Shown here one piece after another: positions 1 through 64,000 of a stretch of 64,000 bases of DNA. The stretch is taken from NCBI GenBank assembly GCA_026770025.1, contig JAMXDE010000005.1, positions 682,001-746,000 on the forward strand, read 5' to 3'. The translations under genes were made by a program, and so were the position numbers. Positions within the stretch are counted from its first letter, which is position 1; each line of letters begins with the position of its first letter. The notes beneath the pieces were generated by a model. That model saw only the letters and a program-made list of their open reading frames with translations. It was not told the DNA's origin and did not search any database. This DNA comes from Craspedostauros australis. Lineage: Eukaryota; Bacillariophyta; Bacillariophyceae; Mastogloiales; Achnanthaceae.

Positions 1-144
1 CGTCAATGGTCGCGTGAAGGCTCCAAGACCAAGGGTCCACAATCTACCTCGCTGACTACGTGGGTTGCTGCTGATACTGATATTGACGCCGCTGAGACTG
101 ATATTGACGCCGCTGAGACTGATGAGGACGATCTTCCGGTTTGA
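1..144 (+). CDS. C-terminal tail of an unidentified acidic protein (partial)
   Basis: Frame 1 is open from the window edge to a TGA at 142-144, giving 47 residues. The tail is acidic and contains a 21-bp unit repeated twice in frame (76-96 and 97-117, peptide TDIDAAE), then a third truncated unit ending in D/E residues. The body of the gene lies upstream of the window, so no function can be assigned. The in-frame repeat and lack of stops support coding, but 47 codons is short and chance is possible. Confidence 0.45.
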   Translation, partial: RQWSREGSKTKGPQSTSLTTWVAADTDIDAAETDIDAAETDEDDLPV

Positions 145-289
145 GACTAGCTGGAGAACCTTGCCTTGGCAATCCTGGCCATTGTCCCTTCGATGCATTC
201 CTTTATGTCACTAGCACCATGCCGCCATACACATTCGCAGCCGTGCTCATGCCGGTTCAGCTGCGTGACGTTGCAAACCCGCTTGCGGC

Positions 290-670
290 TTACAGCGACC
301 GCAGACCCTTGCACAGGAGGACCAACCATCCAACGATCATCATGATGATGCCCATCGGGCAGGTGACGAAGAACACCCAGACCCATCCCCCGCATCCACC
401 CACCGATCCGTCATCATCCCAAAGCGGTTCGTGAGAAACTCCCTCGCAGAGCTTGCCCATCGCGATTGGAAAGATGATGAGGACGACGGATGCCAGCGTC
501 ACCCAGAAGTATTTTCGTCTCATGCGGGACACGGCCTCTCTTCTGCTTGCCATCGCCACCATGCTCTCGTCTCCTGTCAGCGTGAGATCTTCTGCATCCT
601 GCTGCAGTTCCACGACGATCTCTCCGCCCTCATGGTCTCCGGTCGGAAGTTCGGCGTAGTTGGAATCCAT
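290..670 (-). CDS. Small two-pass membrane protein, unknown function
   Basis: This 126-residue protein runs from an ATG at 670 to a TAA at 290. Residues 1-50 are polar and acidic. A basic stretch (SRMRRKY) precedes a first membrane segment at about 53-73 (core LASVVLIIFPIAM). A short loop with paired Asp and Gly follows, then a second membrane segment at about 95-120 (core MGIIMMIVGWLVLL) and a basic end. The layout suggests a hairpin membrane protein with both ends on the same side. I recognise no family. It converges on the partial gene at 1-144. The order of charged, basic and hydrophobic stretches is unlikely by chance, but conservation was not tested. Confidence 0.55.
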   Translation of the reverse strand: MDSNYAELPTGDHEGGEIVVELQQDAEDLTLTGDESMVAMASRREAVSRMRRKYFWVTLASVVLIIFPIAMGKLCEGVSHEPLWDDDGSVGGCGGWVWVFFVTCPMGIIMMIVGWLVLLCKGLRSL

Positions 671-1757
671 CGTTGCTCTTCAATCAAGCTCTTTCCTGTG
701 GTCGTCGTCGTCGTTGTTATTGTCGTTGCCTTTGTTGCGCACGAGTGGATGCGTCCACTTGAATAGATGTTGTCGTCGGTTCGGCGCAGTCCGAATGAAA
801 TGGATTCTGATTTGTTTGCTGCGGTTGTGTTGTGTTCTGTTGTCTTCGTGGTCGTGGTCCTTCTCCTTGTCTTTGTTGTTGGCGTACGAATACGACTAAC
901 ACGCTATTTGCACATGAAAGGGACACGCTCGGATGGTGCTGTATCGAGCTGGTGCATGCGGTGCTCTGAATTATGCTGCGAATACAACCAAGACAAAGCA
1001 AAGTCGCAGAGTACGAGCTATGGTATGTTCTTTCACTTCCAACATGGGCCGCAGCCTTCCTCTCCCTCTTTGTTTCTCCCCTGGGCTCTCTGGCTTCGCC
1101 GTCAACGGCAACAGGCAGCTCCCTGTTCCCACCACAAAACGAAGCGGCGCAACACGGTTCAATCCATCACGACGAACGAGAAGGAAGTCGCGAAATGAGA
1201 ACGATGGGAAAATATTCGATCAAACGAGTCAACCACGACCAAGCCAAACACCTTCGACCTTCGCAAGTACACGGGCATACGGACAGACCGCGCAAAGAAC
1301 AAAAAGCGCAGAAATCTGGTGGTTGGGGATTGGCGCCAAAACACCCATCAAGCCATCAAATCAACAACAAATGACAGCGAGAGAGTGACCAAGGGGAGGA
1401 CCGTGACGAGAACAGTAGGCAGACCAACTCCGTTTTCCTTTCGAGAAGGCATCATCAGCACTCATCGGAACGTTGCTCTTGTTCTGTCGAATGCAGATTG
1501 AAAAGGGCAAGGCACCGCACAAGGCATCCGGTCACATCGACAAACCATACATCTGCACGAACGTCGCCCATCGCGCAGATCGGCAGAGAGACAACACACC
1601 TCTAATACCGACTCTGCGACTATTGCCTCCTCATCCTCGCAGTGCCATTCATCCAAACGGTCGAGCAAGGAGGATCGCAGGATAAAAAAGACAGCCACAT
1701 CAATCAATAGCTGCTGCTGAATCGACAAGTTCAAATTCGTCCAGCCAAATCGCAGCC
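671..1757. other. Intergenic region, no gene seen
   Basis: About 1.1 kb between the minus-strand membrane protein and the plus-strand oxygenase; it should hold both divergent promoters. It is rich in GT- and CT-biased low-complexity sequence near 700-870. The open frames here lack domain character and overlap each other on both strands, so none is called. Confidence 0.5.
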
Positions 1758-3107
1758 ATGTGGATACGGCCACTCAACGGCGAGCTCTCTCACGCAAACA
1801 CCGATGGGTGCAATGTCAAGGCCCTCGTTACGAGCATGCTTGGCATGATCATCGTCATGACCCTGGGGATGGCAGGCAATTCCGATGCATTCGTCCCGAA
1901 TCCGTCCTTCACAAGCAGAAGCTATCGTCCGGGAACCCAATGCGGCGTGAGGATCCAGCAACAGGCATCAAGGGAGCGCACCAAGTTCAACCTCGATGAT
2001 GATCTTCCCGAGTCAACGTACACGCCGCTGATGCAGGCCGATTGCTCACAGGTGGCAACCGAAGTCCGCAAGGTGTACGATGCATTGTTCAATGACCCTC
2101 GCGAGCCGAATGGCAGGCGCTTCATCTTCGACCCTTGGTACGTCACCTGCGGAGATCAGGGCACGAAGAAGAAGGTGTACGAAATCAACGCAGGCACCAA
2201 GTCGAACGGGGCAGCAACCGCGGAAGGTTCCACGGAAGACTCCGCATCTGCCGCTGAGAAGCAGGTGCAGTACTCGCTGAAGCGAGCGCAGCTGTCTCAG
2301 TTGCTTGACAACGACGCTCTCTACTCCGCCTTGGTGAACAAGCTCACCGAGTTGGGAATGAGCGTCGGATGCACCTGCATCACGCCGCCCTGGATATCGC
2401 TCTACGTCGATGGAGATCGGCAGAACTTTCATTCCGACGCCGCGAACGGTCCGTTGGCATACGTCCTGTCAATCACGAGCAATGATGACTACGGCCTCCA
2501 CTTCCAAGGAGGCGAGACGATGATGGTGCAGCCGAAGATCCTGGACTACTGGAGAGACTACGACGAGTCCGTCGGGCTCGAGACGCCATCGATCCTGGAA
2601 TTCCACCCGCCGATCTTCGGCCGATGCATCGCATTCGACCCACGCGTCCCTCATGGCGTCACGGAGGTCAGAGGAACGCGAGATCCTCGCCATGGACGCG
2701 TGGTGATCCATGGCTGGTTCTCCGAGCCCGAGACCGTCTTCATCGGTGACATGTTCGACACCAACGAGTCCCTGAAGCTGGACACCTTGCGGCAGCTCGA
2801 CAGCTTGATGGAGCCTCTCATCGATTCGTTGGGCGGAGGTGACATTGGCCGGGTCATGGGGTACCTGGCCGTGAAGGTGGAGATCGGGAGCCAAGGTCGC
2901 GTTGAAAGCTTGACGAGCGTGTGCGACACCCTCATTGCCGATCCTGAGGATTCTCGCGGAGTCATCGGGGAGGACATGGAGGGCCGCGAAGTCATCGAAG
3001 ACCCCGTCAGCGACGTCAAGCTCACAGTCAACGAGAACCTGAAGCTCCTACAGGTCCCCGAGCAGGCCGCAGGCGGAATCATCATCGTCCCATTCATGTT
3101 TTCGTAG
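1758..3107 (+). CDS. Plastid-targeted 2OG-Fe(II) oxygenase-like protein
   Basis: This is an intronless 449-residue protein. A hydrophobic signal at about 20-44 ends in SDAF-VPNPSF, matching the diatom plastid motif with Phe at +1 of the predicted cleavage site, followed by a Ser/Arg-rich transit-like stretch. A double-stranded beta-helix dioxygenase pattern lies further in: His225-x-Asp227 (NFHSDA), distal His299 (VPHGV) and a 2-oxoglutarate-type Arg near 314 (HGRVVIHGW). All four expected cofactor-binding residues are therefore present. The substrate is unknown; the family includes protein and small-molecule hydroxylases. Residues 145-175 are a low-complexity insert rich in Ala, Ser and Glu. 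The first ATG (1758) is preferred because it keeps the signal intact, although Met codons inside the signal are possible starts. It ends in TAG, showing TAG acts as a stop here. Confidence 0.8.
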   Translation: MWIRPLNGELSHANTDGCNVKALVTSMLGMIIVMTLGMAGNSDAFVPNPSFTSRSYRPGTQCGVRIQQQASRERTKFNLDDDLPESTYTPLMQADCSQVATEVRKVYDALFNDPREPNGRRFIFDPWYVTCGDQGTKKKVYEINAGTKSNGAATAEGSTEDSASAAEKQVQYSLKRAQLSQLLDNDALYSALVNKLTELGMSVGCTCITPPWISLYVDGDRQNFHSDAANGPLAYVLSITSNDDYGLHFQGGETMMVQPKILDYWRDYDESVGLETPSILEFHPPIFGRCIAFDPRVPHGVTEVRGTRDPRHGRVVIHGWFSEPETVFIGDMFDTNESLKLDTLRQLDSLMEPLIDSLGGGDIGRVMGYLAVKVEIGSQGRVESLTSVCDTLIADPEDSRGVIGEDMEGREVIEDPVSDVKLTVNENLKLLQVPEQAAGGIIIVPFMFS

Positions 3108-3980
3108 ATCGTCCGGATCATCCTCAACTTTTCCACTCGACTCTACTCGTGCACGAGCTTGCTCCTTTCTTTGTCCTCGCGTCCCAGAAGAACCTTCGTC
3201 GCGCAAGCCCCGTTCTTCTCAAGCAATGTCGATTTGTCGAAGTCCATCACGCTATTGCAGTATGTACTACTCCACTGAAGCTTGCATGGTAGGAGCGTGT
3301 GGGCGCGGACATGGCACGGAATATCGTAACAGAGCGCATGAAAGCAACAAGCAACACACGAGAAGGCACCGCACAGAATTGAAGTCGTGAATAGCACGCA
3401 ATAAGAAACGCTCGAGCGAGTCGATGAAGACCTTGAAATGGACAGTCTAACCGTAGATCTGCGATTTCCAAAATAATCACATATTCATAATCCTCGAAGT
3501 CTCTTCATGTATGGTGGGCCCTTTCAGCCCATATTATATAATAGAAAAGTTTGGTTCTTTTTTAAGGTTTATGGGCCGATCAATGTGTTCATTCTGGTCA
3601 CGTGGGTCCAACAGCGCAACATTCCTTGTTGTTTGCCGAAGGGACCATGTTGTTCTGACAAAGAGCGATACCGTGTCCTCCCATAAATCCGTCACCAGCA
3701 CAAGCACACGCACTCCTGGACAGATACCGACAAAGACAACAACACACACACCACTCAACACCATACTCGAGCACATCAACAACAGACATCGAATTGCCAC
3801 GCATACTCAGCACACAGTGCATGGCACTCATACTATTACAAGCTATTGAAGACACACCATCGATATCTCTGCCATAAGTAGCTCAGACTACACACTTCCT
3901 CGACAGCCAATCCAACGCCAATCGTCCAACGTCCAACGTCCAACGTCAATCGTCCAGCAACCATCGACCATACTCTCAAA
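3108..3980 (+). promoter_or_regulatory. Intergenic region and 5' leader of ankyrin copy A
   Basis: No gene is supported. The last 250 bases (from about 3733) are the probable 5' leader of the ankyrin gene and are shared with the leader of copy B (from about 11680), including a CA-rich stretch and a short tandem array of CGTCCAA units at about 3920-3955. Shared non-coding sequence shows that the duplication carried the promoter side of the gene. Confidence 0.5.
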
Positions 3981-5000
3981 ATGCCGAGTGTTACGAACAA
4001 ACAACTCCTTGATGCTGCCAAGGCAGGTGACTTGTCAGTGTTGAAGGAGTGGAAGAAGCAGAACAAGAAGACACAAGTTGATGTCAACAAGGTTACAAAC
4101 TACGATGGTTGGACTCCCCTTCATTGGGCGTGCTACTGCGGCCACCTGGAGTGTGCGGAGTACCTCATCGAATCATGTGGGGCGAACATCAACCGCAGCG
4201 CCAACAATGGTTGGACTCCCCTTCATTTGGCATGCATGCGTGGCCACCTGGAGTGTGTTGCGTACCTCGTTGCATCAGCCAATGCCAATGTCAACATCCA
4301 AGACAAAAAAGGTGACACTCCCCTTCATTATACATGCTCGTACGACCAGCTGGAGTGCGCGAAGTACCTCATCGAATCATGTGGGGCAAACATCAACTGC
4401 AAAAACAAAAAAGATGAAACTCCCCTTCATCGGGCATGCATGGACGGAAGGCTGGAGTGTGCGGAGTACCTCATCGAATCATGTGGGGCGGACGTCAACT
4501 ACAGAGACAACAAAGGTACTACTCCCCTTCATCGGGCATGCTCCAATGGCCAGCTGAAGTGTGTGAAGTACCTCATCAAATCTTGTGGAGCGAACATCAA
4601 CTGCAGAGACAACAAAGGTTCTACTCCCCTTCATCACGCATGCATGAACGGAAGGCTGGACGGTATCGCGTACCTCATCGAATCAGCCAATGCTGATTCC
4701 GACATTCAAAACAACGACAACAATACACCCCTCGATTTGATCGATGCACAACTTCGAATCATAATAAAACGTCTCGATCATTTGAGTCGCTGCAACTCAC
4801 AACTGCGGCAGCAGTTGAAAGAGAACAAGCAGGAGAACGAACAACTGAAGCAGCAGTTGGAACAGGAGGAGGAAGAGAAGAAACAGAAGGAACAAGAGAA
4901 TGAACAATCACAAGAACAGTTGGGACAGCAGTTGAAGCGAAAGAGGCAAGAGAATGAACACAAACACAGCAGCAACAAGAGGACCAACATCAACATTTGA
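3981..5000 (+). CDS. Ankyrin-repeat protein, copy A (N-terminal part of a broken ANK-BTB gene)
   Basis: A 339-residue frame starts at an ATG after a leader shared with copy B. After an N-terminal helix (residues 1-44) come six ankyrin repeats of exactly 34 residues (102 bp each, 4113-4724) with the TPLH start and the CAEYLIES helix. A Gln/Glu/Lys-rich coiled coil follows to the end (about 255-335). Ankyrin stacks bind proteins, so a scaffold or adaptor role is likely. The frame stops at a TGA (4998-5000) where copy B reads GGA. Directly downstream lies BTB-coding sequence without its own start, so this is probably the front of an originally longer ANK-coiled coil-BTB protein. It may still be expressed as a short protein. 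Confidence 0.7.
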   Translation: MPSVTNKQLLDAAKAGDLSVLKEWKKQNKKTQVDVNKVTNYDGWTPLHWACYCGHLECAEYLIESCGANINRSANNGWTPLHLACMRGHLECVAYLVASANANVNIQDKKGDTPLHYTCSYDQLECAKYLIESCGANINCKNKKDETPLHRACMDGRLECAEYLIESCGADVNYRDNKGTTPLHRACSNGQLKCVKYLIKSCGANINCRDNKGSTPLHHACMNGRLDGIAYLIESANADSDIQNNDNNTPLDLIDAQLRIIIKRLDHLSRCNSQLRQQLKENKQENEQLKQQLEQEEEEKKQKEQENEQSQEQLGQQLKRKRQENEHKHSSNKRTNINI

Positions 5001-5842
5001 GAAGATCGGCCATATCCTTCCAAACCGACGACAGGACAGACACCATCTTCTTGTGTGAACATGGCGACCAACAACAACCAATCAAGGCAAGCTCTGAAGT
5101 TCTCATCATCACACTCCCATCCATTGAGACACTGATCGACAAAGGAACCCAACTTCACCACGCGAATGATGACGCCCACGATGGAACTGAGCCCATGCAA
5201 GTAACCGTCTCTCTCCCCAACCTTCAACCAAAACACATCCGATACGTCCTCCAATGCATCTACACAGGCTAGATATCCTTTCATGACAGCGTTCGTGACA
5301 ACGCTGCTGCTCACACCGGCACTCATATCGGCGCTCACACCAGCGCTCACCACGATGTAGATGCCTCTCACCAGCCAACTCCCATCCTCACTGGGCAGGA
5401 CGATCTGCAACAGCTGATCCTTGTGGCCAACGAGTTCGGCTTCTGGCGACTCAAGCTTGTTCTGGAAATGGAGTTGGCCCACAAGCATCTCACAGAGGAC
5501 ACCACGATAGATGCGTTGATATTCGCCGATCAACACAACTGTGTGGTGTCGAAGGATACAGCAATGAGAGTGGCAGCTGAAAGTGAGAAAGATATGTTCA
5601 CTCATCTAGATTTAAGCAAACTGATTCTACAACCTCAACTGATGGGAGGTATTCATGTCCTCCGCAGTGGGGGAGCGGAGAGTGGGGGTATCGATGATGA
5701 GTACAGTCGTATGTCCATAATGGAGCTATACAAGGTTGTCGATGAGGACAAGGGTACAGCACAAGTGGATTCGTACATGGATCGGGCAACATTGGTGGAC
5801 TTCGTCCGCTCAATGAGAACCAGCTCTATGAGAGCCAATTGA
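5001..5842 (+). pseudogene. BTB/POZ segment of copy A, disabled
   Basis: Frame 2 encodes a BTB-like fold: a first strand around TDTIFL, the hydrophobic run EVLIITLPS, the IRYVLQCIYTG core, then LQQLILVANEFGFWRLKL and a helical BACK-like part. It is broken three ways. It is one base out of frame with the ankyrin part because of a 1-bp deletion between about 5004 and 5035 relative to copy B. The ankyrin frame stops first at 4998-5000. A TAG at 5270-5272 also interrupts it where copy B has CAG. The BTB begins before any in-frame ATG, so it was once fused to the ankyrin part. Its C-terminus (to 5842) is longer than in copy B and is probably ancestral. Confidence 0.7.
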
Positions 5843-6355
5843 TCCGAAGTGATTGTGGTGGACAGCACTGCCGAGGAAGAGGAGTGAAGTGTCAGACCAT
5901 GCCATACCGTACCAGAAATCTTCCACAAGTGAACGCATGACAGAATTGAGTTGATGGATAAAACTAGTCGTCAGAATAGTCATTAGGATAGTAACTATGT
6001 GAAAGGAGGTGGAGCAACTTGAGATCCAATCATTGAATGGTGCGTCCGCCATGCCTTCACCGTCGCCTTTGGTGATGTGCACAGCATGCTGCTCTATGCA
6101 CTCCTGTATCGTTCGCAGCGCGGTCTGGTTGGGCCGCGAGATATGCATAATCTTCTGTGCATGAATTGCAGATGATCCCGGTTGGCGTATGGCATGCTGC
6201 TGTGCATCATCATTTGCCAATGCGACATGAAGACGATGATTCAGCCACCGCTGTCATCGTCGTGGTCGTCATTGCCGATCATATGGTTTCCGCATTTGTT
6301 TGTTTCGTTGGTGTGGAAGGAGGTGCGTGGGAAACGATGGCAGACCCCGCTGGCG

Positions 6356-6803
6356 TCATGCATGGCTTGTAGAACTCGAATCCAACGTGACGGAGCGGGA
6401 TGTACTACGGCTGTCAGCTTGTTGGTGGTGGTGGTGCTGCAGTTCGTGCATGATGTCGCGCAGGGCACAAGCGCATGCCAACAGCTGCTGTATGGTTTTC
6501 GATATGGCGGACCAAGATGACGAGCCATGGGAGAAGTTGCCGATGTCATTGCACACGATTTCAGTAATGGTGGATCCAGTGAGACAGAGGCACTGTCTCA
6601 TCGTTTGCGGTTTGTGGCGGAGATGCATCTCTTTGAGCATCGGTATGAACAGGCGTGGCTGGTTGTGGTGCGTGTTGTGGAAACTGAGGAACATCTCCGA
6701 ACAACAGGCTCTGCAGGTCTCGGGAAAGTCGCTGCGCCCGATCTCACGGATGCACCTGTCCAACATGTGTTGAATCTCCGTTTCCGACACCGCATCGTAC
6801 GTT
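6356..6803 (-). other. Possible exon of a minus-strand gene, repeated at 14.4 kb
   Basis: An open minus-strand stretch with no ATG at its start begins just after a TAA. Its first 30 codons (SETEIQHMLDRCIREIGRSD) match the minus-strand stretch at 14489 and below (ETETQDLLDEFTHEIRRTD). Because the two copies differ yet keep an amphipathic helix pattern, coding in this frame is plausible. The later part is rich in His and Ser. A candidate first exon lies upstream at 7153-6926, but I could not find a convincing splice junction. Function unknown; it may be decayed. Confidence 0.3.
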
Positions 6804-6925
6804 TACGTGCGTGCGCGCGGCTGCTGATGACTTGAATCCAGACCGCACCACGAGCCATGGCATGTCTTGCCGTTGCTGTTGGTTCTGTTGTTGGCGCTGC
6901 CATTGCCCATGTCCCAAGCCCATCT

Positions 6926-7153
6926 TTACTCCGGAGCAGTTGGTGTGGTATCTTCCTTTCGGATGTCGCTGAGCGATGTGGCACGTTGGAGATCACTGTT
7001 CGTCGCCGCTTGCCATTCATCATCTGTATCAGCGTCATCGTCGTTGGCATCATCACAGTCTCTTGCCATGACCGCCTTCGTTGATTCTGGTTGGCGTGCC
7101 ATATGTTGCGCAGCCGCTGCTTGCTTGATTACTTCATTGCTTGATTTCTTCAT
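6926..7153 (-). other. Candidate first exon of a minus-strand gene
   Basis: From an ATG at 7153 the minus strand encodes 75 residues: a Lys/Ala-rich helix, an Asp-rich acidic patch (DDANDDDADTDDEW), then a polar tail. The frame ends at a TAA, but a GTAAAG donor-like site overlaps the last codons, so it could be the first exon of a gene continuing towards 6.8 kb. There is no recognisable domain. Support is compositional only. Confidence 0.25.
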
Positions 7154-7546
7154 TGCTTGACAGCCAATGTCTCAGTGTTGGCTGATACCTCCATCAATGC
7201 AAACATAGTCAAGCCATTTCATCTCTCTTGCTCTCTCTTGTTGTGTTGGTGTTGTTTGATGGATCATGGGTGCAAAATCGAAGATTCGTTGGTTTGGGTG
7301 GTGTCAAGAATTTTTGGCACGTTTGTTGAGCACTCGTCTGTCTGCCATCCGTATTTCATTCAACCAATGACGCACACAAGCACTCGCAACCAACATCACC
7401 TCTCTGTTCTCTTCATCCAGCGCAACTCTGTTCGAAGATGGTGATGGCGATGGCGACCACTCCAATGACGCCGCATCCCTTCACATTGGTACCACCACCA
7501 ACACCACCACCAACAACACAAACAGTCAGACAAACAATCAGACAAG

Positions 7547-9875
7547 ATGATGAGTCATCGACATCCAAGAGGAACTGTGGGAAGGCTCGCCAGTTGCTCC
7601 GTACCCTTGACCCACCCGTCGTACGATTATGAGTATTACTATGGAACCTTCCATGAGCGCGATCTACTCTGGGAGTTGTCACAGCAAAGCGTCCAGCCTG
7701 ATAGATACTCTGTTCGAACCTTCGTCCAGCCCGTGCGCTCATGACAATCGAAGTTGCTGGAAGAGGACGGTGACAGACTGATAGCAGAGAAGAACATAGA
7801 GACCAAGCAACCTCAACAGGCCGACACGAAATCAAAGGCGAGCAAGCCCACCAGCGTTGCCAAAGAGGCCAAAGCAGCTGCAAAATCAGGTGGTCGTGCG
7901 AGTGTCAGCACAGATACACCAAGCAGGGCCAATAGAAGGACAGCCAAAGATGCGAAAGCTTCGGCTGTGAAACGATCACGTGCGAAGAGTCTGGAGATGC
8001 TCGACATGCAAGCTCACGAGATGTCATTCAGCTCCCTTGATCCCAACAAGTTCATCAACAACGAATCGATGCCGGTGCCAATCACCCCAGGTGGACTCAG
8101 CTTCGCCACAGCCCCAGCACTTGGCGCAACCCGCGAATAGAGCAGTCAAGACAAGATGATGCTTGCGCAGAGTCGGAGACGCAGGCCAAGGACACAACCG
8201 AATTCCAACGGAACGACCAGCAGCGACAAATCGAGGAGCAAGAGTTTGGAATTCTTGAAGGATGGACACAACATGCCAGGCACATCAGACACACCAGGCA
8301 CATTGAGCGCAGCCAGCACCCCGGCTCTACCTCGAGTGGCGACAACGGAGACGTCACGCAGCAAGAGCCTGGAGTCACTCTCCAATCTGACCAAGTCTCC
8401 ACGACGACGACGATGATGACAACGTCGACGTTGCAACAAGTGCTGCTGCAACGAATGGTGGAAGAAGCTTGGCGGCCCCTGTCACGCCTGGCGGTTGGAG
8501 CGCGGCATCTACACCAGCCCCGTTCAGCCACATACATGAATAGAGACAACAGTCTTCGTCGTTGAACAAGCGCAGGTCGACGTTGGAAAGCATCCTCAAG
8601 GCCAAACGATCATCATTACGTGAAGTGTCGTTGACCAATCCTCTCAAATCGAAGCAACGACCATCTCTCGAATCCCGACCATCGCAATTGGCCGATCTTG
8701 CCTTGACTGAAGCATCCGCAAAGGCGCCATCATCGCCATCATCATCGCCGTCGCCACCGTCATCATCATCACAGTCCAAATCCAAACTCAATCTTCAACA
8801 GTTCGAACGCAACCACGGAGGTGTCTCGGCCACAACCCCAAGCCCCTTCCAGTCCTGGAGCCTTGAGTTTGGGAATCGAATTGCAATCGAGCAAGAAGGA
8901 ATGAGGGGCTCCTTCTCACAACAGATCTGCATGCAGTTCGTTGCGCCCAAGTGAAGACTCAAAGCAACAACGTTCATGCGGAAAAAGCACGGATGCTCTG
9001 TGCGAGGCGATCAAGGAAAGGCAAGGATCTCCAAGGTGGTTGGCAATGGGCCCCGACGCCACCACTCCAGCAAAACAAGAGGCTCGTCATCACCATTGAT
9101 ATTACCATCGAGATCACCGTCGCCACGGCATCGGCGGAGAAGCGCACAGCACACCAGTGGCAAGCCGCACTCGACATCGTCAAGATCAAAGAGTGTGGAG
9201 CGTTCGACATCATTGCGTCATCATCGTGACGGAGCAATTCACACATCCTCCTCTGGAAGAAGCTGCCGCTCGTCATCGGCGCCGATTCGTCGAAGCCCGT
9301 CCGATCGCGGCCGTAGAAGAACTGCGCAAGTATCGATGGACTCATCGCCATCATCACGGCGACAAGGAACATCTGGCAGTTCGGATGATATGGACGCAGC
9401 CTCGCGTTCACGCGAAACCAACTCAAATGCGCATTCCACTGGTACTGGTTTGTAACGGCGCAAGGGTTCACCTTCCAGAAAGCATGCCCAAGGAAGTTCG
9501 CGAAGACCAAATCAACGTGGCCGCAGCCAATCGACACCATGTGGCGAAGATCAACGCAGGAAGTTCTCCCATGAACGATCATCATCGGCGCGACAACGAA
9601 GCAGATCAAGAGGATATCGAAATTGCAGTGTCGAACAGCACAGCAATGAGCGAGATGAAGATGGACGGCATTGCAAGGAACGTTCGTCATCACGCGGGGC
9701 CCTTCAATCAAATCGCCGTGGACGAAGCAGATCATCGACACGCGATGCTGTCTACCATGAGAAGCTGTCCGGCACAAAGCCACTGCAACTCACACCAAAG
9801 AAAGCGGTCAGGAGCAAGAACGCGTCTCAGTACCGCGATCGCTCGATGAATGGCACCAAAACTCCCGCCCTGTGA
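7547..9875 (+). pseudogene. Arg/Ser/Lys-rich low-complexity protein gene, decayed
   Basis: Coding-like sequence runs through two frames with several stops. Frame 2 is open from ATG 7547 and is interrupted by TGA 7742-7744 and a TAG shortly after 8138, reaching about 8416. After a shift, frame 3 continues to 9875, interrupted by TAG near 8543, TGA 8952-8954 and TAA 9453-9455. Protein character persists across the stops: recurring SRSKSLE-type motifs (near 7990, 8240, 8370, 9190), a repeated VTPGG..A..TPA block (near 8070 and 8480), and Arg/Ser dipeptide stretches in the last 400 bases. Several stops are one C-to-T change from Arg or Gln codons. A multi-exon gene is possible, but the stops do not sit in good introns. 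The product would have been a basic, disordered protein, perhaps RNA- or cytoskeleton-associated (inference). Confidence 0.5.
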
Positions 9876-10095
9876 TGCATCACGACATGATGGGATGGAA
9901 TGAGATGAGATGGATGGGCCACTCCGTACTCGTATCATACTCATAGAGGTGTGGTAGATCCACGTCCCTGTAATGTAATACACCTACGAATGGATTGTAA
10001 TGTTCTATGATATGTAGGATTGGAACAGTACCGCATACACTATATCTGCTTGTGCAATAGAACACTGTGACGAAGTCACCGGATGTTCCAAGAGA
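9876..10095. other. Short non-coding stretch
   Basis: AT-richer sequence after the Arg/Ser-rich pseudogene. Nothing recognisable was found. Confidence 0.4.
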
Positions 10096-10829
10096 TTGAA
10101 GGGCTGGATACTGCTCCCACGCTGCCTCCGCCCTGTCTACGACAACTCTGGTCCGCTCTCTGCGGTGCATACCCGCACAGGGATGTTGCCGATGTCATTC
10201 ACAAGCAGATTGGACGTCCGTGGTTCCATGCACACTCCGCCATCAGCATCCTTGTTGGTTCGTTGCTCAGACAATGGACACATGGCAGCACCATTGTCAC
10301 AAGCCGTGCGGTCGTCGCGGTGCAGTCGTCACCCTGCCGCCGGATTCGCACCCAATGCAATCTACTCCAAGTCACACGCTGCCAAGCCGATTCAAAGCTA
10401 CAGTGCCGATGCCAGCCAATCCAAGTTGCTGGAAGAGACGATCTACTACGAGCACATGGCGAACAAGGCAGAGGGAGATGGTGAGAAGCCGCGAGGAGCC
10501 TGGTTGCTGCGCGGTTCCATCGACCGTCCGGTATCACGCTATCGTTTTCATCTTTCCCGGAGTTGCACTTCCGCCATTACGCCAAAACTGCAGTCGAGAC
10601 CCTCACCAAGTCCCAGGAGGAGCGATCACTTGCTGTTGAAGCAACAAATGCCAGGGTCGCCATCCATTCCAATCTTCGAAGCGACCAGTGCCAGTGTGGC
10701 GGAAAGACAAGAACCGACGAGCTAGCGCAGTCCAAGCATCCAGAGAGCTTGGTGAGCAAAAGAAGAAACCAACGAACCAACGAGCAATCCCATGCAGAGT
10801 GCGAGTACTGTATTGCGGATCATGGTTGA
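10096..10829 (+). pseudogene. Gene fragment of unknown type
   Basis: Two overlapping plus-strand frames (about 10096-10725 and 10563-10829) look like one protein split by a frameshift near 10560: ASQSKLLEETIYYEHMANK in the first frame and HYAKTAVETLTKSQEERSLA in the second, both helical and charged. The 21 bases at 10417-10437 match 7745-7765 in 20 positions (peptide QSKLLEE), so the fragment may share ancestry with the Arg/Ser-rich pseudogene. No family recognised. Confidence 0.3.
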
Positions 10830-11679
10830 CACAGAGTTTCCATATGGCACAAGAAGCACGTGGTCAGCAATCCATGGCCCATGCGCGCACCGTACACCCA
10901 CATATCCTCCTTTGTGGTGCTCCCAACTTCATTCGTGAGGCGGATGTTCCTGTCGATCACCTCCGTTGAGCATCGATGCTCTGGAAGTCACGAGCCAAGA
11001 CGGCGGCGCTCATGCCTATTGATAGAATGCGCATGGTATCACATGTTGGTGGTCCGTGCGGCAGGAAGAGTGGAGGCGGCACGGTATCGCTCTGTCTGAT
11101 GCTTGCTGAACGTGTCAACCCATCCTAATATGCAATGTGGTGTTGGTTTGATGTTGAGGGCTCTTGTTGCCCGCGCGGATGGTGATGGTTGCAGTGTGGT
11201 GGGATGGTATCCAGTCAAATCCAAATGAGATGGGTCGCAACCAACACAGGCAATCAACAAAGGCAGTCACATTGGTGGCTTCATCGGTGGCTTCATCGGT
11301 GGCTTCATGGTTGTTCGAGGCATTGGCTCACACCTCAAGTTGGTGCTTGCGATGGCAGGCGGACGAGGGTCACTGGTCTTGCAGATGCCACGATGACGCA
11401 AGCAAGCGTGGGCCATGGTGCACATGGTGGTGGCGGCGGTGGTGGCGACGATGACAGCTCTCTCTGTTTCCGAAGACTTTGACGTTGTTTGCTTCGGATT
11501 GGTGTTGCGTTGATTGTGGCCAAACGAGAACTCTGTTGTGGTGCTTCTTTCTTGTTGTTGGTCGCACGCATTTTCGTGATGGATGGGAACAGAAAGATCC
11601 AATCCGCGCGAACCAGACGCGTTTGATCAAGAGAAGGAGACAAACACAGGCAAACAGAAGGAGGAGACCATGCGAACAA
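10830..11679. other. Non-coding region with short tandem repeats
   Basis: No gene is supported. A 12-bp unit (GGTGGCTTCATC) is present three times at 11274-11309, and a GGT-rich tract lies at about 11424-11446. The right edge joins the duplicated leader of ankyrin copy B. Confidence 0.5.
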
Positions 11680-11953
11680 GACAACAACACACACATCACT
11701 CAACACCATACTCAACCGCGTGAACAACAGACATCGAACTGCCACTCATATTCATCACACAGCGTATGGTACTCATACTAATACTAATACAAGCTGTTGC
11801 ATACACAAACATCGATATCTCTTCCATAGGCAGCTCCGACCACAGACATCCTCGACAGCCAATCCAACGTAAATCGTCCAACGTCCAACGCCCAACGTCT
11901 ATCGTCCAACGTCTATCGTCCAGCAACCATCGACCATCCACCATACTCTCAAA

Positions 11954-13603
11954 ATGCCGAGTGTTACGAACAAACAACTCATTGATGCTGCCAAGGCTGG
12001 TGACTTGTCAGTGTTGAAGGAATGGAAGAGGCAGAACAAGACGCAGAATGAAGGAGATGGTGTCAACTTCAAAACCGACGATGGTCGCACTCCCCTTCAT
12101 CTGGCATGCTGCAACGGCCAGCTGGAGTGTGTCAAGTACCTCATCGAATCATGTGAGGCGGACACCAACTGCCAAAACAACAATGGTATCACTCCCCTTC
12201 ATGGGGCATGCCACGAAGGCCACCTGGAGTGTGCCAAGTACCTCATCGAATCATGTGAGGCAGACATCAACTGCAAAAACAACCATGGTGACACTCCCCT
12301 TCATCTGGCATGCTGGAACGGCCACCTGGAGTGTATGAAGTACCTCATCGAATCATGTGGGGCGACCATCAACTGCGAAGACGACAATGGTTGGACTCCC
12401 CTTCATTGGGCATGCTACAAAGGCCAGCTGGAGTGTGTCAAGTACCTCATCGAATCATGTGAGGCGGACATCAACTGCCAAAACAACAATGGTTCCACTC
12501 CCCTTCATGGGGCATGCCACGAAGGCCACCTGGAGTGTGTCAAGTACCTCATCGAATCATGTGAGGCAGACATCAACTGCAAAAACAACCATGGTATCAC
12601 TCCCCTTCATCTGGCATGCTACAATGGCCACCTGGAGTGTGTCAAGTACCTCATCGAATCATGTGGGGCGACCATCAACTGCGAAGACGACAATGGTTGG
12701 ACTCCCCTTCATTGGGCATGCTACGGAGGCCAGCTGGAGTGTGTCAAGTACCTCATCGAATCATGTGAGGCAAACGTCAACTGCCAAAACAATAGTGGTG
12801 ACACTCCCCTTCATTGGGCATGCCGCAAAGGCCACCTGGAGTGTGTCAAGTACCTCATCGAATCATGTGAGGCAGACATCAACTGCAAAAACAACCATGG
12901 TATCACTCCCCTTCATGAGGCATGCTACAAAGGCCAGCTGGAGTGTGTGAAGTACCTCATCGAATCATGTGAGGCGAACGTCAACTGCCAAGACAGCGAT
13001 GGTGACACTCCCCTTCATGAGGCATGCCGCAACGGCCACCTGGAGTGCGTGGAGTACCTCATCGAATCAGGTGGAGCGAACATCAACTGCCAAAACAACA
13101 ATGGTATCACTCCCCTTCATGAGGCATGCCACAAAGGCAAGCTGGAGTGTGTGAAGTATCTCATCGAATCATGTGAGGCGAACATCAACCGCAAAGACAA
13201 CAATGGTCTCACTCCCCTTCATCACGCATGCATGATTGGCCGGCTGGAGTGTGTGAAGTACCTCATCGAATCAGGTGGAGCGAACATCAACTGCCAAAAC
13301 AACAGTGGTTCCACTCCCCTTCATGAGGCATGCCACAACGGCCAGCTGGAGTGTATCGAGTCCCTCATTAGAGGACTTTCGCCTTCAGTTCACCCACAAC
13401 TGCAACAACGCTGGCAACAAAACGAGCAAGAGAATGAACAACCACAAGAACAGTTGGGACAGCAGTTGAAGCCGAAGGAACAACAAGAACAACAACAGTC
13501 GAGACACCAGTTGAAGCGGAAGAAGCAAGAGAATGAACACAAACACAGTAACCACAAGAGGACCAACGTCAGCATTGGAGAAGACCGCCTCAGATCTTTC
13601 TAA
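11954..13603 (+). CDS. Ankyrin-repeat protein, copy B (N-terminal part of an ANK-BTB gene)
   Basis: A 549-residue frame starts at an ATG that aligns exactly with copy A (same MPSVTNKQL start). It carries 13 ankyrin units; twelve are exactly 102 bp (12089-13312) and the last is truncated, then a Gln-rich coiled coil (about 478-530). Canonical TPLH, ECVKYLIES and NCQNNNG positions are kept. It ends at a TAA (13601-13603) where copy A has CAA, and the same frame stays open beyond it into a BTB domain lacking its own start. Either this stop broke an ANK-BTB fusion or the protein is naturally short. A protein-binding adaptor role is inferred from the repeats. Confidence 0.72.
   Translation: MPSVTNKQLIDAAKAGDLSVLKEWKRQNKTQNEGDGVNFKTDDGRTPLHLACCNGQLECVKYLIESCEADTNCQNNNGITPLHGACHEGHLECAKYLIESCEADINCKNNHGDTPLHLACWNGHLECMKYLIESCGATINCEDDNGWTPLHWACYKGQLECVKYLIESCEADINCQNNNGSTPLHGACHEGHLECVKYLIESCEADINCKNNHGITPLHLACYNGHLECVKYLIESCGATINCEDDNGWTPLHWACYGGQLECVKYLIESCEANVNCQNNSGDTPLHWACRKGHLECVKYLIESCEADINCKNNHGITPLHEACYKGQLECVKYLIESCEANVNCQDSDGDTPLHEACRNGHLECVEYLIESGGANINCQNNNGITPLHEACHKGKLECVKYLIESCEANINRKDNNGLTPLHHACMIGRLECVKYLIESGGANINCQNNSGSTPLHEACHNGQLECIESLIRGLSPSVHPQLQQRWQQNEQENEQPQEQLGQQLKPKEQQEQQQSRHQLKRKKQENEHKHSNHKRTNVSIGEDRLRSF
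12089..13370 (+). repeat. 102-bp tandem array with 306-bp higher-order period
   Basis: Thirteen ankyrin units sit in exact 102-bp register. Units 4-6 (12395-12700) repeat units 1-3 closely: a QNNNG-type unit, then a GACHEGH/KNNHG unit, then a GATINCEDDNGW unit. The GGGGCATGCCAC segment recurs at 12203 and 12509, 306 bp apart. This points to duplication of three-unit blocks by unequal exchange. Copy A has only six units (4113-4724). Confidence 0.85.
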
Positions 13604-14374
13604 ACTGGGAACAGGACAGACTCCATATTCTTGTGTGGACAAGGTGACGAACAGAAGCTAACCAAGGCAAGCTCTGAAGTTCTCATCATCACACTCCCAT
13701 CCATTGAGACACTGATCGACAAAGGAACCCAACTTCACCACGCGAATGATGACGCTCACGATGGAACTGAACCCATCCAAACAACCATCCCTCTTCCCAA
13801 TCTTCAATCAAAACACATCCGATACGTCCTCCAATACATCTACACAGGCCAGATATCCTTTCATGACAGCGTTCGTGACAACGCTGCTGCTCACACTGGC
13901 ACTCATGTTGGCGCCAACGCTCACCACGATGTAGATGCCTCTCACCAGCCAACTCCCATCCTCACTGGGCAGGACGATCTGCAACAGCTGATCCTTGTGG
14001 CCAATGAGTTCGGTTTCTGGCGACTCAAGCTTGTTATGGAAATGGAGTTTGCCCGCAAGCATCTCAAAGAGGACACCATGATAGATGTGTTGATATTCGC
14101 CGATCAACACAACTGTGTGGTGTCGAAGGATACAGCAATGAGAGTGGCAGCTGAAAGTGAGAAAGATATGTTCACTCATCTAGATTTAAGCAAACTGATT
14201 CTACAACCCCAACTGATGACGGAGAGCCAGATGTTTTGCAGTGGGGGAGCGGAGAGTGGGGGTATCGATGATGAGTACAGTCGTATGTCCATGGTGGAGC
14301 TGTACAAGGTTGCGGATGAGGATGAGGGCACAGTACTATGTGTGGGCAAGAGTGCTTTGTTGTGGTGCGCATAG
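13604..14374 (+). pseudogene. BTB/POZ segment of copy B, cut from its ankyrin part and C-terminally altered
   Basis: It is in the same frame as the ankyrin ORF and separated from it by the single TAA at 13601-13603. It encodes DSIFLCGQGDEQ, EVLIITLPS, IRYVLQYIYTGQISF, then ILVANEFGFWRLKLVMEM and helices typical of BTB plus a BACK-like part. No in-frame ATG exists before about 14036, so the BTB core cannot be made independently from an ATG. After ELYKVADEDEGT the sequence departs from copy A and reaches a stop at 14374 inside a segment homologous to 6.65 kb, so the natural C-terminus is lost. ANK-BTB proteins commonly act as adaptors for cullin-3 ubiquitin ligases (family knowledge); whether any product is made here is open. 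Confidence 0.6.
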
Positions 14375-14510
14375 TTGCAACGGATGTGTACATATCTCCG
14401 AACGTCTGGCTCTGCAGGTCTTGGAAGAAGTCGGTGCGTCTGATCTCATGGGTGAACTCGTCAAGCAGATCTTGAGTCTCCGTTTCCAACAGCGCATGTG
14501 TCGCTGCTCG
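14345..14510 (-). pseudogene. Truncated copy of the minus-strand exon at 6.4-6.8 kb
   Basis: The minus-strand frame from 14489 aligns with the 6803-6655 stretch for about 45 codons, then runs into antisense BTB sequence. The junction near 14340 shows that about 850 bases present in copy A (5780-6640) are absent here. Confidence 0.4.
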
Positions 14511-14922
14511 TAGTCTCGCTTGGTGAGGTGGTGATACATATGGAGTGAATTATTTGACTTGTACTGCGAAGTGATGATGGAGTGAGGGCAGAGTGTGGAC
14601 GGAGAACTGACCAGAGAGTGGTGGACGGTCTCTAAAAAAAAAGTTGCAGAAGACTTGGTTGTATAGTATTCTATTATATAATATGATGTCAAGATGGATG
14701 GAAGCAAACTGAGCAAATGAATTGAAGTTCTGCTCTGTTGTCTCCCTCCATGTAGCGCCTTGCTGTTGCAGACACTGACGTGAAGAATCAACGGATTCGC
14801 AATGCACTCCGCAACTGTGTGCTTGTGCGAGTATGGTAGCTCTCCGCCAACACAAAAGTGGAGTTCTTCCACGATGAGAGCACATTCATACTACTCCCCA
14901 TATCCATGAGGAAATTTTCATG

Positions 14923-15003
14923 TCTCAGGAGACAAAATCGGGCCTTTTCGTCTCCTGAGACAAGGCACCCGGATGTGGACCAAGAATGTTGTCTCAGGAG
15001 ACA
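14923..15003. repeat. Palindrome cluster 1, GTCTC(AG/CT)GAGAC x3
   Basis: Three 12-bp near-perfect palindromes: 14923-14934 (AG centre), 14951-14962 (CT centre) and 14992-15003 (AG centre). Most are flanked by TT on the left and AA on the right, which extends the arms. The second and third are 41 bp apart. Confidence 0.8.
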
Positions 15004-16706
15004 AACTCAAAATTAGTGTGGTAAATTAACACGGAACCGAAAGACAGCAGACTCAATCGAGTAAAACCAAAAACAACAACACCCAAAACCTCAATTGTCT
15101 CCTGTGCTTGCATGACCAACAAGAGAAATACTGCGTACTTTTCCCGTGCTTTTTGACCATCAGCAGTGATATGTTGGCTTTGTTGCATATCTGACTAAAC
15201 AACTCACTGCAGAGCATATGAATGACATAGATCTTGCATAATATGCATGGTGTTGTCTAGCTGTTGCTGTACTTGCTTGCTATGGGATCGAGAAGGCAAG
15301 AGTCAAGTATCTTCGTCTCCAGTTCTGTTGTATCCGTTCATCTTGCAAACCGACCTCTCCAGTTGCTTGCTTTGTAGACCATTATTGCTCCTGCTCTGTT
15401 GGAAGGGCACATCCATTTGCTTGCTGGCTTCGTGCTGTCTCTCCAGCATTGTGGCGAGTGCAAAGATTGATGCTTGCCCGTGCCCATCCGTCATGGCAAG
15501 TTCACCACTTGCAATATTCCCCACAATACCTTGCAAGCACAAGCTACTATTCATTCCATCTCTCTTGCATTGAAAAAGCAATACTCCATCATTCACTGCA
15601 TGGCGGTCATAGACATGGGAAGAACAAAAAGTCTCCTCTTGGATGACACGAGCACAAATACAAAACCCCAATCTTTCGTGCGATTGTCAGAGATTAGATC
15701 CAACTGTAAAGGAGCGCAACGCTGATTTAGAAATCGACCATGGCACAGGGTATTCGTAAGAATGCGGTGTTGACGCAATGTGTGAGACCTGTGACAGCCA
15801 TGGAACAAAAGCAAGTAGGAACGGAAAGGGTCACATCTGCAATCGAAACGCAATGAAATGAGACCAGTTGCTGGTGACATTCTGGCACTGGATTGGCGCA
15901 TATAGAACTCAAGGATTAAGCTGTTTACTTGTTTGTCCGGCCTTCGTTAGAGGCGCGTTTGTGCTACCTGATTGATCCTGTGTTGGGCACGAGGCAGAAC
16001 GGCTGTCGAGTTGACATGCATGTGCTCTCCGCAGATCTCGATTCCTTTCACCAGAACCCTCCTTCCACTCATTGCAATCTACTTGTCTGCATGTATTTCT
16101 GTGTTGGATGCCCCCAGGCAGGCATGTTACCATCGCCTGCAAAGCCACGTGCCTACTTCTGTGGGAACTTGATCAACAGGTATGCCGATCACTCTGTGCA
16201 TTTGCCCAATACAAATTGATATAGTCCCTATGTCAGTGGCACCCTTGCCTGTCATTGGCAGGCATTCCAAGGCTGCAGTGGTAGCACCTCATCACCTTGC
16301 TTCATCTTATAGTCAGCACTGTAACTTGTCACAACCTGCCTCATGGCGACCTCTGGGCCATCGTTGCTGCAGTGCATGGCATGATTGCATTGATACCAGT
16401 GCTCCCACACCACCGTATGGCACTGGAATGGTGCAGAGGAACAAGTGGTAGTCACCAGTGTGTCAGTAGTAATGGCATTGCATACAACTAGATAGCAAGC
16501 ACCTTCATATGCAATGCAAACAACAACAACACCTGGCGAGTGTCCGAAACTCTGCCATAACTACGTGAAAACGTGGACAACAACAAAAAGTACGAAGAAA
16601 ATACACGAAGAAAATGTGCGACGAGACGAGCGTCCAATTCTAGTTTTAGTCCAACTGGTCGACCACTTTTCCCATCGCGAGGAAACGTCGTGTTATTTTT
16701 GGTTTT

Positions 16707-16759
16707 GTCTCAGGAGACAAGGCCCTCGCACAAAGGTCAAAAAGTTTGTCTCCTGAGAC
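16707..16759. repeat. Palindrome cluster 2, GTCTC(AG/CT)GAGAC x2
   Basis: Two copies, 16707-16718 (AG centre) and 16748-16759 (CT centre), again 41 bp apart, ending 30 bp before the retrotransposon. The spacer shares the start AAGGC and a G/T-rich end with the spacer of cluster 1. Confidence 0.8.
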
Positions 16760-16784
16760 ATCAGGGGTCCTCTATCGCGACAGA

Positions 16785-16789
16785 ATTTC
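16785..16789 (+). repeat. Target site duplication (left), ATTTC
   Basis: The five bases before the 5' LTR equal the five after the 3' LTR (22041-22045). A 5-bp duplication is usual for Ty1/copia integration. Confidence 0.9.
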
Positions 16790-16977
16790 TGTTGATTCCA
16801 GTCCCGCCCGTGACTCGCCTGTCCATCGCCAGAACGCTATGCACCTCGCGCCCACTTTTCTGCTAGAGACAGGCAAGCTACGATCAGGAATCCTTTCCGC
16901 AACTCCAGCGCTAATCAATACAATCTCTCATAAATATTAGCGAACAACATTGATTCACTCACTCAGTCCTATTGACA
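16790..16977 (+). repeat. 5' LTR (188 bp)
   Basis: Starts TGTTGATTCC and ends CTATTGACA. It is identical to the LTR at 21853-22040. A CATAAATA stretch at 16929-16936 could be a TATA-like or poly(A)-related signal. It contains the 14-nt sequence 16935-16948 that is complementary to the bases just after the LTR. Confidence 0.95.
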
Positions 16978-16991
16978 GTTGTTCGCTAATA
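16978..16991 (+). promoter_or_regulatory. Candidate primer-binding site, complementary to the LTR itself
   Basis: GTTGTTCGCTAATA begins at the first base after the LTR, exactly where a primer-binding site belongs. It is the perfect reverse complement of 16935-16948 in the LTR. It does not begin with TGG, so pairing with the 3' CCA of a tRNA is not evident. Self-priming, as in the fission-yeast Tf1 element where the 5' end of the transcript folds back on the binding site, would need transcription to start near 16935 (inference). Confidence 0.6.
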
Positions 16992-17044
16992 GCAAGTGCA
17001 CCCAAACATCGGGCACCAAGACCAACACCACCACGATCATCACC

Positions 17045-18202
17045 ATGGCCAACAGCCACGAAAAAATCCTCGCCACATTTCCGCAGGCCGTCGTCAAGCC
17101 GATCATCGGATTGCCCACCTACAAAACCATCGCCGAACTCAACATTGTACTCAACGCCAACGCAGCTTCCGTCCATTGCCCCCTGGGGAATGGAGAGCTG
17201 GGATACCTGGTTCTCACCGTATCCAACGAGATCTACAACGAGCAATCGGCAACGGCATTCGTCGTACCAGCCAATCCAGGACCGCATCCAGTCATCCCAA
17301 CGGGAGCCACAGCAGCACAAATCAGCGCAGCCACCAGCATCCACAAGGAACAAGAGCGCCTGTGGAGAGAGTACCGCACTGTCGACAACGCGCTCAAACA
17401 ACAACTTCTTGGCGCAGTCGAGGACCAGTACGTGCGAACCCTTCGGCACAACATTGTGGGATACGCCAACGTCTCCACCCTGCAGCTGCTCACCCATCTG
17501 TACAGCACGTACGGCAAGATCACCCCTCAAGACCTGGATGCCAACGACAAGGCCATGAAGAATGCCTACGATCCAGCGGAGCCATTCGAGGTGCTCGTCT
17601 CACAGATCGAATCCGCGCGCGATCTTGCCGCGGCAGCCAAGACACCGTACACCGATCACCAGCTGGTCAACACAGCATACAACCTTGTGTTCCAAACACA
17701 GCAGTTCCCCGAAGCATGCCGTTCTTTCCGCGCCCTCAGTGCCGCCGACAAGACCTGGACACGGTTCAAAGCCGACTTCGCAGCCGCCCACCAAGACCTC
17801 CGCGAAGCCCAGTCGTCCACCACGACTTCGGGATTCCAAGGAGCCAACGCAGCAACTGCGGCTGAAGAGACAGCCGAAGCTCTCGCGAACCTTGCGTCAG
17901 CCACTGCAGCCGACCGCAACGCCGTCGCCCTTCTCACCGAAAGCAACGCAAACTTGGTCAAGCAACTGTCCGAGATCACCGCCATGGTATCCAAGCTTCA
18001 AGTCAACACCGCAGGAGCAGGAGGGGCAGCCGCGAAGACGCACAAGCACAAGCACAACTCGTACTGCTGGACGCACGGCTACAAGGTCAGCGCCACACAC
18101 AACAGCGCCACCTGCAACAAGCCCGCCGAAGGACACAAGCGTGAGGCGACCCGAAGCAACACCATGGGAGGGTCCAACGCGGGAGCACCGACGAACGCAT
18201 GA
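17045..18202 (+). CDS. Gag polyprotein of the copia element
   Basis: 385 residues from ATG 17045 to TGA 18202. This ATG is the first after the primer-binding region and has ACC before it. The body is helical, with Ala-rich segments and a long helix at about 275-320. Near the C-terminus a zinc-binding pattern C-x2-H-x7-H-x4-C (from YCWTHG) resembles the Gag zinc fingers of stramenopile copia elements. Gag assembles the virus-like particle and binds the RNA genome. The same frame continues past the stop into Pol. Confidence 0.88.
   Translation: MANSHEKILATFPQAVVKPIIGLPTYKTIAELNIVLNANAASVHCPLGNGELGYLVLTVSNEIYNEQSATAFVVPANPGPHPVIPTGATAAQISAATSIHKEQERLWREYRTVDNALKQQLLGAVEDQYVRTLRHNIVGYANVSTLQLLTHLYSTYGKITPQDLDANDKAMKNAYDPAEPFEVLVSQIESARDLAAAAKTPYTDHQLVNTAYNLVFQTQQFPEACRSFRALSAADKTWTRFKADFAAAHQDLREAQSSTTTSGFQGANAATAAEETAEALANLASATAADRNAVALLTESNANLVKQLSEITAMVSKLQVNTAGAGGAAAKTHKHKHNSYCWTHGYKVSATHNSATCNKPAEGHKREATRSNTMGGSNAGAPTNA
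18200..18202 (+). promoter_or_regulatory. In-frame UGA between Gag and Pol, probable readthrough site
   Basis: Gag ends in UGA followed by CAA AAA CGG, and Pol is open in the same frame immediately after it. No frameshift is needed, and Pol has no early in-frame ATG. UGA followed by C is a leaky context in eukaryotes (established). Readthrough would give a fixed low ratio of Gag-Pol to Gag. Confidence 0.65.
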
Positions 18203-21200
18203 CAAAAACGGCAGGAACACAGTAACCAAGTAGTGAACTCCATCACGAATTCATCACCCTGTGTGCCTGCCCTAGCCATTGTCGACTCTGGTTGTACCAG
18301 CCATTTCCTGCGAGAGACCGATCCGTGCCTCAACAAGACAAACGACAAAAATCCACTCACAGTGACGCTGCCTGATGGTTCGACGATTGAATCGTCGCAC
18401 CAAGCAACGGTGAGCATGACCAACGTGCCCCAACACGCATGCACCGCAAGAGTTTTTCCACAACTCACCAGCGCAGCACTCCTTTCCGTGGGGCAACTGT
18501 GTGACCATGGTATGACCGTCGAGTTTGACCAAGAAGCAGTACGTGTTCGCCGAAACGGAACCACGATTCACACCGGTCGTCGGCATCAAGTTGACGGCAT
18601 GTATCGCGTAAACATCACACCACAAGAATTGGCAGTCCGGCATTCAGCCAATCACATCCACCACACGTCCACCAAGACAGAACTCGCCAAATTCTTCCAC
18701 CAATGTTGCTTCAGCCCCTCGGTGGCAACTTTCACAGCCGCCATAAAGAAAGGATTCTTCGCGTCCTGGCCGGGACTCACAGAGCAACTAATTCAAAAAT
18801 TCCTTCCACCTTCCGATGCAACGGCGGCAGGACACATGCGTCAACAGTACCAAAACACCCAATCCACGAAGAACCGGTGCAATCACGGCAACCAATCCAC
18901 CAAGAATCCCCCAGAACCCCATGACGTGTTCATGGACGTTTTTCGGCCAACAGGGAAGACGTACACCGATCAAACTGGACGCTTCCCGGTGACGTCAAGC
19001 AGAGGCAACCAGTACATCATGATACTCTACGATCATGATTCGAACGCAATTCTGTCACGCCCCATGCGCAGTCGCCACGCATCAGAGCTCACGCGAGCAT
19101 GCGGCGAATTACTGGATGTTCTCCTACGAGCGGGTCTCAAGCCACGTTTCCACCGAATGGACAACGAGGCCCCTGCAGAGCTCAAGCAACTCATCCAAGC
19201 CAAAAACATGGAATACCAACTAGTTCCACCAGGCATCCATCGACGCAACGCAGCCGAGAGAGCAATATCAACATGGAAAGATCACTTCATCGCAGGTCTG
19301 GCAACAGCCGACGACGACTTCCCACTGCATCTATGGTGCCGAATGCTACCTCAGTGCGACATCACACTCAATCTGCTCCGGCCATCACGAGTGAACCCAC
19401 ACATCTCCGCGTATCACGTCCTCCATGGAAACTTCGATTTCAACGCAACACCCCTCGCACCACCGGGCACGAAAGCCATCGCGCACGACAAACCAGCAAA
19501 ACGAGCCACATGGGCACCGCACGGAACCAAAGGATGGTACATCGCACCAGCCATGGAACACTACCGATGCTACCAAATCTACTGCACCAACACGCGGAAA
19601 GTCCGCATCACCGACACCGTCGAACTCAAGCCAAGTCGTTGTGCAACACCGATGCCAACCAACGCAGAGCTAGCCATCAAAGCCGCAGGCGACCTGGCCG
19701 AGGCACTCAAAACGCCCTGCCCACCAATACAAGCAGTCGGCGACCAGCAGCTAGGCGCGTTGGAGGAGCTCAGCCGAATCTTCCAAACAGTCGCCCCAAC
19801 CAAACGAGATGCACCACTTCCGAGGGTGCCGGAGCGCGCCACAGTCCCAGCGACGACGGCAACAACAAACACTCGAACCAGCCAACCTCACGCTACCAAC
19901 AAGCACACGCCAGCACCTCCGAGGGTGCCAGAGACGGCCCCGGCAGTGACGGACGACGAAGACTCCGGCGACGAAGACGACGACGACCACGAGGAAACAC
20001 CGCCGAGCGAGACGACCGCCGCAGCCCGCACGAGACTGCGCACGGGCGCAATCCAGCGACGACGATGGGACACCAACGCCCCGAAGGCCAACGCCGTCAT
20101 CGACGAACGCACCGGAACCGCGTACGAGTACCGACATCTCGTCGCAGGCAAAGTGCATGGCCACACACCCGAGCAGTGGTACCGATCGTTCGCCAACGAA
20201 ATCGGACGCCTGGCACAAGGCATCGGCACGCGCATACCAGCGACAGCGGCCACAAACACCATCTTCTTCATCCCGAGAAACAAAGTCCCCAAGGATCGCA
20301 CCATCACATACGGACGCATCGTATGCGCCGTGCGACCACAGAAGGCAGAAACCCACCGCACGCGCCTCACCGTGGGCGGCAACCTCATCGACTACCCCTT
20401 CGACGTACACACGCCAACCGCCGAGCTGACGACGGCCAAGTGTCTCTTCAACAGCGTGGTCTCCACACCAGCAGCCAAATTCATGACCATCGACATCAAG
20501 GATTTTTACCTCAACACCGAGATGGAGAGATACGAGTACATGCGAATGCCCATCGCCATGATGCCACCGGAAGTCGTCGAACAGTACAAACTCCACGACC
20601 TCGAACACAAAGGCAACGTGTATGTGGAAGTACGCAAGGGCATGTACGGCCTCCCACAAGCCGGCAAAATAGCGAATGTGAAACTCCAGAAACACCTCGC
20701 AAAATTCGGATACCGCCCAGTCGTGCACACACCTGGACTGTGGAAACACGATTGCAGACCCATCACTTTCACCCTGGTCGTCGACGATTTCGGTGTGAAA
20801 TATGTGGGCGAAGAACACGCGAAGCACCTCATCGGCGCTTTGCAAACCATCTACAAGTGTATAGTCGAGTGGAGCGGCGATCTCTACTGCGGCGTGAGTC
20901 TCAAATGGGACTACACGAAGCGAACAGTGGAGCTCTCCATGCCAGGATACGTGCAAAAAGCACTTCACAAGTTTCAGCACCCCATCCCCACTCGACCACA
21001 ACATGCGCCGGCACCATGGGACGCGCCAACCTACGGGGCGAAGACACAAGAGCCCAAACACGACGACACATCGCCCAAACTCCCGGCAGAACAAATCATC
21101 CGCATTCGACAAGTGGTGGGGACACTACTGTACTACGCCAGAGCAGTGGACCCAACCATCCTGCCAGCAGTAAGCGACATCGCCACACAGCAGGCGCACG

Positions 21201-22003
21201 CGACACAAGACACCGAACGGCGCGTGAACCAACTCATGGACTACTGCGCCACACATCCCAACGCCATTCTGGTGTATCATGCCAGCGACATGATCTTGCA
21301 TGTCGACAGCGACGCATCCTACCTCAGCTTACCAAAAGCGAGAAGCCGGGCCGGAGGCCACATGTACCTCAGCAAACGGTCCACCGAAGCCACCAAGGCA
21401 CCGAGCACCGAGCCACCCAACAATGGCGCCATCCACACTGTATGCAACAAAATACAAAATGTGATGAGCTCCGCGGCCGAAGCCGAAGTGGGCGCCCTGT
21501 ACTTGAACTGCACAGCAGCCACAGCACTTCGCACAACGCTCGACGAGTTGGGACATCCCCAACCACCTACACCCATCAAAACAGACAATTCCACAGCATC
21601 TGGAATTGTGAACAACACGATGAAACAACGACGCACACGGGCCATGGACATGCGATTCTACTGGGTACGCGACCGCGTCCAGCAGGGCCAGTTCATCATA
21701 TATTGGGCCCCAGGAGCCGACAACCTCGCCGACTACTTCACCAAACATCATCCGGCAGCTCACCATCGCAAAATGCGCGAAGTCTACCTCAAGCCCACTC
21801 CAGACAGTGGCAAGGCAACAGGACAGAGCATGCTGGGAGTTCCGCGAGGGTGTGTTGATTCCAGTCCCGCCCGTGACTCGCCTGTCCATCGCCAGAACGC
21901 TATGCACCTCGCGCCCACTTTTCTGCTAGAGACAGGCAAGCTACGATCAGGAATCCTTTCCGCAACTCCAGCGCTAATCAATACAATCTCTCATAAATAT
22001 TAG
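18203..22003 (+). CDS. Pol polyprotein (protease, integrase, reverse transcriptase, RNase H)
   Basis: 1,266 codons are open without interruption. In order: aspartic protease with DSG at 18284-18292; a pre-integrase zinc region (HHTSTK..FFHQCC); integrase core with Asp in TDQTGRFP (about 18967), Asp in MDNEAP (19160) and Glu in NAAERAI (19256, 32 residues further); reverse transcriptase with IDIKDFYLN, the KGMYGLPQAGK motif and VVDD in LVVDDFGVKY; RNase H with HVDSDAS, SSAAEAEVGAL and KTDNSTA, then NLADYFTKHHP. All catalytic acidic residues expected for copia are present. The frame has no natural ATG start and is expected to be made by readthrough of the Gag stop. It ends at TAG 22001-22003 inside the 3' LTR, so its last 50 or so residues are LTR-encoded. 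Confidence 0.93.
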   Translation, partial: QKRQEHSNQVVNSITNSSPCVPALAIVDSGCTSHFLRETDPCLNKTNDKNPLTVTLPDGSTIESSHQATVSMTNVPQHACTARVFPQLTSAALLSVGQLCDHGMTVEFDQEAVRVRRNGTTIHTGRRHQVDGMYRVNITPQELAVRHSANHIHHTSTKTELAKFFHQCCFSPSVATFTAAIKKGFFASWPGLTEQLIQKFLPPSDATAAGHMRQQYQNTQSTKNRCNHGNQSTKNPPEPHDVFMDVFRPTGKTYTDQTGRFPVTSSRGNQYIMILYDHDSNAILSRPMRSRHASELTRACGELLDVLLRAGLKPRFHRMDNEAPAELKQLIQAKNMEYQLVPPGIHRRNAAERAISTWKDHFIAGLATADDDFPLHLWCRMLPQCDITLNLLRPSRVNPHISAYHVLHGNFDFNATPLAPPGTKAIAHDKPAKRATWAPHGTKGWYIAPAMEHYRCYQIYCTNTRKVRITDTVELKPSRCATPMPTNAELAIKAAGDLAEALKTPCPPIQAVGDQQLGALEELSRIFQTVAPTKRDAPLPRVPERATVPATTATTNTRTSQPHATNKHTPAPPRVPETAPAVTDDEDSGDEDDDDHEETPPSETTAAARTRLRTGAIQRRRWDTNAPKANAVIDERTGTAYEYRHLVAGKVHGHTPEQWYRSFANEIGRLAQGIGTRIPATAATNTIFFIPRNKVPKDRTITYGRIVCAVRPQKAETHRTRLTVGGNLIDYPFDVHTPTAELTTAKCLFNSVVSTPAAKFMTIDIKDFYLNTEMERYEYMRMPIAMMPPEVVEQYKLHDLEHKGNVYVEVRKGMYGLPQAGKIANVKLQKHLAKFGYRPVVHTPGLWKHDCRPITFTLVVDDFGVKYVGEEHAKHLIGALQTIYKCIVEWSGDLYCGVSLKWDYTKRTVELSMPGYVQKALHKFQHPIPTRPQHAPAPWDAPTYGAKTQEPKHDDTSPKLPAEQIIRIRQVVGTLLYYARAVDPTILPAVSDIATQQAHATQDTERRVNQLMDYCATHPNAILVYHASDMILHVDSDASYLSLPKARSRAGGHMYLSKRSTEATKAPSTEPPNNGAIHTVCNKIQNVMSSAAEAEVGALYLNCTAATALRTTLDELGHPQPPTPIKTDNSTASGIVNNTMKQRRTRAMDMRFYWVRDRVQQGQFIIYWAPGADNLADYFTKHHPAAHHRKMREVYLKPTPDSGKATGQSMLGVPRGCVDSSPARDSPVHRQNAMHLAPTFLLETGKLRSGILSATPALINTISHKY
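21836..21852 (+). promoter_or_regulatory. Weak polypurine tract before the 3' LTR
   Basis: The bases before the 3' LTR contain GGGAG and GCGAGGG, the position where plus-strand DNA synthesis is normally primed. The tract is short and interrupted by pyrimidines. Confidence 0.45.
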
Positions 22004-22040
22004 CGAACAACATTGATTCACTCACTCAGTCCTATTGACA
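21853..22040 (+). repeat. 3' LTR (188 bp)
   Basis: Identical to the 5' LTR at 16790-16977. The Pol stop codon lies inside it at 22001-22003. Confidence 0.95.
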
Positions 22041-22045
22041 ATTTC
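22041..22045 (+). repeat. Target site duplication (right), ATTTC
   Basis: Equals 16785-16789 on the left side of the element. Confidence 0.9.
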
Positions 22046-22078
22046 CTCATGGATATCGTTCTCCAGTCCCTTTGGTGC

Positions 22079-22858
22079 TCAAACAGAGTCGATGAGATTG
22101 TCCTTGTCCATCTCGTCGCATACCGCGCAGACTGTGATCCAGAATCGCTGCTCCTGCATATCTCGAAATGAGGCCTTACTGATCGTGGTCGTCGCGTGCG
22201 ACTTCGAGGACGCGGCTCTTGTCGTCGCAACTGTCGCAATCTTTTCATTCATCTCCCCCCTCTTCGGCCCCACATCGCCACCATTGGCAAGATAAATGTG
22301 ACGCTCTTCCCTGGATGCTGACGCATCAACCTTGCGGTTCTTGAAGCGAGCGAAGAGGCCTTTGCCCTTCACGGCCTGGATGAAGTACTTTGGGACGAAA
22401 TGCGAGTTGCCACCTTGCTTGATGCAATCCACGCGTTCGCCTGCGATGAAGACACCGTATTCCTTGCGGTTTGGCTTGAGCCTGCGCACCATGGCTTGCT
22501 TGTACGCCGTTTGGGATTTGATCATCGTCGGGCGCTGGCCTTTGTATTGAGGTACGTTGAGCACGTAGATGGTGTAGGAGTACGTCGCATCGTTGTCCAA
22601 CGTCCGAACGCAGAACGTGTTGTCTGTGGCCTTCGTGCTGGGATTGCGGCTCTGCAGGATCGCGTAGCTGGCGCTGTGAAGGCTGGATCTGCATTGTATG
22701 GCATCATTTACCGGCAGGCACGACGCAGATTCAGCGGCGGAAAAGAGGTTCTTCGGGAAGCTGACTGCTTGCTGCTGTTTTATCCGCGGCGGATTGCGAG
22801 CGGATGTGCCTGCGGGCATCCTTGCAGTACTTGCGGCGTTCATGGCCGTGGCTGACAT
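22079..22858 (-). CDS. Orphan-family protein, paralogue of the gene at 43948
   Basis: 259 residues from ATG 22858 to a stop 38 bp short of the retrotransposon. It shares long conserved stretches with the minus-strand gene at 43948-44712: ISFPK(N/D)LFS.AE, LQSR.PSTKA, DATYSY..YVL..PQYK, RRLK.N.KEYGVF and the C-terminal CDEMDKD....SV. Four or so conserved Cys could form a small metal or disulfide site. The middle is rich in beta-strand-like Tyr/Val/Ile and the C-terminus is Ala/Ser/Thr-rich. No known domain recognised; a nuclear or DNA-associated role cannot be inferred. Conservation between two separate loci shows it is a real coding family. Confidence 0.75.
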   Translation of the reverse strand: MSATAMNAASTARMPAGTSARNPPRIKQQQAVSFPKNLFSAAESASCLPVNDAIQCRSSLHSASYAILQSRNPSTKATDNTFCVRTLDNDATYSYTIYVLNVPQYKGQRPTMIKSQTAYKQAMVRRLKPNRKEYGVFIAGERVDCIKQGGNSHFVPKYFIQAVKGKGLFARFKNRKVDASASREERHIYLANGGDVGPKRGEMNEKIATVATTRAASSKSHATTTISKASFRDMQEQRFWITVCAVCDEMDKDNLIDSV

Positions 22859-23577
22859 TGCGGCGCTCCAACAGTGTGGGTGTGTGAGAGAGAGGGCGGT
22901 TCCTGTGACGCTGAACCTAACTGATGGAGTCTGTACTCGGAGAGTGGTTGCCGTCCTTGCCGTCCTTGCCGTCCTTGCAGTTGAAGACTATTAATGGCAT
23001 TATGATGCAGAGTCTGGAGATGGGTCGCCACTCATACTTGTCACACTCTCTTGTGTAGTTGGCATTGGGTCTCTTCCAACGTGTTGTTGTCCAATTTGCG
23101 TGATGTGCAATGTGTGATGCCGCAGATGTGTGATGTTCCAGAACTGCACAAATCGGTGACACTCAAGCTTAAGCACACAACGAGAGGTGTCACGTCAACC
23201 CAATCTCCTTGATGGTCTTCGTTCATGCCCATTCGCAGTTCTGCCCTCGGACTCGCGCCGTTCCTTCTCCCGCCACTCCCATGCATGATACTCGACCACT
23301 GTGCTGTTGCCTACGAGACGAGATAGACTTTGCGGCCACTGGTATGTACGCAAAGTCGTAAGCACTCGCAACCAGTATACTCCTCGTCCGATGCCGCAGA
23401 GTTGGAGATGACCCTGCCGTTTGGGTTGCCTTCGGGAAGAGAGAGAGAGAGGCAGACAGCTGACGAGGCGGGCCAAGAGGTGCCATGTTCCTTCTGGAAT
23501 AACGACGAGTGCTGTCTCGAGAGCACAGTGTATCATTCTTCAATTAGGTAACACACACGTGTGCACCGGTAGCTACT
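22859..23577. other. Intergenic region
   Basis: Between the orphan gene's start and the end of the ABC1-type kinase gene, both on the minus strand. It contains a CCGTCCTTG unit repeated about three times at 22951-22978 and an AGAGAG run at 23440. No gene is supported; several short overlapping frames were judged noise. Confidence 0.5.
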
Positions 23578-26103
23578 CTATCTCATCATCATATTGCCGC
23601 CCATTCGTTTCTCATCCCTGCGGTTGTATTCCTCGAAGCGCCGCCCAAGCAACTTTGTCTGGAACTCGACGATCTGCTTCTGGAGGTTCATCACCACCTT
23701 GCGCGTCTCTTCCTTCAGATACTTGTCCACGCCCTCAATTTCCACAATGTAAGGCGCGGCGCTGGAGATGAAGTCGAACTCAGGGTCCAGCGTCTTTCCC
23801 ACTCCCGTCATTTGCGATATTGCGCGTGCTACGAAGGCGTACTCGGCGGGCAACGTGAAGTAGGACATCACCTTCATATCGTTGGGTGGCGGTGGCGTTG
23901 CTTGCGACGATGTGGACGACGATGACGAATCCCACTCGCCAGATTTGGCCAGAGTTGCGGCGGCATTCGCTTCCGTATTTGATTCGTCTGTTGATACAGC
24001 GGCTTCTCCTGCAGTGGCATTCAGATTGACATCGCCATTGACGCTTCCATTGATTTGGGTCTCTGTAGTCTCATCGTCGTTGACGTTTCGATCTGCCACA
24101 GGACACTGTTTAAAGACGTACCCCTGCCGCTTCAGCTTCTTTCGATTGGCCTTGATCTTGCCCTTCTTGTAGTTATCGGCGATCTTGGCTCGCACCATCT
24201 CCAAATCGGCGCCATCCACCAACACGCCCATCTTGTCGAATGCCACCATGGAACGATCCACGTCTGTGTCGATGATCGCCTTGATGATCCCGAGTATCCC
24301 ATCTGCCTGATCCAACGACAGCGAAGCGGATTGTCCAAAGTCGTACAGCACCAACCTGGGTTCGCCTGTTCCATCTGCATTCGTTCCAGCAGCGCCCAGC
24401 TCGACACCCAGATTGCCTGGATGCGGGTCCGTCGAAAAGAACAGGTTGCAGCAAAACTGCCTCAGGTAGGCTCGCGCGAGGTTGTCAGCCAGTTGCGTGC
24501 GCTGCTCTGCCGAGATGTTGGCCTCGTCAAGCTTTGCGAGGTTGGTGATCTTGATGCTCGGAACATATTCCATCACCAACATGCGTTGGCTCGTGAGATC
24601 CTCGTACACCCAAGGAATTCGGATCCATTCGGCGGCACTGGGCAGCGTCTTTCCATTGCGTGATTGCGCAGTCGGCGTCATCGGTTGACCGCCCTTGCCG
24701 ATTCCAAAATCGCGGGATATACGTAGCGAGTTGGACGCTTCATCGCGGTAGTCGATTTCTCTGTACAGGATGTCTTCAGCATCTTCGAATATCTTCGTCC
24801 ACGAGGATTGCACTCCGCCGCCGACGTTCTTGTTGGCAGTCGGTATCTTGTCCATCGTCTTGGCGATCGTGGTGAGCAGCACGAAGTCCTGATCGTAAAT
24901 CTCCTTCAAATTGGGTCGTTGGATCTTGACGGCGACTTCGTCACCTGATTCTCTCAACGTGGCGCGATGCACCTGCCCCAAACTCGCAGCTGCCAGAGGG
25001 TTGGAATCGAAGCTGGAAAACAGACGATCGAAGTCTTCCTTGCCACCCTCCAACGAGGAGTATGCTAACTCCAGCGCCTTCTCACCCGTCCTGGCCGGAA
25101 CGCGATCCTGAAGCCGTTCCATGGCGGTGAGCCATTCCTTACCAAATATACTGTCTTGACACGACAAGATCTGTCCCAGCTTGATGTACAACGGACCCAG
25201 CTTGAGCAGCCGCTCCGCGAACCGCGCACCGGCCACGTCACGAATGTTCTGCCGCCGCTGCTTCATGCGCAGCAATTGGGACAGCTTGCTTGCGACATAC
25301 AGCATGCATTGATCCAAAAGCAACATGACGATGGCGCCTCCACGTGCAGCCGGTTGTTGAGAGTAGCGTCCCCACTCGGACGTGGCATCGTCCTTTTGTC
25401 TGCGCCTTGTTCGAATGCTAGCGATGCAGCACGATGCGAGGTACGCGGCCGTGAATGCAGTGAGGACAAGGTTTGTGGTCGAAGTCCTTCGTATTCTGGA
25501 TTTGATGCTTCTAGATGTAGCCGCGAAGGTCTTGATGATGAGCTGCGCTGTGGATGCAACAAGCCCTGACGTAGCCGAAGGCGTTGCCTCTGAAGACACA
25601 GCCGACGCAGATGCCCAAGCCGATCTCGGTGACCTGAACAGTGTCGTGGTGGCAACGGCCGACATCGCGATGCCGACCGATTTGATAGCGTGCCAACTTG
25701 ATGTTGGTCTGCCGAGGCTGCTGCTGCTGTTGGGATTTGGTCTTCTGTTTGTTCTCATGTCCCGAAAGAGGGGAGAGTACACTGCATGGTCGGTGTGTGG
25801 CCGGTTGCTATTTGCATCAAAGGGAGTTGTGGATGGGAGCGATGCAACGGAGGAGCCTTGACTCTGTCTCGTTGGAAGGCTCGGAATGTGCGGTCGTGGA
25901 GACGGCAGTCGTTGGTGCATGGAAGATGATTGGGCCATCCTTGCATTTGTGTGCCGAGAGTCAAAGGCACCATTGTTGGTGAACGCAACAACTGCTGGCA
26001 AGAAGATGGTGGCCATCATCAGTGTCATCATGATCATTGCTACCGTCATCGCCATGATGCTGCTGATCACGGTGGTGGGGAGCTTGGTTCTCGCTCTCTT
26101 CAT
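23578..26103 (-). CDS. ABC1/UbiB-type atypical kinase, plastid-targeted
   Basis: This intronless gene encodes 841 residues. A long hydrophobic signal rich in Met/Ile (about 12-40) ends in AVVAF-TNN, a diatom plastid motif. The ABC1 domain has YIKLGQILSCQD (KxGQ motif, about 308), the Ala-rich loop AAASLGQVHRA (about 370), the ATP-binding Lys in VAVKIQRP (about 391), EIDYRDEASN, DPHPGN (about 559) and the DFG-type YDFGQ (about 586). The family supports isoprenoid quinone or tocopherol metabolism and plastoglobule function in plastids (established for related proteins). A poorly conserved acidic insert rich in Asn/Thr/Ala (about 675-735) precedes the C-terminal helix bundle. It shares an upstream region with the divergent dehydrogenase gene. 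Confidence 0.9.
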   Translation of the reverse strand: MKRARTKLPTTVISSIMAMTVAMIMMTLMMATIFLPAVVAFTNNGAFDSRHTNARMAQSSSMHQRLPSPRPHIPSLPTRQSQGSSVASLPSTTPFDANSNRPHTDHAVYSPLFRDMRTNRRPNPNSSSSLGRPTSSWHAIKSVGIAMSAVATTTLFRSPRSAWASASAVSSEATPSATSGLVASTAQLIIKTFAATSRSIKSRIRRTSTTNLVLTAFTAAYLASCCIASIRTRRRQKDDATSEWGRYSQQPAARGGAIVMLLLDQCMLYVASKLSQLLRMKQRRQNIRDVAGARFAERLLKLGPLYIKLGQILSCQDSIFGKEWLTAMERLQDRVPARTGEKALELAYSSLEGGKEDFDRLFSSFDSNPLAAASLGQVHRATLRESGDEVAVKIQRPNLKEIYDQDFVLLTTIAKTMDKIPTANKNVGGGVQSSWTKIFEDAEDILYREIDYRDEASNSLRISRDFGIGKGGQPMTPTAQSRNGKTLPSAAEWIRIPWVYEDLTSQRMLVMEYVPSIKITNLAKLDEANISAEQRTQLADNLARAYLRQFCCNLFFSTDPHPGNLGVELGAAGTNADGTGEPRLVLYDFGQSASLSLDQADGILGIIKAIIDTDVDRSMVAFDKMGVLVDGADLEMVRAKIADNYKKGKIKANRKKLKRQGYVFKQCPVADRNVNDDETTETQINGSVNGDVNLNATAGEAAVSTDESNTEANAAATLAKSGEWDSSSSSTSSQATPPPPNDMKVMSYFTLPAEYAFVARAISQMTGVGKTLDPEFDFISSAAPYIVEIEGVDKYLKEETRKVVMNLQKQIVEFQTKLLGRRFEEYNRRDEKRMGGNMMMR

Positions 26104-26883
26104 TTTGCTTTTGTATGTGTGGTAGTAGCAGCGACTATGATGATGATGATGATGATGCGGCGCCGCAAGCTATTGTGGTTGCTGATTGTATCAGTGTTCT
26201 GGAGAGTATCAGCTCGAAGACGACGTGCTATACAATTCGGTGAACTGCTGCCAGCTTCGGACCGCGGATGTGAACCTCAGGTGTCACGAGGTTCGGTTCT
26301 GGCCTTGAGCATTCCACGTCGGGTACGATTGAGTCTGTTACGATGGTGGCTGATGGTGTATGGTGGTGGTTTCCTCCCCTGCAACCCATGGCGTCCAATC
26401 TGTATAACGCTGGTGGCCTCGACGACATCGATGGTTCTTGTGGACAACGACGATGCCGACTCCCGAACCTGAAGTTGGGAAGAATGCTATTGACGTGCGT
26501 TGTGGTCAGCATGCTTTGGCAGAGAGCGCGATGACCACAAACCATGGGCGGATTCGCCTTCAATTTGAAGTCGATCGAATCAACCGCCACCAAATCTTCA
26601 TGACTTGACGTCACTCGTTGCTGGCCGATCTTGGATCAAAAAGATCCACTTCCACATCCCCATTCTCAGTTGTCAACCGTTCGCATCCTTTGCGACGCAC
26701 AACGACCGGCAGGGGGTGGTTGGAGCAACAGCGTCACTGACACAAACGCGAACGCCGACAACATCGTCACCAACGCCGCAACCACTACTGCCGTCTCATT
26801 TGCGAGCCATCCCCACTGATTGTACTATACTCTGCTCAGCTCTACTCCACTCGACACCTGTTGTGAACAACACACCAACGACC
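26104..26883. promoter_or_regulatory. Shared region between divergent genes
   Basis: About 780 bp separates the kinase gene (-) from the dehydrogenase gene (+), so it should carry both promoters. It holds an ATG-repeat microsatellite (about 26138-26157). A 13-bp sequence TACTCCACTCGAC at 26843-26855 lies 28 bp before the dehydrogenase ATG and recurs upstream of the gene at 62142-63407. No gene seen. Confidence 0.45.
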
Positions 26884-28155
26884 ATGCCATTCCCAAGCTT
26901 GTCATCGCTCTCATCCCTGCCATCGAGATCCAACGCGGTTCAATTGCTCGTCAAGCAAGGCACGTCAGGTCAATCTTCAGGCCTGGGTCGTTGTTCTCGG
27001 CAACTCGCGACGACGACAGCTGCGGAACGATTCCGCTCTGCTCTTCACATATCGAGCACCAACAACAGAAGTACAACGGGTAGTCTCAAAGCCAACACCC
27101 AGCGTTTCATGATGAGCACCACGGGCACTGCCGCAGATCCGGAAAAGCCCGTCGCACTGTTCCTCAACGCATCACGTCTGGACTATGATCGCAAGCTGGA
27201 CTTCACCAAGCTTGCCGAGATCGTGGATTTCCGACGCAACGATCAGGATTACGTCACGGATCCGGTCCAGCTGGTGGACATGGTCCAGGAGCACCAGCCG
27301 TCCATCGTCATCACGAAGGAGATGCAGGTCCCGGCCGATTGCGTCAAACAGTTCCCCGACAGCGTCCAGCTCCTCTGCGAGGCGGGCACGGGATACAACA
27401 ACATCCCCACCACCGTGGCGCGCGATTGCGGCATCACGGTTTGCAATATCCCCACCTACAGCACCGAGGCAGTCGCGCACATGGCCATCACGTACCTCAT
27501 GAACCTCTCCATCAGCATGTTCGAGCAGCAGGCCATGCTGCAGCGAGGCGACCGTTCCAACTTCACGGGACCATTCACGCTGCCGCTGTCCGAACTCAAT
27601 CAAAAGACGCTGGGCCTCGTCGGCGGCGCGGGGCGCATCGGCAGCAAGGTCGCGGACGTCGCCCTGGCCCTCGGCATGAAGATCATCATTTCCAGCCGCG
27701 CCGGGCAGCTTCCCGATGATCACAGATTGAAGGACCATCCGGACGTCGCGTGCGTTGCCAACGTCGATGACGATCTGCTGCCTCATTGCGATTACGTCAG
27801 CCTCCACACGCCGCTCAATGACCAAACGCGCGGCACCTTTGGTCGCAAGCAGCTGGAACAGATGCGCCCGACCGCATTCCTCATCAACACATCGCGGGGG
27901 GCAGTCTGCAACGAGGAGGAGCTCATCGCCTGCCTCAAGGAGAAGGTGATCGCCGGTGCGGGGTTGGATGTCACGACGACGGAGCCGGCGCCGATGGAGT
28001 CGGAGCTGTGGGACCTGCCCAACGTGTGGCTCTCGCCTCACATCGGTTGGAGACGTATCGAGACGCGGCAGCGTTTGGTGGATATGACGTACGACAACAT
28101 CCTCGCATTCAATAATGCCAAATCGCCCGAGGATTACGTCAACGTCGTGAACTGA
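26884..28155 (+). CDS. D-isomer-specific 2-hydroxyacid dehydrogenase
   Basis: 423 residues from ATG 26884; the frame extends further upstream but only from a non-ATG codon. The first 90 residues are rich in Ser, Arg, Thr and Gln and poor in acids, fitting a mitochondrial presequence. The catalytic part has the NAD-binding GGAGRIG (about 246), the catalytic Arg in NTSRGAVCN (about 336), Glu in DVTTTEPAP (about 365) and His in SPHIGW (about 384), the full set expected of the family. It reduces a 2-keto acid such as hydroxypyruvate, glyoxylate or pyruvate to the D-hydroxyacid with NAD(P)H; the precise substrate is not readable from sequence. No intron seen. Confidence 0.9.
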   Translation: MPFPSLSSLSSLPSRSNAVQLLVKQGTSGQSSGLGRCSRQLATTTAAERFRSALHISSTNNRSTTGSLKANTQRFMMSTTGTAADPEKPVALFLNASRLDYDRKLDFTKLAEIVDFRRNDQDYVTDPVQLVDMVQEHQPSIVITKEMQVPADCVKQFPDSVQLLCEAGTGYNNIPTTVARDCGITVCNIPTYSTEAVAHMAITYLMNLSISMFEQQAMLQRGDRSNFTGPFTLPLSELNQKTLGLVGGAGRIGSKVADVALALGMKIIISSRAGQLPDDHRLKDHPDVACVANVDDDLLPHCDYVSLHTPLNDQTRGTFGRKQLEQMRPTAFLINTSRGAVCNEEELIACLKEKVIAGAGLDVTTTEPAPMESELWDLPNVWLSPHIGWRRIETRQRLVDMTYDNILAFNNAKSPEDYVNVVN

Positions 28156-28905
28156 CTTGGAGTCTGATGAGATCGGAATACATAATGGAACGGAATGGGA
28201 TGGAATGAAGGAGGAGGAAGACCGGATTACGACTGGAGTAAATCGGAGAAGAATAGTAATAGAACTCCAGCCCGCATGTGAGATTCATGCTTTGTACGAC
28301 TACAAGTGCTCTACTCTAAATTCGCATGGCAATACTACGCCCTAACCGTGAATAAACCAGTTCGTGAATGCGTAATCGCGCAAAAATCCATTCATTCCAG
28401 TCAATTGTCCGCAAAAAGCGCTCGCATAGACCTAAATTGATTCCAAGTTTCTCGTTCCACAACTTCGGACAAAAATGGTCACAAAGTGCTACATCAGCAG
28501 TCGTGTGAGGTATCATTGCTCACCAAATTCAGCACAACCAAGACCTTCCCCAGATTGAAATTGGATGACGAGAACGGCCTCCGGAATGAGTCTGGGGCCG
28601 CCTTCAACTGCCTCTGGTGGTCCATCGCGTGAATTCGGAAGGAGGGGAGGAGCTGGGGATGCTGAGGAGCATGAAAGGATCACAACATCCATCGCTCCGA
28701 CTTTGTTTCGTTTGCCATTCACATTCACAACACGAGCAACAAACATACCTTACCACACAGACGAGAGCAAAAAACAACAACGACGACGACGCAGTAAAGT
28801 CAGAAACAGCTGAGAAGAAAGACGAGAGGCTTCGGACCTCAGCACAAGCCACAAACCACCTCCTCTCCCACCACCGCGTCTACCACCACTTCAACGACTG
28901 GCACC
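28156..28905. other. Intergenic region before LRR gene 1
   Basis: Contains the 3' end of the dehydrogenase gene, with a GGAATGGGATGGAATGAAGGAGG purine run at about 28193-28215, and the leader of LRR gene 1, rich in AC and GAC runs (28700-28900). No coding sequence supported. Confidence 0.5.
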
Positions 28906-31751
28906 ATGTCGTCCGAGAACGTCCCAGAATGGATGCAAAAGCTCAAGCAGATGCGCCAAAAGAGTCTCGGCAACATCACCCTCGACATCGACGATGATGA
29001 TGCTGCCGACGAGAATACCGGAGGCGACGCAGAGAAGGCGGGAGAGGCGACCGCCATGAGCATCGAAGAGCGCATCGCCGCTCAAAAGCGCGAGAACCAA
29101 TCCACTCGGACTTCCGGTATCGTCGACAAGGAGCTCTTTCGCAAGATGAGCCGACAAAGTGGATCGTCCGACTCCGACAACGCCTCCGCCGATGGAGATG
29201 GAGATGAACCCGCAGTTCCCAGTCCCAAGAGCGCCACTGATGACGGCGATGCCAAGACAGCGGAGAGTGAGACGGAGATCAAGCGAACATCGTCAAAGAG
29301 CTTGGTCTCGCAGGAGGGATCATCCAGCGCTGGGAATATCTCGAATGACAGCCCCGCAGAGGCTTCGTCTGCACCTTCTGCTGCCGCCTCTGCCACCGCC
29401 GAGGAATCCAAGGACGGCGACGAGAAGGTGGAAGAACAAGGACAAGAAAAACAAGAAGAAGAGAAAAACGACTTCATGCCACCTACCAAGTCCAGCGAAG
29501 ATGACGAGGCCGACGAAATCGAAAGTCTGGATAGCGATGAGGGCGACAACTCGGCCAATAGCGGTACCTCCGGTGGCAGCGCGGGCAAGACCGCCACGCC
29601 AACATCAGCTGGTGGCCGCCCTCAGGGCCTACCGCCAATCATCGAGGCCGACAAGGAAGACGAGACGGAGCACAACAAGCAAATGCTCCTGGACAGCACC
29701 CGTGTCGAGACGACCACAGCGTCTGCAGCAACGCCGTTGATGTCGATCCAATCCACCCACTCTGCCAAATCTGTCACTTCGGCGAAGTCAGCCACATCCG
29801 GAAGATCGGAACTCTCTCTCGGTTCTGGGACTCAAGGATCCAAGAGCGACCCACCGGAGCAGAATCGATCAAGTCGCTCCATCGATCCTCCGCAACGACA
29901 GGAATCGGCCAGATCAGTCCGATCCGCGGCGTCGACATCCGCTAAGTCGGCGACCTCGGCCAGATCGGGCGCTGCGCAATCCACGGCATCCGCTAGATCT
30001 GCGCAGTCGCACGAGTCGCCACGATCCGCATCTGGCCAGTCAGCGACATCTGGGCGATCTGGCCAATCAAGCCAATCCCGTGCGGCACCTCCGAGCCCTC
30101 CAGGATCAACTGGCGGAGGATCCTCCAGAACGAACCAGTCGCCACCACAAGGCAGCAACAGTCAGTTGACGAGCCCCATGGGTTCCCACAACGCAAGCGC
30201 AAGCAACTCTGTGGCAAGCGCATCGCACACCCACGGCGAGGACGGCAGTGTGGAGGAGTCGGTGTCGACAGCACAGAGCGTGTCATTCGCCAGCCCGACG
30301 TCAAAGCCTGCAGGGGTTGAAACCATTGATGAGTATCAGGAGTCGCGTTTCCAAGCACCGATGGCGCCAGCAGAGATGGGGAGTGTCGGCGGTTCCTCAT
30401 CCGCTGCCGGCACAGGTGGTGACAGCTACGATCAGTCCACGAGGACCGCGTCCGATGATCATACTCACACCGGAAGCTCCAGCGGAGTGTATGTCGATGA
30501 ATACGGCAACGTCATCCAAGGCCACGGCAGCGTCAGGGACGATGGCACAGCCGAGGAGGGCGTGTACGATGGGCAGACCAGCGGGATGGATACCTCTATG
30601 GGAGTGCATGACTCCACCACCCAGGGATACGAAGATGAAGTGGTTTCCAACAGCGGCACCCAGACCCACGCGTCGCAACAGAGCTCCAAAAAGTACGGTT
30701 CGGCGCACGGCTCACGCGCCAGCAACGATGGGTTCGCGGACGAGGACATGGCCGCGGCCATGAGTGCCTCGATGCAGGCCCCACAGGAGACGTATCTCCC
30801 GGATGACATCGAAAACCAGAGGAAACCCGACCCACCTGTGGACCGACCTGAGGATATGCCCCAAGATGAACCTGAAATGGCACCACGAAAGCCAGCACAA
30901 GAACCGTTCCGCCCGGGGCAATGGGTTTATGCAGTATGCTGCCTCTTCATCCTCGGCCTCATCCTCATCTTCATGTTCACCGTTATCATCGAGAGAGAGG
31001 GTGACGACGATCCAGAGCCACAAGCCATCATCGACGAATCGTCGGCACCATCAACCACTCCCTTGGAACCACCGCCAAAGCCAGATCTCAGCAGTGACGA
31101 TACGGAGCACAATCCCGAAGCGGTGACCACTGCTTTCGATCCGTTGCAGATCGGCAACTGCGACTTCGCCGGTGTCACTCAGCCACACGTGATCGATCAG
31201 TGCGCATGCACTTTCCAGGCCGCGACAATCGCCGACGACATCCGCGATAGATACGACGACCTGCTTGCGAGGTGGCTGCCTGATATTGATCCAGACTTTT
31301 CCGACAGCATCAACTCTTGCTCGTCGCGCAATCAGGCGCTGCTCTGGTTGTCAACGAGCACCAACAACGCTGGCAACAACGAGCAGGAACGTCTCCGCCG
31401 CTTCGCTCTTGCAGAGCTGTACATTGCGACAGGTGGCACCTCATGGACAAACGCAGACAACTGGTTGAGTACGCTAACAGCATGTAGTTGGGAGGGTGCG
31501 ACATGCAGCACAGAAAATCCAGCGATGATGACAGATCTGGTTTTGGATCAAAACAACCTTGTTGGTTCGGTAAGTCCAGATCAGGCGAAGATGACGAGCC
31601 TGAAGAAACTGTCCACCATCGTCCTTTTCTGTTGTATTTGTGCCATTGCATGTTCTTGCGTGACTTTAACCCATGCCACTTGTGCGTACCCACCTGTCTA
31701 TCGCGCCGCGTGGTCACGCATACATACTTACATCTTTCCATCACTCACTCC

Positions 31752-31783
<32 letters not shown>

Positions 31784-32880
31784 TGCTTTTACTTTGCCGT
31801 TCCGTGTCCGACGTCCCCATTGGCGCGTTTCTGATCGCTCCCTTCCACACAATTACGCAGCTTCCTGTCGGTCCAGCCTATCTCGATGGCCTCAAGTCCA
31901 TCAGCCTTGCTGGCAACACTTTGACCGGTCCAATTCCGACGGAGTACTTCGCAATGCCGAAGCTGGAGAGTCTGGATTTTAGCCGAAACGGACTAACCGG
32001 AGCGCTTATCACAACGAAGGACAGCAATATGCTGACATCGATCAACCTCGAGATGAACCGCATTGGCGGCAACATTCCCACCGACATCAATAACCTCCCG
32101 CTGCTCACGAGTCTGAAACTGGCCAACAACGAGATCATGGGCACTATCCCACCCAGCCTGTTCGAAATCAAGCCGCTGCAACATCTCGATCTCTTCTCCA
32201 ACAACCTCGCGGGCAACATCCCACCTGGCATATCGGCCGCGACTCTGCTGACGTCGCTCAACTTCGCCAACAACGACGAGCTCGGCGGGACCTTCGACGC
32301 CGGCTTCAGCGAACTTGTGGACTTGGAGTATCTGTCGATGGTGAACGTGACGCGGTTGGGCGGACGCATCCCCGATTCCTTCGGACGGCGCGTGACGAAG
32401 CTGATCGAGCTTCAGATCTCCAACACCCAGATGGGCGGAAACCTGCCCGACTCGGTGGGCAACCTGAAAGAGCTGAAGATTCTAAATCTGAGCAACAACC
32501 AGGTGCGAGGCGACATCCCCGCCACGATTGGCCAGCTTTCCAACACCCTGACGATGTTGCATCTGAACGACAACGTGATGTCCGGCATCATTCCAGACGC
32601 CGTGGGTTCCCTGGTGCTGCTGGAGGAGCTGCTGCTCGATGACAACGGATTCGAAGGCAACGTGCCAACGTCGTTGTCCTCCCTCACCAACCTGGAGATA
32701 CTGACATTGGATGGCAACCTTTTGACGGGAAGACCGGCGGACGAAGTGTGTGCATTGGCCAATGGAGACAACTCGAAACTGGTGGAGTTCGTGACGGACT
32801 GCCCAAGGGTCGAGAACTTCGAAACAGTTGGTGTGATCTGCGCCATCCCCACCTGCTGCACATCGTGTCGAACCGCATAA
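28906..32880 (+). CDS. LRR single-pass membrane protein 1 (two exons)
   Basis: Spliced model: 28906-31569 and 31861-32880, 1,227 residues. The N-terminal two-thirds is disordered, first acidic and then an Ala/Ser-rich region of SAKSATSARS-type repeats (about 280-400). A membrane segment at about 674-697 (core CCLFILGLILIFMFTVII) follows a basic stretch, so the N-terminus should be cytosolic. After it come a Cys-containing domain (CDFAGV..QPHVIDQCACTF), an LRR N-cap with W....W and CSWEGATC, about eleven leucine-rich repeats of plant type (LxxLxLxxNxLxGxIP) and a C-cap with CCTSC. Such proteins are abundant in diatoms and are thought to be receptors or adhesion factors; no kinase domain is present. 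The 291-bp intron (GTAAGT...GCAG, CT-rich) is a multiple of three and stop-free. Confidence 0.85.
31570..31860 (+). other. Intron of LRR gene 1, open and divisible by three
   Basis: Donor GTAAGT at 31570 and acceptor ACGCAG ending at 31860, with a (CT)n pyrimidine tract at about 31757-31783. Removal joins NNLVGS to LPVGPAYLDGLKSISLAGN, restoring a regular LRR. If retained it would add 97 residues without a stop, breaking the repeat. Confidence 0.8.
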
Positions 32881-34110
32881 GCGTAGAAAAAGAAGAGCGC
32901 GCATTGATGAATTGCACCGCACTGCATCGCAATGAATGGAGTGTTGGTGGCACCCTCGCGCACCATACACTTTCATACAGACATATGTTCTTATTGTTCG
33001 GAATCCTTTTGGATATACTCGTACGTGCACATAATAACATCCTATTATAGTAATACTAGCGTTGTAAACATACAAGTATGTGATGGGACTGCACTCGTCC
33101 CAGAACAGCGATGCCACCGAGGCTGCTGCGAACAACGAAGACGAAGACGAAGGACGTAGAACGAATCACAGAAGCAGACTTGAGCTGCCGGAGACTTCAG
33201 CACTTCTACAGTATTCCGCCTATCATCACTGAGTGCTTACCTACTTACTCGTTGAGGTATGCGATCCATGGTGCTGCCATCGTTGAATGAACGGCTCTCA
33301 TTGAATGAAGGGCTCTCATTGAATGAACGGCTCGCTGGGGAGGTGTGTGTGTACAGTGCTTTGCATGTGTGGGATGACGACAATGACCATGCCACCCCCA
33401 AGAAAACGTGATCGTGTGAACAAAGAGACATCGTGAGTTGTGATGGGTTTTGGATCCCCCTCTCTTGGTTTTTGGTCACAATTTGACATTTCGTCGATGT
33501 CTTGCTTGAGTCGTTCCTACGCACAATATGTGTTCGCCAAATCCACTCCGTTTGACTCTTGTTTGGGCAGCTTCCGGATTTTTGGACAAGGACAAAAACC
33601 TGAACAAGAAACGTCTTCGTCCAAAAAGACAGAATGACCTTCCGTATCTCATGAAGGTGAGGGGATCGTACGGTCACTCATCGCCAAAGAATCGGGATTT
33701 TTCGCCACCAGCCAATCTTGTGGGGCTTTGTTGTGTTGTGTCGCCGAAGTGGGCGCTCCGCAGAGAGGATGGATGGAAGGAAGGTACGCGAGTACGACCA
33801 CTCATGGTGACGGTGGCCTGCGAGGAGAGAGGCTCACATTTCGTTGCTTCTGGTGGCATCGGACACTGAATGAGGCATTGTGGCATCGATGCATGGGTGG
33901 GAGTATTGAGAGAACGCACTTGTGATCAATCGACGATCTTCCAATCATTCGAGCAATCAATCATTAAAACCAACCATCAGACAACAAACCAACTAAGAAC
34001 ACAAATAGAGAACACGAACAGAGGACAAACAGAGGACAAGCACCAACTTCGACAGCCATCGACAGCAATCAACAGAACAGATCCACCAAAGCACAGTGCG
34101 CAGCAAGACC
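32881..34110. other. Intergenic region between the two LRR genes
   Basis: No gene. An 18-bp unit (TTGAATGAACGGCTCTCA and a one-base variant) is repeated three times at 33283-33336. The last 200 bases (AACACGAACAGAGGACAAACAG-type) look like a leader of LRR gene 2, similar in style to that of gene 1. Confidence 0.55.
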
Positions 34111-37100
34111 ATGTCGGAACCGAACCAACCAGACCAGGCGCCGCCGCAGGATCAGCCAGCGCAAGCCCAGCAGGGCAGCGTCGGCGATGGCAGCCAGCAG
34201 AACCCCGCGACTGCGGCTCCAGGCGGTAACCCGGAAGAAGACGAGGAGATCATCGAGGAGGAGTTCAGCGATGACAGCGGCGCCGAGATCGATGACGATT
34301 ACTTCGAGGAGGAGATCGTTGGTCCCGAGAGCCGCCGATCGCTCGTGGATGGAGAAGAGGAGGTCGATGGGGACTCGGACGAGTACGAGGAGGTCGTGGT
34401 GAGCCGTCGCAACCTCGGCAGCGAGGCGTACGCGGAGAATGCGGAGAGCCGCTCCACCGTCTACGAGTACGTGGATGACGAAGAGGACGAGCTCATTTCG
34501 GACCACGAAAGCGACGAGGAAGAGGGTGATGAGGTGGGTGGGACCCTCCACTCGGCCACGAGCGACGTCGAAGGCAGCTTGGCCGGTGGCAGTCAGGGCC
34601 AAACTCTCCCCACCGTGGAAGAGGAACCATCCAACTCCGAGAGCGCGCCGGCCTACGACGGACCCGTCGACATGGATGAAGTGTTGGATGCGCTTCGAGA
34701 TGAGCAGAAGCGTCAGGAGGACGAACCAAGCTACGGTGAAACGACAGAGGGACAGGAAGGGGAGGAAGTGGAAGTGGAAGAAGAGGTGGACGTAGAACAA
34801 GCCGATGATGAAGAGCGCCGGCGGCAACAGGAATACCAACAGCAGCAGCAGCAGCAGCAGCAACAACAACAACAGCAACGATATGAGGAGGCGGGCGAGA
34901 CGTCCACACAAACCAGTGGCAACAACCAGAGCTGGGATCCAGACTTCGGCGGGGCATCGCAGGTAAGCCAAGGCGACGGGTCATCCGCCCGTCAATACTC
35001 CACCCAGGGCAGCGACCCTGCGCTGTCGAATCAGAACTGGGAGGATGTCGAGAATCTGGTGACCGCGGATGCTTTTCGCAACTCCGACCAGAGCTCCAAC
35101 CAGAGTACCAACCGCAACTCCAATCGCGGCCCCAGCCGCAACCGCAACTCGAACCGCAACTCCACTCCTTCGTTCGACGGCCGAAGCCAAGAGAATAGCG
35201 CAACCACAGAATCCAACTCCTACCCAACCTACCAGCGCCCACCTTCTCGAAACACTTCCGACATGATGGACGTGCCCCTGAACGGTGGGGACGAGGAGAC
35301 TCCAGGCGGCTATGCGCCCGTCGTCCCACCACAGAAGGTGCCACGCGAACCCAAGAAGAACTCGCCAAGCTTCCTCTTCAACTGCACCCTCTGCATCATC
35401 ATCATCGCCATCGTGGGGCTGGCGGTCTTCCTCGGTGTCTTCATCGGCAGCGATGAATTCGTCAACAACGACATCGACAGGACGATAGCCAACGCCACTG
35501 AGGCACCGTCCGCATCGCCCTCGTTCTTCACGACCGACCTCTTCAGCGAGTTCAACGATTTCCAATTTCCGAATTGTGACTTCTCCGCCGTCTACCAGCC
35601 CAACGTGATCGACCAGTGCAAATGCAACGGTGAAATCACCATCGTCCAGAAAGACATTCAAAACCGATACAACACCCTGCGCACCGACTTCATCCCGACA
35701 GTGTACAGCAGCTTCCAGGAGACCGCCACCTCGTGCGCTCCAGAAAACCAAGCTCTCTACTACCTCGCGACAGGAGATTTGGCCATGCTGCCAGAAAACG
35801 AGCTCAAGAAGCGACTGGCCCTGGCCATCAACTTCATCACGCTGGATGGATCCATGTGGACCGATCGTTCCGGATGGTTCTCCCAGGACGACCCATGCAC
35901 ATGGACAGGCCTCAAGTGCGCCAACACCACGGTCGATGCTATCGGTCTTCCAAACAATAATCTTGTCGGAGAGGTACGTACCATACACGCATGTGCGCGG
36001 TGTTTTCTGGAAGGTCACGCCGTCAGAACCCGCTTGATCCAAATTCGGCCGGTAACGCTTTGCACCATCCCATCACTGCCTTGCTCGTCGTGTCGTTCCT
36101 CCCTCGCTCACCAACGTCTTGCTCATCTCTCTCTCTCTCTCTCTTTCTGCCACATCCGCTAATACCCATTCCATCCATCCAATTGCTTCACCAACAATCC
36201 GCGTTCGACAACCACCACAGCTTCGACGCGAACTCATCCTCCTGGATAAGCTGGACAACATCAACCTGTCCGGCAACCAGATCCGAGGCGGAATTCCGGC
36301 AGATTTCTTCGAGCTGACGGCCCTCGTTTCTCTCGATATCAGCTCTAACGAACTCACGGAAGCACTGCCGAGCGATGTCTCCATGGCAACGACTCTCCGC
36401 CAGCTCAACCTGGAGAACAATGAGATCGAGGGCCGTATCCCGCAGTCAATCTCTGGCATGACGAGCCTCGAAACGCTGCGTCTGACATCCAACGAATTCG
36501 TAGGGTCTCTCCCGCCCTCATTGTTCAGCCTGCAGAACCTGCAAGAGCTCCAGGTGGGCTCGAATGGCATCACGGGAATCATCCCGCAGAACATCAACCA
36601 GGCCTCTGCCCTCACCTCCCTCACGCTGGGACCAAATCCAATCTCCGGCAACTTTCAGAACAACATCCAGGAGCTCATCAACCTCCGAACCTTGAGCATT
36701 AAGGGGACGCGGATCAGTGGCAGGATGTCTGATACTTTCCCAGTCGACCTGCAGAACTTGGTCGAGCTGACCATCTCGGATAATCCGAACTTCGGCGGCA
36801 GCATCCCAGCATCGCTCGGGACCATGCAACGACTGGAGACGCTCGACCTGAGCAACAATCAATTCCGCAACGTTATTCCGCCCCAGCTGGGCGACCTCCC
36901 CAAGCTCCAGTTCCTGGTCCTCAGCAAGAACACGCTGAGCGGCCGGATTCCCGGCCAGCTCGGAAATGTCCGGACTCTCCGAGTGCTGGACCTCGAAGAC
37001 AACGCGCTAACGGGCGTCATCCCGCAAAGCCTGCAAGCGCTGGACAACCTGGAACGATTGCTCCTTGCCGGCAACGGCCTTGATTCGTTGCGAGTGTCAG

Positions 37101-37234
37101 ATGAGGTCTGTGCTTTGCGAGGCGAATCCCTCATCGAATTCGTCACGGATTGCCCGGATCGTGACAACAACAACAACATCATTGGCGTTGTGTGCCCGCA
37201 GCCCCTGTGCTGCACAGGCTGTCGCTCGCAGTAA
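34111..37234 (+). CDS. LRR single-pass membrane protein 2 (two exons)
   Basis: Spliced model: 34111-35973 and 36221-37234, 958 residues, from ATG 34111. The N-terminus is strongly acidic (EEDEEIIEEEF), then a run of 14 Gln (residues 243-256) and an Asn/Arg/Ser-rich block. A membrane segment lies at about 422-447 (core CIIIIAIVGLAVFLGVFI). The outer part repeats the plan of the neighbour: CDFSAVYQPNVIDQCKC, an N-cap with CTWTGLKC, about eleven LRRs, and a C-cap ending PLCCTGCRSQ. The intron (GTACGT...CACAG, 247 bp) lies at the same point as in gene 1, after NNNLVGE. The genes are a tandem duplicate pair; the extracellular halves are conserved and the cytosolic halves have diverged completely. 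Receptor or adhesion role inferred. Confidence 0.87.
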
Positions 37235-37867
37235 GGGCAACACACCGGGCAACTCGTGCGAGGGCGTTTGTGGCGGAGAGTGTTTGATGGAGGTACCGTC
37301 CACCATGCAAGTGGTGCCGCTTACCACAGAGGCACGGATATGATTCAACTTAGTAATTTATGGCTGTGTGTAAGAGTCTCAGCATTGTAGCTAATACGTA
37401 TTGTGATATAATATGATGATCAGATGCTGCCGAAAGCTGTCGATTGCTGTCCATTCCCCATGGTGACGGCTTCCTGGAACGCAAGGCAAGTAGTTCACGC
37501 CCCAAGGCGCACACGACTCCTGCATTGCTGTTGGCGCCGAGTTGGTTCATGGCGTTCTTGGTTGGGAGAGAGACCGTTGGACGTGACACACACTTTGGCG
37601 AACGGGTGAAGAGCACGGCAAAGCAGGCACGAAAAGCGGACTCGGAGCACGTGTAATCCCATCATGAGATTATAGAATAGTTACGAGTGGAAACACAATT
37701 TTCTTTACCTATTGTTGTGGTTTGATTAACAGCTAATCGGAGGCGGGATGGGAGCACTGCGGAACTGATGTTGATCAGGTTCACTGTGCAGCAGCTCCTT
37801 TCGACCAGGCCTCCAATGGGGATGTAATAAATGAAGTTGGGCCAGCCATTGGTGGGAAGGGAGAGAC
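37235..37867. other. Convergent 3' region
   Basis: Lies between the ends of LRR gene 2 (+) and the phosphate transporter (-), so it holds both 3' ends. AT-rich near 37650-37740. No gene supported. Confidence 0.5.
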
Positions 37868-40000
37868 TCAGGCTTCTCCTGGAGCCTCCTCATTCTCATC
37901 CATGGAGCCGTCTGGCGTGGAAGCAGGAGCGAGGAGGGGCTCGCTCTCCTTCACGTCGGTGATCTCGACGTCGCCAGTCTCTTCATCGATCGGGAGTCCG
38001 GTGTGCTCAGCCAGCGCAGAGGTGCGGGCCTTGACGAACTCCATGTCCTCTGGGAGGCTTTGGATGGCCTCCCAGCGGCTTTGGCGAGCTGCCAAGCAGC
38101 TCAAGCAACGTTCCTTGCCACCATTGTACCTCCAGTTGTACAAGTTCCATCCCAAGATGGCGGCCAAGAGGACGGTCACGCAAGAGCCCAAAGTATCAAA
38201 GGCCTTCGAATCCTGGGTGAACAGCCAGGAGAGGCCGAGGAGGGCGAGTGGGAGGATCAAGAACATGACGATGATGTACACCAATGGGAATCCACGCCAG
38301 AAGCGGGTCGCCTTTCCGAGCTGGCGGGCGGCCGCGAGGGGCATCTGGCGCATGAATGGAACTGGGTACCAGATGAGGATTCCGGAGATGTTGAAGAACA
38401 AGTGGGCAAGGGCGACGCGGAGGGCGTTGGTTCCATCGGTGACGAAGGCGGAGAGGATGGCGGTACCGGTGGTTCCGATGTTGGCTCCGAGGGTCAGTGG
38501 AAGCATCTGCTCAAGACGGAGGACTCCCATACCGACGAGTGGCGTGAGTGCGGAGGTGGTGATGGAGGAGGACTGGACGACCATGGTGATTCCGGCTCCG
38601 AGCACGATGGCGAGGTATCCGTTGATGTTGGTGGCCTTGTGGATGATGCGGGTGGAGGTTCCGAGGAGCATCTTCTGGAGCATGGTGACCATGGCGAAGA
38701 GGCAGACGAAGAGGATTCCGATGGAGATGATGAAGATGATGAATCCGGCCATCTGGTCGTCCTTCTTGGATGCATCTGCCTGGAAGAAGGCTGGGCAGTC
38801 TCCAGTCTTCTTGTCGCAAGAGATGAGACCGACCTTGGAGCAGGACTTCGTGGTTGGGTTGCTGTTGTCAGCGCAGACGATCGGGTAGAAGTCAGAGCAC
38901 GAGTCTCCCTTGGCGACGCCCTCGATGACCTTCTTGTTGGCGATGATGACCTTCTTTCCAAGTGGGGAGACGAGCTTCTTGACTGGTCCCTCCCACTTGT
39001 CACCCTTCTCGGTGTCGGCGTTGCTGACCATGGCTCTGGTCAAGGCATTCAAGTATCCAGTGATGACCTCCACAGGCAGGAGGACGGAGACGGAAAGGAA
39101 GTTGAACATATCGTGGACCGTGGCTCCGGCGAAGGCGCGCTCGAGCTGGTCTCCATTTCCCAAATGACCGATGGCGACGATGGTGTTGGTGACGGAGGTT
39201 CCGATGTTGGCACCCATGATCATGTAGATTCCCTGCTTGACGGAGACGGCATCAGCACCGACGAGAGAGACGACGATGGAGGTGGTGGTGGAGGAAGACT
39301 GGAGGAGGACTGTGGCAAGGATACCAACCATGAGACCGGCGATTGGGTTGGTATCATCTCCGAACAAACTTCCCGCTGTGCAACCTCCCATGACCTTGGC
39401 TCCAGATCCGAGCAATTCGAGTCCGAAGAGGAAGAAGTAGAGGAAGAACAAGACGGTCACGAGTCCAAAGAGAGCCCTCCCCCATTCCTCCGGGGTGTGG
39501 ACGCAGCATGTTTGGAGGACCTCTCCCCAAGAGGCATCTTCAATGTCGGCTGCGTCCTCGACCTCGAAGTCGACATCTCCGATGTGGACGGAGTTGGTTG
39601 GGCGATCCTTGCGGCTCTTGGCTTCGCCCTTCGGCATCTCCTCAGGCTTGGTGATATCTGGTTCTTCGGTGCTCTGTTGTTTGTTGCCGATGGAATGAGG
39701 AGGGGCAGCGACAGAAGGTAAACACATGACGCAGGCGAAGACAAGGCACAAGGCACAAGAGCAATGGCAATCAAGAGGAAACATGTGAGTGTTGTGCGAT
39801 GCGCATGATCGAGAAGAAGGACACATGATGAGACGCAACAGCATAGCCACATGATGGAATGAAGACGACAGACCACGAGGAGATGTTCTGTTGGAAAAGA
39901 TGGACTGCCCCGCCATGTCCTCTGCGCGGGCATGTGCGGCACGCATCGACAATGATGATGACGATGACGGCAGTGGGCGCCATTGCAGGTTACTCACCAT
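37868..40000 (-). CDS. Type II sodium/phosphate cotransporter (SLC34/NptA family)
   Basis: Preferred model: exon 1 is the ATG alone (40000-39998) and exon 2 is 39673-37868, giving 602 residues. The ATG is followed directly by GTGAGT, a good donor. An acceptor CAACAG ends at 39674, after which the protein reads STEEPDITKPEEM. The unspliced frame is also open, but its first 110 residues look non-coding. The transporter carries the two inverted-repeat signatures of the family, QSSSTTTSIVV with GANIGTSVTNTI, and QSSSITTSALTPL with GANIGTTGTAIL, plus about eight to ten hydrophobic segments and a large Cys-containing loop (four to five Cys, about 250-300). It would import inorganic phosphate with Na+, a key nutrient step in marine algae. 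The C-tail is acidic. Confidence 0.88.
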   Translation of the reverse strand: MVSNLQWRPLPSSSSSLSMRAAHARAEDMAGQSIFSNRTSPRGLSSSFHHVAMLLRLIMCPSSRSCASHNTHMFPLDCHCSCALCLVFACVMCLPSVAAPPHSIGNKQQSTEEPDITKPEEMPKGEAKSRKDRPTNSVHIGDVDFEVEDAADIEDASWGEVLQTCCVHTPEEWGRALFGLVTVLFFLYFFLFGLELLGSGAKVMGGCTAGSLFGDDTNPIAGLMVGILATVLLQSSSTTTSIVVSLVGADAVSVKQGIYMIMGANIGTSVTNTIVAIGHLGNGDQLERAFAGATVHDMFNFLSVSVLLPVEVITGYLNALTRAMVSNADTEKGDKWEGPVKKLVSPLGKKVIIANKKVIEGVAKGDSCSDFYPIVCADNSNPTTKSCSKVGLISCDKKTGDCPAFFQADASKKDDQMAGFIIFIISIGILFVCLFAMVTMLQKMLLGTSTRIIHKATNINGYLAIVLGAGITMVVQSSSITTSALTPLVGMGVLRLEQMLPLTLGANIGTTGTAILSAFVTDGTNALRVALAHLFFNISGILIWYPVPFMRQMPLAAARQLGKATRFWRGFPLVYIIVMFLILPLALLGLSWLFTQDSKAFDTLGSCVTVLLAAILGWNLYNWRYNGGKERCLSCLAARQSRWEAIQSLPEDMEFVKARTSALAEHTGLPIDEETGDVEITDVKESEPLLAPASTPDGSMDENEEAPGEA

Positions 40001-41936
40001 GGTGATTTGGACGGTAGTGTCTTTGTTTTGTAAGAACAGAGTTGGGTTGGTTTGAGTTGAAGCGGGCTGTGCAAGATGATTGGCTTGGCTTTGCTCCGTT
40101 GGTTTGGATTATGGGAAGATGGATGGGGAAGGGGGAAGGAAAGTCGATCTTGCCGCAGGAGCGCCTGTTTGATGGTGATAACGACGCGTTGTTGCCCTGC
40201 AGATCGAATGTCCAAATTGCCAGCGGATCCAGCAATCGACCAAGGGAGAAGGGTCGCAACACATCCGTAATAACTTCGATGGGGAACGAAGGGCGACGAC
40301 GCCCACGTTGGATCTGCGTGGCCTTCGTACGCCAGAGGCAGGGATGAGGAAGGAGCTGCATCTTTCTCATCGCCTCATCGCGTGAAATCCATGTGGACGT
40401 CGACATCGGCGATGAAACGTCGCCGTCGTCCTAAAGATTCATCGGCGATTCAATGTTCGGATCCACCATCACGAAGTGAATGGCGCACGGGGAATGATCT
40501 CAACCTCTCTGGCCCGAACCAAGAGGGGAGGGCGGTCGTGGTTGATGTTCCCAAGTGCTCTTGAATCAGGCGGAGGAAGTACGAGCTGAGTATCGTTTCC
40601 CCGGGGGCAGTGTTGTTTGAGCGTGTTCTGTAGCGGATGGATGAAGTCCCGCACACATGGCACGAGATGGGTGGCTGGTCCGCAGGGACTAGCCGGGAGG
40701 GAGGAAGGAAGGAAGGAAGGAAGATTGAAACCTGGGCTATGTCTGGACGAGGCTGTTGTCTTGGTGACAGGTCACCTTGTGAGTGAAGGCGCTGCTCACG
40801 GAACCTTCCTCGTTGTGTCGTTGGCGGCAACCCGCTTCCATTTCCTCCACTTGATGTTCCCATTTCATGTCAGTGCCATTTTTGGTAATCGTCAATGGCT
40901 CGGTCGGCGCGCCGCACGATCCACGCATTGATACTTAGTGTTGAATGCGACACAAAGAAAATGCACAGAAGGCCGACTGTGTCTGAACGAAACCGTGTTT
41001 GTGAACACGCTTCGCTTTGTCACGCGTCCTAACAGTCCACAAAACAGCTTTTTGCGAAGGATATGTTCGACAGTTGGGGCAGTACGGTGTTCGTGTTGGT
41101 GCATCTGTTGTGATTGGACCCTTCTCACTGGTCCGACTTTGATGTTCTTGTTGTGAACACAAATTCCTGCATTCTCCAAGGAGCCTCCGATCGAAGTCCA
41201 GACGGTATACATGTCAATCACACAGATCATTGGGGTCCATGGTAAATATACAATAAATAAAGCTAATGCTTTTCATTTGTCTCAACAAGCGCTTGACCAA
41301 CATGACCGAAGATGGACTCAAGCAACATTCGCAACCAACACCTCGCGAACTAAAACCAGACCTCGTAGGTGACAACACCATCCACGACTTGATTCATCCG
41401 AATGCAAATCTTGGCTGTGTTTGCGAACGGCACAAACAAGACCAAAATCAACAGCAATCGACACGAATCAAGGGAGAGAAGGTGACAATGGTGGTGGCAG
41501 CAGCGGCAAGCGCCTCTGGCCTCCGCGATGTTGGTGCTGATGTTGGCACGACAGAAACACGAAAGAGAGACGGACACAACAAGAAGATCGTCTGAAGCCT
41601 ATCCAATTCGCGAGTTGTGAACACATCATCTGTGCTCATAGTTTGTAGGTCGTACTCCCACCACAGATACCACTGAACCCACGCGTCAACAACAAATCGT
41701 GCTTGCCTTCCTACTGTTCCACACAGTCGGATCCTGCATCCTACAGTCTACCAATCCACCTCATCCCAATACATCCCGTCGGACTTGTCGCTGAAAGAGA
41801 GAACTCTTGAGCCAGATCTGCGCGCCCAACCTTTGCCAGAGTAAACCGATCGAACGTACTCGTACTCGTACCCGCGCTCGTACCCGCGCACGCAACACAA
41901 CACAAGACAAAAGCACAACAGAGAAAGTCACTGAAG
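40001..41936. other. Long intergenic region between divergent genes
   Basis: About 1.9 kb between the phosphate transporter (-) and the SPFH gene (+). Contains GGAAGGAAGGAAGGAAGGAA at about 40700-40722 and, just before the SPFH gene, repeated CTCGTACCCGCG-type units (about 41856-41890). The open frames at 40450-40863 (-) and 41266-41595 (+) lack domain features and are not called. Confidence 0.45.
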
Positions 41937-43029
41937 ATGTGTGGCGACGGTTGCTGCTGCTTGGTCTGCGTGCGAACCCAGGAGGTTGGGATCGTTGAGG
42001 ATTTGGGGCAGTTCAAGGCGCTCCTCGATCCTGGTTTGCACTGCGTCCTCTGCCCGGTGCAGAGTGTCGTGGGACGTCTGTCGCTTCGCATCCAGCAGCT
42101 CGATGTCATCTGCGAGACCAAGACGAAGGACAACGTGTTCGTGAATGTCGGCGTAGCCGTGCAGTTCCGCGTCCTCGTCGAATCCGCCTACGATGCATAC
42201 TACCGCCTCACGGATCCGCGCGGCCAGATCCAATCCTACGTCTTCGATGTCATCCGATCCACCGTTCCGAAGATGGAGCTCGACGAGGCCTTCGCCAGCA
42301 AGGCAGACATCGCCGCCGCCGTCCTCGAGCAGCTCACTGACGTGATGCGGGACTACGGCTACGAGATCAAGAACACGCTGATCACGGATTTGGCGCCAGA
42401 CAGCAAGGTCAAGGCCAGCATGAACGAGATCAACGCCTCGCGCCGTCTCAAGGAGGCAGCGTCGCACAAGGCCGAGGCCGACAAGGTCCGCCAAGTCAAG
42501 GGAGCAGAAGGTGCGTCGACATGGCTGCGGTGGTGAATATGGATGCGTGCGTTCGGGCATGGCTGGTCCCCCGTTGCTGCGTACTTTCAATTGTGCATGC
42601 CCTTGCCAAGGAGAAGTGCAGTATCATTCCGCACACCCACCCACTCACCGTGCTTTGCCAATCATTTTCACCACTCTGCTGCTACGCTATTTTTCACAAC
42701 TGTCACAAACAGCCGAGGCCGAAGCGCGGTACTTGAGCGGAGTGGGAGTTGCCCGCCAGCGCAAGGCCATCGTCCAAGGACTCCAGCAATCCGTCGGCGC
42801 CTTCGCGAATGAAGTTGACGGGGCAACGCCAAAGGATGTCATGGACATTCTCCTTCTCACGCAGTATTTCGACACGCTGTCCACAGTCGGTGCAAACTCG
42901 TTGATTCTTGAGCACGACCCAGCCACAGTCGCACAGCTGCGTTCCTCTGTCGGAGCTGGCTTCATGGCTGGTGCCGGCAAGAAACCACAGAAGCAGTCCC
43001 AGCAAGGCTTCCAGAGCTTGTTGGGTTAA
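41937..43029 (+). CDS. SPFH/prohibitin-fold protein, HIR (hypersensitive-induced response) type
   Basis: Spliced model: 41937-42510 and 42713-43029, 296 residues, close to the usual HIR length of about 290. The 202-bp intron has GTGCGT and ACAG ends, and splicing restores the family stretch KGAEAEAEARYLSG. The N-terminus is MCGDGCCC, rich in Cys likely to be acylated for membrane attachment. The SPFH core includes TKDNVFVNV, YRLTDPRGQIQSYVFDVIRSTVPKMELDEAF and DYGYEIKNTLITDL, then a coiled coil and a C-terminal helix. HIR proteins form membrane-microdomain oligomers; in plants they take part in stress and defence signalling (established). A role in diatoms is unproven. Confidence 0.92.
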
Positions 43030-43947
43030 CGACTCTTGCCGGCGCTGACGCTGATGTTGCCACGGCCGCACAAGGTTTGGATGTTATGCGCGACGGAACA
43101 AATCGACCACCCGCTCCCCAAAACTGTGGCTGGAGCACGTGGCGTCCGAACATGACGACAAACGAATGGATGCAATCGGGTGATACTCGCCACATACACA
43201 TGGGACACCAGTTGCCTGCACGATGGCCCATCATCCTCGACATCAATCTGCGTCGCGCTCAGCAAGAGTCCATCTGTATTTATGTTCCACCGCTCATTTG
43301 TGATGTTGTCATTAATAACATGGGAGTCTAGTACAAACGTTCCTCAACCGCTTTAGTGCAACACTGCAGTCGCTGTGGCGCGATGGGCAGCCGCACCGTG
43401 CTTCCAATGACATCGCAACCTCCGCTGCTGCCACATCATGGTACAGATTGAAGCGGCACAGCCATCAGACTGCTGAGGTTGCCGCCGTTTTGCTGTGCTC
43501 ATACCTGCCATGTTCTGAGGCTCTTCCCACGAGCGGCTTAGAATGAAGCGCTCCATCTACGAGCGTGGCGGGACGGTTGCGACCAAAGAGATTGGGATGG
43601 CGCTTCTGCTGTGCATTCTTCACATGCGGAATATAGTAGCCCAACAACGATGGTGATAGCGATGCATGGATCCTGGATGGCAGCCATCACAACCATGGAT
43701 GCTATTCTGTGCTGCTGCATCTTTTTCGAATAGGACCCGAGAGAACTCTACTTTTTGTACTATGAAATGCTCTACTCAATGCCTGTACGAGGTCGCTATT
43801 ACGTGCGCTTGTGGATCAGCTGTTCGTTGCATCAGGGAAGAGCTCAAACATTGGTTGGCTGTATCCTCTGCTTCAGCAACTCTGCCTGTGTGGCGTCGCA
43901 CAATGGGACACGCAACAGCAGCAGCAATGTTCCTGCCGAATGCGAGG
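43030..43947. other. Convergent 3' region
   Basis: Between the ends of the SPFH gene (+) and the orphan-family gene (-). No gene, repeat or RNA was recognised in these 900 bases. Confidence 0.5.
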
Positions 43948-44712
43948 CTACACCGAGTAAATGTCATCATCCTTGTCCATCTCATCACAGATCGCACAGA
44001 CTGCGATCCAGAATCGTTGCTCCTCGATACTTCGGAATGATGACTTTGTGACGGTACTCGTGGCGTGTGACTTTGAAGACGACGATGCCCTCGTTGTCGC
44101 AACAGCGGCGACTTGCGCCTTCGATCCATTGACCATGTCCGTGCTAGAAAGATAAATCTGCCGTTCTTCGACCGATGGTGATGCGGAGACCTTGCACCAA
44201 CGGAGGCGGCTGAAGAGGCACCTCCACCTTTGGGATTGGATGAAGTACTTTGGGATATAATGAAGCCTTCCGCCCGCTTCCAAGCAGTCCGGATCCTCGT
44301 TTGGCATGAAGACGCCGTATTCCTTGCTGTTTGCTTTGAGCCTGCACACCACGGCTTGCTTGTACGCCTTGTGGGACCTGATAATGATCGGTTGTTGGTC
44401 CTTGTATTGGGGGGTATCGAGCACGTATACACTGTAGGAATACGTCGCATCGTCCTTCAGCTCGCGAAGACACATGGTCGTCTGCTTCGCCTTTGTGCTG
44501 GGATCGCGGCTTTGCAACAGCGCGAAGTCGGATCTCTTGAGGCATGACTTGCATTGCATGGTGTCATTAACCGACATGCAGGACACGGCTTCAGCTGTGG
44601 AGAAGAGGTCCTTCGGGAAGCTGATTCCTTCCTGTCGTTCAGGATGTGATCGCTCACTCATGGATCCGCCCATGATGGATGTGATTGAGGCGTCCGTGAT
44701 TGTGGCCAGCAT
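43948..44712 (-). CDS. Orphan-family protein, paralogue of the gene at 22079
   Basis: 254 residues from ATG 44712; the frame extends upstream only through non-ATG codons. It aligns along nearly its whole length with 22079-22858: shared FPK(D/N)LFS.AE, C..VND..QC(K/R)S, LQSR.PSTKA, YVL..PQYK, KEYGVF, the YFIQ region, an Arg/Lys-rich stretch, SSKSHAT, EEQRFWI.VCA.CDEMDKD. N-terminal residues (MLATITDASITSIM) differ. Cys spacing in the N-terminal and C-terminal regions is conserved. Function unknown. Conserved across two dispersed loci, it is most likely expressed. Confidence 0.75.
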   Translation of the reverse strand: MLATITDASITSIMGGSMSERSHPERQEGISFPKDLFSTAEAVSCMSVNDTMQCKSCLKRSDFALLQSRDPSTKAKQTTMCLRELKDDATYSYSVYVLDTPQYKDQQPIIIRSHKAYKQAVVCRLKANSKEYGVFMPNEDPDCLEAGGRLHYIPKYFIQSQRWRCLFSRLRWCKVSASPSVEERQIYLSSTDMVNGSKAQVAAVATTRASSSSKSHATSTVTKSSFRSIEEQRFWIAVCAICDEMDKDDDIYSV

Positions 44713-45834
44713 GATGATTGCGGCTGGTGCTTTGGTGGTGAGGTGATGGCCACGGATATGTACAATAGTTGTCGCTACGAGTATTGTGGGAAGACCACAC
44801 AGGATTGGACAGAGCTCCGCAGAGAATTGCCTTGCCGTGTGGCATTGTGCGTCACAAGCACTTTGGTTTGCATTGTGTTGCAACACCAAACGATGCTTGC
44901 TTTTTGCCTCACGCCCTGGTTGTGTGTCGCCAGCGGCTCGACCATCACCTCGAAAGGTGACACCCTTTCGAAATCACAACCACAACAAGATGGTAGTCGA
45001 GCAATGTGAAACGTCGAACCAGCACCGTTCGTCGCGAACGTCAAGCGCTATCAAGGAACAACGGCGCGTACTTTCTCAATTGCACACAATTAACCACTCG
45101 AACAACGTGACGTTCAACGGTTGTGCAACATGACACGCTGTGATGTCGTGGTTGCCGCATTAAATGTGTGGATTATATCTATTGCATACGAAATACTTAT
45201 GTGCGGGATTAACGTTCAGACAACATTCAACTCGTCCACTCATGGGGACCGTCGCCCACTTCGATCATGGCCAATCTGAGCTTCTCCCACCTGTGTTGTT
45301 GATGGCGCGAGCGGTGGGCATCACGGCGCAGACAAGTGAGAAGGAGCCGATAAGAGAACTACTCTAAGTACCTGTCACTTGGGAGAGGCGTGGCGACGTC
45401 AGCGATGTCGATGTCCGTACAAACACTCTCCACCGATCTGTGCGACATGGCCACAAAGAGACAGCAACCAAGCAAGATCGCGGGCATAGGCAGAGCAGAG
45501 CAGCAGCATCGCATTGGACAAAGGTGCGGAGCCGTTTCCTGCTTCTCTGGATACAGTCTCCGAACATGCATTGCTGCACGATGGGTGACCTGTGCACTCG
45601 TTTCGGCATCTTTGCCGGTGACGTCCTCGTCTGTGCCGTCGTCCAGGCGCACCTTGTGCTGAACTAGACAGGGTTGAACTGCACCGCACATCATTCATTC
45701 CCTCTGATGCCATACTGGTCTTGAGTCACGAAGCACTACGACGAAAACGAGCACTGAAGGAACCAGACACAGCGCAAGAATATTGCTGTGATCTGTTCAC
45801 GTTGCTGTAATCGTTCGCGATATCGGGTCTGCGC
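44713..45834. other. Intergenic region with one strong hairpin
   Basis: No gene. A perfect 8-bp inverted repeat TCGAAAGG/CCTTTCGA with a 6-base loop is at 44950-44971. Otherwise mixed sequence. Open frames at 45359-45713 on both strands have no domain features. Confidence 0.45.
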
Positions 45835-47939
45835 CTACCATTGCTCTCCGACGCTCTGGCTTCCGCGCTTGCGCCCACGTCCGCCTCTTCCTGCCGATGG
45901 GGTGAACCTCGATGGATCGAATGGTGAAATATCCACGCTGTCAGCCTGGCCTGTCGTAACGAGCTCGGACATGACTTTGCCGCAAGCCGGTGCCCAAGCG
46001 ATTCCCCTGAAATGGTTGGCACGATGTAGTATGTGATGGCACGATCAATGGAAGTTACCAACACCGATATCCATCGCAAAAGAAAGTCAGGCAAACGAAT
46101 GATAGAAGCAAAGCAATATCGCAGAGCAAAGTAGGACAGAGTATGAAGGACTGGTGAGACATTGCAAGCAATTCCTGTTCATCTTGTTCCTCATGACGGT
46201 GACGCCAGATGATGCTCCAACTTGGACTTCGGAAGCGTTCGGCCGCCATTTCATGTACACGACAGATATGCTGAAATGTAACTTACCAGCAGTTGTGCCC
46301 TGCATTGATGTATGCGCCTTCGAAGCCTGGTACAGGGCCTGCAATAACAGATACAGATGGAAACAAGATGGAAAACAACATGATGTTTCAGACGAACGTG
46401 TGAGATGATAGTCCAAAAATGGATACAGTACTCCACGATAGATAAATCTGGGTGGAGCATTGGTAGACAAGAGTACGGGATGCTGCTGCGCCGTGCTGGA
46501 CCATGCTGCACACCGCCCGAGACATGAAGAGAGCAAATGCAGCGTAATGTATAGAGCGGAGCGGAGAAGCCCAGTTTCGATTCTTCCTTGGAATGAACTC
46601 ACCCATGTACGGACGAGCATCCGGCGGACACGGTCTCATACAGGCTTGGACGCGATCGAGCTCGCCCACTTTATCGTACAGCGACGACATGCCTTGGAAT
46701 GCCATCGAGGCAGCCTCGACTCGACTCTCTTTGGCGTTGCACTCTTCTCGGAAGGCACCGGACTTCAAGTCTTCTGTGCTGATGTAGTCGGATCCACCGA
46801 TTCCGCAAATGTAAATGGTCCCGTCTGGTCGTGGGTATACTTCCACTGCCTCATTGTTAGCCGATGTCAGCGATAGTTGTAGTCCAAGCAATGCCATAGG
46901 TGAGTTGAGCGATAACATGCCGAGTATGATGTATGTAGAGGAGGAAATCGCCGCAGGCAATGGAGAAGAAGAGAAAGACAAAATGGAACACGTGTTGTAG
47001 AAGTGAGCCAAGCCATCGTCGGGAAACAGGAATCAAGCGCAAGTTGGCTAATGGGAACCGACTCTACCGCAACTTACAGTGTGTGCCATATCGATCATCC
47101 TCTCCACAAAAGAGAGCGGTCGCGTCAACTTCTTCTTCCTCCGGCTTCTTCCACACAATGCTGGTGCTCTTGATGCCCTCCATGGGGAGCTTCACGGCAC
47201 CTTGGAACCAATCTTCCGCGGCGCAGGACCAAGGCCCCGCAGAAACGATGACGGCATCGGCGGGCAAAATTGCTTCTTCACTTTCGTTTCCGCGTGGCGA
47301 GTACTTCACGGCTGTGACCTTGCGGCTACCTCTCTCGCTGCCCTGGTCGGTCTCCACTCCCGTACAGGTCCCAAGCACGACCTCGACTTTGTCGTTGACG
47401 TTCTCCAGCATTTTCGTGACGAATTCCTTTGGGGTGACCTGGGCCGTGTCATCGCCGTATCCCATGGCGGACACCCTGCCGATGCCTTTGCCGTCCAGCC
47501 AATTTGGGACCAGCGGCCCCAGCTTGCGATCCTTGCGGAACTTCTCGATGCCCGTGTACCCCGGCGAGACGGACAGCACCGGCAGCTTGCGGTACGACTC
47601 GCAGCCCAGCTCCTTCGCCAGACCTTCGTACATGTCGAATGCCAGCTCGTGGAGGCCGCTCGTGGCGAAATCTCCCCAGCTCCTGGCCATGAAGCCGCCG
47701 CCCTTTCCGGATGCCGCAGCTGCAGGCTCCTTGGCCTCCAGCAGGTAGATGTTCGTGGCTTGGTCGGTGGCCTTGGCGATGTGGTACGCCACGGATGTGC
47801 CTTGGATGCCGCCACCGATCACAACGACGTTCTTGGGGGGCGTGAACGCCATCGCCAGTTTCGACATGAGGACGATGCACAGCGTCAATGAGACGAAAGC
47901 CGGGAATGACGATGTCAGCTGACTCGAAGACCTTTTCAT
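45835..47939 (-). CDS. Plastid-targeted FAD-dependent oxidoreductase (DAO family), four exons
   Basis: Spliced model on the minus strand: 47939-47078, 46845-46603, 46338-46287 and 46006-45835, 442 residues. Introns have GTAAGT/GCAG, GTGAGT/GCAG and GTAAGT/TCAG ends, and all junctions keep frame. The third exon is only 52 bp and supplies PVPGFEGAYINAGHNC, needed to complete the fold. The signal (about 15-33) ends AMAF-TPP, a plastid motif. The FAD-binding NVVVIGGGIQGTSVAYHI follows. The last exon gives GIAWAPACGKVMSELV, typical of the FAD C-terminal strand of DAO oxidoreductases, then a basic Gly/Arg tail. The family oxidises amines or amino acids such as sarcosine, glycine or D-amino acids; the substrate here is unknown. 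Start ATG 47939 is chosen for the signal. Confidence 0.87.
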
Positions 47940-48706
47940 AATCGTAGCGATGAGGCAAGTTGGGGTATGCTCGTACGCTGGTCGCGGCAAAGCAAAAGAA
48001 TGTGGCTGTCGTCTGCTTCGTTGGATGATGCTGCCGTTGCTTTTCGTGGTTGTGTGCGTGCGATTGTGTGCTGGATTCAACAATCGATCTTTTCGATCTT
48101 TGGATATGTCTTGCCAAATACCAGTTTACTGAAATACACGGCGTGAATTCGAATACTCCGGAGATGAAAATTAGCGCTAACGAGTTGGGGACGGTTGATG
48201 CTGTTTCGTCTCGTTGTGTTTCGCCTTGCAACGAACATGTTGTGCTGTGTTGCTCTTCTTTGCTTTGGTTCGGAGCTGATTGGCCTTGGTTTGGTAGGAC
48301 ATTACCAATGCTTGCACAAGACACGACGGATATCAACTCGCGTTTCATGGTCGATGATTGTCAAGACGAGCTCTTCGCGTGCGCAGCGTGTAACACTAGC
48401 ATCGTGTTTTCAATGATCATCCACTGATGATGAAAACGATGGTGGCGATGACATCGATGACGACGATACTCCATTCATTGTTGCTCGGAGCACACGGCAG
48501 GTGCAGTCGCGGAGTACCTTAGGTCGGATCGACACATTGTTGAGTGCCGCAGCCTCCACGATAAGATGAAACGTATGCATTCTATCGGACTCTTTTCCAG
48601 AATGTCCCACGATGTTGTGTCGCACGACGAGAGTAAAGCGGGTGAAGAGAGGATCGTTGGTTCGTGTAAGAAGTACGCTCTACGAATGTTATCACGGAGC
48701 GCTCGT
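47940..48706. other. Intergenic region
   Basis: Lies between the start of the oxidoreductase gene and the end of the thymidylate kinase gene (both -). A short ATGATG/GATGAC run is at 48425-48465. No gene seen. Confidence 0.5.
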
Positions 48707-49872
48707 TTACTTTTCCAGATACGGCCACATCTCGGACAATGGCTTCTTGTCCTTCTGAACCGCGGCGATGGTCGACTCCACAATCGCATTGATCTCCTTC
48801 TGCACATCTTCAATGCTCTGCGCGGCATTGACAATATGCCACGCGGGTGGTGACGACGCCGGGTGGTTAGTGGACGCATCTTCATCCAATGCTTGCAGCT
48901 CCGCGAATCGTTGTCGCACACGAATCTGCATGTCCCGCTTTTCATATCGTTCTTCTCCGAAGCTATTTTCGGCGATGTATTATACATGCAAGGAACGGCC
49001 AACATGAGTTGCCACGAGCGGGAGCAACAAGATGGAGAGCGAAACAAAGAGTGGCATCGCATGGTGAGTTTGTACATCATTCGCGATTCGGACAACCCAC
49101 GTTCAGAGCAACCTGATCTGCTCTGCTCTGTTCCACCTGCCAACACTCACCCTCCCCGCTTCGCTGCATCCTCTTGTGAGATATCCAAGAAGATGACGAC
49201 GTCCGGTGCCGGCAACCCCACATCTGCCCGCTGGCACCATCCCAACGACAGCAACGGCGTGCCATCCTCCTTCACTTTGGCCGATGAAAAGGCAACACCG
49301 GAATAGGCGTACCGATCGCACACGATATTCGTCTTGTCGTGCAACAGCCGCTGCCGTAACGTGTCGACCATCTCCCACCGATTGGCGCTGAACAGCAGGT
49401 GGATTGCATGATCCTCCTGGTTGCTGCGCTGTTGCAAGTAGGAGTTGATCATCTGTCCGATGGGCGTCGTGCGATCGGGGAATCGGATGGCGGCCGTGGC
49501 ATGCTTGTGGGCATTCCAATGCTCATCGAGCAGCTTCACTTGCGTCGTCTTGCCGCATCGATCGATGCCCTCCAGGACGATGAAGGCGCCGCGGTGTGGT
49601 TCGGGGTGTTGCGCGGTGGCACTGGTTGGAGAGCCTTCCGTTGTGCTGCTGGGAGTGGAAGCCATGGTTGTGGCGGTGGTTGCTGCGCTTGTGATGGCCG
49701 CAGAGGAGAACGGGTTGGATCTGCTCGCAGTTCGGAAAGCGGATGCCGTGGATGCGTGCAATGCAGATGTTGTAAATGCGTTCGAGACGAAAGCTGATGC
49801 GATTGATGAGATGATGAAAGTGGGGAGAACTGTGATGGATCTGCGCATGATGCCTTGCAGGGACGAGTGCAT
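48707..49872 (-). CDS. Thymidylate kinase, predicted plastid form (two exons)
   Basis: Spliced model: 49872-49151 and 48962-48707, 325 residues. The donor GTGAGT and acceptor AATAG join AAKRGG to FGEERYEKRDMQ, the expected TMPK sequence. It has the P-loop LEGIDRCGKTTQ, the substrate-binding RFPDRTTPIG, the DRYAYSGVAFSSAK signature and the LPAPDVVIFLDIS strand. The enzyme phosphorylates dTMP to dTDP with ATP for DNA synthesis. The start (ATG 49872) precedes a hydrophobic signal whose end, ASAF-VSNAF, fits a diatom plastid motif, followed by a long Ser/Thr/Ala-rich transit stretch, so it likely serves plastid DNA replication. The frame upstream of 49872 has no ATG with support. Confidence 0.88.
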
Positions 49873-50910
49873 GATGTGTGTTCGTCCGAGTAGTGTTACG
49901 ACTATGATTGGAGCGCAATCACAAATGCGCTCCTCTGCCACCTTGCCCCTTGTGGTGGCGCTTGCGGTGATCGCATTTGTTGATTGATGCGCTGACACCA
50001 ATGCGATCTTTTGCCGCTCTTCTTCTTGGTGTTGTTGTGTTCGATCTTCGGAACGACAGACCTCGTGATTCGTTCTCTCGGACCTCGCACATGTCTCATT
50101 ATTGTTGTGGAGGTCTGTTTCTTTCAATTGCGAAACTCAAACAGACAGTCCGAACAAGTACATCAAACATACAGACATAGACAGACAGACCCAACAGAGA
50201 GACTGACAGACTTGAACAAGCTACTGTTTGATTCATGCGACTCAGATGAGTCCAACGAACAACGCAGAAATCGATGTTGTTCTGTGCGTGACAACAAAGA
50301 CAAATGGTGGGAGAAAGAGTGAAGGCGGATTTGCGAATGGTGAAGAAAACCACGCACCAAGCGCCACCATTTGTCGATTGTTGCTTACCCAGCTTGATCG
50401 GAGTTGAAGAACAAATGAGAGTGACGACATCCATCGATCATTCATCGAACATCCATCGATCATTCATCGAGCATCCATCCACCCATCCTCCCGCGAACAT
50501 CCACAATCGCCAGCGCCAACAAGGGAAGGGTATCTGTGTTGGTATCTTTCGGGGATGATCTTCACGTGACACTTCCTCGTCGCACGCGCATGAAGATGCA
50601 TCATCCACAAACGTGGACAAGCGTTTTCTCCTCTCAAAGCATGCAACATCATGCGACTCCACTTCGAAAGGATTCATGGGATGCGCCTCAATGATGCTGT
50701 CTGTCCTCGCAAGCAGGTGCTTCATCCGCATCCTTGATGTGAGCAATACTGCTTCATCAGATGTGTCCATCTCTGCATCATCTCATAATCTGAAACATCG
50801 CATCAATTCAACCAACAGCAACAAACCAAACTAGCATTCGATCACCCAACACAACAACAATCAACGACCAACGACCAACAACCAACGACAACGACAATCA
50901 AGCATTCAAC
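49873..50910. promoter_or_regulatory. Divergent promoter region with short repeats
   Basis: Lies between thymidylate kinase (-) and the ABCG gene (+). A 22-bp unit (ATCCATCGATCATTCATCGA, then AC or GC) occurs twice at 50429-50472. The ABCG leader (50830-50910) is rich in CAACAA/ACGACCAACAACCAACG motifs. No gene supported. Confidence 0.5.
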
Positions 50911-53239
50911 ATGACATCCACCAACGACACCAACACCAACAAAAATGGCGACATCGAAGTCGGAGCGACCACCTCCAACAAGATCACCGACATTGTGCCA
51001 TCCAAGACGCAATCTCCTCTCATGGAGTCCTCCGTCTTCAAGTTCCGTGATGTCAACTTCGTCGTCGGCAGCGGCAACAAGAAGAAGCACATCCTCGAGA
51101 ATGTCAGCGGCAAGGTCAAGCACGGTCGTGTGCTGGCCATCATGGGACCGTCCGGAGCAGGAAAGACCACGTTGATCAATGCATTGACGTTGGATGCCTT
51201 CTACGGCGAGCCGTCTGGATCCGTCACCCTCAATGGCGTGCCGCTGTCTGGCAAGATCTTCAAGAAACATTGCTTTGGTAAGTGCACGAGTAATTTGCAT
51301 CGGTACAATACCATACCCTCCAGCAACTCGATTCCTCATCCTCTCACTCTTGTTCTAATTCTGCATTTTTCTATTCTGTCGACCGTGTTTGCCACGCACC
51401 ACCCAATCGCCCAACCAATAAATGAATCAATAAATGAATCAATAAATGAATCAATAAATGAATCAATAAATTGCCTGCAGTCGTCAAGCAGCATGACAAG
51501 CACTGGCCGTACCTCACGGCGCGCGAGAGCCTGATCTACGCCGCCGGATTGTACGATGTCGGCACGCCGCAGACGATCCCCGATATCGTCGATCGCATCA
51601 TCGAAAAGATGGGTCTCAACATCTGCGCCGACACGCGTTGCGCGCGCCTCAGTGGCGGACAGAAGAGACGTCTGAGCATCGCCGTCGCGCTCCTCAAGCA
51701 ACCAACCCTCCTCTTCCTTGATGAACCGACCAGCGGATTGGATGCCGCCGCTGCATCCAACATCATGCAAGAGATCTCTCGCGTTGCCAAGGATGAGAAC
51801 CTCATCATCGTGTGCACCATCCATCAGCCATCCACCAAGGTGTACAATGGATTCGATCAGGTCATGATCATGAGCCGTGGTCGCCAGGCCTTTTCCGGTG
51901 ATGCCCATGAGGCCACACCGTACTTCGACCGCATCGGATACCCTCTTCCGGATGCCACCAACCCGGCCGAGCATTTCCTTGACCTGGTTAACTCCGATTT
52001 CTCCGGCGAGGAAGATGTGGAGAACATCCTCAACTTGTGGGATCAGCACAAGTCCAAGAATGCGTCGTCTCACGGCGGATCCACGCATGGAACCGAACGT
52101 CTCGACGATGATGATGATGACGCTGACGAAGCCGTGGGCATCGAGAAGACCAAGGGCACCAGTTTCTCATCCGAATTGAGCATCATGTTCAAGCGCCACT
52201 TCTCGCTCATCACCCGCGACCCAATCCTCTACCTCGGACGCTGCTTGATCTTCCTCGTCATGTGCATGGTCTTTGGCTTCGTGTACTGGAACGCCCGTGA
52301 CAACGAATTCGATCAGCTGTACAGCAAGATGTGGGTCCAGGTCTGGTATGCCGGCGTCCCAACGAACAGTAAGTACAGCATTGCATTTGAAGTATGGATG
52401 GATGGATGGATGGATGGGCATTTTGATTGCATGAAGCTTCCGAGTGAGGGGAGTTTGAAATGGAGTGGGAGATGCAACGTTTTGGGATGCTCATCAACGT
52501 GATGATACTGTTCAGATCAATTTTCTCATACCTGCACCCTTGAAATTACGATTGCCTCCTGTCCAACACCAAACCATCCTCCTCTTCACTGTCAACCACA
52601 GTGGGAGTCGTGGCCGTGTACGCGCTCAACGATGAGTTCAAGTCCATCCAACGCGAATCGCAGAATGGAATGGTCTCCGCCGGTACCTACGTATTCGCCA
52701 AGTCCATTCTGGTGCTGCCAATCTTCATCCTCTTCGCCATCTCCTCGCTTCTGATTCCAGGATACCTCATTCAAGGTCTTCCATGGGAATCCTTCGGCAT
52801 CCACATCGTCCTCTACGCCGCGCTCATGTTCGTCTTCGAGAGTGTCGCCGAGGTCCTCTCCGTGGCGTTTGATGATCCAATCATCGGCATGCTCCAGTTC
52901 ATGAATTTCTGGTTCGGCAGCTTCCTGTTCGGCGGGTACCTCATCCCAGAGTCCGATCTGTACTGGCCATTGAAGCTGTTCTACTACATCATGCCATACG
53001 GATACTACGTCCGCAGCACGATGTACACCCTCTTCCAAGACACCGACTTCGATGGCGACTTGACATCCGACCAGGCATTGGATGAGCTGAACCTGGTCTT
53101 CCCCGTGGTGAAGAACAACGATACCGTCGGACAGGACATCGCCATCTTGCTGGCCATCGGTGCAGTGTACAAGCTCATGTACATCGTTGCCGTCATGGTC
53201 AAGACCCGCAAGGTCGCCAAGATCCAAGTGCCCAAGTAA
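50911..53239 (+). CDS. ABCG-type half-size ABC transporter (three exons)
   Basis: Spliced model: 50911-51277, 51481-52368 and 52602-53239, 630 residues, normal for an ABCG half-transporter. The introns (203 and 233 bp) have GTAAGT...GCAG and GTAAGT...ACAG ends and join in frame (HCF-V-VKQHDKHW; GVPTN-M-GVVAVYAL). Nucleotide-binding domain first: Walker A GPSGAGKT (about 77), signature LSGGQKRR, Walker B LLFLDEPTSGLD, H-loop CTIHQPS. Then an acidic linker (DDDDDDADEA) and about six membrane segments. Half-transporters dimerise to export lipids, sterols or xenobiotics (family knowledge); the substrate is unknown. The first intron carries a 12-bp tandem repeat beside its acceptor. Confidence 0.92.
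51417..51468 (+). repeat. 12-bp tandem repeat in ABCG intron 1
   Basis: Four perfect copies of CAATAAATGAAT (51417-51464) followed by a partial copy, ending about 12 bases before the splice acceptor at 51480. It lies where a branch site and pyrimidine tract would be expected. Confidence 0.85.
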
Positions 53240-53562
53240 GGTGTCCGATTGACGGACCGAGACATGTGGACAGTGCTGGACCTGCATTCGAATCCCAACA
53301 CGAGTAGCGGCATTGCGTGAGTCATTAGTTTACATATAGATATGCATTGAATTGAATTGGATTGAATTGAAATGAAATGAAATGAAATGAATTCATGCAG
53401 AGGAAGGTGAATAGGCCGTTCGAGTAGAGCAGTTGAGCTGCGAGTTTTGCCTGCCTCGAAGGGTGACATTAGCCGAATCAGCCGGATACCACTCTGTTGT
53501 CTCAACGAAATGAAGAAATAGCGAATGGGATGATCTGTGACATCTCCAAGTTACGGAAGCCC
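53240..53562. other. Convergent 3' region with microsatellite
   Basis: Between the ABCG gene (+) and the TMEM53-like gene (-). Holds a GAATT/GAAAT-type microsatellite at about 53347-53394 (GAAATGAAATGAAATGAAAT). Confidence 0.6.
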
Positions 53563-54489
53563 TCAAGAGTCACCATCATTGCACGAAGCAACGCTCCGTT
53601 CAATCACATCGTCAATCAATGCGCAGTATTCCTCCTTGTAGCTGCGCATATGCTGGACATGAGCGGAGTCTTCGCATTTCATCACGATGAGGTCCACCCC
53701 TTTGGCCCTCCTCGTTTCGATCAACTCTTCGAGCTTGGCCACGTCCGTGATCTCATCCCCTAGACTGTAGATGTACGCCTGCTTCCTACCGCTCGTGCTG
53801 TTGCTCATGTTATCCCAGTACTCCTCCGCGGAGCTTGGATAGCCAAAAAGCATCCGGAAGTTGTAGAATCCCACCGCCGTGAAGAGCAGGGAGAAGATGC
53901 CGAACTGCAGAAAGTAATTGGACCCGGTCGCTTCTCGGATGGCTTGCATGCTATTGGCAAGGTAGAGGTAGGCTGGGGCCGAATCGAAGACCTGCCACCC
54001 CAGTTTCATTCTTTCCCCGATGAGGTACAGATCATCGGTCGCCTCCTTGTTCTGTTTGTCCTCGCTTTCACTCTCTCCGTACTCTTCCTCCCGCAGCAGC
54101 AGTTCAAGATCGAGCATCTCCAGGTTGAAGACACCGCCGTTGCTGAAGGCGTGGATGATCAGCGGAACTTTGGCATCGTCGCTGCCACCGTCACCGTCAC
54201 CGTCACTGTTGCGCGAAGCTTTCTCCATCTCGGCATGACGGATCAGTTTGGCGACATGCGGCAGAACGCGCAGCATGTCCGTTCGGATCTTTGACTTCCA
54301 ACGTGTCATGATCGCTGTTGGATCGGCAATGGCTGATACCGTCGAACAGCCGCGGTCGTTGTACAGTTCCGCATACTTGTCCACATGCTTCAATGGACTT
54401 CCCATCCAACCGAACAACAGCACCACCGCCTTTGAGTCCTCGACTTCTTTCACGCAGATGCGCTTGGATCCTGCCGCTGTCTCCTCCAT
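53563..54489 (-). CDS. TMEM53-like (DUF829) alpha/beta-hydrolase family protein
   Basis: 308 residues, intronless. The N-terminal VVLLFGWMGSPLKHVDKYAELY and the nucleophile-type HAFSNGG (about 113) match the DUF829/TMEM53 fold, as do DSAPA (about 172) and, near the end, SLGDEITDVAKLEEL and DSAHVQHMRSYKEEY, which supply the Asp and His of a possible triad. A hydrophobic stretch at about 195-215 (LQFGIFSLLFTAVGFYNFRM) suggests membrane contact, as in animal TMEM53 at the nuclear envelope. Asp/Gly-rich and Glu-rich inserts (about 98 and 135) are low complexity. Enzyme activity is not established for the family. Confidence 0.8.
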   Translation of the reverse strand: MEETAAGSKRICVKEVEDSKAVVLLFGWMGSPLKHVDKYAELYNDRGCSTVSAIADPTAIMTRWKSKIRTDMLRVLPHVAKLIRHAEMEKASRNSDGDGDGGSDDAKVPLIIHAFSNGGVFNLEMLDLELLLREEEYGESESEDKQNKEATDDLYLIGERMKLGWQVFDSAPAYLYLANSMQAIREATGSNYFLQFGIFSLLFTAVGFYNFRMLFGYPSSAEEYWDNMSNSTSGRKQAYIYSLGDEITDVAKLEELIETRRAKGVDLIVMKCEDSAHVQHMRSYKEEYCALIDDVIERSVASCNDGDS

Positions 54490-55072
54490 GGCTGTGAATC
54501 GTTCTTTTCATATCGAGTCGGACCGAATGATCTCGAAGGATGCCGCCGTCGCTTGCGCAGTTGTCATTCTTGCAATCACCAGCGACCTGATCGTGGCGAT
54601 GGTCTCTTTTCACGACGCCACGCATCGCATCACCCACCCAATACGACACAAAGGCGCATCCGCAACTGCCGTGTTGTTGGCTTCTCTTTTTCTCTGTTCA
54701 GATCATGTGGGAGAATCGTTTCCGTGAGTGCGGAAGAAGTTCTTTCAACCGTTGCAGGTGGTTTGGTGTATCCACGACTGGAAAGATACTCTGTGTTTCT
54801 TTGTCTGTCCGGCTGATGTGACGATAGCCAATGCCGACCATCAACGCATCATCGGCAGCCTCGACGCCAACCGCAGAATGAACATCAACGCTAGCGTCTC
54901 CATTTTTGGGCAACGGTCTGCAACCATACTCGACCATACTCGCATGCCATCCATACCCATCCCATCCCAGCGTAACGTAACGTAACGTAACAAACAGCTC
55001 AACACTCCAATCAAGCAAAGCACCAAACCATCAAGGCCACCGCCGCTCTACTCGTACCTATTCTATCACACA
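54490..55072. promoter_or_regulatory. Divergent promoter region
   Basis: Between the TMEM53-like gene (-) and the dioxygenase-like gene (+). A CGTAA unit is repeated four times at 54971-54990, about 80 bp before the ATG, followed by CTACTCGTACC. No gene supported; the 54698-55018 minus-strand frame is judged noise. Confidence 0.5.
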
Positions 55073-56233
55073 ATGATATCCAGCTTGCACCCGAGAAGCG
55101 TCATCGCGCTGTGGCTGCTCAACATCTGGGCTGTCCAAGCATTCACCGTGGTTCCGGAACATGTGGCGGTCGGAATCTCACGACACGACGATGGAACGTG
55201 GACCGATGGCACGCTGTGCACTTCCACGGCGCTGTTCATGGGAAAGAAGAAGAAGAACAAGCTGTCCATGCAAGAAAAGTTGGCAAAGCGAGCAAAGAGG
55301 TTGGTGTCCACCAAATTGGATCTTCCACCGCCGCAGCTCGATTTCAAAACCCCAGCTGCCAAGCCGTCAGAGGCCTTGCTCACCAAGCAGAAAGCTGAAG
55401 CTGAAAAGGCCGCCCTCGCGAGTTCCGGTGCCACGACGACCACAACGCCTGGCCTCGACGCGTCCAAGAAGATCACTGACCCAGACACGGCCGAGCAGAA
55501 GGCCAAGCAGTTGCTGAAGGCTCAGCGCGACAGCGTGACGATGCTGACCTTGGTCAAGGAGAGGATAGATGCCTTGCCGGTCGATGCCATCCAAGCGTCG
55601 TTGGCGGATCAGGGATACCACGTCGTGGATGGGTTCTTGGGCGACGACGACATCATTGCGGCATTGAACGAGGAGGGCAGCGACGTACTGTCCATGATGG
55701 AACTCGATCTGTCCAACATCGGCAGCGGCGAATACATCATCGGAGTCAAGGGAGGTGAGGATCAGTACAAGGCTTGTCCCAGAACCATCGAGTTCGTCGT
55801 CAGCGCCACGAAGCACACTGCCACGCACTTGAAGATGGCGGAAGAAATCAGCGACGGTGCGTCCATGGCGTACCTACGAACCTTCGATCGAAAGGCGTTG
55901 AAGGCATCGTTGGCGCTGTTGACCGGCGGTGAAGACGAAGGCTCTCTGTTTGCGGCGTCCGCGTCCAAACCGTTCGCGGTGGTTGCGGGCGAAGACAATG
56001 ACCAGCGCAAGCTTTCCATGTTCTACTACATCGTGCCACAGAGCTGGGATGAGAAATGCGGCGGAGGCATGACATTCGATGGAAGCACGCCTACAAAGGT
56101 CGCAGCTGCTTCGGACCGTCTCATCATCTTCAATTCCGACACCGCCAAAGTCCAGCAAGATATGTGGAGGGGAGATGATTCCGATGACCATCAAATGGGA
56201 ACTCGATTGGAATTGCATTTGGTGAAGAAATAG
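55073..56233 (+). CDS. Plastid-targeted protein resembling a prolyl 4-hydroxylase fold, iron ligands missing
   Basis: 386 residues, no intron. The signal (about 8-23) ends AVQAF-TVVPE, a plastid motif. Residues 45-150 form a Lys/Ala-rich linker likely to be helical. From about 180 the protein resembles the 2OG dioxygenase/prolyl-hydroxylase fold: GYHVVDGFLGDDDIIAAL, then SMFYYIVPQSW, CGGGMTF and DRLIIFNSD, the strand pattern seen around the iron site. However, no HxD precedes MFYYIVP and no distal His follows IIFNSD, so it is probably inactive as an iron enzyme or uses a different site. Function unknown. Confidence 0.72.
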   Translation: MISSLHPRSVIALWLLNIWAVQAFTVVPEHVAVGISRHDDGTWTDGTLCTSTALFMGKKKKNKLSMQEKLAKRAKRLVSTKLDLPPPQLDFKTPAAKPSEALLTKQKAEAEKAALASSGATTTTTPGLDASKKITDPDTAEQKAKQLLKAQRDSVTMLTLVKERIDALPVDAIQASLADQGYHVVDGFLGDDDIIAALNEEGSDVLSMMELDLSNIGSGEYIIGVKGGEDQYKACPRTIEFVVSATKHTATHLKMAEEISDGASMAYLRTFDRKALKASLALLTGGEDEGSLFAASASKPFAVVAGEDNDQRKLSMFYYIVPQSWDEKCGGGMTFDGSTPTKVAAASDRLIIFNSDTAKVQQDMWRGDDSDDHQMGTRLELHLVKK

Positions 56234-56609
56234 ATGCAGTGCTACGAGGATGCATGCTGAGAATAAGTGCAATTAACTACGCTGAGGACTGTGATTTAGA
56301 GCTGATCGTATAGGGACTCATTCCTGTGGCGTACCTACTATAGATTATCGCAAACGAGCCGACAGGATAGTCGGTGTCGTGGGTCCGCCGCGGCGTATTC
56401 GGTTGGTTCGGTTTGGATCGCAGAAACCGCATTGAGTGACGTCACAACGTGGATACAACACGCAACACGCAAAAAACGGAAGATCTGGATCCGACAACAC
56501 CGACGAATCGAAGACATTCGCACACACACAACTTCACTCTCAACGGTTTGCCACACAGTCCAAGCATCACATTGCATTGGAGTGCATTGCATTGCGCACG
56601 TTGACGATA
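56234..56609. other. Intergenic region before the MTHFSD-like gene
   Basis: No gene. The frame upstream of 56610 is open from 56436 but is not expected to be translated, because the signal sequence begins at 56610. Confidence 0.5.
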
Positions 56610-57776
56610 ATGAAGCTACGCACTGATTTTGTTCTCGTGCTGCTCCTGCCAGTTGCATCCAGCTTTGTGATCCATCACCACACAACTGGTCGTGTGAGCC
56701 AGTCCATTGTGCAGCACCCGTCAGCGAATACCAAGACCTCAGTTGCATCAAGCAAGGACTCCTTCGACGAAGTCGCATACGAAAAGGACCGTCTGACAAA
56801 AGACGCAGAAGCCATGGATGGCATGAAGGAAGAAGCTGAGAAGGAGTTCTCCAAGTTGCGGACGCCGTGGAAATGGGTGATCCGCAAACGCATTTGGGAC
56901 ATGATGGAGGAGAAGGACTACGCCGCATTCCCGAGACCCGTCCACCATCGCATTCCATCCTTCAAGGGTGCCGAACAGGCCGCAGCCAGACTGGCGGCGC
57001 TGGATGAATTCCAAAACGCCAAATGCATCAAGGTGAATCCCGACACGCCGCAACGGCCCGTACGTCATCTCGTTTTGGAGCAAGGCAAGACCTTGCTGAC
57101 GCCGCAACCGCGGCTGCGAACGGGATTCTTCTCGACTTTGAGCATGGCGTCGCTGCCGTCGCAGGTGCAGGTCGAGGCCTGCACTTCCTCGAAGGGCGTC
57201 GTGAAGTACGGCACTCCCGTTACCTTGAACGAAGACTACACGGTGGATATCGTCGTCGTGGGCAGCACGGCGGTGTGCCCTGAAAGCGGCGCGCGCGTTG
57301 GCAAGGGAGAAGGATTTGCCGAACTGGAGTGGGGCATCCTGACGACGCAGGGCAACATCGATGCCTCCAAGACGCTGGTCGTCACGACGGTGCACGACTC
57401 GCAGATCGTTGACGATATGGACGCGTCCGATCTGACGAAGCACGATGTTCCGGTCGACGTGATCGTGACGCCGACCAAGGTGATCCGCGTGCCCAATCGC
57501 GCACCGAAGCCGTCGGGCGTCATGTGGGATCTGCTGTCGCCGCAGAAGCTGGCATCCATCCGCGTGTTGCAACAGCTGAAGCGAGAGATCGAAGAACGAG
57601 ATGGCATCGTCTTGCCATCCGGGCCCGATGAAGTCCTGCCGCCAGTCGCATCCCGAAAAAACAAGAGCGACGGCGGTGGCAAAGGGAAAGGCAAAGGCAA
57701 AGGTAAGGGGGAGAATGATCGGAGTAGAAGTAGAAGCAGGAGCAACAGCAGCAATCGAAGCGCAAACAAGGATTAA
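56610..57776 (+). CDS. MTHFSD-like (5-formyl-THF cyclo-ligase family) protein, plastid-targeted
   Basis: 388 residues from ATG 56610, chosen because a signal follows immediately (LRTDFVLVLLLPVASSF-V, plastid motif). The core matches methenyltetrahydrofolate-synthetase-domain proteins: WKWVIRKRIWDMMEEKD, FPRPVHHRIPSFKGAEQAA, CIKVNPDTPQRPVRHLVLEQGKTLLTPQPRLRTG, VGKGEGFAELEWG. The family is related to 5-formyltetrahydrofolate cyclo-ligase; whether MTHFSD itself is enzymatic is not established. The C-terminus adds GKGKGKGKG and RSRSRSRS stretches suggestive of nucleic-acid binding. No intron. It would add to a plastid folate/one-carbon set. Confidence 0.85.
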   Translation: MKLRTDFVLVLLLPVASSFVIHHHTTGRVSQSIVQHPSANTKTSVASSKDSFDEVAYEKDRLTKDAEAMDGMKEEAEKEFSKLRTPWKWVIRKRIWDMMEEKDYAAFPRPVHHRIPSFKGAEQAAARLAALDEFQNAKCIKVNPDTPQRPVRHLVLEQGKTLLTPQPRLRTGFFSTLSMASLPSQVQVEACTSSKGVVKYGTPVTLNEDYTVDIVVVGSTAVCPESGARVGKGEGFAELEWGILTTQGNIDASKTLVVTTVHDSQIVDDMDASDLTKHDVPVDVIVTPTKVIRVPNRAPKPSGVMWDLLSPQKLASIRVLQQLKREIEERDGIVLPSGPDEVLPPVASRKNKSDGGGKGKGKGKGKGENDRSRSRSRSNSSNRSANKD

Positions 57777-58456
57777 CGCGCAGGGGCAAGGTGGCCTCTC
57801 TCTCTCTCTCTCTCTCTCTGAAAGGATTGTCCGCCACTGACGAAGAAGAGCACGCAGTTGACTTGCTTGAGCGTACATCTACCTAAACATTGCGTTGAGA
57901 ACTTGGTTTCATAGAGTAGAGTACCGCAAGTATGAATCTTTTGATGACGATCTCAGCGTGGCGTCATGTCAAACAGGGAAGCATGGATCTATCTTCGATA
58001 TACACTACTACGAAAGCACATGCATCAAATATGCATAAACAGACACACTCAACCGACGCGACAGAAACGAAGACGAGAGGAAGAACACGCAAAACAGAAC
58101 TGTCGTGATTGGAACGAATGAGTGTGGCACGACAACCACCCATCGCAATGATGGATCTTCGGCACATGATGTCAACAAAGATTGCGAGACAACAGAACAC
58201 AGCCGTCACCAGCCAACCAACCAAACGAGGAAGCAACGAAGCAACGAAGGAAGGAAACAGTTGGGTGACCGGCGAGAACTGGCGACTCTGGAGCGCAGCG
58301 AAGACACAGACAGACCCTTGAAGAGAGACAACCATCAACGCCAAACGAAGTGCCAGCAATAGACTCCGACACACCACAGCCATCACCAAACCACGCATCA
58401 CAGCCATCACAGCCACCACAGCCGACACAACCACATAAGAACAACACCGATCGAAG
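57777..58456. other. Intergenic region with (CT)n
   Basis: A (CT)12 microsatellite at about 57796-57819 lies just after the MTHFSD-like stop. The region up to UMP synthase has no gene; the leader is rich in CAACCAACC/ACAGCCATCACC. Confidence 0.55.
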
Positions 58457-60962
58457 ATGACCACGTTCTTCAGAAAGCTTGAGGCACGCATCGAAAAGAC
58501 GAACTCATTGCTCTGTGTCGGACTCGATCCGCACTCCAAGCAGATCGCCGATGGTTCGGTGACGGACGCAGCTCAGAAGTGCGAGGCGGCCTACTCCTTC
58601 TGCAAGCGCATCATCGACGCCACGATCCCCTACGCCTCATGCTACAAGCCCAACGGCGCCTTCTTCGAAGCGCTCGGTGATGACGGCACCAAGACGCTGT
58701 GCCGCGTTCTCAAGGAGATTCCCTCCGACATCCCGATATTGCTCGACGTCAAACGCGGGGATATCGGTTCCACCGCGGCCGCTTACGCAGAGGCATGCTA
58801 CGATCATGCAAACGCGGACGCCGTCACCCTGTCACCGCTAATGGGGTGGGATTCCATCGCGCCGTTCGTAACAGGTAAGCCATCGACGTGTTGCAGTGTC
58901 ATGCGATCTCCACTTTGAAGCTGACGTTGATGATGGCGACTCTGATGATGGTGATGGTGATGGTGATGAGTCTTCCTTGATGGACCTCTGATTCGACACA
59001 TTCGACTTGTTGCAAATCCAACTCAAACTTCGCACGGCCATACTCTACAAGCATTGAGATCAGCACACTGACACGCATGCCATGTTATTCCTCATGCCAA
59101 ACACCCGAACGCCATGATACGCTTTGACAACCCCCACAATGGGCCGATACGACCACGGTACCCGACAGAGAAGTATTCAAGCAAGGGCGCATTCCTGCTG
59201 TGCAAAACATCAAACCCTGGATCGAACGACTTCCTCGCACTCGATCTGGCATCCAATGAGACCCTGTACGAACACATTGCAAAGCTGACGAATAAGTGGT
59301 CGGCCAAGCACGATGCCTCCCTCGGTTTGGTCGTCGGTGCGACGGATGCAACTGCGCTCACCCTGGCACGCAAGGCTGGAGGCGACAGCGTTTGGATCCT
59401 CGCGCCGGGGGTCGGTGCGCAAGGCGGGGATTTGAATGCTGCGGTTGCTGCGGGGACCAACCAATCCGGGACGGGATTGCTCATCCCCGTCTCAAGAGGG
59501 ATCAGCAAGGCCGACGATCCGGCGGCCGCCGCAAAGGAACTCATGGAAAATATCAACGCCGCAAGAGCCGAGGCCGCATCATCCTCGTCCTCGCCGACGG
59601 ATGCAGATATCTCGATCGCACCATACCAGAAAGAGTTTTTGGAATTCAGTCTTTCGCAAGGTGTCCTCAAATTTGGCTCCTTCGTCCTCAAGAGCGGACG
59701 CACGTCACCCTACTTCTTCAATGCCGGTCTCTTCGCCACCGGCAGCGCACTCTTCAAGCTTGGCAAGTGCTACGCATCGGCCATCATGCAAGCCCCAGAA
59801 CTGTAAGTGTCATCGCGGGTCGAAATGCTTGTTTGGCCGTCTGTGATATCATGCCCGCTTCTCTATCTTGCTTGGCAGTTCGTGCAAGGCATTGTCACTG
59901 GACAAGGAAATGAAGAGTACCCAACTTGGTCCGTGTTATTGATCCGCCCCCGCGTGAGTGGCGATGAACTAAATTCAAGTTGTCAGATCCTTGTCCGGTG
60001 CTTGCAAGCGCAATTCGCAAGCCATCACAGCCAGCAACAGCAAACTGCGTCACTCTGTGTTGCCACATCATGCCACGCCTCGAATATGCATGCACGCCAG
60101 TGTCGTCAATGAGGAACCACTTGGTCTTCTTTCACCTAATCCCTTCGCGGGAGATGCCGGTCAACACCCAACCGCTGATTAACTATTTTCTGAGACAACA
60201 CAGTGCCGGCAACACCAATGCAGATCGAAGCGTCGCAACGTCGGCGATTGAGGTTTGAGGCATGCACGCATATCGCAATTCTGTTTTCGACGGCGATATC
60301 AAACGTCACGAATGCACAGCCCTTTTCCCATCCCGGCCGTCTCTCGCTCACTCAACCAATTCGCCTCTGCAATTCATCGTTATTCATCTTCGGTCATTCC
60401 TTCGTTGTCGACGGGCATACACACATACACACACGTGCGTGTACACACTCTTCTATCGCTCACAACACACAGAACGGATGGCAAAGGAAAGGCCAAGTTC
60501 GACGTCGTGTTCGGGCCAGCATACAAGGGAATATCGCTGGGCGCCATCGTCTGCGCTGCACTGTACGACAACTACGGCGTGGATGTCGGCTTCGCCTACA
60601 ACCGGAAAGAAGCCAAGACGCACGGAGAAAGCGGCAAGCTGGTTGGAGCTGCCATGGAAGGCAAATCCGTTCTGATTCTCGATGATGTCATCACAGCCGG
60701 AACGGCCATCCGAGAATCGTTCACGATGCTCACGGAGATCGGCGCCAAGACGATGGGAATCTCCATCGCCCTTGATCGAGCCGAGAAGCGTTCACTCGAG
60801 GATCCAGTGTCCGCCGTCCAGGCCGTCGCGAGAGATCTCGGCGTACCGGTCGTCTCGATCGTCAACCTTCCCCAGCTCCAAACCTTCATCGAAGGGTCGT
60901 CCATGTACGGTGAGGACACCCTGCGAACCGTCAAGGAGTACAGAGCGCAGTATGGTGTATAG
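58457..60962 (+). CDS. UMPS: UMP synthase: OMP decarboxylase fused to orotate phosphoribosyltransferase (three exons)
   Basis: Spliced model: 58457-58874, 59169-59802 and 60473-60962, 513 residues. Introns have GTAAGC/ACAG and GTAAGT/ACAG ends; the second is 670 bp. Exon 1 and the start of exon 2 carry OMP decarboxylase with [19 protein letters not shown] and the catalytic D-x-K-x-x-D in [11 protein letters not shown]. Exon 2 continues with [18 protein letters not shown] and [10 protein letters not shown], then the start of OPRT ([21 protein letters not shown]). Exon 3 gives FGPAYKG and the PRPP-binding [13 protein letters not shown]. The two steps convert orotate through OMP to UMP. The order, decarboxylase first, is reversed from animal and plant enzymes but is known in stramenopiles and kinetoplastids. 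Junctions restore family sequence. Confidence 0.94.
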
Positions 60963-62141
60963 ATGTTTATTCGCAGCAACACACTCAATCGTTCGTTTCC
61001 CAATCCAAGTAAGCAAAGAGTATTCGTAGGTATTACACGCAGGTAACAGAGGACACGGCAGCTGGAACGATCGATGCACGTGGCGGACGACCAGCCGTAT
61101 TCCTGTATTTACATACTGTAGGGGTGCATCGTGCGGATGACAACCCCAACATCCAATCACCTCCAATGTGGCTCGTACGCAGTCCGCACTGTTCGAACTG
61201 CAGATAGCGATTGCCAGCAACTATCTGTAGCCAAACGATTGACTGGTTCGTCTGGATCAAGCGAGAGGAGCCCGGACGCTCGAGCCGACACCGCAGGAAG
61301 AACAGATCAAAAGCTCCTCGACGAATTCTGGGGAGGCATCTCCGTCCTTTTTTGCGGCATTTGGTTTTCGCATGTTGAAAGAGGAACAACCTTGAAGAAT
61401 GGGACACTCTGCGGCTGCTGATACTTGTACTTCAAATCGTCAAACCCTCTCCTGTACGGCTTTTGAGCTGATGATGGTATTCGTGAGAGCGACGGAGAAC
61501 CAGGCCTGCTGGTATTGACGATCACAAATAGTCGAGCGGCGGTATTAATGAAGCAGGATGACCATATGCTTGTTGATGTTGGTAGCACTATTGCGGTCTT
61601 CCCTGCGCAGACGGGGAGCATTTGTTTCCGTGACGCCGCCGTTTTCTATGTGATCTTGTGACTCTCGCCATTCTTGCTGCCCTCCTCTTTGGCATCTCTT
61701 GGATCCGCATGATGTCTTGCTCATACGAACCACAGGAGCACGAATACACTCGTGCGTATGACACGAGTACGCATTGGCACACTCGTCTCATTTGGGATAG
61801 TATTATATCAGATTAATCATGGTTCACAACGACCAAAACAAGATGAGATTCGGTCGGCCGCTATGATCTCAGGACCACGAACAACGACACTGGATCTACT
61901 CGCTCATTCGGTGGTGACAAGATCGAACATTTAACAACAACGGTACGCTACTCCACCCCTTCTGCTCAGTTCTATGTTGGTGGGCGAGGAACGATATGGG
62001 TACTCAAGCAATGCATACACGTACCCGTTCGCGGGTTTGTCACGAGTAGACACGATTGCAGAGGTAAGGCAGGATAGTATGGTATGCTAGTATATGTCTA
62101 AGGATCTAAGCGAAAGGGCGCACCGCATCATAGCGCAGAGT
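60963..62141. other. Convergent 3' region
   Basis: Between UMP synthase (+) and the DUF6824-like gene (-). No gene supported; the frames here lack domain character. Scattered CGAGTA/ACGAGTA motifs occur near 61730-61790 and 62040-62050. Confidence 0.45.
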
Positions 62142-63407
62142 TCAAATACTCTTTGCGACCGATTCATTGCAGGATCGATCGAAAAAATCGAGAAGGCTTG
62201 TTCGCATTGGAACTGTGCTTGTGCTTGTATTATCCTCTTGGCTGGAGACGGAGGCGCAGTCCATGCTCCTTTGGGCAGCCAACACCATTCGGGACTTCGA
62301 CTGCTTCTCCCGTTTCATCCGAATCTCGCGTCTCTTCGCGGTTCTGTTAAAGCTGCTGGTTCGGTAGCTGTCTTTCAGAAAATTGCGAAAGACAGACCCG
62401 ACCTTCTCCCTTGCATCCTTGTCACTGGCCTCCCAGTATCTTTGATTGTTGTCGACTCGGATGAACGCACCTTCGTGATTCGCCCGGAGTCGCACGGAAT
62501 GGACAATGTCTGTGACGATCGCTGACTTTTGCTGCATTGATGTTGCCTCCGAGTAGCCCTTGAGGCGAGACTTGACGAGCTTTGCGAGCTTCACGTTGCC
62601 TTCAGATTTGTGGATTATCTGTCCGCGTCCCAGGAACACAGAATGCCCGTGCGGGGTGAAGGACTCCGGCAGCAGCTGCCGTTCGTTCGCCTTCGTTGCA
62701 GCAGCGGCAGGGATGCGCGATGGCGCGCGGGCGAAGTTGGCATTTCGCGCGGCGCTTTCATGGCTGGATTGCATGCCGAGGGTCGAAACGATCGATGCGC
62801 GAGATTGGACTTGTTGAGAGGCGGAGGCGGTAAGGTTGGCTGGGAGGGAGCTCCATCGGCGTCCTGACAATGAGAGCGGAGCCTGCGGCATTGTGCGCAG
62901 GGGAAGTTCAGTGTGAGGCATTTTGCACATGCAGGCGATGCATCGATCACATAATGAAGTGTCCGGGACGCGCTGCGTTCGTGCGAGTTCGCTGAGGCAT
63001 GGGCCCGCCTGGTCATTCATCGCCTGTTCGTGGCTTCCTTGTGCGACGAAGGCACCCATTGCTTCGGCCAACTCCATGTCAGTGTGATGCGAAATACGGG
63101 CGGAAGCAAGGCTGCTGTTGACGATGCTGCTGTTGTTTCCGGCCCCGGATGAACCAACCTGCTGGTTCATCGATGCACACTCGACGGCGTGTTGCGACAC
63201 ATTGGATGAAGGATCTGATCCGACGTCGCCGGAGAACATCAGTCTTGCCGATGGCTCAAATCGGATTGGCTCGATGGTTGCGACGAGCTCGTCGAAGTAT
63301 TTCAGGTTGGCTTGGCGCTCCTCTTCGGAGAATTGACTCTTGCTGTCGCTGCTGTGACAACCGGAGTTGTCATCAGCGTGGCTGTTGTTGTCGGTGAAGA
63401 AGTTCAT
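62142..63407 (-). CDS. DUF6824-like diatom protein, candidate regulator
   Basis: 421 residues from ATG 63407; the frame runs upstream only from a GTG. The N-terminal 200 residues are disordered and Ser/Asn/Gln-rich. A cluster with CDRCIACMCKM (about 155-165) has four Cys and could bind a metal. Residues about 255-345 resemble the DUF6824 domain common in diatoms: SVFLGRGQIIHKSEGNVKL, YSEATSMQQKSAIVTDIV, GAFIRVDNNQRYWEASDKDAREKVGSVFRNFL. A basic stretch (RTAKRREIRMKREKQSKSR) and a Ser/Asp tail follow. DUF6824 proteins are of unknown function; I infer a regulatory or DNA-binding role only from the basic region and disorder. No intron seen. Confidence 0.72.
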   Translation of the reverse strand: MNFFTDNNSHADDNSGCHSSDSKSQFSEEERQANLKYFDELVATIEPIRFEPSARLMFSGDVGSDPSSNVSQHAVECASMNQQVGSSGAGNNSSIVNSSLASARISHHTDMELAEAMGAFVAQGSHEQAMNDQAGPCLSELARTQRVPDTSLCDRCIACMCKMPHTELPLRTMPQAPLSLSGRRWSSLPANLTASASQQVQSRASIVSTLGMQSSHESAARNANFARAPSRIPAAAATKANERQLLPESFTPHGHSVFLGRGQIIHKSEGNVKLAKLVKSRLKGYSEATSMQQKSAIVTDIVHSVRLRANHEGAFIRVDNNQRYWEASDKDAREKVGSVFRNFLKDSYRTSSFNRTAKRREIRMKREKQSKSRMVLAAQRSMDCASVSSQEDNTSTSTVPMRTSLLDFFDRSCNESVAKSI

Positions 63408-64000
63408 TGCGTGGTGCTGCTGCTGTTGCTGTCGGCGTCGATGATGCTGATGTGTGTGTTGCCGTTTTGGTTGTTTCTGTTGCGTTTGTGTTTGCTGTCT
63501 TCTTTTTTTGTGGCACACTGAGCCAATTTTGATTTGTGAGCGTGGGTGCTTCGGTGTCCAGTGTCCGGTGCTCAGTGATCAATTTGTGGAGTATGGTATA
63601 GTCGAGTGGAGTAACACGAGTACTGTGTATTGATATCAACTTATGTTTGTTGCTGTTGGTCTCTTCCCGAAGCTCGGTTGTGCGGAATCGAGTACATCGA
63701 GAAAGGTGGAGTGCCAATACTCTGGTCGAGACGCACAGACAATCTTCGTATCATCCGTTTCCTCCTCTGTGCCTGGGACATCCGTTTCTCCTCTGTGCAA
63801 TGCTGGATTGGTCTGAACATCATATACACTCATTTGCACGAGGGCCAAACATGCCAGGAGACTACGAAAGCTCAGCCCACACACCTAGTTCTCAGGGGCA
63901 GACATTGTGGCAGAGTTGGTGAACGATGGAGGCAGGTTGCGGGTCTACCTCTGCCTTCCAGCACAGCTTCGACCCGAGTCTCTGTGCGTAAAATCTCATT
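63408..64000. promoter_or_regulatory. Upstream region of the DUF6824-like gene
   Basis: Just upstream of the ATG the complement is rich in CAG/CAA/CAT (Gln/His-type, 63410-63500), probably 5' leader. GTCGAGTGGAGTA at 63601-63613 is the reverse complement of the 13-mer near 26843. No gene supported to the window end. Confidence 0.45.

Follow-up and report, generated by a model that had tools for sequence, protein, structure and literature searches.

The best-known cases of self-priming of reverse transcription come from one gypsy lineage, the Tf1/sushi elements of Ty3/gypsy, in which a 5' RNA segment lying in the LTR is complementary to the primer-binding site (PBS) that follows the LTR; the Tf1 primer is the first 11 bases of its own RNA, and the complementarity is 11 nt (PMC7175516). 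For Tj1, a fungal element of Schizosaccharomyces japonicus, the self-primer was proposed, from the element's own sequence, to be a part of the 5' LTR that can pair with the PBS, with no relatives compared in the accessible portion of that report (PMC4600332). Among copia-type elements, self-priming was predicted for the TAR lineage of Ty1/copia in a survey of plants, on the criterion that a blastn match of 10 bp or more begins 0-5 bp past the LTR; the survey also cites an earlier self-priming proposal for Houba and Osr-1 (PMC6317226). A preliminary description of the locus analyzed here knew of no copia example of self-priming, a statement that this survey corrects. The TAR lineage, with Houba and Osr-1, is like the present element in being of copia type with predicted self-priming, but it is a plant lineage and the excerpt of the survey at hand contains no compensatory analysis, unlike the comparison of families A-H presented below (PMC6317226). 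The fungal GalEa copia elements carry, in place of a tRNA PBS, a Conserved Hairpin Site, described in the accessible text as a palindrome without a complement in the LTR (PMC5445492).

The diatom CoDi elements share the superfamily of the present element and probably its host group. The accessible CoDi literature contained no text on self-priming: in the available part of PMC2806351 PBS occurs once, as a buffer, and 'primer binding' does not occur, and that of PMC8147415 has no relevant passage. In the portions at hand, PMC7466962 (diatom) mentions the PBS only as a filtering step, and no discussion of primers was found in PMC12803021 (diatom), PMC12477816 (brown alga), PMC5348765 (oomycete), and PMC5963040 (haptophyte). 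As judged from titles and the openings of abstracts, the open-licence literature yielded no report of self-priming in a diatom or other stramenopile copia element. Because the mechanism is already known in Tf1/sushi and predicted for TAR, what we describe is a new, unusually well supported case and not a new kind of priming. If our reading is true, copia elements outside plants have either evolved or retained self-priming, in seven arm/PBS pairs from two distant clades of one alga.

The window, by which we mean the whole stretch of 64,000 nucleotides that was analyzed, contains at 16790-22040 a young Ty1/copia-type LTR retrotransposon of 5.25 kb (Table 1). Its TG...CA LTRs and 5-bp target duplication are those of Ty1/copia (Pseudoviridae). 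The gag ORF had no Pfam match. In pol, an integrase-side domain precedes the reverse transcriptase: SH3_retrovirus matched residues 408-465 (22 bits, under the Pfam cut-off of 27) and RVT_2 matched residues 704-855 (26.6 bits, under the cut-off of 31.6), and this succession of an SH3-type domain and a copia-type reverse transcriptase, both weak matches, indicates the copia order of pol. The element therefore differs from Tf1/sushi in pol order and superfamily, as well as in arm length (14-18 nt across its relatives). Membership of the Tf1/sushi lineage was considered and rejected, since the reverse transcriptase does not come before the integrase.

Table 1. Features of the copia-type element and its flanks, in window positions.
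Feature	Position	Strand	Remark
Left target-site duplication, ATTTC	16785..16789	+	same 5 bp flanks both element ends
5' LTR, TGTTGATT...TATTGACA, 188 bp	16790..16977	+	identical to 21853-22040
CATAA, 5' side of arm	16929..16933	+	putative initiator; start would be at A16930
Self-primer arm (candidate) in LTR, TATTAGCGAACAAC	16935..16948	+	covaries with PBS across families
29-nt loop, rest of LTR	16949..16977	+	weak inner stem predicted
Primer-binding site, GTTGTTCGCTAATA	16978..16991	+	exact reverse complement of arm, directly after LTR
gag ORF	17045..18202	+	frame open from 16979; TGA end at 18200-18202
pol ORF	18203..22003	+	same frame as gag after single TGA; stop at 22001-22003
3' LTR	21853..22040	+	identical to 5' LTR over 188 bp
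Second arm copy, in 3' LTR	21998..22011	+	window 21998 = C3:703998
Right target-site duplication, ATTTC	22041..22045	+	same 5 bp flanks both element ends

The preliminary description held that the bases directly after the 5' LTR are an exact reverse complement of an LTR segment, that the pairing halts at the LTR boundary, and that the site lacks a tRNA-like TGG, and all of this was reproduced: 14 of 14 positions pair, the next pair would be A-A, and TGG is absent from 16978-17020. Among 4845 internal positions tested, only the PBS has an exact complement of at least 14 nt in the LTR; suffixes of the PBS site aside, the next best internal complement is 10 nt long (2 positions). When the LTR was shuffled 20,000 times at the mononucleotide level, the complement at the PBS start never exceeded 11 nt. 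Folding of the RNA from 16930 placed both arms in the minimum-energy hairpin (-27.3 kcal/mol, z = -3.85), and none of 200 shuffles of this leader gave a hairpin as good. The window PBS is not palindromic and has its complement in the LTR, which sets it apart from the GalEa site. A chance inverted repeat was also considered and is ruled out by the shuffles, the internal-position test, and the partner-swap test given below.

We searched the host assembly (74.8 Mb, 90 contigs) for relatives of the element, and all DNA-level comparisons of arm and PBS are within this one genome. A diatom host is likely: the RuBisCO large subunit encoded in the assembly scored 1049-1072 bits against five solved chains (7yk5, 5mz2, 5n9z, 5oya, 6ftl), which are diatom enzymes, and only 926 bits against the next chain. 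The DNA search with the element returned at least 44 matches. Family A comprises seven 5' junctions including that of the window, 98-100% identical, and the sister family B ten 5' junctions at 78-82% identity. The two families share the same arm pair, exact in 5 of 7 junctions in A and in 10 of 10 in B, and since they hardly differ at it, they are uninformative on covariation. In one of the inexact elements (A_C6), the last PBS base is changed and leaves one position unpaired; in the other (A_C50), the same arm change is found in both LTRs while the PBS retains the old sequence, again with one unpaired position. The latter pattern is that expected if the LTR arms of a daughter element derive from the 3' R and its PBS from elsewhere. 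A degraded relative at C7:2536408, counted in no junction tally, has an altered arm in its 3' LTR. Of the exact window 14-mer, 59 copies were listed in the genome; each is an LTR arm or PBS inside these elements, and none was found elsewhere in the assembly: 39 are in a 25-28-nt arm context, 16 form the PBS next to an arm of this kind, and the other four were recognized as LTR sequence on reading or fall within an LTR match.

The informative comparison comes from distant families. A search with pol found, besides one full-length relative at 74% identity (family C, on C76), many elements at 22-30%. Altogether, the genome holds seven versions of arm and PBS, each matched to its own partner, in two deeply separated copia clades; families A and B share one arm, so the eight families A-H represent seven arm types. 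Across 31 5' junctions of these families, the whole arm, 14-18 nt long, matches exactly in 29 (A 5/7, B 10/10, C 1/1, D 4/4, E 2/2, F 3/3, G 2/2, H 2/2), a tally that covers junctions within the fetched stretches and thus leaves out the relatives at C2:404-415k, C7:2.54M, and C16. The family C arm, TACTAATTCACAAC, has five differences from the window arm in 14 positions, all of them compensated in the PBS. Families D-G each have an arm of their own of 15-18 nt, with the exact complement directly after the LTR and loops of 98-103 nt; across families the loops range from 29 to 103 nt. With six arm types compared over 14 positions, 84 of 84 pairs form, every position showing two to four pair types, and in a partner-swap test over 720 arm-PBS pairings the true pairing scored 84, against 74 for the next best and a mean of 40.3.

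Family H was used for a prediction. From a C29 element of which only the 3' LTR had been read beforehand, the arm CCAATTCAAAGTA was taken and its PBS predicted, and a genome search for the 13-mer returned seven sites. In both of the two type H elements found, the complement lies 99 nt past the arm, directly after the LTR end ...CAACA, and forms 16 pairs. Two other sites are the 3' LTRs of the same two elements, and the last is an LTR-like arm with no PBS in the fetched stretch. The covariation of arm and PBS in related copies, which the preliminary description had named as a check, thus passed with seven matched versions, one of them predicted in advance.

The pairing halts at the LTR end in families A and C and reaches one base further in D, F, G, and H, and in 10 of 10 elements checked from families C-H the last base shared with the 3' LTR is the one immediately preceding the PBS. 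A stable hairpin was predicted in all eight leaders folded (families A-G). In a reverse transcriptase tree of 18 rows, families A-C form one clade (support 100/100) and families D-G with the C29 element another (100/98), while the rows C13, C19, C80, and C4, which belong to families with a palindrome after the LTR (discussed below), lie outside both. The two clades are split by long branches, and with these and no outgroup the tree accommodates one or two origins of self-priming alike. Two pattern scans of viral contigs gave 1 and 56 matching stretches, among which there was no confirmed relative.

Fold-back priming requires the arm to lie near the 5' end of the RNA. Each of the eight families A-H has a CAYAA motif flanking the arm on its 5' side, with anything from a one-base gap to a two-base overlap. 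Should this motif act as an initiator with its first A as the start, only 2-5 bases of RNA would precede the arm, in line with the requirement of self-priming. In the accessible part of the source consulted the species searched was pseudonana, and the match of CAYAA here is partial (PMC3599244). Alternatively, CATAAA could serve as a poly(A) signal or in the manner of a TATA box; in the latter case it would place the start ~30 nt downstream, and the arm would then not be at the 5' end of the RNA.

Self-priming of the Tf1 kind is much the best explanation of the arm and its PBS, and the RNA of the element very probably serves as its own primer for reverse transcription. The seven matched versions, including the predicted one, support what the preliminary description had suggested for this copia-type element. 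In the proposed pathway, transcription would start a few bases before the arm, probably at about 16930, and the RNA 5' end would fold back to bring the arm into pairing with the 14-nt PBS that adjoins the LTR. By analogy with Tf1, the RNase H of the element would cut the RNA at the end of the arm, 3' of base 16948, and extension from the 3' end thus freed would run through the LTR end, making 16949-16977 the first stretch to be reverse transcribed. The daughter element could also receive its PBS as a copy of the primer, and arm and PBS would thereby stay matched during sequence drift. In tRNA-primed elements, too, the primer can template the PBS of the daughter copy. An arm that is itself the primer would be predicted to show perfect matching together with free drift, and the perfect matching in many families with unrelated arms would arise because the arm is copied into the PBS. 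The mismatched PBS of A_C50 indicates that this update does not always happen. Nor is such an arm universal, as it is found in none of five other copia families of the genome. If the pathway is true, primer sequences can turn over completely yet remain matched, and the several natural combinations of arm and PBS are a ready set for testing RNA primers cut by RNase H.

Three other explanations were weighed against self-priming. The arm might lie in U3 and thus be present only at the 3' end of the RNA, where its pairing with the PBS region would circularize the genomic RNA with no role in priming. Ty1 does use 5'-3' complementary sequences, and the CATAAA before the arm is readable as a TATA-like box, but we consider circularization improbable: the pairing starts at most one base from the LTR boundary in families A, C, D, E, F, G, and H, where the 3' end of a primer must lie, R plus U5 would be only ~20 nt in families A and C, and the same site would still have to be served by another primer, none having been found among the genomic copies of the 14-mer or in the partial tRNA set. 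That the inverted pair is instead a regulatory or structural hairpin, for example one controlling RNA packaging, translation, or polyadenylation, would agree with the hairpins predicted in the eight leaders and with the pol stop codon (families A and C) and the possible poly(A) signal, which overlap or adjoin the arm. Such a hairpin would, however, have no need to end at the LTR boundary or to replace a tRNA PBS, nor any need for perfect pairing of 14-18 nt in seven versions with loops of such different lengths, and this explanation appears very unlikely.

Drosophila copia is primed by a tRNA fragment. Half-tRNA primers are known in Ty1/copia according to the available part of the plant survey (PMC6317226), and a tRNA fragment or other cellular RNA could likewise prime at the PBS here, the LTR arm being a coincidence or a copy. 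Among 42 tRNA genes called by ARAGORN at 35 loci, an incomplete set, we found no useful match to the window PBS, and the 40 nt that follow the 5' LTR of the window element have no complement longer than 9 nt at any of these loci, the 9-nt one falling between tRNA genes, in spacer sequence. The loci were drawn from 63 listed matches of 1610 candidates; large contigs carry 26 of the 35, and three contigs, probably organellar, carry the others. The nuclear types covered are Thr, Ala, Gly, Lys, Arg, Ile, Ser, and Trp only, and no nuclear initiator tRNA was recognized among them. Because the set is partial, the tRNA search taken alone leaves room for a tRNA primer. Seven unrelated PBSs would, however, need seven primers, each of which also occurs in the element's own LTR, and neither the confinement of the exact 14-mer to the elements nor the lack of TGG at the site favors a cellular RNA. 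We therefore regard a primer from the cell as highly improbable, and a tRNA primer was rejected as the best reading given that the 14-mer is found only in the elements and the loci of the partial tRNA set match by 9 nt or less.

In the five copia families without an LTR arm (C13, C19; C4, C80, C78), the 5' LTR is followed immediately by a 12-nt palindrome, CGTTTTAAAACG or CGTTTCGAAACG. No clear tRNA match to this site was seen for C13, C4, and C80 in the partial tRNA set. These families, and not the window element, resemble the GalEa Conserved Hairpin Site, and their priming is possibly between two RNAs. It is conceivable, but rather unlikely, that the copia elements of this alga abandoned tRNA primers altogether, one set in favor of a cis fold-back with a freely drifting primer copied into the PBS, and a second set (the five families) in favor of the palindrome CGTTTYRAAACG as a self-complementary PBS, with priming in trans within the packaged RNA dimer. 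The palindrome families point to an unexplained second priming mode in the same genome.

Several further features of the element were observed. A single TGA at 18200-18202 separates gag from pol with no change of frame, and it may be read through; the pol frame has the same open length of 1266 codons in five of the seven family A elements, so the TGA looks conserved. At its other end (21853-22003), pol crosses the entire U3 and stops within the arm of the 3' LTR (TAT TAG), and the family C pol likewise stops at the arm (TAC TAA). A protein search with pol in public genome and metagenome sets found 2393 relatives at E <= 0.001 among 7996 scored, the abundance of which suggests that the copia clade of the window element is large. 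The best 120 of the 2393 are 54-77% identical, and some metagenome relatives among these 120 have similar pol endings (...SLIY or ...LSY). The element is inserted in one end of an apparent DNA element of ~1.9 kb (14900-14916; 16784-16789 joined to 22046-22056), whose ends are ATATCCATGAGGAAATT and its reverse complement and which contains subterminal TGTCTCAGGAGACA repeats.
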